From the NCBI GenBank assembly GCA_019856515.1, contig CP082230.1, positions 3,286,001 through 3,350,000 on the forward strand: a DNA stretch of 64,000 nucleotides, written 5' to 3'. The notes below the pieces were generated by a model, which was given only the letters and a program-made list of their open reading frames with translations, ran no database searches and was not told where the DNA came from. The translations under genes were made by a program, and so were the position numbers. Positions 1 to 64,000 of this stretch are shown piece after piece (the stretch's first letter is position 1; each line of letters starts with the position of its first letter). The stretch comes from Prolixibacteraceae bacterium. Its GTDB lineage: Bacteria > Bacteroidota > Bacteroidia > Bacteroidales > Prolixibacteraceae.

Positions 1-1
1 T

Positions 2-1336
2 ACTGAACAATTGAAGTCAAAAGGTTTGATTTCAGATAGAATGAAAACAGGTACTCCTGTGAGAATTGATGCAAGATCTGTTGATTTCTCAGTAATGGAA
101 GCACAGGGAGGAGATGATGATGTTCGTAAGTTTTCATATGATCCAGATATAAAAACAAACCTTCAGCAAAAACCTTGTTATATTACTTACACTAATCCAG
201 ATGTTCATGGTGAACTGGAGCAAGGTTTTGAGGACTCACCCATGTTTGATGGCACCATTGAAAGCACAGGACCTAGATATTGTCCCAGTATTGAATCAAA
301 GTTAATAACCTTTGCATCTAAAGATCAACATCAATTATTCTTAGAGCCAGAAGGTGAGACTACAATTGAGTATTACCTAAATGGATTTTCATCTTCTTTG
401 TCATGGGATATACAACTTGCTGGTCTTAAGAAAGTGAAAGGGTTAGAAGATGTTCGCATCTTACGACCTGGTTATGCTATTGAATATGATTATTTTGACC
501 CAACACAATTACATCATACTTTAGAAGTTAAGTCTCTTCCAAATCTCTATTTTGCCGGTCAAATTAATGGAACGACTGGTTATGAGGAAGCTGGAGCACA
601 AGGCTTAATGGCTGGAATTAATGCCTACTTAAAGATTAATAATAAAGATGAGTTTGTACTTGGTAGAAACGAAGCGTATATCGGGGTTCTTATCGACGAT
701 CTTGTTACCAAAGGTGTGGATGAACCTTATCGTATGTTTACAAGTAGAGCTGAATATCGTATTTTGTTAAGACAAGATGATGCAGATGTTAGACTCACAG
801 CGAAGAGTTATGAGTTAGGGCTTGCTACAGATCGTCAAGTTGCATTATTAGAAGAGAAAGTTGAGCTTCGAGATAAGGTCATTGATTTTTGTCAACAATA
901 TAGTATCAAGGCAAAATATATTAATGAATGGTTAGTTGACAATGGTACAACTGCACTTAAACAAGGATGTAAATTGATAAATTTGGTATTGCGTCCCCAA
1001 CTAACTATCTTTAAACTTATTAAAGCAATTCCTGCTTTCGAAAACCTATATCTTTCATTACCCGATAATCGTCGTGATGAAATATTTGAGGCAGCCGAAA
1101 TTTTGATGAAATACTCTGGTTATATAGAAAGAGAAAAAGCTATTGCAGATAAACTAAAAAGGTTAGAACATATCAATATTTTTAATAAATTTGATTACGA
1201 GTCTATACATACTCTATCTACAGAGGCTAGACAAAAGCTTACTAAGATAAAACCTAAGACAATTGGTCAAGCATCACGTATATCTGGGGTTTCTCCAAGT
1301 GATATAAATGTTTTACTAGTTTTATTAGGGCGCTAA
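2..1336 (+). CDS. mnmG: tRNA uridine-5-carboxymethylaminomethyl modification enzyme MnmG (5' truncated by window)
   Basis: C-terminal two thirds of MnmG/GidA, the FAD enzyme that with MnmE installs the cmnm5 group on wobble U34 of certain tRNAs. The frame is open to the window edge (T-E-Q before L-K-S-K-G), so the real start is upstream; about 444 of roughly 620 residues are present. Family signatures seen are [10 protein letters not shown] near the start, the [20 protein letters not shown] block of the FAD domain (residues about 185-205), [17 protein letters not shown], and the helical C-terminal region ending [20 protein letters not shown], which binds tRNA and MnmE. A terminator hairpin follows the stop and separates it from apt. 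Confidence 0.95.
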
Positions 1337-1363
1337 TAATAAATTAAGTGTTTCACAATATAG

Positions 1364-1399
1364 TGGGAAGTGAAGAATTTTTCTTCCCATTTTTTTTTT
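1364..1399 (+). terminator. rho-independent terminator after mnmG
   Basis: TGGGAAG (1364-1370) pairs with CTTCCCA (1383-1389) and is followed by ten T. It lies just upstream of the apt start codon, which argues against the longer GTG-initiated reading of apt, because that reading would translate through the hairpin. Confidence 0.8.
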
Positions 1400-1401
1400 A
1401 C

Positions 1402-1941
1402 ATGGATTCTAAACAAATAGGAATAGAAGAGGTAAAATCATCAATTCGTGATGTAATTGATTTTCCAAAAGAAGGAATTGTCTTTAAGGATATAACTACA
1501 GCAATTAAAGACCCTGCCGTTTTTAAATATTGTGTTGATCAACTATATAATTACTATAAAGACAAAGGAATTACGAAGGTGATTGGGATTGAATCTCGAG
1601 GATTTATTCTAGGAAGTGCTTTAGCATACAGATTGAACGCAGGTTTTGTACCGATTCGTAAACCGGGTAAATTACCAGCTGATACTATCCAACAATCATA
1701 TGATCTTGAATACGGAACTGATACTATTGAGATCCATGAGGATGCATTGTCTAATGATGATACGGTATTAATTCATGATGATCTGTTGGCAACAGGAGGT
1801 ACTGTTTGTGCTGCTACATCTTTGGTTGAAAAGATTGGTGTAACAAAGACGTACATTAATTTCATGGTGGAACTAGATTTCTTAAAAGGTCGTGAAAGAT
1901 TAGATGAAAAATACGAAGTGTATTCATTATTAAGGTTCTAA
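1402..1941 (+). CDS. apt: adenine phosphoribosyltransferase
   Basis: 179-aa type I phosphoribosyltransferase converting adenine and PRPP to AMP in cytosolic purine salvage. The PRPP-binding loop is VLIHDDLLATGGT (about residues 114-126). The family N-terminal block (IRDVIDFPKEGIVFKDIT) and the ESRGFILGSALA core are present. The ATG at 1402 is chosen because the frame upstream (to a GTG at 1348) runs through the mnmG terminator and gives an unlike-family Phe-rich extension. The stop lies 10 nt before the uvrC start, so the two are probably co-transcribed. Confidence 0.95.
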   Translation: MDSKQIGIEEVKSSIRDVIDFPKEGIVFKDITTAIKDPAVFKYCVDQLYNYYKDKGITKVIGIESRGFILGSALAYRLNAGFVPIRKPGKLPADTIQQSYDLEYGTDTIEIHEDALSNDDTVLIHDDLLATGGTVCAATSLVEKIGVTKTYINFMVELDFLKGRERLDEKYEVYSLLRF

Positions 1942-1951
1942 TTAACTGCTT

Positions 1952-3757
1952 ATGGTAGATCCTTCTTACAAGAATCAATTGAAAGACAAAATTAAGTTAC
2001 TTCCTAGTGAACCTGGAGTTTATCAATATTTCGATAAAGATGGTACGATTATCTATATAGGTAAAGCGAAGAACTTAAAGAAAAGAGTTTCAAGTTATTT
2101 TAATAAATCACATGATAACTTGAAAACAGAGATTCTTGTGAGAAAGATTTATTCTCTTCAACATATTGTTGTTGAGACAGAGGAAGATGCACTTCTATTG
2201 GAGAATAACCTAATAAAGAAGTATAAACCGAAGTACAATATTTTACTCAAAGATGATAAATCTTATCCTTGGATTTGTGTGAGTAATGAGAACTTTCCTC
2301 GAGTTTTTATTACTAGGAATGTTATTAAAGATGGTTCAATATACTATGGACCATATACTTCTACTTCTATGGTTAGAGCTTTAATTGACCTAATCCACCA
2401 AATATTTAAACTACGAAACTGTAAATTCAAACTAACCAAAGAGAATATTGAGTCTGGAAAGTTTGATATCTGTTTAGAGTATCATATAAAAAATTGTAAA
2501 GGTCCTTGTGAAGGATATTATTCAGAAGATGATTACAATCTAGATATACAACGCGTAAAGCATATATTAAGTGGTAATTTAGGTGAGGTATTAGAGTATT
2601 TAAGAGATACTATGATTAAATTATCCGAAGAACTGAGATTTGAGGAAGCAAATGATTTCAAGCAAAAGTTTGAACTTTTGAATAATTACAAAAGTAAGTC
2701 TACAATTGTAAGTGCTAAGATCAAAGATATTGATGTCTTTACCGTTGATATGGATGATAAATCAGGTTATGTAAACTTTATAAAGGTGAAAAATGGCGCT
2801 ATCATTCAGTCATATACCCTTGAATATAAAAAGAAGTTAGATGAAAGTCTAGAAGAGATTCTAGAAAAAGGAATTATTGATATCAGACAGCGATTTTTTA
2901 GTGTATCTCGTGAAATACTAATACCATTTGAAATAGGATTCTCATTAGAAGGTGTAAAATTTATTGTTCCTCAAATTGGAGATAAGAAGAAACTACTAGA
3001 TCTTTCAAATCGAAATGTAAAGTATTATAAGTTAGAACAAAAAAAGGTGAGGTCATTAAAAAATCCTGAGATAAAAAGTGACTTACTTCTCGAAAAGATA
3101 AAGAAAGATCTTCAACTTAATAAACTTCCTCGACATATAGAATGTTTTGATAATAGTAATATACAAGGGCATTATCCTGTTGCAGCATGCGTTGTTTTTA
3201 AAAATGGGAAACCGTCAAAGAAAGATTATCGACATTTTAATATTAAAACAGTGGAAGGACCAAATGATTTTGCTTCGATGGAAGAGATTATTTATCGGAG
3301 GTATCATCGGTTAATAAATGACAACTTACCATTACCAGATGTAATTGTAATTGATGGGGGAAAGGGACAGCTTAGTGCTGCAGTTAAGATTTTAAGAGAA
3401 CTAGAGATTATTAATAAAGTATGCGTTATAGGTTTGGCTAAAAGGTTAGAAGAGATTTTCTTCCCTGGAGATCCTATTCCGTTGTATCTTGATAAGAAGA
3501 GTGAAACTCTGAGAGTTATTCAGCACTTAAGAGATGAAGCCCATCGTTTTGGAATAACCTTTCATAGAAATCAAAGATCTAAAGGATTTATATCTTCGGA
3601 ACTGGATAGTATTTCAGGGGTTGGGCCAAAAACTAAAGAAGCACTTCTTACTCACTTTAGAAGTGTAGCTGCAATAAAAAGTGCTTCCCAAGATCAGCTG
3701 CAGCAATTGATTGGTAATAATAAAGGACAATTAGTATTTGATCATTTCAATAAGTAG
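1952..3757 (+). CDS. uvrC: UvrABC excinuclease subunit C
   Basis: 601-aa UvrC, the dual-incision nuclease of nucleotide excision repair. In order: GIY-YIG domain near the N-terminus (GVYQYF, IIYIGKAKNLKKRV, residues about 20-50) for the 3' cut; a UVR/UvrB-binding segment around residues 210-235 (EELRFEEANDFKQKFE); the RNase H-like endonuclease domain (IECFDNSNIQGHYPVAA and VIVIDGGKGQLSAA) for the 5' cut; and a C-terminal helix-hairpin-helix (SISGVGPKTKEALLTHF). Full length for the family. It follows apt after 10 nt and ends 3 nt from the convergent lipoate ligase gene. Confidence 0.97.
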   Translation: MVDPSYKNQLKDKIKLLPSEPGVYQYFDKDGTIIYIGKAKNLKKRVSSYFNKSHDNLKTEILVRKIYSLQHIVVETEEDALLLENNLIKKYKPKYNILLKDDKSYPWICVSNENFPRVFITRNVIKDGSIYYGPYTSTSMVRALIDLIHQIFKLRNCKFKLTKENIESGKFDICLEYHIKNCKGPCEGYYSEDDYNLDIQRVKHILSGNLGEVLEYLRDTMIKLSEELRFEEANDFKQKFELLNNYKSKSTIVSAKIKDIDVFTVDMDDKSGYVNFIKVKNGAIIQSYTLEYKKKLDESLEEILEKGIIDIRQRFFSVSREILIPFEIGFSLEGVKFIVPQIGDKKKLLDLSNRNVKYYKLEQKKVRSLKNPEIKSDLLLEKIKKDLQLNKLPRHIECFDNSNIQGHYPVAACVVFKNGKPSKKDYRHFNIKTVEGPNDFASMEEIIYRRYHRLINDNLPLPDVIVIDGGKGQLSAAVKILRELEIINKVCVIGLAKRLEEIFFPGDPIPLYLDKKSETLRVIQHLRDEAHRFGITFHRNQRSKGFISSELDSISGVGPKTKEALLTHFRSVAAIKSASQDQLQQLIGNNKGQLVFDHFNK

Positions 3758-3760
3758 TTT

Positions 3761-4699
3761 TCATAACAAGTAATTGTCTATCTCAATAGCTATCTCTTTA
3801 TGCCCTTTATTTTGTAAAAAGGAGACTAGCACATTCTTCTTAAAATGAACTTTGTCTTCTGTATTTATTATTATATAGTCATTCTTATAAGCTGAAGATA
3901 TATATCCTTTTTCCACGTGGAACCTATAAGATGCATCTTCTTGTGGTTTATTAATATGGAAAGTGAATTTTGGTCCATATGCAATATTCCAATCCCATTT
4001 AGTGTATTTGTCTTGGCATAGTTTTTTTACAATATTGTAATCTACAATATTCAATATATCTTCATAAGAATAGCCCTGTTTAGTAAAGAAGCTAATCATA
4101 TTATCTTTGAATATTTCAATATTTGAAGGAATATTAGATATTTCTCCTAAATTCATAATCCTACTTCTTTTCGATTTGACTCCATTGCTATCAAACATTG
4201 CTGTAGCTGATTTAAGAATCTTAGAGATCTCTTTAATATCACTATTAACTAAGAGTGTCCCATGTGCAATAGTCCTTTTTTTATAAATATGAAATGCAGA
4301 ACCCGTAACTTTTCGGTTATTTACCTGAATATCATTTCGTTCTGATAGTATAGGGGAGATGCCATATTGGTGAGTTAGGAAATCTTTTATTGGTTCGATA
4401 CATTTTTTGTATGATAGTGTTTCAATGCTTTCATGATTTGAAATAAAGCAGAAATTTAGATTCCCGTTATCATGAACAACCGTACCTCCACCAGATATCC
4501 TTCTAATAAGAGGAATATTGTTATCAATAATATATTTTGCGGATACTTCAGCAAATGCATTCTGATGCTTTCCAATAATTACAGAGGGAGTATTTATATA
4601 AATAAATAAGAATGATTCCTTTGAGTTTTTTAATAAAAACTCTTCTGTTGCAATGTTTGTCGATGGATCAGTAGTGTTGCTACTTATTATTTTTATCAT
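3761..4699 (-). CDS. lplA: lipoate-protein ligase A family protein
   Basis: 312-aa ligase that activates lipoate with ATP and attaches it to a lysine of 2-oxoacid dehydrogenase E2 or GcvH. The biotin/lipoyl ligase core is clear: RRISGGGTVVHDNGN (residues about 65-79) and the conserved lysine in NNRKVTGSA (about 128-136). A C-terminal accessory region of about 80 residues (from KWDWNIAYGPKFTFHI) matches bacterial LplA rather than short octanoyltransferases. It is convergent with uvrC (3 nt apart) and divergent from dtd (78 nt shared upstream region). Octanoyltransferase activity cannot be excluded from sequence alone. Confidence 0.88.
   Translation of the reverse strand: MIKIISSNTTDPSTNIATEEFLLKNSKESFLFIYINTPSVIIGKHQNAFAEVSAKYIIDNNIPLIRRISGGGTVVHDNGNLNFCFISNHESIETLSYKKCIEPIKDFLTHQYGISPILSERNDIQVNNRKVTGSAFHIYKKRTIAHGTLLVNSDIKEISKILKSATAMFDSNGVKSKRSRIMNLGEISNIPSNIEIFKDNMISFFTKQGYSYEDILNIVDYNIVKKLCQDKYTKWDWNIAYGPKFTFHINKPQEDASYRFHVEKGYISSAYKNDYIIINTEDKVHFKKNVLVSFLQNKGHKEIAIEIDNYLL
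3909..3924. promoter_or_regulatory. weak parS-like palindrome inside lplA
   Basis: TTTTCCACGTGGAACC matches 14 of 16 positions of the general parS pattern TGTTYCACGTGRAACA. It lies within coding sequence. The match is listed only because three better or equal matches occur elsewhere in the window; ParB binding is inference. Confidence 0.3.
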
Positions 4700-4777
4700 G
4701 CTTAGTGTATTACTTTAAGTACCTTTGATGAAAAGTATTTTAATATAACTGTTAAAACTCATTATTGTTTTTAAATT

Positions 4778-5227
4778 ATGAAAGTAGTTTTACAACGTGT
4801 ATTGGAGTCTTCAGTAAAAATTGATGAAAAGATACACTCACAAATAGGGAATGGTCTACTAATTCTATTAGGAATAGGAAAAGAAGATAATGCAGAAGAT
4901 ATCAATTGGCTAATAAAAAAGATAAGTCAAATGAGAATCTTCGAGGATGAGAATGGTCAAATGAATCGTTCTATATTAGATGTTAATGGGGAAGTTCTTA
5001 TTGTATCCCAGTTTACACTACTTGCCTTAACTAAAAAAGGTAATCGTCCTTCATTTATTGATGCTGCAAGACCTGAGGTTTCTATCCCTTTATACAATTC
5101 ATTTGTAGATGAGCTAAGTAAGACTGTTTCAACCGATGTTAAAACGGGTGTTTTTGGTGCCGATATGAAGGTTTCATTAATTAATGATGGGCCTGTAACT
5201 ATTGTTATTGATTCCAAAAATAGATAG
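4778..5227 (+). CDS. dtd: D-aminoacyl-tRNA deacylase
   Basis: 149-aa Dtd that hydrolyses D-aminoacyl-tRNA (and glycyl-tRNA-Ala), recycling mischarged tRNA in the cytosol. The two family signatures are both intact: SQFTLL (about residues 78-83) and GPVT (about 139-142), which form the cross-dimer active site. Normal family length. First gene of a three-gene run with a mazG-like gene and deoC (14-nt and 2-nt gaps). An antisense open frame inside it is a shadow. Confidence 0.96.
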   Translation: MKVVLQRVLESSVKIDEKIHSQIGNGLLILLGIGKEDNAEDINWLIKKISQMRIFEDENGQMNRSILDVNGEVLIVSQFTLLALTKKGNRPSFIDAARPEVSIPLYNSFVDELSKTVSTDVKTGVFGADMKVSLINDGPVTIVIDSKNR

Positions 5228-5241
5228 TATAATATTTTATT

Positions 5242-5586
5242 ATGAAAGAGGAAATAACAATTGGCAAGTTACAGTCTATGGTTGATGACTGGATTAAAAA
5301 ATATGGAGTGAGGTATTTCTCTGAGTTAACTAATACGGCTATTCTTATGGAAGAAGTTGGTGAACTCGCTCGCGTTATATCAAGGACCTATGGGGAGCAG
5401 TCGTTTAAAGGTGATGAAAATTCAAGTAAAGAGGCTTTATCAGATGAAATAGCTGATGTCTTATGGGTTTTGGTTTGCTTGGCTAATCAAACAGGTGTTA
5501 ATCTTGAAGATGCTCTATTACAAAACTTTAAGAAGAAGACAAAACGTGATTCGGAAAGACATATTAACAACAATAAATTAAAATAA
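5242..5586 (+). CDS. MazG-like nucleotide pyrophosphohydrolase
   Basis: 114-aa all-alpha NTP pyrophosphatase domain. The metal-binding helices are visible as MEEVGELARVISR (residues about 35-47) and DEIADVLWVLVCLAN (about 76-90), the E-x-x-E ... E-x-x-D arrangement of the MazG/dUTPase superfamily. Such small proteins hydrolyse non-canonical or excess NTPs to NMP and PPi; the exact substrate cannot be read from sequence. It sits between dtd and deoC, 2 nt ahead of deoC, so the run looks like a small house-cleaning and nucleoside-salvage operon. Confidence 0.85.
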   Translation: MKEEITIGKLQSMVDDWIKKYGVRYFSELTNTAILMEEVGELARVISRTYGEQSFKGDENSSKEALSDEIADVLWVLVCLANQTGVNLEDALLQNFKKKTKRDSERHINNNKLK

Positions 5587-5588
5587 TT

Positions 5589-6473
5589 ATGGGTGAAACT
5601 AATTTTTCACAATGGAAAGAGTTTGATAGGAAATTCTCAATAGTAGATGTTAGATCTGAGATAAAGAATATCTTAGAGACTAAAAGGAGTGAATGCGATA
5701 CTTTAGATTTCTACAAGTTAGCTTTATCATGTATTGATTTAACTACATTAAATTCTACTGACACTCAGGAGAAAGGTCTCCTTTTTACACAAAAAGTTAA
5801 TGAATTTAGTTCAGCTTTTCCTGAACTATCTAATGTAGCTGCAATTTGTGTTTACCCTAAATTAGTGAGGACTGTTCGAGAAACCCTTAATGTTGACAAT
5901 ATAAACTTGGCTGCTGTTTCTGGTTGTTTTCCTTCTTCAATGACTTTTATTGAAGTTAAGTGTAAAGAGACAGAGATGACTGTTGAAGCGGGAGCAAATG
6001 AGATAGACATTGTAATTCCAATAGGAGATATGATTTCAGGTGATTATGCATCTGTATTTGAAGAGGTTAAGGCACAGAAGAAATCGTGTGGTAATGCACA
6101 TTTAAAGGTTATATTAGAATCAGGTATATTAGAAGATCCAAATCTAATATGGAAGGCTAGCTTGCTATCAATGTATGCAGGTGCAGACTTTATCAAGACC
6201 TCTACTGGTAAGATGGATCCTGCTGCTACCATTGAGGCTTCTTATGTAATGTCTCAAGCTATTGCTTATTATTACCAAGAAACTGGAGTTAAGGTCGGAT
6301 TTAAGCCTGCTGGTGGTATTGCTGAGACACACGAAGCAATAGACTTTATTACAGTTGTAAGAGATATACTAGGTGATGAATGGATGAATTCAAGTTTGTT
6401 TAGGTTTGGTGCAAGTCGATTAGCTAACAACTTATTGTCTAGCATTAAAGGTGAGGAAATTAAGTTCTTCTAA
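5589..6473 (+). CDS. deoC: deoxyribose-phosphate aldolase
   Basis: 294-aa class I aldolase that splits 2-deoxyribose-5-phosphate into glyceraldehyde-3-phosphate and acetaldehyde. The Schiff-base lysine lies in FIKTSTGK (about residues 201-208), and the proton-relay acidic segment is NEIDIVIPIGDM (about 138-149). The phosphate-binding end (GFKPAGGI, FRFGAS) is intact. It is longer than E. coli DeoC, like other Bacteroidota versions. Translation probably couples to the upstream gene (2-nt gap), and a strong terminator follows 20 nt after the stop. Confidence 0.93.
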   Translation: MGETNFSQWKEFDRKFSIVDVRSEIKNILETKRSECDTLDFYKLALSCIDLTTLNSTDTQEKGLLFTQKVNEFSSAFPELSNVAAICVYPKLVRTVRETLNVDNINLAAVSGCFPSSMTFIEVKCKETEMTVEAGANEIDIVIPIGDMISGDYASVFEEVKAQKKSCGNAHLKVILESGILEDPNLIWKASLLSMYAGADFIKTSTGKMDPAATIEASYVMSQAIAYYYQETGVKVGFKPAGGIAETHEAIDFITVVRDILGDEWMNSSLFRFGASRLANNLLSSIKGEEIKFF

Positions 6474-6492
6474 TAAGATCGTTATAGTTAAA

Positions 6493-6537
6493 AACAGTAA
6501 TAATACCTGCTTTGTAGGCTTATTACTGTTTTTTTTT
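6493..6537 (+). terminator. rho-independent terminator after deoC
   Basis: AACAGTAATAA (6493-6503) pairs with TTATTACTGTT (6520-6530), followed by nine T. It closes the dtd-mazG-deoC run. Confidence 0.85.
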
Positions 6538-6724
6538 GCCTATTATCATCTGTGATTTAAATTAACTCGTTTTATTTTTTAATTTTGAATCATAATATTA
6601 CCTTAATTAAAATATAGATTAAGGGTTTTTACTCTAATTTCAGTATGAATTGTTTAAGCTTCTAATGATTCTACTGCTAGGTTTTTTACTGTATAACTAT
6701 TGTTATCAATTTAATTTTAAGAGA

Positions 6725-7621
6725 ATGAAAAAAACAAAGATACTAGTTCTAATCAATCCAATATCGGGAACCGGTAAACAAAAAGATATTGCTAAAGAAA
6801 TTGAGAAGAGACTAGACTTAGATTCATTCGATCTTGAGATTAAAGAAACTGAATATGCAGGTCATGCCGTTTCTCTCTCCAATGAAGCATCGAAAAATGG
6901 TATTGATATTGTGGTTGCTGTTGGTGGTGATGGTACTGTAAATGAGGTTGCCCAAGGAGTATTATACACAGAGACTTCTATGGCAATAATTCCATGTGGT
7001 TCAGGAAATGGTTTTGCTCGCCATATTGGGATATCATGTTCTCCATTAAAAGCAATAGATCAATTTAAAAATATGATATCATGTGAAGTGGATACGTTAA
7101 GAGTTAATGATTATCTATCTGTTAATGTATCGGGAATAGGTTATGATGCTTTTATTAGTCATGAGTTTGCAAAAATGAATAATAGAGGACTCTCTTCGTA
7201 TATTAAGGCTATTTTCTCTAGCTACTTTTCATATAAGGATAGATCTTATAAACTGAGGTTGGAGAATGAGAGTAAAGATGTAGAGGCATTTATGGTTTCT
7301 TTTGCGAACTCCTCTCAGTTTGGAAATAATGCTTACATTGCTCCGAAAGCGAGTATTCAAGATGGGTATTTCTCTGTTAGTGCTATCGCTAAACCTAAAT
7401 GGTATCAAATACCATATTTGACATTTGCATTTTTCACAAAACGATTGGATCGCTGTAATATCTACAAAGCATACGATTGTCAGTCGTGTGAAGTAGAGCA
7501 ATCAGATACGATACTTCATGTAGATGGAGAGCCTGTAAGTTCGGATAAAGTATTACAAGTTAAACTTCAACGGAAGTCACTTAAAGTGATGATTCCAAGT
7601 AAAATGATGAATAAGATATAA
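6725..7621 (+). CDS. diacylglycerol/sphingosine kinase-like lipid kinase (YegS/DagK family)
   Basis: 298-aa lipid kinase of the DAGK catalytic family. Signatures: the N-terminal ILVLINPISGTGK (residues 5-17), the nucleotide-binding GGDGTVNEVAQG (about 72-83) and CGSGNGFARHIG (about 98-109). It phosphorylates a membrane lipid, probably diacylglycerol or a related lipid, on the cytoplasmic face. The ATG at 6725 gives the usual family start; the open frame extends to a TTG at 6650 (or ATG at 6665) and would add a hydrophobic segment, which is less typical but possible. It is convergent with the polyprenyl synthase gene (11 nt). Confidence 0.88.
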   Translation: MKKTKILVLINPISGTGKQKDIAKEIEKRLDLDSFDLEIKETEYAGHAVSLSNEASKNGIDIVVAVGGDGTVNEVAQGVLYTETSMAIIPCGSGNGFARHIGISCSPLKAIDQFKNMISCEVDTLRVNDYLSVNVSGIGYDAFISHEFAKMNNRGLSSYIKAIFSSYFSYKDRSYKLRLENESKDVEAFMVSFANSSQFGNNAYIAPKASIQDGYFSVSAIAKPKWYQIPYLTFAFFTKRLDRCNIYKAYDCQSCEVEQSDTILHVDGEPVSSDKVLQVKLQRKSLKVMIPSKMMNKI

Positions 7622-7632
7622 TCTTAAGATAG

Positions 7633-8607
7633 TTATTTATTTCTTGTAGTAACGAACTCTATATAGTGCTCTAAAGCATCACGATACTCTGTTTTAGGAA
7701 ATTTCATAAGTCTTGCATGTGCACGTTCAGTAAATATATTCATCTGTTCGTTTGCATGTTGAAGACCACCATTTGTAATGACAAATTCAGTTAGTTCTGA
7801 GATATCTTTACTATTTTTCTTCTTCTTACGTAGCTTGCGAAGGATTGCTTTTTGTTCTTTTGTTGAGCTTTTCTCTAATGCATATATTAATGGGAGTGTC
7901 ACTTTCCTTTCTCTCAAATCATTTCCAGTTGGTTTCCCAATAATATTGCTATTTTGATAATCTAATACATCGTCTTTGATCTGAAAGGCTATGCCTAGGT
8001 CTTTTCCAAACTGTTTTAGTTCGTTAATAGTATCGTCATCATCTGTAGTAGATGCTGCACCAATTGCTGCACTACAAGCAAGTAGAGACGCTGTCTTTTT
8101 TTCAATGATATCGAAATATACTTCTCTTGTTATATCTAACTTTCTTGCTTTGTCTATTTGTATGATTTCACCTTCACTCATCGCAGATACTGTTTCAGAT
8201 ATTAGTTCTAGAAACTTGTATTCCTTGTGTTCTATACACCAAGTCAACCCTTTCCCTAGAATGAAATCTCCAACTAATACTGAAATTTTATTTCTCCATA
8301 AAGCATTTATTGAGAAGGCTCCTCTGCGTTGAAATGAGTCATCAACAACATCATCATGAACTAGTGTTGCTGAATGAATGAGTTCAATGGTAAGTGCACC
8401 ATGATAAGATTTTTCTGAAATATTACCACATAACCCCGCTGATAGAAAAATCATTATTGGGCGCATTTGTTTCCCTTTTCTTCGTATGATATAGTGTAGG
8501 ATCTTATCTAGCATCGGAATGTTAGAGACTACAGCTTCACGAAAGAATGGTTCGAAATTATCAAGATGATCTTTTATGGGGAAAGTTATTTGATTGAATG
8601 TTGTCAT
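7633..8607 (-). CDS. polyprenyl diphosphate synthase (octaprenyl/heptaprenyl type)
   Basis: 324-aa trans-prenyltransferase that extends FPP with IPP to make the long side chain of menaquinone. Both aspartate-rich motifs are intact: HDDVVDD (first, followed by SFQRRG) and IKDDVLDYQ (second). The chain-length determining region is open as in long-chain synthases, but the exact chain length cannot be called. The ATG at 8607 is preferred over the TTG at 8622. It is divergent from polA, with 281 nt between the starts. Confidence 0.92.
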   Translation of the reverse strand: MTTFNQITFPIKDHLDNFEPFFREAVVSNIPMLDKILHYIIRRKGKQMRPIMIFLSAGLCGNISEKSYHGALTIELIHSATLVHDDVVDDSFQRRGAFSINALWRNKISVLVGDFILGKGLTWCIEHKEYKFLELISETVSAMSEGEIIQIDKARKLDITREVYFDIIEKKTASLLACSAAIGAASTTDDDDTINELKQFGKDLGIAFQIKDDVLDYQNSNIIGKPTGNDLRERKVTLPLIYALEKSSTKEQKAILRKLRKKKKNSKDISELTEFVITNGGLQHANEQMNIFTERAHARLMKFPKTEYRDALEHYIEFVTTRNK

Positions 8608-8814
8608 ACGCCCTTTCTGCAATAAATATTACTCTATGAATACATTTCAAATGTAATAATATAATTCTATAGTCTTATTTGTGATCAATTACTTTTCACA
8701 TATATTTTTCTTTAAATAAATATGTATGTAATATTACTTGTTGTTTATTCAATTTATTAATGATTGTACTAGTGAAAAAGATATAAATGCTCATATTGTG
8801 AACCAATGAATTTA

Positions 8815-8822
8815 TATCTTTG
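8815..8822 (+). promoter_or_regulatory. candidate -7 element for polA
   Basis: TATCTTTG fits the Bacteroidota -7 consensus TAnnTTTG. The expected -33 TTTG is not well placed; only an ATTG lies 16 nt upstream. Transcription starting here would exclude the long polA reading from 8820 and supports the ATG at 8889. Confidence 0.5.
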
Positions 8823-8888
8823 TTCGTTATATTGAGTTTTTTATTAATAATATTACTGGGGATAATCTCAGTTTTAACCCAATACTTC

Positions 8889-11705
8889 ATGGCTGACGAG
8901 AAAAGAATATTTCTACTCGATGCTTATGCATTGATTTATCGTTCATACTTTGCTTTTATCAAGAACCCTAGGTATAATTCGAAAGGGCTTAATACTTCTG
9001 CAATGTTAGGTTTTACTAACACTTTAGAGGATCTATTGAGAAAAGAAAACCCTGATTATATTGCTGTCGTTTTTGATGTCCATGCTCCTACTTTTAGACA
9101 TAAAATGTATCCAGAGTATAAAGCGAATAGAGAAGCCATGCCTGAGGATCTACGAGCTTCTATTCCTTATATCCGAGATATTATTAAGGCTTACAATATC
9201 CCAATTGTTGAATCTGAAGGTTATGAAGCTGATGATGTTATTGGAACACTATCTGTTAAGGCAAAATCAGAGGATTTTACAACTTATATGATGACTCCAG
9301 ATAAGGATTATGCGCAGCTTGTTAATGACTCTGTTTTTATGTATAAACCTAAACGTATGGGGAATGATACTGAAATTTGGGGGATTGCCGAAGTTTGTGA
9401 TAAGTTTGGTGTAGATGATCCCATTAAGGTCATTGATATACTTGGGTTGATGGGGGATAGTTCGGATAACATACCTGGATGCCCTGGTGTTGGACCGAAG
9501 TCTGCCACCAAATTGATTAATCAATTTGGCTCAATTAATGGTGTATACGAGAATATATCAAAACTTAAAGGTGCTCAAAAAAAGAAACTGGAGGAAAATG
9601 AAGAGCAAGTTAAACTTTCGAGGGTTCTTGCTGAAATTATGCTGGATGCTCCTGTTGATGTCACTTTTGATGAGATGAAGAGGCAAGATCCCAATGAAGG
9701 TGAATTAAACTCAATTTTTAGTGAATTAGAGTTTCGTGCATTAATTCAGAAATATAATAGTAGTACTGTTTCTAAAACTCCACAAGAAGGTCTGTTTCAA
9801 CCGCAACAAGGGGATTTGTTTGGAAGAGTTTCACAACCATCTCTATTTGATAATTTAGCACAAGAAGAGGTAGAGGTTCCACGTGAAACTATTGCTGCAT
9901 TTGAAAATAGCGAATTAAAATATTATCTAGTTGATACGCCTGCCTTACGAGCCGATCTCCGTGCAGATTTGTGTATACAGTCATCTTTCTGTTTTGATAC
10001 TGAGACGACAGGTTTAGATCCAATATCTGCTGAGATTGTTGGAATTTCATTTTCGTTTAAAGAGGGTGAAGCTTACTATGTCCCGATATCTTCCGATAGA
10101 TCAACAGCCAAAGAGATCTTGCAAGAATTTGCTTCTATATTTAAGGACGAGTCTATTGAAAAGGTAGGGCAGAACATCAAATATGATATGCTTATTTTAC
10201 TACAATATGGATTAGTAATTAAAGGTAGGTTATTTGATACAATGATTGCCCACTATCTATTAGAACCTGAGTTAAGACACAACTTAGATTATTTGTGTGA
10301 GCAATATTTGAACTATAGAAAAATTCCTACGGAGAGCCTGATTGGTAAAAAGGGGAAAAATCAGAAAAGTATGCGTGACCTTCCTGTAGATGAAGTTTGT
10401 CGTTATGCTTGTGAAGATGCTGATTTTACTTTTAGGTTGAAAAGTCTTTTTTTACCTAAATTAAAAGAGTCGAACCTAGAAGAGTTGTTTCTGAATGTGG
10501 AAATGCCTCTTGTTCATGTTTTAGCTATCATTGAAAATAATGGTGTATGTTTTGACACTAGTTCGATGAGTGATACACAAATTAGATTAACAAGAGAGCT
10601 AATTCAATTAGAGAAAGAGATCATCTCTTTGGCTGGTGAAGAATTTAATGTCTCTTCCCCAAAACAGTTAGGTATTATTTTATTTGAGAAACTTAATCTA
10701 GATGCTAAAGCGAAGAAAACAAAAACAAATCAGTACTCCACTTCGGAAGAGGTGTTGGTTAAGTTAAAATCAAAGCATCAAATTGTTGAAAAAGTGTTGG
10801 AATTTCGATCTATGAAGAAACTCCTTTCTACTTATGTAGAAGCACTTCCTAAATTAATAAATAAGAGGACTGGAAGGATTCATACTTCCTTTAATCAAAC
10901 TGTTACTGCAACAGGAAGACTGAGTTCTAACAACCCGAATTTACAGAACATTCCTATTCGTGATGCCCAAGGAAAGGAGATTAGAAAGGCTTTTGTTGTT
11001 CCTGATGAGGAACATTTATTTGTCTCTGCCGATTATTCTCAAGTCGAATTACGTATAATGGCTCATTTAAGTCAGGATGAAGGTATGTTGGAAGCTTTTG
11101 CTTTAGATATTGATATTCATACAGCTACTGCTGCTAAGATATATAAAGTTTCGACTTCTGAGGTGACTTCTGACATGAGACGAAAAGCAAAAACTGCTAA
11201 CTTTGGAATTATTTATGGAATTTCTGCTTTTGGTTTATCACAAAGACTCAATATTTCAAGATCTGAAGCGAAAGATCTTATAGATGGGTATTTTGAATCA
11301 TTTCCAAAAGTGAAAGAGTTTATGAATATGCAGATAGAAGTGGCAAGAGAGAATCAATACGTGGAGACAATATTGAAACGTAGACGTTATCTACGTGATA
11401 TTAATTCTGCAAATGGCATGGTGAGAGGTATGGCTGAAAGAAATGCTATAAATGCGCCAATTCAAGGATCTGCTGCTGATATTATTAAAATTGCCATGAA
11501 TCGAATTCAAGCCCGCATAGAAGAGCTTAAACTTAAATCAAAGATGATTCTTCAAGTACATGATGAATTAAATTTTGAAGTTTGTAAAACAGAATTCGAT
11601 TTAGTTTGTTCTATTATTAAATCGGAAATGGAAAATGCGGTAGATTTAGCTGTCCCCTTAAAAGTAGATATTGGTTTTGGCGTAAACTGGCTTGAGGCAC
11701 ATTGA
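8889..11705 (+). CDS. polA: DNA polymerase I
   Basis: 938-aa Pol I for Okazaki-fragment maturation and repair synthesis. Domains in order: 5'-3' flap nuclease (residues 1 to about 290; IFLLDAYALIYRS, EADDVIGTL, GDSSDNIPG); 3'-5' exonuclease with apparently intact catalytic residues (FDTETTG, and YACEDADF as the Exo III motif); and the polymerase palm/fingers with motif A DYSQVELRIM, motif B RRKAKTANFGIIYG and motif C QVHDELNFE. Proofreading is therefore likely active, unlike in many Pol I proteins. The ATG at 8889 is chosen because the upstream extension is a hydrophobic stretch preceding a promoter-like element. Confidence 0.97.
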   Translation: MADEKRIFLLDAYALIYRSYFAFIKNPRYNSKGLNTSAMLGFTNTLEDLLRKENPDYIAVVFDVHAPTFRHKMYPEYKANREAMPEDLRASIPYIRDIIKAYNIPIVESEGYEADDVIGTLSVKAKSEDFTTYMMTPDKDYAQLVNDSVFMYKPKRMGNDTEIWGIAEVCDKFGVDDPIKVIDILGLMGDSSDNIPGCPGVGPKSATKLINQFGSINGVYENISKLKGAQKKKLEENEEQVKLSRVLAEIMLDAPVDVTFDEMKRQDPNEGELNSIFSELEFRALIQKYNSSTVSKTPQEGLFQPQQGDLFGRVSQPSLFDNLAQEEVEVPRETIAAFENSELKYYLVDTPALRADLRADLCIQSSFCFDTETTGLDPISAEIVGISFSFKEGEAYYVPISSDRSTAKEILQEFASIFKDESIEKVGQNIKYDMLILLQYGLVIKGRLFDTMIAHYLLEPELRHNLDYLCEQYLNYRKIPTESLIGKKGKNQKSMRDLPVDEVCRYACEDADFTFRLKSLFLPKLKESNLEELFLNVEMPLVHVLAIIENNGVCFDTSSMSDTQIRLTRELIQLEKEIISLAGEEFNVSSPKQLGIILFEKLNLDAKAKKTKTNQYSTSEEVLVKLKSKHQIVEKVLEFRSMKKLLSTYVEALPKLINKRTGRIHTSFNQTVTATGRLSSNNPNLQNIPIRDAQGKEIRKAFVVPDEEHLFVSADYSQVELRIMAHLSQDEGMLEAFALDIDIHTATAAKIYKVSTSEVTSDMRRKAKTANFGIIYGISAFGLSQRLNISRSEAKDLIDGYFESFPKVKEFMNMQIEVARENQYVETILKRRRYLRDINSANGMVRGMAERNAINAPIQGSAADIIKIAMNRIQARIEELKLKSKMILQVHDELNFEVCKTEFDLVCSIIKSEMENAVDLAVPLKVDIGFGVNWLEAH
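9875..9890. promoter_or_regulatory. weak parS-like palindrome inside polA
   Basis: GGTTCCACGTGAAACT matches 14 of 16 positions of TGTTYCACGTGRAACA. It lies in the linker between the 5' nuclease and 3'-5' exonuclease domains. ParB binding is inference. Confidence 0.35.
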
Positions 11706-11764
11706 TCTAACGTATCTATTTCTCGCTAATACTCTTTAATACTTATTTTTTAATGAATTGATTT

Positions 11765-11968
11765 ATGTCACAAAAGGGGATTAACACAGAGGAAGAGTAC
11801 CGCTCTTTGCTAATGAAGCATTTGCTTTCTTTGGCAAAGGGCGAGACTGATGCAGAGAGTTCATCAGATCCTATTTCTTCACTTCTTGATGCTTATGAAG
11901 CACAAGTGATGGAGGACGATGTATTAGAAGAGGTTGCGGATTCCAATTTCATGGGAAGTTGTATTTAA
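11765..11968 (+). CDS. small acidic hypothetical protein
   Basis: 67 aa, acidic, no signal peptide or membrane segment and no family I recognise. The ATG is 59 nt after polA and a terminator follows 28 nt after the stop. The clean gene-terminator arrangement and ordinary composition suggest a real gene. The group II intron inserted immediately after its terminator. Function unknown. Confidence 0.6.
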   Translation: MSQKGINTEEEYRSLLMKHLLSLAKGETDAESSSDPISSLLDAYEAQVMEDDVLEEVADSNFMGSCI

Positions 11969-11995
11969 CCGTAACTTTTCAATGTATTTTAAAGA

Positions 11996-12025
11996 AAGGA
12001 GAGCTTATTTAAGTTCTCCTTTTTG
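11996..12025 (+). terminator. rho-independent terminator, target site of the group IIC intron
   Basis: AAGGAGAGCTT (11996-12006) pairs with AAGTTCTCCTT (12011-12021; one G-T pair) and a T tract follows. The intron begins 4 nt after this, at 12029. Read on the other strand it formerly encoded the end of dus (see the intron and dus entries). Confidence 0.85.
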
Positions 12026-12028
12026 TAT

Positions 12029-13922
12029 GTGTGCCATGCATGGAAATTAACTAATCGGTGTAAGTCCGTAGTGGAGGTTTGTAGAGCCAACCACCTAGCA
12101 GAAGGCAAGGGTGCTTATCGTGAGGTATAACCTGAAGGAAGCCGTATGCAAAACTCTGATCCGAGGTATACGAATCGCATTAGGCGGTATATAACTGGAT
12201 AAGCTTGCATAACAAAGTAAAGTCCGAATTCTACACGGAGTTTATACCGTAGATGTGGCGGATAGATGGAGTGAAAGTTAATTCCCTTACCATGGGAGAT
12301 CTCACAGGTGGATAGAATGTATTTTCCCTGTCCATTCATAAAAAGTTAACTGTGAGAAGTCAGCCGAGGTCATAGTACTGTAGCCACTTTACAGGAAGGA
12401 CTGAATCTTAAATTGTTCATAATACAGACTGTTACCTAATGAAAGGATCAATGCAGAAAATATCGGAAGATAGCTACTTAAGTGAAGGTAGAGCGGAACT
12501 CGAGAATAACTCAAGAGCGCACACTTTCAAAGGGATAACTGAAGGCATTATGGAAACGAACATTACAACAGATAATTTATTAGAACGTGTCCTAGAATCA
12601 GGTAACCTAAATAAGGCTTATTTACAGGTTTATCGTAATAAAGGGAGTCATGGAGTTGATGAGATGCAAGTGGAATCCTTAAAAGATTATATCAGACTTC
12701 ATCGAGAAGTTTTAATAGCAGAACTACGAGAAGGGAAGTACCTTCCCAATCCTGTACGACGAGTCGAAATACCCAAAGAACCAGGTAAAACACGCCCTTT
12801 AGGTATTCCTACTGTCGTGGATCGAGTTATTCAACAAGCCATTTCACAAGTTCTTAGTCCTATTTATGAGGAACAGTTTTCCAATTATAGCTTTGGATTC
12901 CGTCCGAATAAAGGAGCACATACAGCTATTATAGCCTGTAGCCAAACGATCACATCAGGTTATCATTATGCTATCGATATGGATATGGAAAGATTTTTCG
13001 ATACCGTAAATCATAGCAAGTTGATAGAGATCTTATCACGAACGATAAAAGATGGTCGATTAGTTTCCTTAATCCATAAATATCTAAGAGCCGGAGTTGT
13101 TGTTGAAGAGCAGTTTCAAGAAACAGAAACAGGAGTTCCTCAAGGAGGACCATTAAGTCCATTGCTAAGCAACATTATGCTGAATGAATTAGACCATGAA
13201 CTCACAAGACGAGGTCATGAGTTTGTTCGTTATGCAGATGATATTGTCATCTTATGTAAAAGCAAGCGAGGAGCTACACGCACGATGAATTCTACAATTC
13301 GTTTTATAGAAGATACTCTATTCTTAAAAGTGAATCGAGATAAAACAGAAGTGGTGCGCTACAATCAGATTAAGTTTCTTGGCTACAGTTTTTACAAAAC
13401 AAAAGGTGTCGTTCGTTTTCGATTGTCGAAAAAGACACAACGGAAAGTGAAGCGCTCTTTGGAAGGAATTGTAGCACGGAATAATAGTATTGGTTACGAT
13501 GAAATCAAATCCAAGCTTAAAAGCTATATTCAAGGATGGGTAACCTATTATCGATTGGCAGATATGAAATCATTTCTGAAACAAGTAGATGAATGGCTAA
13601 GACGACGTATCCGTATGGTAATATGGAAATGTTGGAAAAGAGTAAGAACGAAGATGAAGAATTTAATGAAACTCGGAGTTTCGAAGAACAAAGCGTATGA
13701 ATATGCTAATACGAGGAAAAAGTATTGGCGCATTTCAAAGAGTCCAATTCTACAAACGACTATAACGAATAAGAATTTGGAAAAGGCAGGCTATATTACG
13801 CTAAGTGATTATTATCAGAAAGTAAAGCCGTGATTTAGGGAGTCGCCGTATACGAGACCCGTACGTACGGTGGTGTGGGAGGTGTACTGGAAGATAAAAT
13901 ATCTTCCAGCCATCTACCCGAT
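12029..13922 (+). mobile_element. group IIC intron with maturase
   Basis: 1894-nt self-splicing retroelement. The 5' end is GTGTGCC and the 3' end is CTACCCGAT; the ribozyme core resembles, block by block, the Oceanobacillus iheyensis group IIC intron as I remember it (CTGAAGGAAGC, TTGCATAACAAAG, AAGTCAGC..GAGGTCATAGTA, D5 with GTACGTACGGTGGTGTG). Domain V is at about 13841-13877 and has CGC at the catalytic-triad position, typical of IIC. Domain VI is a perfect 9-bp stem (13887-13895 with 13901-13909). A candidate EBS1, ATGCAAAA (12146-12153), pairs over 8 nt (one wobble) with TTTTGTAT (12021-12028) directly abutting the splice site. Domain IV carries the maturase. Insertion directly behind a terminator is the known target habit of IIC introns. 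Confidence 0.93.
12439..13833 (+). CDS. ltrA: group II intron reverse transcriptase/maturase
   Basis: 464-aa intron-encoded protein that helps fold the intron RNA and copies it into DNA at new sites. Reverse transcriptase blocks are intact: GVDEM, LGIPTVVDRVIQQAI, YSFGFRP, DMDMERFFDTVNH, GVPQGGPLSPLLSNIMLNELD and the catalytic FVRYADDIVIL. The maturase (X) domain follows (SYIQGWVTYYRL, residues about 360-371, and ANTRKKYWRISKSPIL near the end). There is no C-terminal HNH endonuclease domain, as expected for the IIC class. The start may be this ATG or the one at 12451. No frameshift or stop is seen, so the element may still be active. Confidence 0.95.
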   Translation: MKGSMQKISEDSYLSEGRAELENNSRAHTFKGITEGIMETNITTDNLLERVLESGNLNKAYLQVYRNKGSHGVDEMQVESLKDYIRLHREVLIAELREGKYLPNPVRRVEIPKEPGKTRPLGIPTVVDRVIQQAISQVLSPIYEEQFSNYSFGFRPNKGAHTAIIACSQTITSGYHYAIDMDMERFFDTVNHSKLIEILSRTIKDGRLVSLIHKYLRAGVVVEEQFQETETGVPQGGPLSPLLSNIMLNELDHELTRRGHEFVRYADDIVILCKSKRGATRTMNSTIRFIEDTLFLKVNRDKTEVVRYNQIKFLGYSFYKTKGVVRFRLSKKTQRKVKRSLEGIVARNNSIGYDEIKSKLKSYIQGWVTYYRLADMKSFLKQVDEWLRRRIRMVIWKCWKRVRTKMKNLMKLGVSKNKAYEYANTRKKYWRISKSPILQTTITNKNLEKAGYITLSDYYQKVKP

Positions 13923-14843
13923 TATCATTTTACTGAAAGCATGCGAAATGGCTTCGTTATAATTCAGCATATTTTTTGACTTCTTAAACTTCTTATATAC
14001 TTTTCTACTGTCTACAAAATGGTATGAAAAGTATGACCAAAATCTCTCCATCTTTTGAACGACCTGCTTTTCAATATCTGTTTGCTTAGATATGCATTCA
14101 AATACATCTTGATGTATAGATTCCAATATCTTCTTCGGCATCAAAATTTCTTTTCCTTTAATTTTTGATGCTAAAAAAATATCTTGTAAAGCTCCTCTAC
14201 CTAACATGACACCTTTGATGCCAACCATCTCATTAATTCTATCGAACTCTTCAATTGTTGTAATATCGCCATTGTAAATAACAGGGTGTTTACTTTTTTC
14301 TATAAGTTCCTTCATGTAAGATAGTTCAACCGTTCCTTTGTATAATTGGCTTGCAGTTCTTGGATGAATAATAATCTCTTCAAGCTGGTATTGATTTAGA
14401 ATATCGATCATCTCTTTCCATGTTTCGTGCGTTTCAAGACCGCTACGAAGTTTAACTGACACTTTGCCCTTAAAGATGGATATAGTACTCTCTATGATCT
14501 CCTTAGCCATGTTGATATCATGGTAAATACCTGCACCTCTTCTTTTTTTTGTTGCCATTGGGTATGGACATCCAAAATTGATATTTACTTCATTATATTG
14601 GTCTAAGAATGGAAGTAAATATTCTACTTCCTCTCTATTTGCTGCTAATATCTGAGGCACTATATTTTGATGAGGGTTATTCTCAATAGCAATATCTCTT
14701 TTTTGTCTGTTTTTCAATTTCAGGTCTCTCTGAAAGCTGATATATGGTATGAAATACTTTTCAAAACCTCCTATATGCTTTTGTATGGCATTTCGATAAC
14801 TGTATTCAGTAAACTCTTGTAATGGTGCAAGATATAAATCCAT
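13914..14843 (-). CDS. dus: tRNA-dihydrouridine synthase (C-terminus altered by intron)
   Basis: 309-aa FMN enzyme of the Dus/COG0042 family that reduces uridines in the tRNA D-loop. It has the LYLAPLQEFTEYSYR start of the TIM barrel, VNINFGCPYPMATKKRRGAG (cofactor and active-site cysteine segment), VSVKLRSG, and IIHPRTASQLYKG. The ATG at 14843 is preferred over an upstream extension. The last two codons (I-G) and the stop lie inside the 3' end of the group II intron, on its antisense strand; joining the exons restores a longer ending I-I-Q-K-G-E-L-K-stop. The loss is at the extreme C-terminus, so activity is probably retained. Confidence 0.9.
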   Translation of the reverse strand: MDLYLAPLQEFTEYSYRNAIQKHIGGFEKYFIPYISFQRDLKLKNRQKRDIAIENNPHQNIVPQILAANREEVEYLLPFLDQYNEVNINFGCPYPMATKKRRGAGIYHDINMAKEIIESTISIFKGKVSVKLRSGLETHETWKEMIDILNQYQLEEIIIHPRTASQLYKGTVELSYMKELIEKSKHPVIYNGDITTIEEFDRINEMVGIKGVMLGRGALQDIFLASKIKGKEILMPKKILESIHQDVFECISKQTDIEKQVVQKMERFWSYFSYHFVDSRKVYKKFKKSKNMLNYNEAISHAFSKMIIG

Positions 14844-15324
14844 GAGAACTATTTTTTGTTTGTGTGGAGGCAAAAGTATTAACTTTTAATCGATTAATGA
14901 ATGAATTATTGGTCTATATATACTTACCTTGATATAAGATAGAGGTTTGATTCTTAAAATAAAAATCATAAAATCGACTCTCTGTTATGTGATGAGAATA
15001 TTTTTTTCCAATGAAACATATGCCTTGATTTTTAACTCTTAATTATATTAAGGACAAGAATTAGGAGATGAAGTATAAGTAAATAGCTAAGTGTCTCTGT
15101 TTATAATGAGGAATTTATTTTTCGTTGTATTCTGTCAATAAAAAATATATTAAGAAGTTGTAACGAGTAATATGTGTGGTGATAGTAAAGAGAATATCAA
15201 CAAGTCGTATGTGTTTTTTAATATTTACATTTAAACTAGTGTATATTCATCATTTTATCTTTAATTTTGTGCGATTACAATCTCAGAGCTACTAATTCTT
15301 ATAAGACAAGCCATATTCCGAAGT
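14844..15324. other. intergenic region between dus and the DUF4271 gene
   Basis: About 480 nt of AT-rich sequence between divergent genes. I see no gene, RNA or strong hairpin. A TAATTTTG at 15262-15269 fits the Bacteroidota -7 consensus for the rightward gene, but no -33 TTTG is correctly spaced. Confidence 0.6.
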
Positions 15325-16083
15325 ATGATAATACAAGATACTACCTCTTTTTTTAAAGAAGATTCCTTAGCAAATAGCATTGATTCAAGTTCTGTGGTTT
15401 CTTTTGTTACAACATCTGTAGTTCGCATGGATGGTGTTGAGAAAAAATTAGATATCTATGATAATATTGGATTTGGTTTTCTGTTAGGTGGTTTTATGAT
15501 TCTTGTTTCAGTCAAGATTATATTTCCTAAGTATCTTAATATGATTTTCCAATCTTTAGTTTATGGGAATGTAGCCGATCGATTATATCGCGAAATGCCT
15601 TATCGAATTGGACATGCAGCTTTTCGTCTTGACGTTCTTGCATGGTTGATGATCTCGTATTATGGAGTTGAGTTAGTCCAACACTTTACAAATATTTTGT
15701 ACCCTAAACCTGTGTTGTTATTAGCTGTTCTTTCTTTTACTGCTATATATAGCTTTTTCCGTTATTATTTGATTTCTTTTCTGTCTTGGATATTTGATAT
15801 TCATGACATTTCTGAGGAGTTTTTATTCAATAATGCTCTCTTTATAAAAATTATAGGTATTATTTTACTAATTATAAACCTATGTGTAACTTATATGGAG
15901 ACACCTTTTAATGTACTGATAAACACATCTTTAGTGGTAGTTTCAATGTGCTTTGTCTTTATGTTTTTTAGATCAATATTGGTATTGTTAAGAAAACATT
16001 TTTCTATTTTTTATTTGATTTTGTACCTTTGTACCCTTGAAATTTTACCAATACTTTTGATATCTAAGTGGTTACTTGGATAG
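15325..16083 (+). CDS. DUF4271 family integral membrane protein
   Basis: 252-aa membrane protein with a soluble N-terminal stretch of about 45 residues and roughly six hydrophobic segments (first at about 48-66, last at about 230-250). It is similar to the Bacteroidota DUF4271 family, whose members commonly sit just upstream of hemD; that order is kept here (hemD starts 43 nt later). No catalytic motif is visible and the function is unknown. The start ATG at 15325 is the first in frame. Confidence 0.75.
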   Translation: MIIQDTTSFFKEDSLANSIDSSSVVSFVTTSVVRMDGVEKKLDIYDNIGFGFLLGGFMILVSVKIIFPKYLNMIFQSLVYGNVADRLYREMPYRIGHAAFRLDVLAWLMISYYGVELVQHFTNILYPKPVLLLAVLSFTAIYSFFRYYLISFLSWIFDIHDISEEFLFNNALFIKIIGIILLIINLCVTYMETPFNVLINTSLVVVSMCFVFMFFRSILVLLRKHFSIFYLILYLCTLEILPILLISKWLLG

Positions 16084-16126
16084 ATACAGGGTATATTATG
16101 AAGTAAACCCATAAATCTTTAGAGCT

Positions 16127-16876
16127 TTGAAGATCAAAAGGATATTAGTTTCTCAACCAGAACCAGCGGCAGGTAAGTCACCTTTTTTTGACTTAGCTGA
16201 GAAAAACAATTTAAAAATTGATTTTCGTCCATTTATTCATGTAGAAGGAATTCCAGCAAAAGAATTCCGTAAGACTCGTACACAAATTCTTGATCATACT
16301 GCGGTGATTTTTACTAGTCGCACAGCTATAGATCACTTTTTTAGAATCTGTGAAGAAACTCGTGTTACAGTTCCTGATTCGTTAAAATATTTCTGTATTT
16401 CAGAAGCAACAGCTTTTTATCTGCAAAAATATATTGTTTACCGTAAACGCAAAATATTTGTGGGTAGTGGTAGATTTAATGATTTGGTAGACTTAATGAA
16501 AAAGCACAAAGAGGAAAACTATTTGTTCCCTCTTTCTGATATCCATAAGCCTGAAATGCCTCAGTCTTTGGAAAAAGCTAAACTTAAGTTTACAAAGGCT
16601 ATTTTATATAAAACAGTAAGTAGTGATCTTTCTGATTTGAAGGATGTAAACTACGACTTGTTGGTCTTTTATAGTCCATCTGGGATTAAATCATTGATGC
16701 AAAACTTCCCTGATTTTGAACAGAATGATACGAGAATTGCGACTTTTGGTCCAGCCACTGCTAAAGCAGTGGAAGATGCAGGATTACGTTTAGATGTAAA
16801 TGCACCTATACCAGAAGCTCCTTCGATGACCATGGCCATTGATAGATATATCAAGATGAATAAGGGCGAAAAGTGA
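16127..16876 (+). CDS. hemD: uroporphyrinogen-III synthase
   Basis: 249-aa HemD, which closes hydroxymethylbilane with inversion of ring D in haem and sirohaem synthesis. The sequence is weakly conserved, as is usual. Matches are the N-terminal KRILVSQPEPAAGKSPFFDL, typical of the Bacteroidota enzyme, the AVIFTSRTAIDHFF segment, and the C-terminal DLLVFYSPSGIKSL plus IATFGPATAKAVEDAG, which line the two-domain cleft. Translation appears to begin at a TTG (16127); no ATG is suitable nearby. It lies between the DUF4271 gene and rnpA, probably as one operon. Confidence 0.88.
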   Translation: MKIKRILVSQPEPAAGKSPFFDLAEKNNLKIDFRPFIHVEGIPAKEFRKTRTQILDHTAVIFTSRTAIDHFFRICEETRVTVPDSLKYFCISEATAFYLQKYIVYRKRKIFVGSGRFNDLVDLMKKHKEENYLFPLSDIHKPEMPQSLEKAKLKFTKAILYKTVSSDLSDLKDVNYDLLVFYSPSGIKSLMQNFPDFEQNDTRIATFGPATAKAVEDAGLRLDVNAPIPEAPSMTMAIDRYIKMNKGEK

Positions 16877-16936
16877 AAAATTATAGGAGATTTTTGAAGA
16901 GGGAGATGGTCTCCCTCTTTTTATTTGCTTTGATAA

Positions 16937-17329
16937 ATGGACAAAAACACATTTAAGAAACAGGAGAGACTATGTAGTCAGAAAGTGATCGAAGAGATGT
17001 TCTCATCTGGACTGTCGACATTAAGTTTTCCAATAAAAGCAGTTTATATAACGAACTCTTCGTATGCTGACCAAAATGTTGGAAATCAGGCTGCTTTTAC
17101 AGTACCCAAGAGGTTATTTAAAAGGGCAAATAAAAGAAACTTATTAAAAAGGAGAATGAAAGAAGCCTATAGGCTTAATAAATCATTAATACCTTCTGGT
17201 GAGGTTATTTCCGTGATGTTTATTTTTATAGGAAAAGAAGAGTTGCCTTATGACCGAATTGAACAAGCAATGAAGAAAGTGATGAAGAAGATATCACAAT
17301 CAATTATAACGAAAGAAGGTGATCAATAA
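16937..17329 (+). CDS. rnpA: ribonuclease P protein component
   Basis: 130-aa basic protein that assists the RNase P RNA in 5' processing of pre-tRNA. The RNR signature is present as KRNLLKRRMKEAYRL (about residues 70-84), and the leader-binding cleft residues lie in the N-terminal QERLCSQKVIEEMF region. Usual length. The stop codon lies in the 6-nt loop of a 20-bp perfect hairpin, so the hairpin overlaps the last codons (K-E-G-D-Q). The RNase P RNA gene is not in this window. Confidence 0.94.
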   Translation: MDKNTFKKQERLCSQKVIEEMFSSGLSTLSFPIKAVYITNSSYADQNVGNQAAFTVPKRLFKRANKRNLLKRRMKEAYRLNKSLIPSGEVISVMFIFIGKEELPYDRIEQAMKKVMKKISQSIITKEGDQ

Positions 17330-17350
17330 TGATCACCTTCTTTCGTTATA
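17305..17350 (+). terminator. 20-bp perfect hairpin enclosing the rnpA stop codon
   Basis: 17305-17324 is the exact reverse complement of 17331-17350, with a 6-nt loop (AATAAT) that contains the TAA stop of rnpA. No T tract follows on the plus strand. It may act as a terminator or as a 3'-end stabiliser; function is inferred from position. Confidence 0.65.
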
Positions 17351-17520
17351 TACATTACAGATTTAAATGAGCTATATCTTTACGTTCTATCATACTTGCA
17401 CATCGTTAAGAAATATCCCCGTAGGGAAAAACTATGCTGTCATTTCTTGCCTTGTATAATAAAAATATCTTCGCAAGTGTTTATCCCTCATTTCAAAATG
17501 CAATTGGTATTATAAGACTC

Positions 17521-18609
17521 TTATTTGTCAATAAATTCTGTTTGTTGTCTTACTGAATCTTCATGGATTAATTGAAATAGAATCTTCACAAAAGTCTCGT
17601 CCACGCCAAGCTTGTTTGCTAGGTTTGTTCTATCATTCATCATTTGTGTCCAACGATCTATTTGTAATGCAGTCACATTGTTGTCTTTCTTATAGCTTCC
17701 GATCTGTGCAACAATCTTATTTCTAGAAGATAACAACTCCATAATTTCATGATCCATTGCATCTATTCGATTTCTTAGCTCGTCTAGTTTATTGTCAAAA
17801 CTAGGATTATCAATATGTAGATTTCTCAATACGAGCTTATCTAGCATTAGACCAAGATCGATAGGTGTCAACTGTTGAGCTGCATCACTAAGTGCACAAC
17901 TAGGGTCTCTGTGTGACTCTACCATTAAACCATCGATACCCATATCGAAAGCCTTTTGGCTTATTTCATGAAGCAACTCTCTTTTTCCTGCAATGTGGCT
18001 TGGATCACAAATAACTGGAAGGTTTGGAACAAGTCTTTTAAGCTCTATCAAAGTCTTCCATCTAGGATAGTTACGATATTTTGTTTCTTGGAATGGTGTA
18101 AAACCTCGGTGAATTGCAACTAAATTCCTAATTCCAGCTTGGTGTAGTCGTTCAACAGCACCAATCCATAGTTGAACATCAGGGTTAACCGGATTTTTAA
18201 CCATTACAGTCGCATCAGTACCTTTAAGAACATCTGCAATCTCTTGAACAACAAATGGACTTGCTGTAGATCTTGCTCCAATCCATAATACATCAATTCC
18301 TGCTTTTAGACAAGCTTCAGTGTGTTGTGCATTTGCTACCTCTGTACCGACTTTAAGCCCAGTTTCTTCTTTTACTTTCTTTAGCCACTCTAAGCCAATC
18401 TCACCTACTCCTTCGAATGATCCTGGTCTTGTTCTTGGCTTCCATACACCACCTCGATATACATGTACACGTGGATCTTTTGCAAGCTGTCTTGCTGTAT
18501 CTAATGTCTGTTCTTCTGTTTCAAGGCTACAAGGTCCTGCGACCAAAAGAGGGTACTTTTCATCTTGTGTCCAATGTGATATTGGACGAATATTTAATTC
18601 GGTTACCAT
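17521..18609 (-). CDS. bifunctional 3-deoxy-7-phosphoheptulonate synthase / chorismate mutase
   Basis: 362-aa fusion of an N-terminal KDO8P-synthase-like (type I beta) DAHP synthase (residues 1 to about 255; VAGPCSLE, YRGGVWKPRTRPGSF, IGARSTASP, CDPSHIAGKR) with a C-terminal AroQ-type chorismate mutase (about 268-350; LRNRIDAMDHEIMELLSSR, KIVAQIGSYK). It therefore provides the first step of the shikimate pathway and the branch-point step to prephenate. This domain order is common in Bacteroidota. The start codon is 2 nt after the tyrA stop, so the genes are translationally linked and share the attenuator upstream of tyrA. Confidence 0.93.
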   Translation of the reverse strand: MVTELNIRPISHWTQDEKYPLLVAGPCSLETEEQTLDTARQLAKDPRVHVYRGGVWKPRTRPGSFEGVGEIGLEWLKKVKEETGLKVGTEVANAQHTEACLKAGIDVLWIGARSTASPFVVQEIADVLKGTDATVMVKNPVNPDVQLWIGAVERLHQAGIRNLVAIHRGFTPFQETKYRNYPRWKTLIELKRLVPNLPVICDPSHIAGKRELLHEISQKAFDMGIDGLMVESHRDPSCALSDAAQQLTPIDLGLMLDKLVLRNLHIDNPSFDNKLDELRNRIDAMDHEIMELLSSRNKIVAQIGSYKKDNNVTALQIDRWTQMMNDRTNLANKLGVDETFVKILFQLIHEDSVRQQTEFIDK

Positions 18610-18611
18610 AA

Positions 18612-19523
18612 CTAGTTATTTCGGGTATATAATTTGATTATTTTTTGCTCATTTTTAATTAATTGAGGGTTGTGATTATCTAAAACCGCTCGAATTTTAT
18701 TTGCATTCTCGATATCCTTATACATAGATGAAGGATCATCTTCTGCTATGTTATCTCTGAAGCTTTGTAAGTGTCTGATATATACATCCATTGCTTCAAG
18801 AACAGACTTTTTATTCTGACTAAATATTGGTGCCCACATTTCAGGGGAACTCTTTGCTAGTCTCACTGCCGATCTAAAACCACCTGATGCTAAATCGAAA
18901 ATGATCTCTTTATTCTCTTTGGATAGTACTGCATTAGCCAAAGCATAAGATGCAGCATGGGGCAGGTGTGAAACAAATGCCGTGCTGTGGTCTTGCTCTT
19001 CAGAACTCATATATGCTATAGACATTCCTAAATATTGAAGCATTTTTTCAACTAAGGCCAAGTGTTGAACACTAGAGTCTTGGTGATCACATATAATCGC
19101 AATCTTATTCTCAAATAAGCCTTCTAATGCAGCTTCTGGTCCACTATTTTCAGTTCCTGACATTGGATGTGCTGCAACATAATTAGATCTCTTAGGATGC
19201 TTCTTAACACGATCTACAATCATTTGCTTCGTAGAACCCATGTCTGTCACTGTAGTAGTTTCTTTGATATGGTTAAGGACTTCGGGAAGAATAACCAAAG
19301 TGTGATCAACAGGAATGGCAATGATAACCAAGTCGCTATTTTGTACCCCCTCCTCTAAAGATGCAATTTGATCTATAATTCCTAAGTCTAATGCTTTCTG
19401 TGCATTAGAATCAGAGCTATCGATTCCGACAATATGTCTGCAAAAACCTTTCTGTCTTAGATCTTTAGCGATAGATCCTCCGATTAAACCTAAACCTATA
19501 ATACTTACTTGCATAGAATGCAT
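18612..19523 (-). CDS. tyrA: prephenate dehydrogenase
   Basis: 303-aa NAD(P)-dependent enzyme converting prephenate to 4-hydroxyphenylpyruvate for tyrosine synthesis. The Rossmann fingerprint VSIIGLGLIGGSIAKDL is at the N-terminus. The catalytic block is visible as AAHPMSGTENSGPEAA (about residues 118-133) and AFVSHLPHAASYAL (about 182-195). The start may be 19523 or the ATG at 19514. No ACT domain is seen, so direct feedback control by tyrosine is not obvious. An aromatic leader peptide and terminator precede it; the DAHP synthase/chorismate mutase gene follows after 2 nt. Confidence 0.92.
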   Translation of the reverse strand: MHSMQVSIIGLGLIGGSIAKDLRQKGFCRHIVGIDSSDSNAQKALDLGIIDQIASLEEGVQNSDLVIIAIPVDHTLVILPEVLNHIKETTTVTDMGSTKQMIVDRVKKHPKRSNYVAAHPMSGTENSGPEAALEGLFENKIAIICDHQDSSVQHLALVEKMLQYLGMSIAYMSSEEQDHSTAFVSHLPHAASYALANAVLSKENKEIIFDLASGGFRSAVRLAKSSPEMWAPIFSQNKKSVLEAMDVYIRHLQSFRDNIAEDDPSSMYKDIENANKIRAVLDNHNPQLIKNEQKIIKLYTRNN

Positions 19524-19599
19524 ATTTATCTGTAGTACTCTCTTTTGGTAAAATAGACCTACTACATTGTTTTAATATTTATTACGAACGATGAGATAC

Positions 19600-19629
19600 A
19601 AAAAAAGGCCCTCTTTTTGAGGACCTTCT
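19600..19629 (-). terminator. leader terminator (attenuator hairpin) upstream of tyrA-aroG
   Basis: On the minus strand AAGGTCCTC, loop AAAAA, GAGGGCCTT (9 bp, one G-U) is followed by seven T. It lies 36 nt after the leader-peptide stop and about 77 nt before tyrA. A GGGAUC just after the leader stop could pair with GGUCCU of the terminator arm (6 pairs, two wobble) as an antiterminator; this pairing is a suggestion only. Confidence 0.85.
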
Positions 19630-19665
19630 ATTTATATTTTGACAATACAAATCTACCCGATCCCG

Positions 19666-19722
19666 TTAGTTGGAGCCGTAATAGTAAAACCAAAAGTAAA
19701 ATGTACTGTTCTGTAGAATCAT
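19666..19722 (-). CDS. aromatic amino acid leader peptide (transcription attenuation)
   Basis: 18-codon open frame on the minus strand reading M-I-L-Q-N-S-T-F-Y-F-W-F-Y-Y-Y-G-S-N-stop: eight consecutive aromatic codons (3 Phe, 4 Tyr, 1 Trp). The stop is 36 nt upstream of a perfect-looking terminator that precedes tyrA-aroG/CM. This is the arrangement of classical ribosome-mediated attenuation (as in pheL or trpL of enterobacteria): stalling when Phe, Tyr or Trp tRNA is uncharged would favour an antiterminator and allow tyrA-aroG expression. An A-rich stretch precedes the ATG, as is typical for Bacteroidota translation starts. I infer its role from composition and position; nothing else in the region explains the codon run. 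Confidence 0.9.
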   Translation of the reverse strand: MILQNSTFYFWFYYYGSN

Positions 19723-19750
19723 TCTATTATTTTTTTAAATGCTTACCCCA

Positions 19751-19758
19751 CAAATATA
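19751..19758 (-). promoter_or_regulatory. candidate -7 element for the leader-tyrA-aroG transcript
   Basis: On the minus strand TATATTTG fits TAnnTTTG and lies about 30 nt upstream of the leader ATG. No clear -33 TTTG is found at the usual spacing. Confidence 0.45.
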
Positions 19759-19812
19759 TGAAATAAATCAATATTTGGTGACGATTCTTAAATTGTTAAC
19801 ATTAAATTGATT

Positions 19813-20757
19813 TTATCTATACTTTTCGTCAGAGTCTTCCATCATCGAAATATAGCTGTCATATCTAGTATATGCAATGTCTCCATTCTCTACAGCTTCT
19901 TTCACCGCACACCTTGGTTCGTGTTGATGACTACAGTTGTTAAACTGGCACTCATTCGAATGCTGGAATATTTCAGGGAAGTAATGAGATAACTCTTTTT
20001 TGTCAATATCTGTAATACCAAAACCACGTACACCAGGTGTGTCAATGATATAACCACCATTTTTCATCTCATGCATTTCGGCAAAAGTCGTGGTATGTTT
20101 TCCTTGTTGGTGCACTTCAGATATCTCTGCTGTTTTAATGTCTAAACCTGGTTCAAGCTTATTAATAATGGTCGATTTACCCACACCCGAATGTCCCGAA
20201 AGAACATTAATCTTTCCTGCCATTTTATTCCTTAGCTTATCGATATTAAAATCTTTTTCTGCGGATACTTGAAAACATTCATAACCAGCTCCTTCGTAAA
20301 TGTGTAGATAATCTTCAAGGATTTCATAGTCCTCTTCATTATAGATGTCTAACTTGTTAAATACAAGTCTTACTGGAATCCTATAAGCCTCTGCAGATAC
20401 TAGAAAACGATCAATAAATCCTGTCAACGTCCTTGGGTGTGATATGGTAACAATTAAAAATGCCTGATCCACATTTGCAGCAATAATCTGACTCTGTTTG
20501 GATAGATTTGATGATTTACGAATGATATAATTCTTTCGTGGCTCTATCTTTTTAATTAAGCCAACAGGCTCTTCATTTTTATCTGTAGAATTTACCACTA
20601 GATCAAAATAAACCATATCACCCACAGATATAGGATTGGTAGTTCGAATGCCTTTCGTTCGAAATTTCCCCTTTATTTTGCACAAGTGTAGTTGTCCTTC
20701 ATCGTCTTTTACTGTATACCAACTACCTGTTGATTTAATGACCAATCCTTTTGTCAT
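19813..20757 (-). CDS. rsgA: ribosome small subunit-dependent GTPase A
   Basis: 314-aa circularly permuted GTPase that acts in late 30S maturation. An N-terminal OB fold (about residues 1-75) is followed by the G domain in permuted order: G4 NKLD (in VFNKLDIYN), G1 GHSGVGKST, G3 DTPGVRGFG. The C-terminal zinc knuckle has CQFNNCSHQHEPRC. The ATG at 20757 is chosen; the frame continues upstream to 20850 without family similarity. It is separated from the leader of tyrA by about 55 nt, so the tyrA leader may also receive read-through from rsgA, whose own terminator I do not see. Confidence 0.94.
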   Translation of the reverse strand: MTKGLVIKSTGSWYTVKDDEGQLHLCKIKGKFRTKGIRTTNPISVGDMVYFDLVVNSTDKNEEPVGLIKKIEPRKNYIIRKSSNLSKQSQIIAANVDQAFLIVTISHPRTLTGFIDRFLVSAEAYRIPVRLVFNKLDIYNEEDYEILEDYLHIYEGAGYECFQVSAEKDFNIDKLRNKMAGKINVLSGHSGVGKSTIINKLEPGLDIKTAEISEVHQQGKHTTTFAEMHEMKNGGYIIDTPGVRGFGITDIDKKELSHYFPEIFQHSNECQFNNCSHQHEPRCAVKEAVENGDIAYTRYDSYISMMEDSDEKYR

Positions 20758-21131
20758 ATAAGTGATATTTCTATATTGTTTTTGATTATTTTGGTTCAAA
20801 GTAACAAAAAAACATTCAATGATAGATTCTAATAGTTGGGTTATTCTCAATATAATAGTACCTTGACTCTGCTTTTTGTCTAATTTATATCCTACTCTAT
20901 CTAAACCATGTTAGGTCGTAATATGTTCTATTTTTAACTCTATTATGAATCTTTATTGAGATGCAAACTGTTAAAGTAAACCTAAATCATTATAGTAAGA
21001 ATAGTTTATGCTTTTATTTAGAGCTTGTTTGCCTATTTTTGTTTGTCGATAGAATGGAGAATATCATATAATTAGCTTTTATTTATTAGTGCTGAAAAAA
21101 ATAATAAATACAATAAAAACACTTTCCATAG
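20758..21131. other. divergent intergenic region rsgA / ctpA
   Basis: About 370 nt, AT-rich, upstream of both flanking genes. I see no gene, hairpin or repeat. Promoters for both genes must lie here, but no complete TTTG-N(19-21)-TAnnTTTG pair is convincing. Confidence 0.5.
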
Positions 21132-22817
21132 ATGAAAAAAAAGTATACAAAAATTGTAGTGTCCTTTGTCATATTAGGGACGTTAATGGTTGGACTGCTT
21201 AGTTTTAATCGAGATAGTAAGAATTTTACTATTGCGAAGAATTTAGATATCTATTACTCGTTGTTTAGAGAACTGAACCTGTTTTACGTTGATAGTATTT
21301 CACCAGATAAGATTGTCAAGACAAGTATCGATAAGATGCTTGAAACACTAGATCCATACACGGTCTATATTCCTGAACAGGATATGGATGATTTTGAATT
21401 TATGACCACTGGTGAATATGGTGGTATAGGTGCTGTTATTAGTAAGCATGATAGTTTGGTAGTTGTGGCAGAGCCATATGAAGGTTTTCCAGCCCAAAAG
21501 ACAGGTCTGAAAGCTGGTGATGTTTTCGTTGAAATAGATGGTGTAAAAATACAAGGATTAAAAAAAGTTGAAGAGGTTAGTAACCTTCTAAAAGGTACCG
21601 TAGGTGAGGAAGTTAAGATTAAGGTTAGCCGTTTTGGTGAAAAGAAGCCTCTTACTTTCAAAGTGAAAAGAGAAAAGATTCATGTGGATGCGGTTCCTTA
21701 TTATGGAATGTTAAATGATGAAGTGGGGTATGTTCGATTAAAAAGCTTTACCCTTAATTGTGGTGATGATGTGAAACGTGCCATTCTTGAATTAAAAGAG
21801 AAACATCACGCGAAAAAGCTAGTGTTTGACCTTCGCTCAAATCCTGGAGGTCTTCTTATTGAAGCCGTGAAAATTGCAAACTTGTTTGTCAATAAAGGAG
21901 AAGAGATCGTAAGTACTAAAGGAAAAGTATCTACTTGGGATAAGGTTTATAAAGCACCTGTAGCTCCTCTCGACACATTAATGCCACTTGTAGTGTTGGT
22001 GAATAGAGGATCAGCTTCGGCTTCGGAGATTGTTACTGGTGCTATTCAAGATTTGGATAGAGGTGTTGTTATAGGTAATCGAACATTTGGTAAAGGTCTT
22101 GTTCAAACAACACGTGATTTAAGCTACAACTCTAAATTAAAGGTGACTACAGCGAAATATTATATCCCTTCAGGAAGATGTATTCAAGCTTTAGATTATT
22201 CTCATCGAAATGATGATGGTAGTGTAGGAACTATTCCTGACTCATTAATTACTGAGTTCAACACTAGGGGTGGACGTAAGGTATATGATGGTGGTGGTAT
22301 TACTCCTGATCTTGAGATCAAGCCTGAATATTTCAGTAGCATTTCAATAAATTTAATTCGAGAGTTTATGATCTTTGACTATGCAACTAAATTTGTTGCT
22401 GAGCACAAAGAGATACCTTCTGTTCAAGACTTTGAGATTACAGACGATATTTATAATGATTTCGTAAGCTATGTAACCAAGCATGACTTTACATATGAGA
22501 GTGTGAGTGAAAAATTACTTGAAAGGGTGGTTGCAAAAGCTAAGAAGGAGAAGTACTATGATCTTTCGAAAGATGACTTTGATGCATTGAAGAAGAAACT
22601 TGCTCCAAACCTAGAGAAAGATATTAAAGCTTTTAAACCTGAGATTTGTGACCTTCTTAAAGGTGAATTGATCGTAAGATATTATTATCAAAAGGGGCAG
22701 ATTAAATCGGCATTAAAAGATGATATAGAGATCAAAAAAGCTAAGGAACTTCTTGCAAATATGGATGAATATAAAGAATACCTTGAAGCTGGCCGTGTAA
22801 TCAAACACGAAGACTAG
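21132..22817 (+). CDS. ctpA: S41 family C-terminal processing peptidase
   Basis: 561-aa periplasmic serine protease of the CtpA/Prc type, anchored by one N-terminal segment (residues about 8-25). In order: an N-terminal helical part, a PDZ domain (about 85-165; GGIGAVI, AQKTGLKAGDVFVEIDG) and the S41 catalytic domain. The nucleophile is in NRGSASASEIVTGAI (Ser near residue 300) and the general-base lysine in RTFGKGLVQT. A C-terminal helical extension of about 170 residues is typical for Bacteroidota. Likely substrates are cell-wall or envelope proteins; the specific ones are unknown. A bidirectional terminator follows. Confidence 0.93.
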   Translation: MKKKYTKIVVSFVILGTLMVGLLSFNRDSKNFTIAKNLDIYYSLFRELNLFYVDSISPDKIVKTSIDKMLETLDPYTVYIPEQDMDDFEFMTTGEYGGIGAVISKHDSLVVVAEPYEGFPAQKTGLKAGDVFVEIDGVKIQGLKKVEEVSNLLKGTVGEEVKIKVSRFGEKKPLTFKVKREKIHVDAVPYYGMLNDEVGYVRLKSFTLNCGDDVKRAILELKEKHHAKKLVFDLRSNPGGLLIEAVKIANLFVNKGEEIVSTKGKVSTWDKVYKAPVAPLDTLMPLVVLVNRGSASASEIVTGAIQDLDRGVVIGNRTFGKGLVQTTRDLSYNSKLKVTTAKYYIPSGRCIQALDYSHRNDDGSVGTIPDSLITEFNTRGGRKVYDGGGITPDLEIKPEYFSSISINLIREFMIFDYATKFVAEHKEIPSVQDFEITDDIYNDFVSYVTKHDFTYESVSEKLLERVVAKAKKEKYYDLSKDDFDALKKKLAPNLEKDIKAFKPEICDLLKGELIVRYYYQKGQIKSALKDDIEIKKAKELLANMDEYKEYLEAGRVIKHED

Positions 22818-22832
22818 TTTGGTATATCTAAC

Positions 22833-22878
22833 TTACATAAAAGGCAGTTTCAAACTAATGAAACTGCCTTTTATGTAA
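22833..22878. terminator. bidirectional terminator, 20-bp perfect stem
   Basis: 22833-22852 is the exact reverse complement of 22859-22878 (6-nt loop AACTAA). The arms begin with A-rich and end with T-rich sequence (AAAAGGCAGTTT / AAACTGCCTTTT), so it can terminate ctpA and the convergent gene. Confidence 0.8.
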
Positions 22879-22886
22879 TATTGTTA

Positions 22887-23381
22887 TTAAAAAAGAGTTG
22901 GATTTAAAAAGATTACTGATAAAACAATTATCATGAATAGTAAAATAATTCCAAAAAACTCCCACATGCCAACGTTTGCACTATGATAGAATTTTTCAAG
23001 ACGTTTTTTAATAATCTCTTGATGAATTTTTGTTGCAATAACCTCAAAGTTAGCGTCGTTAATAATGTATGCTTCATCGGCTCCAATTTTTACTCCCTTT
23101 TCAGCATACAGTTTATCTTTTTCAGAACAACAAAAGTAGTATTTAGTGTGTGGACACATTTTTTTTGTCTCATAAAGTAATGTATACCCACCCGTCCTAT
23201 CTTCTGTTTTATCTTGAATGATGATGTCTGGTTTGCTGTCTAATTCTGACAAACAATCTACCTCTTTTTCAAACCATTTAATGTTTTGATCTCCGAGCTT
23301 TTTAAACATCTTTTTAAGTTTCTCTCTCGTAGATTTATCTTCTTCTAGAAAAAAAATAATTGGTATTGTTGAAGCTTCCAT
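22887..23381 (-). CDS. receiver-like domain protein with C-terminal membrane anchor
   Basis: 164 aa. The first about 125 residues resemble a CheY-type receiver: an acidic pair after the first strand (FFLEEDK), a candidate phospho-acceptor Asp in IIIQDKT, and a GADEAYI segment near the place of the conserved lysine. The conserved Lys itself is not evident, so phosphorylation is uncertain. The C-terminus (about 140-160) is one hydrophobic helix (FFGIILLFMIIVLSVIFL). There is no output domain and no kinase gene nearby. The start is set at the ATG 23381; a longer frame to 23471 overlaps the upstream HAD gene. A membrane-tethered receiver is unusual. Confidence 0.6.
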   Translation of the reverse strand: MEASTIPIIFFLEEDKSTREKLKKMFKKLGDQNIKWFEKEVDCLSELDSKPDIIIQDKTEDRTGGYTLLYETKKMCPHTKYYFCCSEKDKLYAEKGVKIGADEAYIINDANFEVIATKIHQEIIKKRLEKFYHSANVGMWEFFGIILLFMIIVLSVIFLNPTLF

Positions 23382-23430
23382 ACTGAGTTGGCTTTTGGGC
23401 TTCGAATCCTTATTACATTCACCTTGTTGC

Positions 23431-24102
23431 CTAGTGGATATAATCTCTGAGCATTTGAAGCAGTTCTTCACTGTCTTTACAGACCCTATTAGCTCCTGCT
23501 TCTTCTAAAACTTTATCATCCAAAATCCCCGTGTTAATAGCGATGGTAAATATATTAGCAGCCTTTGCTGCTTCTACACCTAGTGGGGCATTCTCGATTA
23601 CAATAGCTTCTTCTGCAGTAATATCTACTCGGTCTAATGCTTTTACATATGGTTCGGGATGAGGCTTACCATTCTTTACATCTAAACCGGTGATAATGTT
23701 CTCTTCTATAACAATTTTGTCGTAAAATTGTTGCAACTTATTGATAATGTTCCTTTGTCCAGATCCTGTTACAACACCTATTTTAATTCCCTTTGAATAG
23801 AGGAATTCTAATACTTTAGGCATTCCTATTATTTCTACAACAGGAGGGAAGCGCTTCATAATCTCTTTTTTCCTTTCATATAACTTATGTGTGTACTCCT
23901 TACTAGGTGTACTACCTTTCGTTTTATGATACACCGTTTCAATCATACTAATACCTGTTCTTCCCTCATTTAAGTAGGCATCTTCTGCATCGAAAGGAAT
24001 ATTCTCTTCATTGAAAAGTTGGCTCCATGCAGCCTCATGTAGTGGCATTGTATCTAATAAAACACCATCCATATCAAATAATACAGCGCTTATTTTCTTC
24101 AT
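23431..24102 (-). CDS. HAD-superfamily phosphatase/phosphomutase (beta-phosphoglucomutase-like)
   Basis: 223-aa HAD hydrolase. Motif I is VLFDMDGVLLDT (residues about 6-17) with the nucleophilic Asp and the +2 Asp. The helical cap follows (PLHEAAWSQLF), then motif II VVTGSGQ, the motif III lysine in NGKPHPEPYVKA, and motif IV IVIENAPLGVEAAKAA. The cap type resembles beta-phosphoglucomutase and sugar-phosphate phosphatases; the substrate cannot be specified. The ATG at 24102 is preferred over 24126. The gene lies 49 nt upstream of the receiver-like gene on the same strand. Confidence 0.88.
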   Translation of the reverse strand: MKKISAVLFDMDGVLLDTMPLHEAAWSQLFNEENIPFDAEDAYLNEGRTGISMIETVYHKTKGSTPSKEYTHKLYERKKEIMKRFPPVVEIIGMPKVLEFLYSKGIKIGVVTGSGQRNIINKLQQFYDKIVIEENIITGLDVKNGKPHPEPYVKALDRVDITAEEAIVIENAPLGVEAAKAANIFTIAINTGILDDKVLEEAGANRVCKDSEELLQMLRDYIH

Positions 24103-24501
24103 TATTTTGCGATTGTTATTCTTCACGAAGGTAACGAATTATTGCCACTAACTAATTAGATATGAATTGTTGCAATCGATGGCATGTGTAAATCTACATA
24201 AATGTATGTGTTTTATAACACAATACAAATCTTTTAAATGAATTGTATATATTACATTCTATGTAACTAGTAGTATTACAGTTTGTTGTGAGAGTGTTTA
24301 TTATATAATCTACATAAATGTAACCAGTTTATGTGTTTGCTACATTTATGTAGATTATTGTTGTCTAAAATGATGTGCCATAAATGTTGTTTCTGTATGT
24401 CACTGATAACCAGTATTATTATTCTTTGGTGATATTTTTTGGCACGCTTATGGTAATACTACTAATCGAATTTTAATTATTTCTGTAAATCTTTTTGTGT
24501 T
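24103..24501. repeat. intergenic region with three copies of a 16-nt motif
   Basis: AATCTACATAAATGTA occurs at 24191-24206 and 24307-24322 in direct orientation and at 24341-24356 inverted. The second and third form an inverted repeat of 18-bp arms (24305-24322 / 24341-24358) with an 18-nt loop containing ATGTGTTT; the first copy is also followed by TATGTGTTT. The region lies between the divergent HAD gene and the secreted-protein gene at 24502. It may be an operator set or a hairpin; no gene is seen. Confidence 0.7.
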
Positions 24502-24885
24502 ATGAACAAACTACTTACTTTATTAGCAATCGTATTTATCACTTCTACTCTTAGTGTATCAGCAGCAGATACAGATAACTCTACTGATAGCCTTGGGAAG
24601 ATTGTAAACATTGAATTCGCAGATGCGTCTGCATTGAACAACAGTTCAAATCAACCTATGCTTTTTATTAAAGATGGGAAACTTTTTGTTAGTTATGTAA
24701 ATAAAACGAGTGACGATATTGAAATTACTTTCAATAAAGAAGCTAAAGTTTTATATCGAGTAAATTTGGGGTCTAAAACGGCAATCTCTCAAGCTTTCGC
24801 GTTATCTGGAATCAAGGATGGTGCTTCACTAAATGTTATTGTAAATTCTGGTTCTAAAACGTATAAGTATGATTTGCAAAAGTAA
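24502..24885 (+). CDS. small secreted hypothetical protein
   Basis: 127 aa. The signal peptide is clear (MNKLLTLLAIVFITSTLSVSA, cleavage after about residue 21). The mature part of about 105 residues alternates short beta strands and ends SKTYKYDLQK, resembling a small Ig-like or T9SS-tail-like beta fold, but I cannot assign a family. Two terminators follow. The three-copy 16-nt motif upstream may control it. Confidence 0.7.
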   Translation: MNKLLTLLAIVFITSTLSVSAADTDNSTDSLGKIVNIEFADASALNNSSNQPMLFIKDGKLFVSYVNKTSDDIEITFNKEAKVLYRVNLGSKTAISQAFALSGIKDGASLNVIVNSGSKTYKYDLQK

Positions 24886-24927
24886 GTGGTTTGCTTTTTT
24901 TCTAAAAAAAGCATCAGGTTTCTTCAT

Positions 24928-24964
24928 AACGTTACATCTTTGTTAGAAAGGATGTAACGTTTTC
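24928..24964 (+). terminator. terminator after the 24502 gene
   Basis: AACGTTACATC (24928-24938) pairs exactly with GATGTAACGTT (24951-24961), followed by TTT. Confidence 0.65.
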
Positions 24965-24987
24965 GTGTTCATAACAAAATATTTTGT

Positions 24988-25027
24988 CCCCTATTTATTC
25001 TATCAGAAATAAATAGGGGATTTTTTA
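24988..25027 (+). terminator. second terminator-like hairpin
   Basis: CCCCTATTTATT (24988-24999) pairs exactly with AATAAATAGGGG (25008-25019), followed by ATTTTTT. Confidence 0.7.
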
Positions 25028-26407
25028 TTAATCTACCTCAATAACTTCTCTTTCATCCAACTTATACATCTTTATTAATCGCCTCACTTAATAGAGCTTT
25101 ATGGAGGAATTCGCATTTAGTTCATTGACTACTTATAACGATAGCCTTTTATGTACAATTGCAAGGACATCAAGATGTCCAAAAAGATTCTATAGCCTTT
25201 ATGTGATAATCATATTGAAAAAAATGTACTTCTTTGCTATGTACAATATTTGAAGGTTGTCATTATGAAAGTGAATTCATTGTATTTTGATAGATTATGG
25301 ATCAATTTAACATTTTTGATGAATGAACTATCAATGAAGTATCCTTGAAGTATCAATAAACTACGAAGGAAACCCTATCTAAGATGTCGGTTATTTCCTA
25401 AAGTAGAAGCACTTTCCCAATCCAAGTTATCATAAGAATCATGAACGATCTTAATAGGGTAATTCATGGTCTTTATGTACCCTCTTAGGAACACGCAGCT
25501 CGAGCTTGGAAATAGAATCGATTGCAATCAGACTCCTGTTTTCTCCATGCCACATATCGCCTTCACCAAAACTAGTAACATAGAAGAGTTTAGATGCCTA
25601 TTCAAGCGGTGCGATTATTGGACAACACATTCAAGATGGAAGAAGATCACGAATCATTGAAATATTGTCCTAAAGGTTACAACCTGCGAGATGATGACAT
25701 TTTAGATAAATAGAGATTCATAAAGAACCCTTAGAGCCACCATCACCTGACTAACATGCTACTATCACCTGCTTTTTCTTGGGTATCATTCGAACTATAT
25801 TCGAAATTCCCTCACCCAAAATGGGAAATCGATGAATGAACTTCGAGTGAACTTGGAATGAACTTCGAGCCATCTCAGGGGAAAAGCAGGTGATAGTAGC
25901 TTGTTGGTCAGAGTAAGGTGATATTTATGTCGTCGGATGTGATAATGGTATATGAGCATTGTTCTATTCAAGATGGTCACCAACAAGTTTCGGAAAGAGC
26001 CTTAATCTTAACTTAGAACTCATTCATAGTTGCTCCATAAAAATGACCGAATTATTGAAGGAACTATGAGGAACCGTGAACGAATATTGAACCATCACCG
26101 TATTGGAACCGTTTAAAAACCGTTTTTATACTGTATTAGAGTAGTGGGAAATATTTGTTGATTGATGGTATAATACTTGTAGAGTGAGTGTGGATACACA
26201 TTATGAAAATCGTGGAATAGCCAAATAGCAGTCTCTTTTAGTATCATTTCATATAGTCCCAATCTTTATGGTTTGAAAAAATGAGTAGATGGGATCTACT
26301 TCCTGATAATAGTTACAGAACTATTACCATCTGTTTCGTTTGTTTCACGTGGAATCCACCGATCTCGGTAATTTTGGTGTGATCGTATTAAATCAAAATA
26401 CAAACTA
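25028..26407. repeat. 1.4-kb gene-free stretch with degenerate 11-bp repeats and an imperfect palindrome
   Basis: No credible gene. Three features stand out. (1) 25321-25375: five consecutive 11-mers of related sequence (GAATGAACTAT, CAATGAAGTAT, CCTTGAAGTAT, CAATAAACTAC, GAAGGAAACCC). (2) 25747-25911: an imperfect palindrome with outer ends CTGACTAACATG / CTTGTTGGTCAG, an exact 19-bp arm (25758-25776 / 25882-25900), and 11-mers inside (GATGAATGAAC, TTCGAGTGAAC, TTGGAATGAAC, TTCGAGCCATC from 25831). (3) About 26060-26140: looser repeats of GAAC/AACCGTTT. The same 11-bp design recurs at 52262-52509. Two short open frames here (25466-25660, 25795-25986) look like chance. Confidence 0.7.
26341..26356. 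promoter_or_regulatory. weak parS-like site upstream of the first sulfatase
   Basis: TGTTTCACGTGGAATC matches 14 of 16 positions of TGTTYCACGTGRAACA; the mismatches are the last two bases. It is intergenic, 52 nt upstream of the sulfatase start. Confidence 0.4.
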
Positions 26408-27937
26408 ATGAAACATTTGATCAACAATCTAACCGCACTAGCTTTTGTCAGTTGTATGTTCTTCGGAACAACATCAAAAGCAAAGAAGAGTGTTAAAACC
26501 CCTAATATTGTCATTATATATGCTGATGATATGGGATATGGTGATGTCTCGTATCAGAATCCGAAAGGAAAGATACAGACCCCAAATATCGATAAACTTG
26601 CCAGTGAGGGCATCCAATTTTGTGATGCACATAGTAGTTCTGGTATTTGTAGCCCATCCCGTTTTGCTCTATTGACAGGTCAATACCATTGGCGTCGAAT
26701 GCATAATATTGTGAATGCATTTGGGAAGTCTGTTTTTAAGAAGGATGAGTTTACGTTACCACGAATGTTAAAGAAAAAAGGCTATCAGACCGCATGTATT
26801 GGTAAATGGCACTTAGGTTGGGATTGGAAATTTAATCTTGATCCAAACAGTTCAAAGAAGAGTAGAAAAAAAGTATATGCTCCAAATGAACTTGTTACAG
26901 ACCAACCAATCAAAGGGGGACCATTAAACCAAGGTTTTGATTACTATTTTGGTGATGGTACAATCAACTTCCCACCATATGCATTTATTGAGAATGATCA
27001 ATTTGTAGAGGCGCCAACAGTTCCCTTAAAGTTGAAAGATAAGCGGCCATTAGAAGGTGGATGGGAATTTCGTCCTGGTCCAATGGTTAAAGGTTGGGAC
27101 CCATATAATGTTCTACCAACATTAACATCTAAAATGGAGCATTATATCGCCTCACAGAAGAAGAATAAGCCGTTCTTTCTTTACTTAGCCCTTCCATGTC
27201 CTCATGCACCAATTATACCTAACGAAGCGTTTAGAGGAAAATCGGAAGCAGGTGCTTATGGCGATTTTGTTGTGCAAACAGATGATGTTGTTGGACGTGT
27301 TAATAGAGCATTGAAGCGTGCAGGGTTAGATGATAACACCATTGTTATTTTTACTGCTGATAATGGACCAGAAAAATATGCTTATGCAAGAGTTCGTAAC
27401 TTTGACCATAGAAGTATGGGGAAATTGAGAGGACTAAAGAGAGATACATGGGAAGGTGGTCACCGTGTACCTTTTGTGATGAAGTGGCCTAAGCATATTA
27501 AGAAAAACAGTATGTCTGATCAAGTTATTAGTCAGGTTGACATTGCCTCTACTCTTGCAACAATTGTAGGATATGATCTAGAAAGAAACGATGCCGTTGA
27601 TAGCTATAATCTATTACCGTTGTTAGAAGGGAAGAGATATAAAGAGCCGATTCGAAGAGGAACAGTGCAAAATACAAAGAAAGATAGATATGCTATCAGA
27701 GTGGGAGATTGGGTACTAATTGATAGTTATTCAGGTGGTCATACACCTGTACCAGGGTGGTATAATAAGCAAGAAAACTATACTGCTGATGATAAGAGTC
27801 AACATGGTCTGCTTTTTAATTTAAAAGAGGATCCTCAAGAGCGAAACAATCTATTTTCGAAATATCCTGAAAAGGTTAAGATGATGAAGAATTTACTAGA
27901 CAAATATAGAGAAGAGGGTAGAAGTCGAGATATTTAA
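26408..27937 (+). CDS. secreted sulfatase (formylglycine type)
   Basis: 509-aa S1-family sulfatase with an N-terminal signal (residues 1 to about 24). Metal-binding aspartates are in VIIYADDMGYGD, and the formylglycine precursor motif C-S-P-S-R is in SGICSPSRFALLTGQY (Cys near residue 80), followed by KWHLG and FTADNGPE. Such enzymes remove sulfate esters from polysaccharides or glycoconjugates; the substrate cannot be read here and no glycoside hydrolase or SusCD pair is in the window. The maturase that makes formylglycine is also outside the window. It stands alone between the gene-free stretch and the convergent Bat operon. Confidence 0.92.
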   Translation: MKHLINNLTALAFVSCMFFGTTSKAKKSVKTPNIVIIYADDMGYGDVSYQNPKGKIQTPNIDKLASEGIQFCDAHSSSGICSPSRFALLTGQYHWRRMHNIVNAFGKSVFKKDEFTLPRMLKKKGYQTACIGKWHLGWDWKFNLDPNSSKKSRKKVYAPNELVTDQPIKGGPLNQGFDYYFGDGTINFPPYAFIENDQFVEAPTVPLKLKDKRPLEGGWEFRPGPMVKGWDPYNVLPTLTSKMEHYIASQKKNKPFFLYLALPCPHAPIIPNEAFRGKSEAGAYGDFVVQTDDVVGRVNRALKRAGLDDNTIVIFTADNGPEKYAYARVRNFDHRSMGKLRGLKRDTWEGGHRVPFVMKWPKHIKKNSMSDQVISQVDIASTLATIVGYDLERNDAVDSYNLLPLLEGKRYKEPIRRGTVQNTKKDRYAIRVGDWVLIDSYSGGHTPVPGWYNKQENYTADDKSQHGLLFNLKEDPQERNNLFSKYPEKVKMMKNLLDKYREEGRSRDI

Positions 27938-27981
27938 TTGTCTGTCAAATCATTTACCTATATATGTCAGGGATAATAAAT

Positions 27982-28042
27982 TAAGTCCACTACAATCATA
28001 ACTTAGATACTAATTTTTTAAGATGAATTGTGTGTGGACTTA
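27982..28042. terminator. long hairpin between sulfatase and batD
   Basis: TAAGTCCAC (27982-27990) pairs with GTGGACTTA (28034-28042), with further partial pairing inside (ACAATCAT with ATGAATTGT). It lies between two convergent stop codons. Weak as a terminator since no clean T tract follows. Confidence 0.4.
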
Positions 28043-28080
28043 CTTTCTATCTCTTGAGCCTCTGTATAAGCTTATACTAA

Positions 28081-29421
28081 CTATTGGGGGTTTATGTTTG
28101 GGATGATCTCTGTTTTCTTATACATTGTCCACCTCCATCGGATTAATCCCAATTTAAGCCTTGTTTTGGATATATTTCTTCTGTTGTTAGGATCAAAAAG
28201 TGAAGCACATAACATATTGTATGAGTGGATAAGGTTGTTTTGTTTGCTATCTTGAATAGCAGTAGTAAATGCTTCATTGTTTTTCCTTCCTAGTTTTAAA
28301 TACCACTTGTTTATTCGAATGTAGAGTTCTTTCTGATTTGAACATATTATGATTCTAAAAAATAGATACCATTCTTGATCTCTCATGTCGCAAAAACGTT
28401 TGATTAACTTCTTTCCTATCCGAATAAGAAGAACAGCGAACTTCCATATAATTACTAATAGTATAGCTCCTATTAGTATATGCTTCCAATGAAGTTTGTC
28501 ATACCAAGGATGTGAAATCTCTTCATCTGAAGTGATCTTTGCTCTATTCTGTTTTTTAAGCGAGTCTTGAAGTTGCTTTAGAGCTGTTAAATTTGGGTTG
28601 CTTTTAATTTTCCATTGCGTACCTCGTGCATTTGCTGTTCTATTTTTTTTAAGAGTAGGGTCATAATAGTGCAGTTGTATTGCAGGAATTGAGTATGTTC
28701 CCTTTTCTTCGATTAAAAATTGCGACTCTTGGATGACTGTTGCTATCACATTATTTTCGGACACTTTTTGTGTTCTCTTAATCTTCCCATGGTATATTGT
28801 GGCCCACTCAAGAGTGTCGTGAACAATAGGAGTGATCAAAGAGGCTAATGTCCCTTTCCCCCTAATTTTAATGGTCTCTGTTACGACATCACCTACTTTC
28901 CAGTGTGTTTTGTTTGGGCTAAACACTCGGTGGATAGATATGTCATTTGCGACTAACCATTCTTTACCATGAAACTTTTGTTTTATAGGTACTACTTCAA
29001 ACGATATTGTTTTTGTGACTGTTTTTACCTCTTTTCCTTTATATTGACCTTCTTCTGGTGTCGCAAAGTGTATTTCAATTTGCGGCACTTCTTGTTTTCC
29101 TACTTTAAGTGGATAAATATGATATGTAAAGGTTTGAATATTATATCTTTTCCCATTAAAGTTTTCATATGAGCTTTGTGGCCTTCCTGTTCGAATGGTA
29201 AACGAATTCTTAATTTGTAAGTCGTAGAGATCTGCAGATCTTGTAAACCATGTTGTTGTATAGACCGATATTGAGAGTACTGTTGATTCCATCGGTAACA
29301 CTTCTCTCTTTGAGAGAGTTACTTTTGAGAAATAGTCTGCTTTTACTGGAAATAAAAAGACGAAAAAACAGATGGTACTAGTCCATATTCTAGTAAAAGG
29401 TATATTGTTGATTCTTACCAT
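28081..29421 (-). CDS. batD: BatD-like protein of the Bat aerotolerance operon
   Basis: 446-aa exported membrane protein. Signal-like hydrophobic N-terminus (about residues 12-28), a periplasmic beta-rich part with two BatD-type repeats (to about residue 300), one transmembrane helix (HILIGAILLVIIWKFAVLL, about 312-332) and a basic cytosolic tail. It resembles BatD of the Bacteroidota aerotolerance locus, but is shorter than the roughly 600 residues usual for the family. Its ATG overlaps the end of the batB-batC fusion by 7 nt. Last gene of the operon; batE is not seen. Confidence 0.75.
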   Translation of the reverse strand: MVRINNIPFTRIWTSTICFFVFLFPVKADYFSKVTLSKREVLPMESTVLSISVYTTTWFTRSADLYDLQIKNSFTIRTGRPQSSYENFNGKRYNIQTFTYHIYPLKVGKQEVPQIEIHFATPEEGQYKGKEVKTVTKTISFEVVPIKQKFHGKEWLVANDISIHRVFSPNKTHWKVGDVVTETIKIRGKGTLASLITPIVHDTLEWATIYHGKIKRTQKVSENNVIATVIQESQFLIEEKGTYSIPAIQLHYYDPTLKKNRTANARGTQWKIKSNPNLTALKQLQDSLKKQNRAKITSDEEISHPWYDKLHWKHILIGAILLVIIWKFAVLLIRIGKKLIKRFCDMRDQEWYLFFRIIICSNQKELYIRINKWYLKLGRKNNEAFTTAIQDSKQNNLIHSYNMLCASLFDPNNRRNISKTRLKLGLIRWRWTMYKKTEIIPNINPQ

Positions 29422-31175
29422 GGTGTTTCTGTTTTTAGTTCGCTACTAATCTTTACCTGTGTAATGTCGTATTGAAATTTTCGTCGTAAGAATATCGATG
29501 GATCATTATTCATCTGATTAAGTATCTTGCTTGAAACATCCTCTTTGGTTAACGGTTCGTTGGGATCTATTGCTTGGTAGTCATCATCCCCTTTATTATC
29601 AGGGTTAATGTTGTCGTTCTCTTCAGGTGGAGGGTTTTTTCCTTTGCCTTCTTGTTGTTCTTCGTCCCCCTTATTCTCTTTGAGTGTTTCATCCTCTTGT
29701 GATTTACCATTTTGTCGATCCTCATCATTACTAATTTCATGATAATTTTTAAGCTTCTGTTCTATCAGTCGGTTTATCTCCTTTAGGTTGTCTTTTGCAT
29801 TACTATTCTTTGGATCTGCTAAGAGTGCATGTTCGAATGCCTCCTTTGCACGACTATAGTTCTTTAATTCAGACATACACATTCCGAAGTTTAGATATCC
29901 TTCACTATTTCTAATTTTTGAATACTCTGCTGCAGCTGCTTCGTAGTTGTTTTGATGATACAGTAAAAACCCCCTCCACATTGGGTCTTTAAAATGTTTC
30001 ATTGCCTTTAAGGTATCTCCTTTGTGATAATATTTCATTCCTAATTGGTCTGGAGTAGACCAAAGTTCTTCCCAATGCCATCGATTTGTTTCATCCAATG
30101 AGTTAGATATCCCTTCATGGGTGTTATTACAACTGTTGAATAGTGGTGCTATTAGGAGCAATATTACCCACTGGATTCCTGAGCCTTTTCTGAAAAGAGG
30201 TAACATTGCTATGGCTATAACTACCAATAAATAGTATCCCATGTCTTCCCAATCGTCGGCTTTCTCTTCTCCATTTTTTTGATATAACAACCTCTGTCTG
30301 ATGTTTGATGAGATGCCATCAACATCTTCTTGGGTTACTGAAACAGGTTGTATCGTAACTCGGCTATGTCTATTTAACAACAGAACCTCTTCTGTTGATA
30401 GTTTTGATATTATCGTTTGTCTTTGCTTATTTTTAAGAAATCTTCCTTTTGAAATAGGTATAGGTCCTCCTTCAGGAGTAGATACAAGTAGAAAATCAAT
30501 ATATAGTTGGGGGTTTGAGTTCAAAAAAGCTTCTGTAATAACTCTCTCTTTATGGGAAATATCATCTGTTATTACCACCCATGTTGTAGGGATTGAATCT
30601 TTCAAACTCCATTGCTTTCCTAATTGATATGCTGCCTCTAAATTTGTCCCTTGTATAGGCATAATATCAGTATTAATGGCTTTTGATTGTATCTTGATAA
30701 TATTGGGATCGCTTGTATATGGCATAACAATATGAGCCGTTTGAGCATAAGCGATCAGGGCAGTTTCTGCTCCATAATTCATATCCACAAGATCTGTAAT
30801 TTTCTGTTTTGCTCTAGTTATCCTGTTCGGCGAGATATCTTTACATTTCATCGAACGAGAAGCATCCAACATAATCGTAACCTTGGTTTTTATATTGGCA
30901 CCTGGTTTTTCAAATTTTTTGTAGGTTGGTCCACTTAGCGCTAGGGCCGATAGTGTCAAGATAAAAAGATGAAGATAGTTGGCTTTTGCAACTCCCTCAT
31001 ATCCCTTTAATATCATTACAGACTGAAGGTGACCTGCAATCTGATTCTTCCATTTAACATCCCTTTTCTGTTTTAAGAATACAAACAGTGACAATAGTGC
31101 GATAGGTATCAGTAGCCACAGAAGATTCGGACGAATAAAATGGAATGCTTCGAAGTTGATGTTTAGCTTATTCAT
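29415..31175 (-). CDS. BatB-BatC fusion: VWA domain plus TPR protein
   Basis: 586 aa. N-terminal BatB half: two hydrophobic segments (about 16-34 and 66-82) and a von Willebrand A domain with MIDAS residues DASRS (near 92-96), GTNLEAAYQ and VITDDIS. A hydrophobic stretch near 310-345 contains WVILLLIAPLFNSC, which looks like a lipoprotein signal, followed by a BatC-like TPR part (about 370-465) and a long charged, Glu/Asn/Lys-rich disordered region (about 475-545). The internal signal-like segment suggests fusion of separate batB and batC genes. The ATG at 31175 overlaps the batA stop; a GTG one codon upstream is less likely. Confidence 0.88.
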   Translation of the reverse strand: MNKLNINFEAFHFIRPNLLWLLIPIALLSLFVFLKQKRDVKWKNQIAGHLQSVMILKGYEGVAKANYLHLFILTLSALALSGPTYKKFEKPGANIKTKVTIMLDASRSMKCKDISPNRITRAKQKITDLVDMNYGAETALIAYAQTAHIVMPYTSDPNIIKIQSKAINTDIMPIQGTNLEAAYQLGKQWSLKDSIPTTWVVITDDISHKERVITEAFLNSNPQLYIDFLLVSTPEGGPIPISKGRFLKNKQRQTIISKLSTEEVLLLNRHSRVTIQPVSVTQEDVDGISSNIRQRLLYQKNGEEKADDWEDMGYYLLVVIAIAMLPLFRKGSGIQWVILLLIAPLFNSCNNTHEGISNSLDETNRWHWEELWSTPDQLGMKYYHKGDTLKAMKHFKDPMWRGFLLYHQNNYEAAAAEYSKIRNSEGYLNFGMCMSELKNYSRAKEAFEHALLADPKNSNAKDNLKEINRLIEQKLKNYHEISNDEDRQNGKSQEDETLKENKGDEEQQEGKGKNPPPEENDNINPDNKGDDDYQAIDPNEPLTKEDVSSKILNQMNNDPSIFLRRKFQYDITQVKISSELKTETPW

Positions 31176-32154
31176 CACTTTTAGTTCGTTTTATGATTAG
31201 AACAATTACATGAACTGTATTAAGAAGTAATAGGATGCCTAATGCTAATCCTAAAGGATAATAATACAGTGGTGTAATTGGGGTAAATCCATTATCTTCA
31301 AATTCAATTGGCTCCATCTTGTCTAGAGTATCATAGATTCGATTAAGTTCAATTTGATTTGTTGCCTTAAAGTAGGTTCCATGACTCTGAGAGGCAATTG
31401 ATTTTAGCGATTTTTCATCAAGATCATAGACTCCCGAGCCTTTTCGTCCTATTCCAACGGTATGGATTACAATAGAGTCTTTTGACGCAAGTCTTGCTGC
31501 TTGTAGAGGATTGATGTGACTTCCACTATCAACACCATCCGTAAGCAGTATCATCGTTTTGGTATCGATGCTATCTTTCTTGAAAAGTTCAATACCTAAA
31601 CCTATGGCATTTCCCATTGCTGTTTTACCTCCAGCCATCCCTACAGCCACCTGATCAATCCAATGATTTACGACATTGAGGTCGGTGGTAAATGGGACTT
31701 GCAGGTATGCTTGTGATCCAAAGAAAATGACACCGATTCTATCTCCATTTCGTTTTTCAATAAAGTGGTGTAGGACATCTTGAACTCCTGTCCACCGTGA
31801 ACATCTTTCGTCGTTTATTTCCCAATCTGTTGTAGCCATGCTTCCAGATAGGTCAACTGCAAGTAGTAAGTTTCGTGCATTCTTTACTTCCTTTTCTGGT
31901 GTTCCAACAATTTGTGGTTTAGCAAGTGCCATAACCATTAGTATCCAACACAATGATAAACATATCCACTCCATTAACTTTCGTTTATATATTGCGGTTC
32001 TTTTTCGTGATTTAAGGCCTCCTGCTTGAAGCATTTCATCAAAGAATGGGACTTTTAGTGCAGATCTTTTATGATGAAGGGTTGGCATAATAAACCAAAT
32101 CAGAAGTGGAAGAGGGAGAATGTATAGAATATTTAGATGTTCAAATTCAAACAT
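31168..32154 (-). CDS. batA: BatA-like VWA membrane protein
   Basis: 328-aa protein with a membrane-proximal N-terminus (two hydrophobic segments before residue 80), a VWA domain with a full MIDAS (AVDLSGSM, GGKTAMGNAIG, LLTDGVDSG) and a C-terminal transmembrane helix (YYYPLGLALGILLLLNTVHVIVLII). The start is fixed by a GGAGG at 5 nt before the ATG at 32154, rare in this genome; the ATG overlaps the upstream gene's stop by 8 nt. It is thought to act with MoxR in assembling or stabilising envelope or periplasmic complexes under oxidative stress. Confidence 0.9.
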   Translation of the reverse strand: MFEFEHLNILYILPLPLLIWFIMPTLHHKRSALKVPFFDEMLQAGGLKSRKRTAIYKRKLMEWICLSLCWILMVMALAKPQIVGTPEKEVKNARNLLLAVDLSGSMATTDWEINDERCSRWTGVQDVLHHFIEKRNGDRIGVIFFGSQAYLQVPFTTDLNVVNHWIDQVAVGMAGGKTAMGNAIGLGIELFKKDSIDTKTMILLTDGVDSGSHINPLQAARLASKDSIVIHTVGIGRKGSGVYDLDEKSLKSIASQSHGTYFKATNQIELNRIYDTLDKMEPIEFEDNGFTPITPLYYYPLGLALGILLLLNTVHVIVLIIKRTKSDE

Positions 32155-32659
32155 GATGACCTCCAATCCACTTGATAATTTGTCTATTCAACTTATTTAA
32201 CTCTTTGGTATCCATCATCTGTTTTTCTGTTAGACTATAGAGTGTCTTCTCTGCTTTACATAACAGGTTTGGGGCAATACATTCTTTACCAGCTCGATCA
32301 TTTATATATATAGCCCACCTTTCCCCTTTTAATGATGCAACCTCTTTTCGACCATAACTCTCTATCCCCACGATTTTAAATTGGCTTAAGCATATCTTGA
32401 TATACTCTTCTTGTGATAGATCACCTTTGGTTTGTAAGCGGAATGCATCTGTAATGGTTTTTATTGCATGTTTTCGATACTTTCTACGATTGTATCTAGT
32501 GATCAGCTTATATATGATATACGAAATTGTTAGAAGTAGAAGCAATGTAACTATTTTCCAGCCAATGGTCTCTGGCCAAAAGATAACATCTTTAGGTCTT
32601 GCTATAGGGTGCATGTCCTTAAGCTTGTAGAAGTACGTTTGGGGTGTAATATCTATCAT
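32147..32659 (-). CDS. DUF4381-like membrane protein in the Bat operon
   Basis: 170 aa with a single transmembrane helix (about residues 34-52, GWKIVTLLLLLTISYIIYKL) followed by a basic region (RYNRRKYRKHA) and a helical cytosolic part. The length, topology and location between the DUF58 gene and batA match the DUF4381 family of MoxR/Bat operons. Function unknown. Its stop overlaps the batA start. Confidence 0.75.
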   Translation of the reverse strand: MIDITPQTYFYKLKDMHPIARPKDVIFWPETIGWKIVTLLLLLTISYIIYKLITRYNRRKYRKHAIKTITDAFRLQTKGDLSQEEYIKICLSQFKIVGIESYGRKEVASLKGERWAIYINDRAGKECIAPNLLCKAEKTLYSLTEKQMMDTKELNKLNRQIIKWIGGHHV

Positions 32660-32665
32660 AACAAA

Positions 32666-33610
32666 CTATCTGCTTTTTCTCAAAATCTCTTTAAACTGAT
32701 GTGTTGCACTACTTTCTGTTGATAACTTAAGAAGTGTAATAGGGTAGTTGGTGGATAGTGCTTCCAACTGGTTCTGTTTCTCTTTAAAATGATTTGTTAC
32801 TCTTTTAACTCTTTTTTCAGATGATCTCTCAAATTGAAATTGGTCATCTCCGTTGGAGAATGTAATCTGTTGTGGATTGAAATTGGTCTCTAAAGGATCT
32901 GATACTTGAACAAGAATAACGTCATTGTGCTCACTTAGCGCGACAAGATCTTTTGTATGTGATGACCTATATTGATTGAAGTCACTGATCCATACAACCA
33001 AGTAGTCATGGGTTATCCTTTTTTTTATCTCAAAGATAATCTCCCCCAAGGTGTTATCGTTTGGTTTTAGAACTTTGCTGTTGAGTAGAGCGTGATTAAA
33101 ATCAGTGAGCTGATCTATCATGGTTAAAACATGAGACTTATTTTTCCTTGGTGGAAGTGTAAACTTGTTGGTATCATTGTATATTAGTCCTCCAATTCTA
33201 TCTCCAACAGCAAGGACTTTCCAAGCGATTAGTGCAGCTGATTCTACTGCAATTACTGATTTTAAATACTCCTTGGTACCTAAAAACATACTACTACATT
33301 GATCTGTTATAATAAAAACTGGACGTTCTCTCTCTTCGGTGAAGACTTTAGAGTGTAGCTCATCCGTTCTACCAGTTACTTTCCAATCAATGTTTCTTAC
33401 ATCATCTCCTTTAGCATAGTTACGTACTTCCTCAAAGTCCATTCCTCTACCTCTTAGTTTTGATTTATGGCTTCCCGTAAGTATAGTTTGAACCACCTTC
33501 TTGGGTGAAAATCCCACTTTCGCAATATCATATTGTAGTTGTTGTAACTTTGAATTGTTGGTTACAATTCGATGATCTTCGTTGATGGTGGTAGAGAGAT
33601 GTGTTTTCAT
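32666..33610 (-). CDS. DUF58 domain protein
   Basis: 314-aa cytosolic VWA-related protein. The DUF58 signature is clear: GRGMDFEEVRNYAKGDDVRNIDWKVTGR (residues about 55-82), then RPVFIITDQCSSMF, where the MIDAS first Asp-x-x-Ser-Ser is partly degenerate (D-Q-C-S-S). DUF58 proteins lie between MoxR and BatA in nearly all such operons and are assumed to be co-factors for MoxR. 9 nt after moxR and 6 nt before the DUF4381 gene. Confidence 0.9.
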   Translation of the reverse strand: MKTHLSTTINEDHRIVTNNSKLQQLQYDIAKVGFSPKKVVQTILTGSHKSKLRGRGMDFEEVRNYAKGDDVRNIDWKVTGRTDELHSKVFTEERERPVFIITDQCSSMFLGTKEYLKSVIAVESAALIAWKVLAVGDRIGGLIYNDTNKFTLPPRKNKSHVLTMIDQLTDFNHALLNSKVLKPNDNTLGEIIFEIKKRITHDYLVVWISDFNQYRSSHTKDLVALSEHNDVILVQVSDPLETNFNPQQITFSNGDDQFQFERSSEKRVKRVTNHFKEKQNQLEALSTNYPITLLKLSTESSATHQFKEILRKSR

Positions 33611-33619
33611 ATCCTTATA

Positions 33620-34591
33620 TTATATTACTGCAACATTCAATAGTAATTGATCTACAACATGGTCAATGTTGATGTTCTTAACCGTTGCTTCATAGCTTAG
33701 CATAATTCTATGTCTGAGTACATCAAGAGCGATCTCTTTTACGTCTTCTGGTGTAACATAGTCTCTTCCTTGAAGCCAAGCAACTGCTCTAGAAGCTTTG
33801 TCTAAAGCAATAGTTCCACGTGGAGATGCTCCTGCTTCAATCCATCCTTTCATTTCAGGATCATACTTTTCTGGATATCTGGTGGCATCAATGATATCCA
33901 CAATGTACTGTTCAACGATATCGTTTACTTTTATATTTCCAATCTCCTCTCTTGCTTTAAATATTGCTTCTTGTGGTATAACCCTTTTACAGTCGTCTTC
34001 ATATTTCCCATCCTTTAACTCCTCATTACGAACCAATCTAAGAATCTCTTTTTCTGCATCTTTATCTGTGTATTGTACGGTTACATGCATTAGGAAACGG
34101 TCCATTTGAGCCTCAGGTAGAGGATAAGTTCCCTCTTGTTCTATTGGATTCTGTGTTGCTAAAACCATAAACAACTTGGGCAGGTTGTGTGTCGTACTTC
34201 CAACGGATATCTGTTTCTCTTGCATCGCTTCTAGTAGTGCTGATTGCACTTTTGCAGGAGCTCGGTTGATTTCATCTGCAAGAACTAGGTTACTGAATAT
34301 TGGGCCTTTTTCAAAAGTGAAAGTAATTTCATTGTCACTTTTATTTAGAATTTCTGTTCCTGTAATATCTGATGGAAGTAGGTCGGGAGTGAATTGGATA
34401 CGACTAAGATCGGCATCAATGTATTTTGACATACTTTTAATTGCTCTTGTTTTTGCCAGCCCTGGTAGCCCTTCTAACAACAGGTTACCATTACATAAAA
34501 TTGTAATGATGAGTCGATCGATAAGCTTCTCTTGTCCAATTATTGAATTAGACATCTGCGCTTTAAGATCAAGTATTTGGTTTCTAATCAT
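33620..34591 (-). CDS. MoxR family AAA+ ATPase
   Basis: 323-aa MoxR ATPase. Walker A LLEGLPGLAKTRAI (about residues 36-49), Walker B LVLADEINRAPAKVQSALLEAM (about 101-122), sensor 1 LATQNPIEQEGTYPLPEAQ and sensor 2 near ASPRGTIALDKASRA. MoxR proteins act as chaperones for metal-cofactor insertion or complex assembly with VWA partners, here encoded downstream. It is the first gene of a six-gene operon with gaps of 9 nt or overlaps throughout. Confidence 0.95.
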   Translation of the reverse strand: MIRNQILDLKAQMSNSIIGQEKLIDRLIITILCNGNLLLEGLPGLAKTRAIKSMSKYIDADLSRIQFTPDLLPSDITGTEILNKSDNEITFTFEKGPIFSNLVLADEINRAPAKVQSALLEAMQEKQISVGSTTHNLPKLFMVLATQNPIEQEGTYPLPEAQMDRFLMHVTVQYTDKDAEKEILRLVRNEELKDGKYEDDCKRVIPQEAIFKAREEIGNIKVNDIVEQYIVDIIDATRYPEKYDPEMKGWIEAGASPRGTIALDKASRAVAWLQGRDYVTPEDVKEIALDVLRHRIMLSYEATVKNINIDHVVDQLLLNVAVI

Positions 34592-34605
34592 GATTCTGCT
34601 TTTTA

Positions 34606-34642
34606 CAAAAAGAGAGGCTCCTTAATAGGAAAACCTCTCTTT
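34606..34642 (-). terminator. terminator after the second sulfatase
   Basis: On the minus strand AAAGAGAGG pairs with CCTCTCTTT (34634-34642 with 34609-34617 in plus coordinates) and a T tract follows. It separates the sulfatase from the Bat operon. Confidence 0.75.
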
Positions 34643-34669
34643 GCAATATTTGGTTACTCAAACATCAAA

Positions 34670-36202
34670 TTAGTCTTGTACTTTCAAGAATCTCTCAGTG
34701 ATTTCATCCACATTAAAGCTTCCTGGTCTCTGACGAGGAGGGTAGGTTAAGAATGTTTTTAAGAATTCAGCTGTTTTATCTTGTCCCATGTATAGGTAGA
34801 ACACATTGTCAAACATCCAACGATCGTAGTTAATAGACTCTTCATCTGCTCTTTCGAATGGGTCCATTCTTAAATTATAGATCTTAGGTAATCTGAGTGG
34901 TGTAAATGGATTTCCCCACACATCAAATCCTTTAGCATCTTGGCGAAGGAACATAAGTTTCCAGTCTCCCATACGAACTGCTGCCAATTTACCATCATCC
35001 GTAAAATAGAAGAAGTAATCTCTTGGAGAGCCCTTCATATCTCCTTTTAGGTATGGTAGGATGTTGAAACCATCAATATGTACATTGAATGTTTTATCCC
35101 CTACTTTCTTTCCTTTCAATAAGTCTTCTTTTACATGGTCTTCCCCAACTGCTGCCATAATCGTAGGTAACCAATCTTGAGCGGATACAATCTCATTAGA
35201 TACTTGATGAGGTTGTATATGACCTGGCCATTTGATCATACATGGAACCCTAAATCCACCTTCCCATGATGTGTTTTTCTCTCCGTGGAATGGTGTTGTA
35301 CCTCCGTCAGGCCATGAGAATACTTCAGCACCGTTATCCGTAGTATAGATAATGATAGTATTTTCGTCTACCTTTAGTTCTTTCAGTTTGTCAAGAATAT
35401 CTCCAACCCATTGGTCATGTTCTACCATACCATCAGCATAGATACCATAGTCTGTTTTGTTCTTAGAAGCATCTTTTAAGTGAGTGTTTACATGCATCCT
35501 TGTTGCATTCATCCATACAAAGAATGGTTTATTTGATTTGACAGCTCGCTCCATAAAATCGAATCCAGCCTCTTTGAACTCTTCATCACATGTCTCCATT
35601 CTTTTGATAGTCAATGAACCAGTGTCTTCAATACGTCCATCTGCATATGAATGAATAACACCACGAGGTCCAAACTTCTTACGGAATGCAGCATCTTTGG
35701 GATACATTGCATGTTCAGGTTCTTCTTCTGCGTTTAGGTGGTACAGGTTTCCGTAAAACTCATCAAAACCATGGTTGGTTGGAAGGAATTCATCACGGTC
35801 TCCGAAGTGGTTTTTACCAAACTGCCCACACACGTATCCATGTGGTTTCAGTAGCTCCGCAATGGTTGGATCTTCAGCTTGAAGGCCTACTCGTGCACCC
35901 GGAATCCCTACTTTTGTAAGTCCTGTTCTTACTGGAATTTGACCTGTCATAAATGCTGCACGGCCTGCCGTACATGACTGCTCTCCATAGTAGTCAGTGA
36001 ACATCATACCATCATGTGCAATACGATCGATATTTGGAGTTTTATATCCCATCATCCCCATATTGTATGCACTGATATTAAACCAACCTATGTCGTCACC
36101 GAAGATAACAACGATGTTGGGTTTATCACTTTTTTTCGCTGCCATTACATTAGAGGATACCCCTAGTATAAAAAGAGCTATTAGCATTAATGATTTTTTC
36201 AT
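34670..36202 (-). CDS. secreted sulfatase with a C-T-A-G-R active-site motif
   Basis: 510-aa S1-type sulfatase with a cleavable signal (residues 1 to about 22). The metal-binding N-terminal block is VVIFGDDIGWFN. The modification site is YGEQSCTAGRAAFMTG, so Cys is followed by C-x-A-x-R rather than the canonical C-x-P-x-R, a known variant of some bacterial subfamilies. Further matches are QFGKNHFG and IIYTTDNGAEVF. The substrate is unknown. An AraC-type regulator is encoded 116 nt upstream on the same strand, suggesting carbohydrate- or sulfate-responsive control. It is not closely similar to the sulfatase at 26408 and is not a recent duplicate of it. Confidence 0.9.
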   Translation of the reverse strand: MKKSLMLIALFILGVSSNVMAAKKSDKPNIVVIFGDDIGWFNISAYNMGMMGYKTPNIDRIAHDGMMFTDYYGEQSCTAGRAAFMTGQIPVRTGLTKVGIPGARVGLQAEDPTIAELLKPHGYVCGQFGKNHFGDRDEFLPTNHGFDEFYGNLYHLNAEEEPEHAMYPKDAAFRKKFGPRGVIHSYADGRIEDTGSLTIKRMETCDEEFKEAGFDFMERAVKSNKPFFVWMNATRMHVNTHLKDASKNKTDYGIYADGMVEHDQWVGDILDKLKELKVDENTIIIYTTDNGAEVFSWPDGGTTPFHGEKNTSWEGGFRVPCMIKWPGHIQPHQVSNEIVSAQDWLPTIMAAVGEDHVKEDLLKGKKVGDKTFNVHIDGFNILPYLKGDMKGSPRDYFFYFTDDGKLAAVRMGDWKLMFLRQDAKGFDVWGNPFTPLRLPKIYNLRMDPFERADEESINYDRWMFDNVFYLYMGQDKTAEFLKTFLTYPPRQRPGSFNVDEITERFLKVQD

Positions 36203-36318
36203 GATCTATTCTAATTAAAGTACTAATTTTTGATATTTGAAATAACCGTTACCATTTTGTAACTGAATGTATTGCAAATATAGATCATGTTTTCACCTCT
36301 TTGTTTTTCAAAAAAGCT

Positions 36319-37332
36319 CTATGATTGTTTGATATAGCTCAAACTGTTATTTCTTGTAGTTTTTGTAATTACCTGATTTGGAAGAATACCATGATACTTC
36401 TTAAATGTTTGCGTAAACTGAGGTAAGCTTTCATAACCGATAATTTCAGCAACATCACCGACTTGGTGCTTTCCAGTCTCTAGAAGTTCAAATGCTTTTG
36501 TCATTCGGATGTCAGTATAAAACTGTGTGACATTGGTGTTGTAATATTTTTTGAAATCTCTCTTTAATTTACTGACGCTAATATTTAACTTGTCGGCAAG
36601 CTCTGGAAGTGTTATTTTATTGTAATATGATGTGGCAAGAAATTTCCTTGCCATCTGCATGAGTTGAATATCTTTGGGGTGTAATCCTCTACCAATAGAT
36701 GAATTAAGTTGTCTCTCTTTGATCTGTTGGAAGAAGGAGAGGATTAACTCGATAGATATATTCATCGTTTGTCCTTCTGAGAAGTCCCGGTCTTGTTGTG
36801 ATGAGAAGATTTTTATTACCTTCTTAAATGTTTCAGCATTTAGCTGTTCATAAAAAGCGAAAGTATTGTTCTTGTCAAAAAAAGACAGGATCTTATGATT
36901 TTTAGTAAAGCGAGATATTGCAGACTTATCTATACGTAGTATAATGGCTCTGTTTAACTGATGAGCTTGATATATGTATGTTGAATCGTAACTAAGACTA
37001 TGAGCAAATATCCCATCGCTCAATTTTCCAAGTAGATTCCTGTCTGTTTTGATCTCTTGATTAACAGATTGTGAAAGGTTGTAGACAAGCAATAGCCACT
37101 TGTTCTCATGTGTTGCCTTTCTGATAAAATGAGTCTCTTCGTATAGTACATTTTCGATGACAGCCACTTCTAGAAGGTCTTTCCATCCATAATACCAAAC
37201 CTCACCTTTACCCGAATGGTTATCAAAAACACCATAGGTTCCATCAAATGTGCCATTATAGCTTTCCACTATCCATTTGGCAAAATTTCTGTGACTCTCT
37301 TCTTTTAGATCAAATGTAATTTCTCTTTTCAT
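36319..37332 (-). CDS. AraC family transcriptional regulator
   Basis: 337 aa. The C-terminal double helix-turn-helix (residues about 235-325) is typical: ITLPELADKLNISVSKLKRDFKKYY for the first helix pair and VGDVAEIIGYESLPQFTQTFKKYHGILP for the second. The N-terminal 200 residues have no recognisable sugar-binding cupin; they may be an unknown sensory domain, as in many Bacteroidota AraC proteins. It precedes the second sulfatase gene in the same direction and probably controls it. Confidence 0.88.
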   Translation of the reverse strand: MKREITFDLKEESHRNFAKWIVESYNGTFDGTYGVFDNHSGKGEVWYYGWKDLLEVAVIENVLYEETHFIRKATHENKWLLLVYNLSQSVNQEIKTDRNLLGKLSDGIFAHSLSYDSTYIYQAHQLNRAIILRIDKSAISRFTKNHKILSFFDKNNTFAFYEQLNAETFKKVIKIFSSQQDRDFSEGQTMNISIELILSFFQQIKERQLNSSIGRGLHPKDIQLMQMARKFLATSYYNKITLPELADKLNISVSKLKRDFKKYYNTNVTQFYTDIRMTKAFELLETGKHQVGDVAEIIGYESLPQFTQTFKKYHGILPNQVITKTTRNNSLSYIKQS

Positions 37333-37527
37333 TCAAGTGACTCCTATGACTATTATGTAGATTGGTACTTGGTCGTTTTGGGAAGGGGAGAAGTGTGGAA
37401 ATAAAATTAAAAAAAATGTCGCATTAATTAAACCTTTTCTCTTTTAAAGGATCAAATTAAGTGTAATTAAGATTCGAATCACAGAATTACATCAGTTCGC
37501 ATGGGTAATAATTAAATTTTAGACATC

Positions 37528-37992
37528 ATGAAAAACATCATTCGAAATACTATCGCTTCTACATTATTGATCCTTTTTATTGGGGTTATGTCAGTATCTG
37601 CTCAAAATGGTCCTCAAGGAAAGCAGTGTCCGAAATCGGCAAAGTGTAAAATGATGAAGTTTATGGAACTTTCTGAAGAGCAGCAGGCTCAAATGAAAGA
37701 TATTCGTATGGCTTCTCAAAAAATTTGTAAGCCATGGGCTGATGAATTAAGAGAGACTAGAGCACACCAGCAAACGCTTGTAACTGCAGAATCTCCTGAC
37801 ATGAAGGCGATTAATAAGAATATTGATAAAATGAGTGACTTGATGACTAACATTGCAAAAGAGAAGGCAAAGTCAACTCAAGATATAAGAGCTTTACTGT
37901 CTGATGAACAAAGAGTAAAGTTTGACCAAATGATGCAAAAGAAAAAGATGGGGCATCATAAAGGAAGACATAACAAAGGAAATAAACGATAG
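37528..37992 (+). CDS. Spy/CpxP-like periplasmic protein
   Basis: 154 aa with a signal peptide (about residues 1-25, ending SVSA). The mature part is an all-helical, charged protein with LSEEQQAQMKDI and LLSDEQRVKFDQM, i.e. two LTxxQ-like motifs characteristic of Spy/CpxP chaperones. The tail is Met/Lys/His-rich (KKKMGHHKGRHNKGNKR) and two cysteines lie near the N-terminus (QCPKSAKC), so metal binding is possible. Likely an envelope-stress chaperone; no two-component genes are nearby. Confidence 0.75.
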   Translation: MKNIIRNTIASTLLILFIGVMSVSAQNGPQGKQCPKSAKCKMMKFMELSEEQQAQMKDIRMASQKICKPWADELRETRAHQQTLVTAESPDMKAINKNIDKMSDLMTNIAKEKAKSTQDIRALLSDEQRVKFDQMMQKKKMGHHKGRHNKGNKR

Positions 37993-38024
37993 TTTATAAA
38001 ATTTGGTATTTAGTTTTTAAGGTC

Positions 38025-38051
38025 GAAGAGAGCTACAAGCTCTCTTCTTTC
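38025..38051. terminator. terminator between convergent genes
   Basis: GAAGAGAGCT (38025-38034) pairs exactly with AGCTCTCTTC (38038-38047), 3-nt loop, followed by TTTC. The left arm overlaps the stop of the minus-strand TPR gene. Confidence 0.65.
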
Positions 38052-40216
38052 ATTATAGTATATAGCATATCCTTTAATAGAGATATAGAAGTATTTGATA
38101 TTTTATTCTGGATATAGATACTCTCTTTCTCTACAATCCTCTCATACATCTCTACACTTTTATATGGAGATAGTTTCATGCATCGTTTAAAAGAGGCGAT
38201 CGCATTATCCCAACTCTCAAGACAGAAGTAGGCATGTCCCTTATACTCTTCTATCATCCATATATTGTTCTCTATTTCATTGAAGTAATTTAATGCTTGA
38301 TGATAATCTCCTTTTAAAAATAATACCCATCCAATTGCACTTTGTATTCTATGGTCTTCTGACACATTACAATATGCTTGGGATAAGATTTCTAGGGCTT
38401 CATCATACAACTGCTCTTCAATATAGCAACTACTAATCGCAAGAATTGAGGGTATATGATCTGGATTGAGCTTTAATACACTTTGGTACCATTTAATGGC
38501 TTTTTTATATTGACCTATCTTGCGATAACAGAAAGCAATCTTTTTCTGGTTCCACAATGTTTTGTCCGTGATGATATCAGCTCTTTTGTATATTTTTATT
38601 GCCTCTTTATATCGTTCTTGTTTTTGTAGGCAATAACCACACTTTTGTGTAATGCTACCTTCAGTATCATTTTGAATCCATGTCTGATATATTTCGCCCG
38701 CAGCCTCGTAATATTTATTGTCAAAATAGAAGTCTGCAATATTTAGTTCAACTTCTTGGTTGATATATTTACGAAATATTTCAAGAGTCGAGGGCTCTAT
38801 TGCATCATTCAATAGTGGTTTTAGTGATTGAAGACCTCCGAATAGATTTATCATACGAAACAAATCCATTAAATATTTTCGTGCAATAGTTTTCTCCTCA
38901 TTATTGGGGTTAATCTTTGTCTCTTCTTTTTCAACTTCATTTTGTTGTGCGAACTCCTCTTTAATCCCATGAATCATTGCCTCTCTTTGTTGTTCTGGTG
39001 TTGCATGAAGCAAGAAGTAGAATGAATACTTATCACTTTCACATAACATATTTGACTCCTTCACAATATCGGTCATCTCGTGATCAAAAAAGGCGAATGA
39101 AGATAGGTCAAGATAGTCCCATTGAAAAGACATTAGCCAAGATGATAGATCTTTGAAGAATGGAAATTGTTTCTGATTTGAAAATGATGCGTAATAGACA
39201 TCTACTCCCTTACCTTGAAGTTCAGATAGATGCCGAATTTTCTCTTCTAGTTTAGGGGATTCTTCGATAATCTTTTTCCATACTGGATTCTCTTCATCAT
39301 CATCAAATGGAGCATGTAGATCATCACTCTTGTATTTTGAAGAAAGATCTTTCATCTCTTCCATAATCTCATTATCAAGAAAACGTTTCACCCATGGAAT
39401 ATGGTAGTTACGACTCATCATCTTAAGGGTGGGATGAATTAAATAGCTCATCGACTCCAACGCTTTATCTACACCTTTCGCAAGTTGAATATTGGATAAG
39501 AAGCGTTCATGGTGCCAAGCATAAATAAGAAGAATGCCAATAAATGATCGTACGCTTACCTCGTCATCTTTATGAGAACAGTAGGAGAGAAGAATCTCGA
39601 TCTTCTCTGAGTTAAAATGCAATAAAGTTCCAATTGTAATACCACTAATTAATGTCTTCATATAGTTCTCGACGAGTGGTGATGAACTTGAAAGGCCTTC
39701 AATATGATTTAAGTGATCAATCGTTAATTGGTTACCAAATACACAATGATGGAATAACTCTTTGAGAATATTATAGGTACGTGATTTTTGTTCTTTCTCA
39801 TTAAATGCATCTTTTAGTACTTTCTGTGTCGCACTTTGTATATAGATATCATCAATAGATTCAATAACACTTTGAATGGATAGAATTCTACCGTTCTCTA
39901 TTTTGCTCGCTTCGACACCATAAAAGCTATTCTGAAACTTCATTTGAATCTTATATAGAAGCTTATCGGTGAGTTTAAGAAGTTTCTCTTTTAATTGGTG
40001 ATATACCTTCTCTCTCTCTGGATCTACAGCATTTTGAGAGGTAAAGTGAAGCATGTTTTTATAGACATCTTTCTGTATCTTAATTTGATACGAAATATCT
40101 GATTCATTATGGTTGGTGCTCTCTTTTTCTAGCTCTTGTATGGCACGAAGTAGTTCTCCTTGATACAAGTGATCATAGATATGATTTAATTGCGAATATT
40201 GTCTTCTACTTCTCAT
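38033..40216 (-). CDS. tetratricopeptide repeat protein
   Basis: 727 aa, no signal peptide. The first about 480 residues are helical with no family I recognise. From about residue 485 to 700 there are several TPR units (ADFYFDNKYYEAAGEIYQTW, KIAFCYRKIGQYKKAIKWY, AIGWVLFLKGDYHQALNYF, AYFCLESWDNAIASFKRC), i.e. a protein-protein interaction superhelix. It stands alone between the Spy-like gene and the divergent GIN-domain gene. Function unknown. Confidence 0.8.
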   Translation of the reverse strand: MRSRRQYSQLNHIYDHLYQGELLRAIQELEKESTNHNESDISYQIKIQKDVYKNMLHFTSQNAVDPEREKVYHQLKEKLLKLTDKLLYKIQMKFQNSFYGVEASKIENGRILSIQSVIESIDDIYIQSATQKVLKDAFNEKEQKSRTYNILKELFHHCVFGNQLTIDHLNHIEGLSSSSPLVENYMKTLISGITIGTLLHFNSEKIEILLSYCSHKDDEVSVRSFIGILLIYAWHHERFLSNIQLAKGVDKALESMSYLIHPTLKMMSRNYHIPWVKRFLDNEIMEEMKDLSSKYKSDDLHAPFDDDEENPVWKKIIEESPKLEEKIRHLSELQGKGVDVYYASFSNQKQFPFFKDLSSWLMSFQWDYLDLSSFAFFDHEMTDIVKESNMLCESDKYSFYFLLHATPEQQREAMIHGIKEEFAQQNEVEKEETKINPNNEEKTIARKYLMDLFRMINLFGGLQSLKPLLNDAIEPSTLEIFRKYINQEVELNIADFYFDNKYYEAAGEIYQTWIQNDTEGSITQKCGYCLQKQERYKEAIKIYKRADIITDKTLWNQKKIAFCYRKIGQYKKAIKWYQSVLKLNPDHIPSILAISSCYIEEQLYDEALEILSQAYCNVSEDHRIQSAIGWVLFLKGDYHQALNYFNEIENNIWMIEEYKGHAYFCLESWDNAIASFKRCMKLSPYKSVEMYERIVEKESIYIQNKISNTSISLLKDMLYTIMKEESL

Positions 40217-40361
40217 GATACAGGAATTAACAAATTTTTATTGTAACTATTTTCATTGGAGTACGTCATACATATGAGATCTCAATAAAAATATACTGGT
40301 ATTCATTAAGTGTTTAGTTGTCTAAATTTAAGTCTTTTGGCTTATAAACAAATAAAATATC

Positions 40362-41060
40362 ATGAAAATATTAGCTTATATATCATTGGTTTTAATGATC
40401 TCTTTAGGATCAATTTTTAATTGTAACGCGAAGAATAGTAAGAACAGTAAGTTTTATGAGCTACAAGAATTCACATCCTTGTGTATCCAAAACAACTTAG
40501 ATGTGGAGCTTGTTAAGTCTGATTTTTATGGCGTAGAGCAGATGAATAACCTTTCGGAAGCCATCGTAAAATTAGAAGTCAAGGAAAGTAAGTTGAGAGT
40601 ATTTGTAGATACTGACAAGATGCTAAACAAAAGAATCAAGGTTAAGGTATATTTGCCGACAATATTCTCATTGAATATAGATGATGGGGCAGAGGTTCAC
40701 TCAAAAGATACTTTTGTTTTTGGACATGTCGTAATCTGTCTATCGAATGCATCGAAAGTGAAGATGCATATCCAGGCAAAAAAGATGGAGGCATATATCT
40801 CTAACTCAAGTTATTTGTCTCTTAAGGGATCTTGTGATAAACAATTAATATATTCTGAGAATAGTTCTAAATATCAAGCATCTAATTTTAAGTCTAACCA
40901 CACGGAGATTCATGCATCGAACAGTACAAAAGCAAATATATTTTCGGAAAAGACAATTATTGGAGATATTAGTACCAGATCTAATGTAAATGTCAAAGGT
41001 ACTCCTGTTGTCGCTAAGGTGGAACAAGTATCACATGGCCAGTTATTTATTCGAAATTAA
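40362..41060 (+). CDS. secreted GIN-domain (DUF2807) protein, first of two
   Basis: 232 aa with a signal peptide (about residues 1-22). The mature protein has the parallel beta-helix pattern of the DUF2807 head domain: short strands repeating with Ser/Asn turns (e.g. EVHSKDTFVFGHVVICLSN, VKMHIQAKKMEAYISNSS, VNVKGTPVVAKVEQV). DUF2807 proteins are exported and sometimes called putative adhesin heads. It is more diverged than the second copy, which begins 28 nt downstream. Confidence 0.75.
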   Translation: MKILAYISLVLMISLGSIFNCNAKNSKNSKFYELQEFTSLCIQNNLDVELVKSDFYGVEQMNNLSEAIVKLEVKESKLRVFVDTDKMLNKRIKVKVYLPTIFSLNIDDGAEVHSKDTFVFGHVVICLSNASKVKMHIQAKKMEAYISNSSYLSLKGSCDKQLIYSENSSKYQASNFKSNHTEIHASNSTKANIFSEKTIIGDISTRSNVNVKGTPVVAKVEQVSHGQLFIRN

Positions 41061-41087
41061 CCAATTATCTATTAAAATATAAGAACA

Positions 41088-41834
41088 ATGTATTGGAATG
41101 AAAAGATGAATCGACTACTGTTTCTTACAGTCATATTTACGATTCTTTGTAGCTTTCAACACGATAGTTTTGCAATGAAAGTGCAGAGAAGTGAAAAGGG
41201 AAATGGTATTGTAACAAGAGAGGCTAGAGACATAGATAATTTCACACGGATACATGTTGCTACAGCTATTTTTGCCAAAGTTCGCTCTGGTGATCAGTTT
41301 GAAGTTGTCGTGGAGACAGATGAGAATTTACAAGATAACATCACTACCAAAGTACAAGGAGGTGAGTTAAGGATATTTGTAAGTAAGTCCATAAAACGAT
41401 CATCCAAAATGAATGTCTATATTACCCTTCCAAGACTCGAAGGAGCAAAGACAACAAGCAGTGGTACAATAGAAGGTGTCGGAAATTTTGTTTGTGATAA
41501 TTTTTATGCAGAAGCCTCTTCTGCTGGAAATGTAAGAATTAATGTGGATGCCAAAAGAATTGATGCAAGAGTCTCTAGTGGAGGAGACGTGGAATTAGAA
41601 GGAAAGGCAAATGAACTTTATGTTTCAGCATCATCAGGTGGAGACTTTGATAGTCCTAAACTAAATGCTCTTGTTGCAAAGGTTAGAGCATCTTCAGGGG
41701 CAGACATTACATTAACTGTTCTCAATGCTTTTATTGGAAGTGCCTCCTCTGGTGGTAAAATCGACTATTATGGAACACCAAAAAAAGTTGATGTATCATC
41801 CTCTTCTGGAGGAGATGTGGATCATAAAAGATAA
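41088..41834 (+). CDS. secreted GIN-domain (DUF2807) protein, second of two
   Basis: 248 aa (or 242 from the ATG at 41106, which gives a more usual signal peptide, MNRLLFLTVIFTILCSF). The mature part is a strong DUF2807 match: EARDIDNFTRIHVATAIFA, GGELRIFVS, then regularly repeated S-S-G-G-D turns (ARVSSGGDVELEG, VSASSGGDFDSPK, ASSGADITL, VSSSSGGDVDHKR), which mark beta-helix rungs. The substrate or binding partner is unknown. Together with the upstream gene it is a tandem pair, followed 45 nt later by the metallophosphoesterase gene. Confidence 0.88.
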   Translation: MYWNEKMNRLLFLTVIFTILCSFQHDSFAMKVQRSEKGNGIVTREARDIDNFTRIHVATAIFAKVRSGDQFEVVVETDENLQDNITTKVQGGELRIFVSKSIKRSSKMNVYITLPRLEGAKTTSSGTIEGVGNFVCDNFYAEASSAGNVRINVDAKRIDARVSSGGDVELEGKANELYVSASSGGDFDSPKLNALVAKVRASSGADITLTVLNAFIGSASSGGKIDYYGTPKKVDVSSSSGGDVDHKR

Positions 41835-41847
41835 GAATATTTCTTTG

Positions 41848-41855
41848 TATCTTTG
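41848..41855 (+). promoter_or_regulatory. candidate -7 element
   Basis: TATCTTTG fits TAnnTTTG, 24 nt before the phosphoesterase ATG. No -33 partner is seen. Confidence 0.3.
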
Positions 41856-41879
41856 ATGAAATACTAAAGCCTTGGGGAT

Positions 41880-42785
41880 ATGAAACGAAGAGAATTTTTA
41901 AAGAATACAGTATTAACGGGGATGGCCTTGACATTTTCACAATGTCGTAGTTCATCCTCTTCTCATGTTTGTTCATTTGGATTGATTACGGATGTTCATT
42001 ATGCCGATAGAGATCCTAAATTGGAATGGAATCGTTATTATCGAAGAGCATTAGCTAAGTTTAAACAAGCAATCTCTTTTTTCAATTCAAAGCAACCTTC
42101 TTTTGTTGTTTGTCTCGGAGATATTAAAGATGAAAAAAAGAACCCATCTAAGCAGACCACGCTTCACTTCTTAGAGAGAATAGAGTCCGCTTTTGCTGCA
42201 TTTAAAGGAAAAAGATATCATGCTCTAGGAAACCATGACCTTGATAGTATCTCAAAAGAAGAGTTCCTCTCTAGGGTGGTAAACAGTGGAATATCGAAAG
42301 AAAAAAGCTACTACTCTTTTGATGAGTGTGGAGTTCACTATGTTGTTCTAGATACCTGTTTTAAGTCGAATGGTATACCTTACGATGCTGGTAATTTCGA
42401 ATGGTTTGATGCATATATACCTTCTGAAGAGTTAGAGTGGTTAAAAAAGGATTTGACCAAGACGTCTCTTCCTGTAATCGTTTTTACCCATCATCCTTTA
42501 GACGATTTCAACCTTCCAGATAAAAGAATATCCATTACGAATGCTTATCAAGTACGAAAGATACTAGAAGAATCAAGTAAGGTAATGGCAGTATTTCAAG
42601 GTCACCATCACGATGGAAACTACTGTCTGCATAATAATATTCATTATTATACAATGAAATCAGTTGTGGATGGAACTGAAGAGAATAATTATGCCCTCAT
42701 TGAAATTAACCTTGAGAAAAATAAAATACTTATAAACGGGTATGGTAATACATCGTCATTAGACCTCAAGATAAAGAGTAAATAA
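41880..42785 (+). CDS. Tat-exported calcineurin-like metallophosphoesterase
   Basis: 301 aa. The N-terminus has a twin-arginine-type start (MKRREFLKNTVLTGMALTFS) followed by a Cys-Arg (SQCRSS), so it may be a Tat-exported lipoprotein. Phosphoesterase motifs are complete: ITDVHYAD (D-x-H), CLGDIKD (G-D), LGNHDLD (G-N-H-D), FTHHPLDDF and FQGHHHDG. It resembles ADP-ribose/CDP-alcohol phosphodiesterase and PhoD-like families; the substrate cannot be specified. Near the tandem GIN-domain pair on the same strand. Confidence 0.85.
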   Translation: MKRREFLKNTVLTGMALTFSQCRSSSSSHVCSFGLITDVHYADRDPKLEWNRYYRRALAKFKQAISFFNSKQPSFVVCLGDIKDEKKNPSKQTTLHFLERIESAFAAFKGKRYHALGNHDLDSISKEEFLSRVVNSGISKEKSYYSFDECGVHYVVLDTCFKSNGIPYDAGNFEWFDAYIPSEELEWLKKDLTKTSLPVIVFTHHPLDDFNLPDKRISITNAYQVRKILEESSKVMAVFQGHHHDGNYCLHNNIHYYTMKSVVDGTEENNYALIEINLEKNKILINGYGNTSSLDLKIKSK

Positions 42786-42805
42786 GATAGGAACATTAAA
42801 TTTTA

Positions 42806-42835
42806 AGGATAACACCATAATTTAGATGTTATCCT
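42806..42835. terminator. hairpin between convergent genes
   Basis: AGGATAACA (42806-42814) pairs exactly with TGTTATCCT (42827-42835). No strong T tract on the plus strand; TTAAAATTT follows on the minus strand. Confidence 0.5.
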
Positions 42836-42846
42836 CGTTCAATATC

Positions 42847-43596
42847 TTAATCAAATTTAATCTTTGGTTTTGGTGATATGGTAACCTTAAATGGAGAAAT
42901 AGCTGCACCTGGTTTCGCAATCTTAGTTTTCCCTTTAATCGTGTATTTAATTACAATATTTCCTGTGATATCTTTTCCACTACCACTTTTGTTGGTCCAT
43001 GTTTTTACAAAATCTTTAGCATATAGCTTTAATGAATAATTTTGTTCGCTAAGAACATCAACTTTTGATGCATATTTATAAGTCTTCTTTTCATTATTTT
43101 TCCCATCGTTAAAGGTGACTTCAATATTATATCCTCCTTTGGGTATGCAATTATACCGTAAGTCTATTTGAACAAAATCAACAGTTGCTGATGCTAGCAT
43201 TTTTGCAGGTAATGGGCTCCCATATTTGGCTGGGGTTATATAACTACATTGTGTCAAGTTACGCTTCTGAATGATACTCCATTCTGGTTCAATAATCCTG
43301 TAGTCTACATGGATTTGTTCTGTTACACAATTTTTTTCATTGATCATCTGAGCTGCAACTGCAAAATCTCCTGGTTCTTCCCATGAATGTGTTATGTATT
43401 TATTGACTGATATATCGTCCTTTATAATTATACTCTTTGGCTTGTTCTGAGTTATCACCCAACGATACTTGGATGGTTTTCCATCTGAAGTGACTTCAGT
43501 AACACTGATGTTGGAGCTATTCCAAAGAATAATCTTTTCTTGTGAAAATGAGATCACTGGTAGAAGATAAATAAGTAGTAAAAAAAATCTGTTCAT
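42847..43596 (-). CDS. secreted protein of the T9SS-associated operon, paralogue of the 48900 gene
   Basis: 249 aa with a signal peptide (about residues 1-18). An N-terminal PKD-like module (KYRWVITQ, then HSWEEPGDFAVAAQM, NEKNCV) is followed by a beta-rich domain ending in SPFKVTISPKPKIKF. The same order and ending (SSFTATINPRPQIEF) is found in the gene at 48900, and the PKD-like module also in the protein encoded at 46888. No enzyme motif is seen. It is the last gene of a five-gene operon and starts 19 nt after the OmpA-type gene. Confidence 0.7.
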   Translation of the reverse strand: MNRFFLLLIYLLPVISFSQEKIILWNSSNISVTEVTSDGKPSKYRWVITQNKPKSIIIKDDISVNKYITHSWEEPGDFAVAAQMINEKNCVTEQIHVDYRIIEPEWSIIQKRNLTQCSYITPAKYGSPLPAKMLASATVDFVQIDLRYNCIPKGGYNIEVTFNDGKNNEKKTYKYASKVDVLSEQNYSLKLYAKDFVKTWTNKSGSGKDITGNIVIKYTIKGKTKIAKPGAAISPFKVTISPKPKIKFD

Positions 43597-43615
43597 TATA
43601 TTTATATTAGTATGT

Positions 43616-45946
43616 TTAAATTGAGAGTGTGATAGTAACCCTTCGATTATACAAATGTTTTAGATATTGATTATCTGTTTTCATTGATTGCTGTGAAGGA
43701 ATGTCCTCTCCGTATCCTTTGACTTGTATCAAAATCGTATTCGTCATTCTATCTTTTAGATAATTTCCTACCATCTCGGCTCTTAGTCTTGAAAGCCTCT
43801 TATTATATACAGAACTACCTCTTTCATCTGTGTGACCATAAACTTTAACTGTCAAATGTGGTTTGTTTTGTAGTCTCTGAGCAATTAAGTCTAATTTATC
43901 TTTATCATATTTACCTAAACGGATACTATTAAATCTAAAGTAAATTACCCCTTGGGTTGTTTCTCTTTTAACCTTATTTCTCTCTGTTATATTACCATGT
44001 TGATTCTTTCTATATCTCTCAAATAGTAACTGATCTTTTATGTAATTCGGAATCTGTTGCTCTTCAACTCCCAAAGAGGTGATATATATTTCAACCCTAC
44101 GATCCTTCGCATTCTGATTAAACTGTTTAACTTTCTTATTATTAGGAATATCTTCACCAAAATATTTCATCTCAATCTGCTTAGATGAAACCCCCATGCC
44201 AACTAACTGTTGTTTTATTGAAGCAGCCCTGTTTTTCGAAAGAACAACATTATATCGATTGCTTCCAATCTTATCGGTGTGGCCTGATAGGTAAATCTTC
44301 AGAGATGGATTCTCCTTTAATTGATCTGCGATTCTTTGGAGTTCACTTCTGTCTTTATTGGGAATTTGATATGAATCAAACCCGAAATATACTTGATGAG
44401 TTAAGTAAACATGCTTCTTCTCTTTCTTACGGGGACTAAGGTAGATTGTATTAAACACTTTCTCTTTGAGTAAACTTTGGGCCTTGATGGATACCACCGT
44501 ATCTCTATAATCCGCTGCATGAATAAATACCCTCATTCTACTTTGTGGGATCTTTTTAAGGTGAACCTTTCCATTTAAATCACTCTCTTTATGTAGAGAA
44601 TCTCTATTCAAACATAATAATCTCGCTTTATATATTGGCTTACGACTATTGGTGTCTCTTATATGTACATGGTAAATAAAGTAGCTAAAGATATCTGCAT
44701 TAAACTTATAGATATCATCTTGCCCTTCTCCTTGTGGTCTATTGCTACTTATATATCCCGTTTGGTTCGTTCGATTATAATCTATTCCTATCTCATCATA
44801 CGGGCTATTTATACGCTGAGGTAGATGTTGAATTCCGACAGAATCTGTTTTGTAAAGATGGGTATAGTACAAATCGTATCCTCCATACCCATAGTGTCCA
44901 TTAGAACTAAAAAGTAATAGGCTATCTGATATAATTCGAGGAAACAGTTCATTACCTTTTGTGTTGATCACATTTCCTAAGTTTGTTGGGACTTCCCATT
45001 TCCCTTCCTTTTTGTGTGAGATATATAGGTCAGACTGTGATGGACTATCTTTCTCTTCTCCAACAAATACTGCTACACTTTTTTGACTATTAAGAGTGAT
45101 ATGTCCGATAGACTTCTCTTCAAATCCTGGAAATACTATTCGATGTGATTTAGCCCATTTATTACCACTTTTGTTTTGAGTCTTGTATATCGAAAGCTTT
45201 CTCTTTTTAGTCTTCGTATATTCATTATGGTCCCTATTGATGTCAGTTCTAGTGTACCACAATTGTGCTTTATCAACAAAATTCGGTATACAATGGTATT
45301 TATTATCAAGACTAACAAAATCTTTCTGCGTATGCTCACTTATTGTATCATGCTTATAAATGTGGTATACATTTAGTCGATCTACCATAAACTCCATATT
45401 CTTAAGATCTGTCTGATCTTTGTTGCTCGCAAATCGCAACGTATGACCATCAAGTACTGGTGCAATCTCTGATTGTGTCGAATTTAAACTTTTAAGGTTC
45501 TTACATGCAATAGCTGGGTGAACCTCTTTGTCCTCTATCATAATTCGCTTGCAGAATGAAACCCATTGCAGTGCTTCTTCTGATAAACTATGCGTATAGT
45601 AATCCTTAAAAGAGCCTAGAGCTTCGGTGTATCTCTTCTCTTGATACAACAAACCTGTATATTGTCTAATACATTCCCAATGGGGATCAATATCTATTGA
45701 TTGTTTATAATGTATACAGGCTTTAGATTCTTCCCCGATATGTTGATAACAGTTGCCCAACTTATAGTGGTACTGTGCTCTAATACTATCCGTATCGATT
45801 CTATTTGACGCTAATAGTTTTACAATATATGGGGCCGCATCTTTATAACGACCATTACGGTAGTATCTATCTGCCTGCCTCTTTTGTGCCAAACAGATGC
45901 TGAATTGAAACCCGATAAATATGAGAAGTAGAAGAACTTTTCGCAT
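43616..45946 (-). CDS. OmpA-family protein with TPR, PD40 repeats and two OmpA domains
   Basis: 776 aa with a signal peptide (about residues 1-20). In order: TPR repeats (about 22-130; YRNGRYKDAAPYI, YKLGNCYQHIGEESKACIHY), WD40-like PD40 repeats (about 170-410; LFSSNGHYGYGGYDLYY, GYISSNRPQGEGQDDIY), a carboxypeptidase-regulatory-like beta domain (about 420-500), and two OmpA peptidoglycan-binding domains (about 515-625, LSGHTDKIGSNRYNVVLSKNRA; and about 665-775, VYGHTDERGSSVYNKRLSRLRA). PorE-type T9SS and many SprF-linked proteins have a single OmpA domain; two in one chain is unusual. It lies between porP/sprF (4-nt gap) and the paralogous secreted gene. Confidence 0.88.
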   Translation of the reverse strand: MRKVLLLLIFIGFQFSICLAQKRQADRYYRNGRYKDAAPYIVKLLASNRIDTDSIRAQYHYKLGNCYQHIGEESKACIHYKQSIDIDPHWECIRQYTGLLYQEKRYTEALGSFKDYYTHSLSEEALQWVSFCKRIMIEDKEVHPAIACKNLKSLNSTQSEIAPVLDGHTLRFASNKDQTDLKNMEFMVDRLNVYHIYKHDTISEHTQKDFVSLDNKYHCIPNFVDKAQLWYTRTDINRDHNEYTKTKKRKLSIYKTQNKSGNKWAKSHRIVFPGFEEKSIGHITLNSQKSVAVFVGEEKDSPSQSDLYISHKKEGKWEVPTNLGNVINTKGNELFPRIISDSLLLFSSNGHYGYGGYDLYYTHLYKTDSVGIQHLPQRINSPYDEIGIDYNRTNQTGYISSNRPQGEGQDDIYKFNADIFSYFIYHVHIRDTNSRKPIYKARLLCLNRDSLHKESDLNGKVHLKKIPQSRMRVFIHAADYRDTVVSIKAQSLLKEKVFNTIYLSPRKKEKKHVYLTHQVYFGFDSYQIPNKDRSELQRIADQLKENPSLKIYLSGHTDKIGSNRYNVVLSKNRAASIKQQLVGMGVSSKQIEMKYFGEDIPNNKKVKQFNQNAKDRRVEIYITSLGVEEQQIPNYIKDQLLFERYRKNQHGNITERNKVKRETTQGVIYFRFNSIRLGKYDKDKLDLIAQRLQNKPHLTVKVYGHTDERGSSVYNKRLSRLRAEMVGNYLKDRMTNTILIQVKGYGEDIPSQQSMKTDNQYLKHLYNRRVTITLSI

Positions 45947-45950
45947 GTGT

Positions 45951-46898
45951 TTAAAACTGTCTAGGGTTAATGATTCTTTTCTTATCTTTCAAACTGTAAC
46001 TAATCATTACTTCATGACTGTTACTACCAAATTTTAATGTCTTACCCAGATCAATATCGTAGGAGTATCCTAGTGTGATTGATGGAGTTATATTGAATGC
46101 AGTCATTGCGATAATACTTTTGGTATTCCTATAGGTCGCTCCGAGCCAAAAACGGTTCATAAAAAGAAAATTTGTAGTAACATCATACTGTATACCTGTG
46201 GATTGAAGATATTTCAACATAAACGATGGCTTCATGTATATAGAGTGATCCCTAGTAAGTGGAAATATTACACCACTGAATAGATAGATATGTCTAGATA
46301 ATAGACTATACGCACTTTTGTATACCGTACCTTCTGAATATGCATACTCACTCTGGGTTAAATGTCTCGCTGAAACACCTGCATACCATGATAATCCGTA
46401 TAAGTATATCCCTACATTAAAATCAGGAGAGTATCGGCTACTATTCTCCTGTTCATAAACAAGAGGATCATACTTATCTTTTACCTCTATATCTTCCCAT
46501 CGAATGTTGTCACTAATTAATCCCGCTTGAATTCCTAATGATAGCTTTACCTTGTAATTGATATGAATTTGGTAAGAAACATTCAGTAGAAATGAGCTCT
46601 TACTCTCTGGGCCAAGTTGGTCTAATATAAAAATACCTCCAACCCCAAAATTGTATTCTCCCATGGGACCATGTACCATTATTGAGGTCGTCTTGGGAGA
46701 TCCTGGAATATTGACCCACTGATCTCGTCTTGTCAATGTCGATTGAATTTCATCGATGGTTCCAGCATAACCAGGATTTATATACATTTTATGAAAAAAA
46801 TACTGACTATTCATCCCATCTTGTTGGGCCATGGCATTAAACCGTATTGTACATAGAGTAATAAAGAGTATGCTAAATTTAAATAGTTTAGATATCAT
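45951..46898 (-). CDS. PorP/SprF family type IX secretion membrane protein
   Basis: 315-aa outer-membrane beta-barrel with a signal peptide (about residues 1-25, ending FNAMAQQ). Family hallmarks are the N-terminal SQYFFHKMYINPGYAGTID, the RDQWVNIPGSPKTTSIMVH block and the C-terminal barrel ending SYSLKDKKRI. SprF-like proteins pair with T9SS cargo bearing a type B C-terminal domain and help attach it to the cell surface. The ATG at 46898 is supported by GAGGAGG 5 nt upstream; the frame overlaps the CTD gene by 11 nt. Confidence 0.9.
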   Translation of the reverse strand: MISKLFKFSILFITLCTIRFNAMAQQDGMNSQYFFHKMYINPGYAGTIDEIQSTLTRRDQWVNIPGSPKTTSIMVHGPMGEYNFGVGGIFILDQLGPESKSSFLLNVSYQIHINYKVKLSLGIQAGLISDNIRWEDIEVKDKYDPLVYEQENSSRYSPDFNVGIYLYGLSWYAGVSARHLTQSEYAYSEGTVYKSAYSLLSRHIYLFSGVIFPLTRDHSIYMKPSFMLKYLQSTGIQYDVTTNFLFMNRFWLGATYRNTKSIIAMTAFNITPSITLGYSYDIDLGKTLKFGSNSHEVMISYSLKDKKRIINPRQF

Positions 46899-48858
46899 CA
46901 CGACCTCCTCTCACGTAGATCCATCCTTTTAGCGGAGGATAATTGGGAACTTCAATCATGTAATAGAATGTACCATCGGTAACCAAATTCTTATTCTTTG
47001 ATATGCCTTTCCAAACGACACTTTGGTTGTTATAGTTGCTAAAGCTGGCAATCTGATCTCCCCAACGATTAAAGATATGTACATTGTTTTCCGGGTAACG
47101 CTCAATGTTACGTATAATCCAAGTGTCATTCTTTCCATCATTATTAGGTGTTATTGTGTTGAAAGGTTTTATCTCTAATAATGAAGAGATATCAATATTC
47201 ACCATCTTCAGCGGAGAGGAACATAGTTTGTCATTACTTTGGATATATACCTTCTCTCCATGTATTGTCGTACTCAGTATATTTATAAACTCCTTGTCTG
47301 TTTCACCAATCAATGCCCCGTCAAATGGCGCATCAAATATGGAGTAATGACTCTTTATATCATGGAGTGATTGAAACTCAAAAACGATATTTGAATTATT
47401 AATATCTGTCGTAACATTGGTGTTAAAATCCAATGAAGGATGTCTCTTGAATCGATGAACTCCAACTTCTTCTCTTGTGCTAATATTAGGGTGATAGGCT
47501 TCAACAATGATCTCTTCTGGAGTTTGCCTGCCTATCGTTGGAATGCTTACCTGTTTATCCTTACCATCTTTGCTAAATACAGTGAGGTTGGGGGTGAAGG
47601 GTTGATGCTGACCATCAAATAACTCATAGTAGGTCTCTTTCTGAAGGTTAAATAACGTGACTTCAATAGGCTCATCATATGGCGCACACGTAACATTACT
47701 CTCTAGTCCTATTGACTTGAAGTTTTCATGTTTTGGTGTAGAAATAAAATAACATCTGGACTTGATTGATTTCCCGTCTACCTTTGTCTCTAGTATAATT
47801 TTATCAATAAAGCCACTAGTCTGTTTTGTGGTGTAATTAAAATGTCCATTTTCCTGAACTATTAATTTGCCATACTTTTCTTGGGTCAATTTCTTAAAGG
47901 ACTTTGTCTTAATTTGATCATTTACACTTACGTCTCCCTCTATGTTGTTGTGTGTATGGATGTAATATATGTTGTCTAAGCAAATGTCATTTGTCTGTTG
48001 TGGATAAATATAACACGTGCCCCGGCGGATTATACCACTATATAAGTCTGTGACATGGTAATTAAAACTATCATATCCAGTAATCTTATTTGTCCCAATG
48101 TATTCAAATGAACCTTTCTCATCCATATGGACTGCATTCCCAATTTTTGTCTTTTTTGTAACTCCATGATAGGATAACTTATGTCCAAAAGTACTGTAGT
48201 CATTATTCGAAACAGTCCCTTTGACACCTCCCGAAGATCTTAAAATATAGCTCTCATTGTTGCAGACCAAAATGTTTTTAGTGAAGTCTGAGGGTTGCCT
48301 CTGAATTATCACTAACGGCTCTTTCTTATGTGACTTATTCAACTTATATTTAATAACCTCAGCATAATTAAACGGTTTACTCGAAATATCCACCTTTCCT
48401 CGCCTAGATATAGAGTAAGAACTCCTACTTATTGTCATCCACTCGTATTCTGAAGACTTTGGAAGATATTGATCATTTATCGATAGGTCAAAACTCTCTA
48501 ATGTGTTTTCATATAATACGAGGTGATCTTCCACTCCAACTGTTCCGTTGATGATATTAAAGCTTTTTGTTATCCAATCTGAATAGCATCCATGAGAATC
48601 TATACCTCTTGCGTGTATCTTGTATGTCCCTACTTCTGTAAATGGAATTATTCCACTCTCTGAAGTTATTGAAGCCAGCTTACTGATAGCTCCTACTGAG
48701 TTTTCAATACACCACTCATAAGTCCATTTATCCTTCTCGATAAGTGAGAATTTGATAGGCTCTCCCTGAATAAATGTTTTAGTTTGTGCTTTACCTCCCT
48801 GACAAACTAAAAATACTATGGTAAGAAGTAATAGAATCTTATTAGGTCTGCTATTCAT
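46888..48858 (-). CDS. T9SS type B sorting domain surface protein
   Basis: 656 aa with a signal peptide (about residues 5-25). A PKD-like N-terminal module (YEWCIENS, EVGTYKIHARGIDSHGCYSDW) is followed by cadherin-like repeats (KGSFEYIGTNKITGYDSFNYHVTD and GHFNYTTKQTSGF, about 210-345) and further beta domains. The C-terminal about 95 residues are the gliding motility-associated/type B sorting domain (NTITPNNDGKNDTW, VHIFNRWGDQI, GTFYYMIEV, LKGWIYVRGG). The protein should be exported by the T9SS and held at the surface with its PorP/SprF partner, encoded just downstream. The ATG at 48858 is preferred over the frame's first Met at 48897. Confidence 0.9.
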   Translation of the reverse strand: MNSRPNKILLLLTIVFLVCQGGKAQTKTFIQGEPIKFSLIEKDKWTYEWCIENSVGAISKLASITSESGIIPFTEVGTYKIHARGIDSHGCYSDWITKSFNIINGTVGVEDHLVLYENTLESFDLSINDQYLPKSSEYEWMTISRSSYSISRRGKVDISSKPFNYAEVIKYKLNKSHKKEPLVIIQRQPSDFTKNILVCNNESYILRSSGGVKGTVSNNDYSTFGHKLSYHGVTKKTKIGNAVHMDEKGSFEYIGTNKITGYDSFNYHVTDLYSGIIRRGTCYIYPQQTNDICLDNIYYIHTHNNIEGDVSVNDQIKTKSFKKLTQEKYGKLIVQENGHFNYTTKQTSGFIDKIILETKVDGKSIKSRCYFISTPKHENFKSIGLESNVTCAPYDEPIEVTLFNLQKETYYELFDGQHQPFTPNLTVFSKDGKDKQVSIPTIGRQTPEEIIVEAYHPNISTREEVGVHRFKRHPSLDFNTNVTTDINNSNIVFEFQSLHDIKSHYSIFDAPFDGALIGETDKEFINILSTTIHGEKVYIQSNDKLCSSPLKMVNIDISSLLEIKPFNTITPNNDGKNDTWIIRNIERYPENNVHIFNRWGDQIASFSNYNNQSVVWKGISKNKNLVTDGTFYYMIEVPNYPPLKGWIYVRGGRDDI

Positions 48859-48899
48859 CGATTTATTGTTACAATAATATGGCAATTCAGAATACACTA

Positions 48900-49667
48900 C
48901 TATTTAAACTCAATTTGTGGTCGTGGATTAATGGTTGCTGTAAATGAACTCATACCACCAGTTTTTTCTGCTACAGGTTGTTTGTGTGGATTAGTGATAC
49001 TTATAACACTTATCGTTAATATCTTTGGACTATCAGTCGTATTCGTATAGTAGCTATCAAATTCGGTTTGGTCAATGTTAATATCGACATAGCTGGCTTC
49101 ATGAATAGTCGTTCTTTTGGCTGTGTAGCGTATCTCCATATCTTTCCGTTTTGCCCCATCTTCCACTTGATATTGTATGGTATATTCACCTGCGATGGTT
49201 GCAGTAAATGCTACTTTAAAAGAAATTGAAGCATCTGGTTTTGGTACTAACTTTATTGTACCTATAGATATTCTGCTTGGTGTTAAACTACATTGTATTA
49301 TATTTAATGGTATAGGCTTGATATACCATTGAGATGGATGTACTGTAAAGTCCATTGGGATCTGAGGTGATAAACAACCATTTTTATCTCTCATGCGTAC
49401 ATATACCGTAAAATCTCCAACATCGGTCCACTGTTGTGTATATTGTCTTTGTGTCATCTCCCTTTCATAATATATACTCTTGCCTGTACCTTTTTTACGA
49501 ATCAACCAATGATATTTATCTGCAAGAGTTTTAGTGCTTAGTGGTTCGACTCGAAATGTAGAAAACTCTCCTTCGATTATATCTGTGACATTGATTAGGG
49601 GCTTCACTTGAGAGAACAACTTTGTTCCTGTAACTACTAATATGATACATGTAATTAAATACTTCAT
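48900..49667 (-). CDS. secreted protein of the T9SS-associated operon, first gene
   Basis: 255 aa with a signal peptide (about residues 1-19, ending LFSQ). Same layout as the product of 42847: a PKD-like module (YHWLIRKK, QQWTDVGDFTVYVRMRDKNGCLS) followed by a beta domain and the ending SSFTATINPRPQIEFK. It has no recognised family or catalytic residues. It is the first gene of the operon, 41 nt before the type B CTD protein gene; the parS-like site and a long untranslated stretch lie upstream. Confidence 0.7.
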   Translation of the reverse strand: MKYLITCIILVVTGTKLFSQVKPLINVTDIIEGEFSTFRVEPLSTKTLADKYHWLIRKKGTGKSIYYEREMTQRQYTQQWTDVGDFTVYVRMRDKNGCLSPQIPMDFTVHPSQWYIKPIPLNIIQCSLTPSRISIGTIKLVPKPDASISFKVAFTATIAGEYTIQYQVEDGAKRKDMEIRYTAKRTTIHEASYVDINIDQTEFDSYYTNTTDSPKILTISVISITNPHKQPVAEKTGGMSSFTATINPRPQIEFK

Positions 49668-49868
49668 GTTTTGTTGAGATTAATATTTGTATGGTTGGAA
49701 TATTGTGGGGGAAAATGATGTTTAACATCTGGTACTAACTTCAAAGGTATGATTTGAGCCTATTACTATCAAGATATTAATTACACTATAGGTGCCAAAA
49801 AGATAATACATTGATATACAGTGGTTAATGATTTTAGTTGATGTTTTATAGCCTCTTATGGTAAAAAG

Positions 49869-49884
49869 TGTTTCACGTGAAACA
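49869..49884. promoter_or_regulatory. perfect parS-like site
   Basis: TGTTTCACGTGAAACA is a 16-bp perfect palindrome identical to the general ParB-binding consensus (TGTTYCACGTGRAACA). It lies in the 294-nt region between the T9SS-associated operon and the His-rich protein gene. parS sites cluster near oriC in most bacteria; ParA/ParB genes are not in the window. Confidence 0.8.
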
Positions 49885-49961
49885 TCTTTTATTCTTTGTT
49901 AACTATGTAGTTATGATGATTATGTGTATAATGGCAATTGTTGTGTATTAAATATATTGTT

Positions 49962-50516
49962 ATGAAACAAATGTCACTTATTTTGACCGCATGCCTACTC
50001 TCCTTTATATTTATAGGAAGTGTAGATGCAAAGGCATATGTTCAGACCGGAATGAAGAATGTTTATGTCGCCTCCGTGTCTAAGCATGAACATCACGAAA
50101 AGAAACATAAAGAGAAGAAGGATCATCACAAGAAACATAAAAAGAAACATTGTGATCACCATTGCCATCATCATTCTGGTCATCACCATAAGCTTAAACC
50201 AAAACATCATCATCCAAAGAAGTATACCTATCATGGTTGTACTTATCATAGTAAACCCGTTTACCACACATGCAATCACTATCGTGTAGTCACAAAACGC
50301 CCTGCAAATCCTAATGTAGTGGTTCATATTCAAAAACCAGGTGATGGCTATGTGTTAATAAAAGGAGAGTGGAGGTACGACAAAAAATACAATGAGTATG
50401 TATATGTAGAACCTCGATGGGTAAAAAAACCATCTACTAAAGCTATGTGGATTTCAGGTGCTTGGTCTCTTTCTAATGGTGGTTATGTGTGGCTCGGTGG
50501 AAAATGGAAACTGTAA
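49962..50516 (+). CDS. secreted histidine-rich WXXGXW-repeat protein
   Basis: 184 aa. Signal peptide (about residues 1-24). Residues about 40-85 form a His/Lys-rich stretch (His in HHEKKHKEKK, HKKKHCDHHCHHHSGHHHK), rich in metal ligands with two Cys. The C-terminal part carries degenerate WxxGxW-type repeats (KGEWRYD, MWISGAWSL, VWLGGKWKL), as in the YXWXXGXW family of small secreted proteins. Divalent-metal binding is an inference from composition. The ATG at 49962 is chosen over one 24 nt upstream. The dense antisense open frames here are composition shadows. Confidence 0.8.
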   Translation: MKQMSLILTACLLSFIFIGSVDAKAYVQTGMKNVYVASVSKHEHHEKKHKEKKDHHKKHKKKHCDHHCHHHSGHHHKLKPKHHHPKKYTYHGCTYHSKPVYHTCNHYRVVTKRPANPNVVVHIQKPGDGYVLIKGEWRYDKKYNEYVYVEPRWVKKPSTKAMWISGAWSLSNGGYVWLGGKWKL

Positions 50517-50569
50517 TCTATACGCTTAAACTATTTTAGGTGTAGGATATTAGTATCATACCTAATAAA

Positions 50570-50639
50570 ATATCCATGTGGCATAGTTAATCATTCAGAA
50601 CCCTGTGATGGCTATATTGATTTTATGACACATGGATAT
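50570..50639. repeat. inverted repeat, 11-bp arms
   Basis: ATATCCATGTG (50570-50580) pairs exactly with CACATGGATAT (50629-50639) across 48 nt between two convergent genes. Another small hairpin (TAGGTGT.. / ..ATACCTA) precedes it at about 50537-50564. Possibly part of the 3' ends of the flanking genes. Confidence 0.4.
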
Positions 50640-50679
50640 GGTTCATTACAGGATTTAACCTGATGCAAGATATTTCAAC

Positions 50680-51771
50680 TTAAAAATAGGTCTGTAAGCC
50701 AAATAGTAGGGTTTTATGTGTACTCCCTTTTCCATTATAATCTTTAATACTTATTCCATAGTTTCCTTCTATGGTTAAGTGTAGATTGAATGAAGAACTA
50801 CTCCTTCGAATAGGAATAATTGGCTGCTGTAACTTTAATGACGGAACAAAATTTAGGCTATTCCCCTCAAGGTATGTTTTATTATCTACACTGATCATAC
50901 TCCTTGAATACTCTAACTTTCCTATTATAGCAATAAAACCTCTGCCTAAATGGATGATGGGACCTATTCCAAGATTTACGAATTTGTAGTAGGTCTTACA
51001 TGAACTCGAATATTCTGGATTGCTTTTGGGTAAACTGAAACCGTAAGTAGATATAATCATAAAGTTGTCGTATACATCTGCTCCGCTTATATATATACCA
51101 GCACCCCCTTTAGAATTAAATCCTCCTACTTCAAGAAGAATCATTTTATCTCTTCTTTTACCTTTTTGAAAATCTTCCTCACTCTCCCGAACCATTTCTC
51201 CTTGAAGCCATTCAATGAAGTATATATTTTCCGAAGCAGAATTACTCTTAATATACGCCTTAAGTGCGTCACTTGTCTTTATTCTAACATTCTCACTTTG
51301 ATTTTTGCAGGTGGCCATGTAGAAATAAGTGTACATATTAATCTGTTCTTGCGTCATCGACTTGTCGACCTTGCTTCGTTCTCTAATTTCATCCCAATAG
51401 GATTGGTAATATTGAATAAGATGAGTATTAATGTTGTGATATTTAGATTGTTTGCCTTTTGTAGTATTGGTCGAGCTAGGATAGTAGTTAAGTCTTATGA
51501 GTTCTAAAAACCTTTCTTTATCACCAAAGATAATAGAGCAATAGATCCATTCCGAATATGTCATGACAGAGTTTGAGTGCTTATTATCGCGTAACTTGAG
51601 ATATGCCTCTCTTGCATTACTGTATTCATTGATCGATAGAAATCGATGCATTTTCTTCTTATCGTTGGTTGCACTTACATCTGATGTACTTAGCTTATCT
51701 ATGTTCTTTGTGTTGCGAGAGAACGCATTAATGCAAAGAAGTAGTGCAATAATAAAAGTTAGGTGTTTCAT
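50680..51771 (-). CDS. putative exported protein with a C-terminal beta-barrel-like region
   Basis: 363 aa with a signal peptide (about residues 1-18, INAFS). Residues about 40-200 are helical and TPR-like in character (SINEYSNAREAYLKLRDN). From about 205 the sequence alternates hydrophobic and polar residues (ILLEVGGFNSKGGAGIYISG, NLGIGPIIHLGRGF, LHLTIEGNYGISI) and ends LLFGLQTYF with a terminal aromatic, as in outer-membrane barrels. No family recognised; an outer-membrane location is inferred. Confidence 0.6.
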   Translation of the reverse strand: MKHLTFIIALLLCINAFSRNTKNIDKLSTSDVSATNDKKKMHRFLSINEYSNAREAYLKLRDNKHSNSVMTYSEWIYCSIIFGDKERFLELIRLNYYPSSTNTTKGKQSKYHNINTHLIQYYQSYWDEIRERSKVDKSMTQEQINMYTYFYMATCKNQSENVRIKTSDALKAYIKSNSASENIYFIEWLQGEMVRESEEDFQKGKRRDKMILLEVGGFNSKGGAGIYISGADVYDNFMIISTYGFSLPKSNPEYSSSCKTYYKFVNLGIGPIIHLGRGFIAIIGKLEYSRSMISVDNKTYLEGNSLNFVPSLKLQQPIIPIRRSSSSFNLHLTIEGNYGISIKDYNGKGSTHKTLLFGLQTYF

Positions 51772-53035
51772 CTGTATTTGTGGTTATTATTGGTAAATAT
51801 CAATCATTTATCCTTCACGCGATGTAAAATGACAGAATATCTCTTCCGAATTTACACGGTTCGTACAATTAGAGTGTTGTGAATAAATGTATTTGTATGC
51901 AAAAATATATTTATATTGCATTAACTTGTATTTTATTCTGAGAAAATCCCCATTGATTTAGTACCCTCTTCATCATCCAAAAATAACTTCTCTGTAGGTA
52001 GTTCTTTATTGCCTCTCATTTTTTCATTGCATAACCCTCGAAAGTATAATCATACTTATCTTATATCGAACCTACTATTTACTTATACCTAAATGTTCTG
52101 CTGGGATAGTTGAAGCTATATATCTTTATTTGAGCTCTACCTCACAAGTGTTCGGTGTTTTAAGCAAGTTAGGTGTCACTAACTTTTAAACAGTATATCA
52201 AGGTTATGTGGCTCTACAATATATCTATTGGGAGTTTAATCTACACCCAACCTGTACTTCCTCCTGACCAACCTCGTACCTTCCTCGGACTTAATTCATC
52301 CCTAATCCGTCTTTAACCCGTCCTTAATACGTCCTTTGTCCGAGATTCGTCCATCATTGATCCATGGTTCAGCCATCGAAACCCCCGAAATCGATGGACA
52401 AACCATGGACGAATCATGGCTAAACCATGGACAAAGGACGGATTAAGTATATATTAAGGACGTATTAACGACGTATTAACGACGTATTAGGTGCGAGGTT
52501 GGTCAGGGAGAGGTGTGGTTTTGGTGGCTGTTTATCTCGGGTTGGTGTTTTTGTCGTGCTGATTTTAGGGCGTGGTTGATGTGGTGTGTTTGAAATTTGA
52601 TTCTGGTGTTTTTTCTCTTTGAATGGGGCTATATATATAACGGATGCATTTTTTGAGATGGGAGAGGAGTGTGGTGTGGATAGGATATGGGGTGTTGTGT
52701 GTTTTGTTTGAAAAAAGTTTTGGGCGTAACAGGTTGGTCGTAAGGGGCTGGGGGTGGAGGTCTGTTTTTTTCTAAGAAAAAACATGTTATTTTATTTGGA
52801 ATAGTGGGTGAAAATGATGTTTCTTTGCATCGCATTTGAGAACAAATGCACACGTTCTACCGACATATTTACAGTGAACTGAATATTATCCCTTCCGCTG
52901 TGTGGCTCCATTGATTCTAGCGAGATGAGAAAGAGAGGACATAAGAAGCTGATAGAAAAACAGGGCATGATTAGAGGTAGGTAGGACATTGAAATTTTGA
53001 CTAGAATATAAGGTGAAAAAATATTTCACTTTTCA
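51772..53035. other. gene-free region upstream of the rRNA operons
   Basis: No credible gene in about 1.26 kb. It contains the 52262-52509 palindrome and a strongly GT-rich tract at about 52500-52790. Short open frames across the GT tract on the minus strand (Pro/Thr/Lys/His-rich) are composition artefacts. One consensus DnaA box (TGTGAATAA, 51878-51886) occurs singly and is not taken as an origin. Confidence 0.6.
52262..52509. repeat. imperfect palindrome made of 11-bp units
   Basis: The outer ends CTGACCAACCTCG (52264-52276) and CGAGGTTGGTCAG (52494-52506) are exact reverse complements. From 52281 to 52500 the sequence can be cut into 20 consecutive 11-mers. Left-half units resemble TAATACGTCCT (e.g. 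52303, 52314, 52325); right-half units resemble its reverse complement AGGACGTATTA (52457), including two identical ACGACGTATTA copies at 52468 and 52479. Units near the centre carry CCATGG. The two halves are offset by one unit. The design matches the element at 25747-25911. Confidence 0.85.
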
Positions 53036-53068
53036 TTTGGATCTTTCAAATGAAATGAGTTATCTTTG
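53036..53068 (+). promoter_or_regulatory. rRNA promoter P1
   Basis: TTTG (53036-53039), 21 nt, TATCTTTG (53061-53068): an exact match to the Bacteroidota -33/-7 consensus. It lies about 260 nt upstream of the 16S gene. Confidence 0.8.
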
Positions 53069-53141
53069 CAGCCACGTTCTAGAAAAAAGCGGAGAGTGTT
53101 TTTTAAGTCTCAATTAAGTTGAGAAATTATTTAAGAAAACA

Positions 53142-53174
53142 TTTGGAGTTTAAAGATAAAATCGTTTATCTTTG
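53142..53174 (+). promoter_or_regulatory. rRNA promoter P2
   Basis: TTTG (53142-53145), 21 nt, TATCTTTG (53167-53174), with the same flanks as P1 (ATTTGGA and TATCTTTGCA). Two tandem strong promoters 106 bp apart suit an rRNA operon. Confidence 0.85.
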
Positions 53175-53225
53175 CAACCGCAAAAACATCGGCGCAACGG
53201 CGACGATGGATGAATAAGATACAAA

Positions 53226-53236
53226 GTTCTTTGAAG
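53226..53236 (+). promoter_or_regulatory. boxA-like antitermination site, 16S leader
   Basis: GTTCTTTGAAG resembles rRNA boxA (NusB/S10-binding). The same GTTCTTTGA block recurs before both 23S genes and before the second 16S gene. Confidence 0.6.
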
Positions 53237-53326
53237 ATATTTTTTGATAATGACAAGTACAAAAAAGCAACCGTCAATCTAATAGATTTTTGAGTTTTTG
53301 TTGAGCTAAATTAATTAACTTTTTAT

Positions 53327-54852
<1,526 letters not shown>

Positions 54853-54989
54853 GGAGCCGACAAGAACGGTTAAAGAAAATCGACGAGATTAGGTTGTTTT
54901 TTCTTGTCATATCAAAAAACCTTATATACCCACATAACCAAAGTGGATAGCGTTAGGCTGAAAAACTAAGGTGGTTATGTTTTAGACAT

Positions 54990-55063
54990 AGTCCCGTAGC
55001 TCAGCTGGTTAGAGCGCTACACTGATAATGTAGAGGTCCCCAGTTCAAGTCTGGGCGGGACTA
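54990..55063 (+). tRNA. tRNA-Ile (GAU), copy 1
   Basis: 74-nt cloverleaf: acceptor AGTCCCG/CGGGACT, D arm GCTC..GAGC, anticodon stem CTACA/TGTAG with loop CTGATAA (anticodon GAT), T arm CCCAG TTCAAGT CTGGG. CCA is not encoded. In the 16S-23S spacer. Confidence 0.97.
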
Positions 55064-55091
55064 CAATCGTAATATTATTTATACGAGGTTA

Positions 55092-55168
<77 letters not shown>

Positions 55169-55220
55169 CACATTTATATTGATTTAGTTAGATTTAATTT
55201 GATTAGATCGGTGTATATAA

Positions 55221-55230
55221 GTTCTTTGAC
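55221..55230 (+). promoter_or_regulatory. boxA-like site, 23S leader, copy 1
   Basis: GTTCTTTGAC in the spacer between tRNA-Ala and 23S. Confidence 0.55.
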
Positions 55231-55301
55231 ATTCTGGAAAAAAGTAATCTGTAAAAGAATACAACAGATATCGAGATTAACATTAAAGGTTAATTATAAT
55301 A

Positions 55302-58177
<2,876 letters not shown>

Positions 58178-58309
58178 AGAACAAAAGATTAGTTGTATTT
58201 AGATTACTTTTTCCAGGAGCATGTCAAAAAGATATATTGAACTATGTATGCTGATAATGTTAGATTATAACATTTAAGTCAGATATAAATAACCGTATTT
58301 AGAATTTAA

Positions 58310-58413
<104 letters not shown>

Positions 58414-58426
58414 GTTTTAGTAAAAG

Positions 58427-58452
58427 ATCAATTCACTAGAGTTGATTTTTTT
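58427..58452 (+). terminator. terminator-like hairpin between the two rRNA operons
   Basis: ATCAATTC (58427-58434), loop ACTA, GAGTTGAT (58439-58446; one G-T pair), followed by a T tract. It lies between the first 5S and the second 16S. Confidence 0.7.
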
Positions 58453-58463
58453 ATGAACTAAAC

Positions 58464-58474
58464 GTTCTTTGAAG
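58464..58474 (+). promoter_or_regulatory. boxA-like site before the second 16S
   Basis: GTTCTTTGAAG, identical to the site at 53226. From here on the sequence matches the first operon; the P1 and P2 promoters upstream of the first copy are not duplicated. Confidence 0.55.
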
Positions 58475-58564
58475 ATTTTTTTTGATAATGACAAGTACAA
58501 AAAAGCAACCGTCAATCTAATAGATTTTTGAGTTTTTGTTGAGCTAAATTAATTAACTTTTTAT

Positions 58565-60090
<1,526 letters not shown>

Positions 60091-60227
60091 GGAGCCGACA
60101 AGAACGGTTAAAGAAAATCGACGAGATTAGGTTGTTTTTTCTTGTCATATCAAAAAACCTTATATACCCACATAACCAAAGTGGATAGCGTTAGGCTGAA
60201 AAACTAAGGTGGTTATGTTTTAAACAT

Positions 60228-60301
60228 AGTCCCGTAGCTCAGCTGGTTAGAGCGCTACACTGATAATGTAGAGGTCCCCAGTTCAAGTCTGGGCGGGACT
60301 A
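60228..60301 (+). tRNA. tRNA-Ile (GAU), copy 2
   Basis: Same sequence as copy 1 (anticodon GAT), in the second 16S-23S spacer. Confidence 0.97.
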
Positions 60302-60329
60302 CAATCGTAATATTATTTATACGAGGTTA

Positions 60330-60406
<77 letters not shown>

Positions 60407-60458
60407 CACATTTATATTGATTTAGTTAGATTTAATTTGATTAGATCGGTGTATATAA

Positions 60459-60468
60459 GTTCTTTGAC
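60459..60468 (+). promoter_or_regulatory. boxA-like site, 23S leader, copy 2
   Basis: GTTCTTTGAC, identical to the site at 55221. Confidence 0.55.
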
Positions 60469-60539
60469 ATTCTGGAAAAAAGTAATCTGTAAAAGAATAC
60501 AACAGATATCGAGATTAACATTAAAGGTTAATTATAATA

Positions 60540-63416
<2,877 letters not shown>

Positions 63417-63548
63417 AGAATAAAAGATTAGTTGTATTTAGATTACTTTTTCCAGGAGCATGTCAAAAAGATATATTGAACTATGTATGCTGATATATGT
63501 TAGATTGTAACATTAAGTCAGATATAAATAACCGTATTAACAATTTAA

Positions 63549-63652
<104 letters not shown>

Positions 63653-63663
63653 GTTTTACAGAG

Positions 63664-63694
63664 AACCGATTCTTGTTAAAGAGTCGGTTTTTTT
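63664..63694 (+). terminator. terminator after 5S copy 2
   Basis: AACCGATTCTT pairs with AAGAGTCGGTT (one mismatch or wobble) and seven T follow. Confidence 0.85.
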
Positions 63695-63721
63695 GCGTCT
63701 ATACTTTTTTAGGTAATATGC

Positions 63722-63839
63722 TGTGTCTCCATTATAGCAAGAGGAACCTCTTCCCGACATCATTGCCCTTTGGGAACAGAGAAGTTAAGCTCTACCGCAC
63801 CGATGGTATTGCAGATATGGGTGAGAGTAGGTCGCCGCC
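63722..63839 (+). pseudogene. degenerate 5S rRNA-like copy
   Basis: Shares GAACAGAGAAGTTAAGC, TACCGC.CCGATGGTA and GAGAGTAGGTCGCCGCC with the real 5S genes, but the 5' side reads CTCCATTATAGC and no longer pairs with the 3' GCCGCC, and a segment GACATCATTGCCCTTTG replaces the normal ATTCC around 63756-63772. Helix I is thus broken and the molecule is probably not a working 5S. It is followed by a copy of the terminator. Confidence 0.75.
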
Positions 63840-63850
63840 ATTTTACAGAG

Positions 63851-63881
63851 AACCGATTCTTATTAAAGAGTCGGTTTTTTT
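63851..63881 (+). terminator. terminator after the degenerate 5S
   Basis: AACCGATTCTT / AAGAGTCGGTT plus T tract, a near copy of the one at 63664. Confidence 0.8.
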
Positions 63882-63907
63882 GCGTCTATACTTTTATTAT
63901 CGATATG

Positions 63908-63935
63908 AACTGATTCTATTAAGGTCAGTTTTTTT
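63908..63935 (+). terminator. third terminator in the 5S-like array
   Basis: AACTGA (63908-63913) pairs with TCAGTT (63925-63930) and T follows; a decayed relative of the two preceding hairpins. Confidence 0.65.
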
Positions 63936-63952
63936 GCGTTTATACTTTTTTA

Positions 63953-64000
63953 GGTAATATGCTGTGTCTCCATTATGGCAAGAGAGACCTCTTCTTGGCA
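63953..64000 (+). pseudogene. start of another degenerate 5S-like unit (cut by window end)
   Basis: GGTAATATGCTGTGTCTCCATTAT repeats the sequence at 63713 with a 240-bp period and continues GGCAAGAGAGACCTCTTC, like the first degenerate unit. Confidence 0.65.

Follow-up and report, generated by a model that had tools for sequence, protein, structure and literature searches.

A putative ribosome-mediated attenuator with a Phe- and Tyr-rich leader peptide upstream of tyrA in Prolixibacteraceae

Transcription attenuation by leader peptides is best known from proteobacteria, where it operates in the trp and phe operons. Among the closest described systems are two leader RNA families of this kind, Phe_leader (RF01859) and Trp_leader (RF00513). 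The first, of the pheL type, is of gammaproteobacterial origin, and the pheL peptide of E. coli is rich in Phe; the second is Trp-specific. A comparative study by Vitreschak and co-workers from 2004 reportedly touches on Bacteroidetes.

According to a passage in a survey from 2010, no such leader was known outside Proteobacteria and Actinobacteria, besides the atypical ermC leader and the authors' own finding in Firmicutes (PMC2965389). Leader genes across many phyla, Bacteroidetes included, are the subject of another paper, which in the parts consulted names no aromatic leader (PMC4833913). Flavobacterium psychrophilum belongs to the same phylum as our organism and has provided clues to leader-peptide attenuation before amino acid operons: 5′ elements were described upstream of pheA and hisG, and the structured pheA element occurs also in other genera (PMC9723704). 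The section of that paper on these elements differs from the present case in naming no peptide, codons, antiterminator or tyrA; its pheA element is likely linked to the pheA leaders that we see. Among the literature matches listed, as judged from titles and the beginnings of abstracts, none deals with a Bacteroidota tyrA that is preceded by an aromatic leader, and an earlier prediction of such a leader is possible. The attenuation mechanism is already known; as far as we have searched, the tyrA leader is newly documented.

The locus lies in a stretch of 64,000 nucleotides (the window, here always at its full length) from a Prolixibacteraceae bacterium. The genome of this organism is a single contig of 5.19 Mb, and its TyrA is 80% identical to that of the best named relative, a Prolixibacteraceae record. 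An earlier note on this DNA had proposed an aromatic leader peptide and attenuator ahead of tyrA, and the features that it listed are all present (Table 1). The 18-codon frame with F-Y-F-W-F-Y-Y-Y in a row reads directly on the minus strand from ATG (19722-19720) to TAA (19668-19666), the stem of a terminator with a T7 tract follows 36 nt past the stop codon, and the genes for prephenate dehydrogenase and DAHP synthase/chorismate mutase come after it, as their Pfam domains confirm. The promoter-like element noticed about 30 nt ahead of the frame is TATATTTG. Its first base lies 36 nt and its end 28 nt upstream of the leader ATG, and it agrees with TAnnTTTG, the consensus of the Bacteroidota promoter -7 element. 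A scan of the window for sigma-70-type promoters gave no excess over shuffles (13 sites vs 16.5). Pfam lists no ACT domain for the tyrA product or for the DAHP synthase-chorismate mutase, again as the note had it, and given this absence leader control may be a main regulatory input.

Table 1. Features of the leader locus in the window and Phe-rich pheA leaders at three other loci of the family
Feature	Position or locus	Strand	Basis or remark
DAHP synthase fused to chorismate mutase, 362 aa	17521..18609	-	Pfam PF00793 + PF01817
tyrA, prephenate dehydrogenase, 303 aa	18612..19523	-	Pfam PF02153 + PF20463
T7 tract of the terminator	19600..19606	-	direct reading
Intrinsic terminator hairpin (5′ arm, region 3)	19603..19629	-	terminator scan; 11 pairs, loop of 5
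Small hairpin of 9 pairs inside the antiterminator	19630..19652	-	fold prediction for region 2 through the terminator 5′ arm
Antiterminator 5′ strand (region 2), GGGATC	19659..19664	-	partner GGTCCT, in the terminator 5′ arm
Leader peptide frame, MILQNSTFYFWFYYYGSN + stop	19666..19722	-	sequence read directly; 18 codons
Control codons F Y F W F Y Y Y (codons 8-15)	19678..19701	-	direct reading
Promoter -7-like element, TATATTTG	19751..19758	-	matches Bacteroidota TAnnTTTG consensus
rsgA, upstream gene, same strand as the leader	19813..20850	-	
Phe-rich pheA leader peptide, MNYFFFSFFKD	L184		
Phe-rich pheA leader peptide, MNAAYRFWFFFFTD	L194		
Phe-rich pheA leader peptide, MKTTKTNASFFFFWFSS	L208		

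Sequence comparison makes it very probable that this leader, placed upstream of tyrA and the DAHP synthase-chorismate mutase gene, is a transcription attenuator of the classical ribosome-mediated trp/phe type. The frame, two mutually exclusive helices, their covariation and the spacing are established by that comparison. Translation of the leader, stalling of the ribosome, termination and an amino acid response are predicted from it as follows. RNA polymerase would transcribe a short frame full of Phe and Tyr codons, with one Trp codon in our organism. When charged tRNA-Phe or tRNA-Tyr is scarce, a ribosome would stall within the aromatic run and leave GGGATC free to pair with GGTCCT in the 5′ arm of the terminator; the antiterminator so formed would block the terminator, and tyrA and its neighbor would be transcribed. 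With both amino acids in good supply, the ribosome would move on to the stop codon and cover GGGATC; the terminator would then fold, and transcription would end before tyrA.

Taken alone, the hairpin of the window is not beyond chance, since the terminator scan of the whole stretch found 3 sites vs 1.8 (sd 1.3) in shuffles. Leader and terminator together fold at -34.3 kcal/mol vs a shuffle mean of -22.99 (z -3.53), with one of 200 shuffles equally good. The only site in the organism's own genome within two mismatches of the aromatic codon run is the leader locus, and the reversed control pattern also gave one site.

How far is the leader conserved among relatives? A TyrA search of 100 family genomes gave a match in 92, and an ATG frame with an aromatic codon run lies upstream of tyrA in all of the best 30 loci of these. 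A second set, overlapping the first, consisted of 80 named tyrA loci, of which 79 could be parsed. Most of them are titled Prolixibacteraceae or its genera, and some are titled only Bacteroidota or Bacteroidales or carry other genus names. Here the frame precedes tyrA in 78 of the 79 parsed loci. With both sets pooled, 108 of the 109 readable upstream regions have a frame with an ATG start, 8-36 codons and at least four aromatic codons in succession, while 33 of 2180 dinucleotide-shuffled versions of these regions do so; we therefore reject the origin of the aromatic run by chance. The earlier note had named missing conservation of the run in relatives as a refutation of its proposal, and this sequence check did not refute it. 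The one readable region that lacks a frame (L063) is on a contig ending 288 nt upstream of tyrA, and in the unparsed locus L066, which represents the same place as L155, a GTG-started aromatic frame lies ahead of a pheA-tyrA pair.

The 108 leaders reduce to 91 distinct sequences. The longest aromatic run has 8 codons in 70 of them, and a hairpin before a T run is present in every one (median -17.8, weakest -13.2 kcal/mol). In 87/91 distinct leaders, vs 6.2% of mononucleotide shuffles, a TAnnTTTG element stands no more than 90 nt ahead of the ATG, its start lying most often 26-27 nt before it. A match to DAHP synthase-chorismate mutase directly follows tyrA in all 79 parsed named loci; such a match exists in 110/110 loci, in the unparsed L066 somewhere within the locus.

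The second level of evidence is base pairing. Within the last peptide codons of the leaders lies a strand (CGGGATC, for example) whose complement is found in the 5′ arm of the terminator (GGTCCCG); the window differs in placement, with its strand just 3′ of the leader stop codon. The duplex of the window has 6 pairs, 2 of them G-U, and an energy of -8.1 kcal/mol. From the alignment truncated after the terminator 5′ arm, RNAalifold predicted the antiterminator helix unaided. In its columns 614 of 623 cells pair, 23 cells having changes on both sides, vs 26-58.5% paired in controls with one strand slid by 1-3 columns; the helix derives from the same alignment, and these figures are uncorrected for relatedness. 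The strand pairs with the arm of its own leader at -10.75 kcal/mol, vs -9.86 with exchanged arms and -6.76 for shuffled strands (91 leaders), and none of 2000 exchanged-arm permutations was as low, without correction for relatedness. Between the two antiterminator strands, the enclosed segment folds more stably than its shuffles do on average in 82/91 leaders. A possible protector helix between regions 1 and 2 gave -10.33 kcal/mol for own and -9.41 for exchanged strands, again with 0/2000 permutations as low; RNAalifold found no consensus 1:2 helix in the part of the aligned leaders before the terminator arm. By sequence, then, an antiterminator that would exclude the terminator is present and backed by covariation.

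These observations bear on a simpler explanation. The rsgA gene lies upstream on the same strand, and the terminator might merely stop readthrough from it, the aromatic frame being incidental. This is very unlikely, and we reject it on conservation and covariation: the promoter-like element stands just before the leader both in the window and in the 87 leaders mentioned, the frame is retained at three loci with a different upstream gene, and the antiterminator covaries with the terminator.

The RNA itself might also sense an aromatic tRNA or ligand directly, in the manner of a T-box or riboswitch, with the frame left untranslated; an antiterminator with an enclosed hairpin is, after all, a conserved RNA structure. 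What is conserved, however, is a reading frame of aromatic codons together with a spacing that fits a ribosome, and Rfam reports no T-box or riboswitch, either at gathering scores or among 12 weak matches. Direct sensing is therefore highly improbable. No known Rfam leader matches the leader at gathering scores either. The best weak match of the stretch is Phe_leader (28 bits vs a gathering threshold of 55, E 0.0075). The likeness to this family consists in a leader frame with Phe codons, an antiterminator, a terminator and a position upstream of an aromatic biosynthesis gene. The differences are that in our leaders Tyr is as common as Phe, that the target is tyrA with DAHP synthase-chorismate mutase and not pheA, and that the score is far below the threshold. 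Trp_leader, also a leader-peptide attenuator, matches weakly (20 bits vs 41) and differs in its specificity for Trp.

Rfam also gave some matches of other kinds. Positions 19720-19758 (minus strand) weakly match the S15-Flavobacteria ribosomal protein leader model (27.6 bits vs 46.5), probably by chance. Elsewhere in the window two group II intron matches (RF02001 and RF01998) lie at 12114-12401 (plus strand), and two tandem rRNA operons, each with 16S, two tRNA genes, 23S and 5S, at 53327-63656 (plus strand).

The attenuator reading also makes demands on distances. The antiterminator strand starts 11 nt past the last aromatic codon in 56/91 leaders and 10-15 nt past it in most others, and 48-65 nt lie between the aromatic run and the terminator arm in the 91 distinct leaders. 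In E. coli the ribosome shields some 12 nt past the first base of its A-site codon. With a footprint of this size, a ribosome stalled at the last aromatic codon would leave region 2 free in 88/91 leaders, while a ribosome at the stop codon would cover region 2 and leave the terminator arm free in 91/91. The spacing thus fits what stalled and terminating ribosomes would require. In the window, RNA of the stalled state that ends at the terminator 5′ arm folds into the antiterminator (-12.6 kcal/mol), and the state with a ribosome at the stop codon folds into the terminator (-20.8 kcal/mol). When the stalled state includes the whole terminator, the minimum-energy fold again contains the terminator (-23.9 kcal/mol), so the switch must be kinetic, the antiterminator forming first. 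The classical attenuation model has the same requirement.

Taken together, the conserved frame and run, the terminator, the covarying antiterminator and the occurrence of the same design elsewhere in the phylum support the attenuation proposed in the earlier note. Its further suggestion, that one peptide senses all three aromatic amino acids, may go too far. Phe and Tyr codons occur in 91/91 distinct leaders, with residue totals of F 342 and Y 353. Trp, with a total of 74, occurs in the run of 62/91, and leaders with YFYFYFYY and no Trp retain both region 2 and the terminator. Moreover, in our organism's own genome trpE is preceded by a leader frame with WLW (MIYIIQNTSWLWLILSQIRDEM), followed by a strong hairpin and a T run (L176:1295-1363), a further difference from the Trp_leader system; Trp probably has its own switch there. 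We therefore find it somewhat probable that the same attenuator senses Phe and Tyr only, with the Trp codon incidental and Trp sensed before trpE; this is a variant of the main reading and does not compete with it. Against this variant, a single, critically placed Trp codon can be enough to stall a ribosome, and Trp is in the run of those 62 leaders. Trp sensing by the tyrA leader is accordingly uncertain.

Other amino acid genes of this genome have similar frames. A His-rich frame, MNFLNHHYGHHHFLPKGRP, lies upstream of hisG (L175:1201-1260), and an Ile/Leu/Val-rich frame upstream of ilvD is followed by a strong hairpin and a T run (L177 reverse complement 1237-1299). The scripted scan gave no thr leader before homoserine dehydrogenase, at a locus that the ORF, from base 34 on, fills for the most part and whose upstream part is hardly covered. 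The pheA gene (PF00800) is located apart from the tyrA locus, and no leader was found there with strict or loose frame filters. Of 60 family genomes, 59 gave a pheA match, and we analysed the 30 best loci. An aromatic frame precedes pheA in 2 of 25 parsed loci by the strict filter and in 6/30 by the loose one; in three of the 30 we judged the Phe-rich frame with a terminator after it convincing (Table 1).

It is useful to follow the leader beyond the family. TyrA matches were obtained in 274/392 genomes of the phylum and 58/148 of the order. From the listed matches in these genomes alone we picked by hand, and so not at random, 60 tyrA loci outside the family, the phylum search supplying 40 and the order search 20. 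Frame and terminator are present in at least 30 of the 60, in 28 cases before a pheA-like gene (recognised by its N-terminal motif and not by Pfam) and in 2 before tyrA. The other 30 comprise 26 in which the script found no frame, 3 with a frame and no hairpin, and 1 that was too short; the count of 30 is a lower bound, because L136 and L138 were scored as frameless although their frames are visible. None of the 30 comes from the ten picks whose TyrA matches were weakest (L145-L154). The sequences of the outside leaders differ, yet the antiterminator generally matches its own terminator: own pairing in the 30 leaders is -12.86 kcal/mol, vs -8.35 for exchanged (the lowest of 5000 permutations being -9.99) and -6.34 for shuffled, and 0/5000 permutations were as low as own pairing, relatedness being uncorrected. 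Four of these leaders pair weakly, namely L132 (-4.7), L166 (-5.6), L142 (-6.5 kcal/mol) and L135.

A broader picture can be drawn, to which we give an even chance. There would be a combined Phe/Tyr attenuator throughout Bacteroidota, a sensor of either amino acid in one peptide, which in many families would head an operon of pheA, an aminotransferase gene and tyrA. The Prolixibacteraceae would have kept it with tyrA and DAHP synthase-chorismate mutase, with pheA set apart, mostly leaderless and having a Phe-rich leader in a few genera. The RNA would form an undescribed family of Rfam rank, whose antiterminator strand lies mostly inside the last peptide codons.

The leader provides support, at the level of covariation in sequence, for a leader-peptide attenuator in Bacteroidota. 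It also yields an exact testable prediction for the control of the Phe, Tyr and common-pathway genes. If one peptide does sense both Phe and Tyr, then such a mixed sensor would be a case in which to ask: How do several amino acids share one attenuator?
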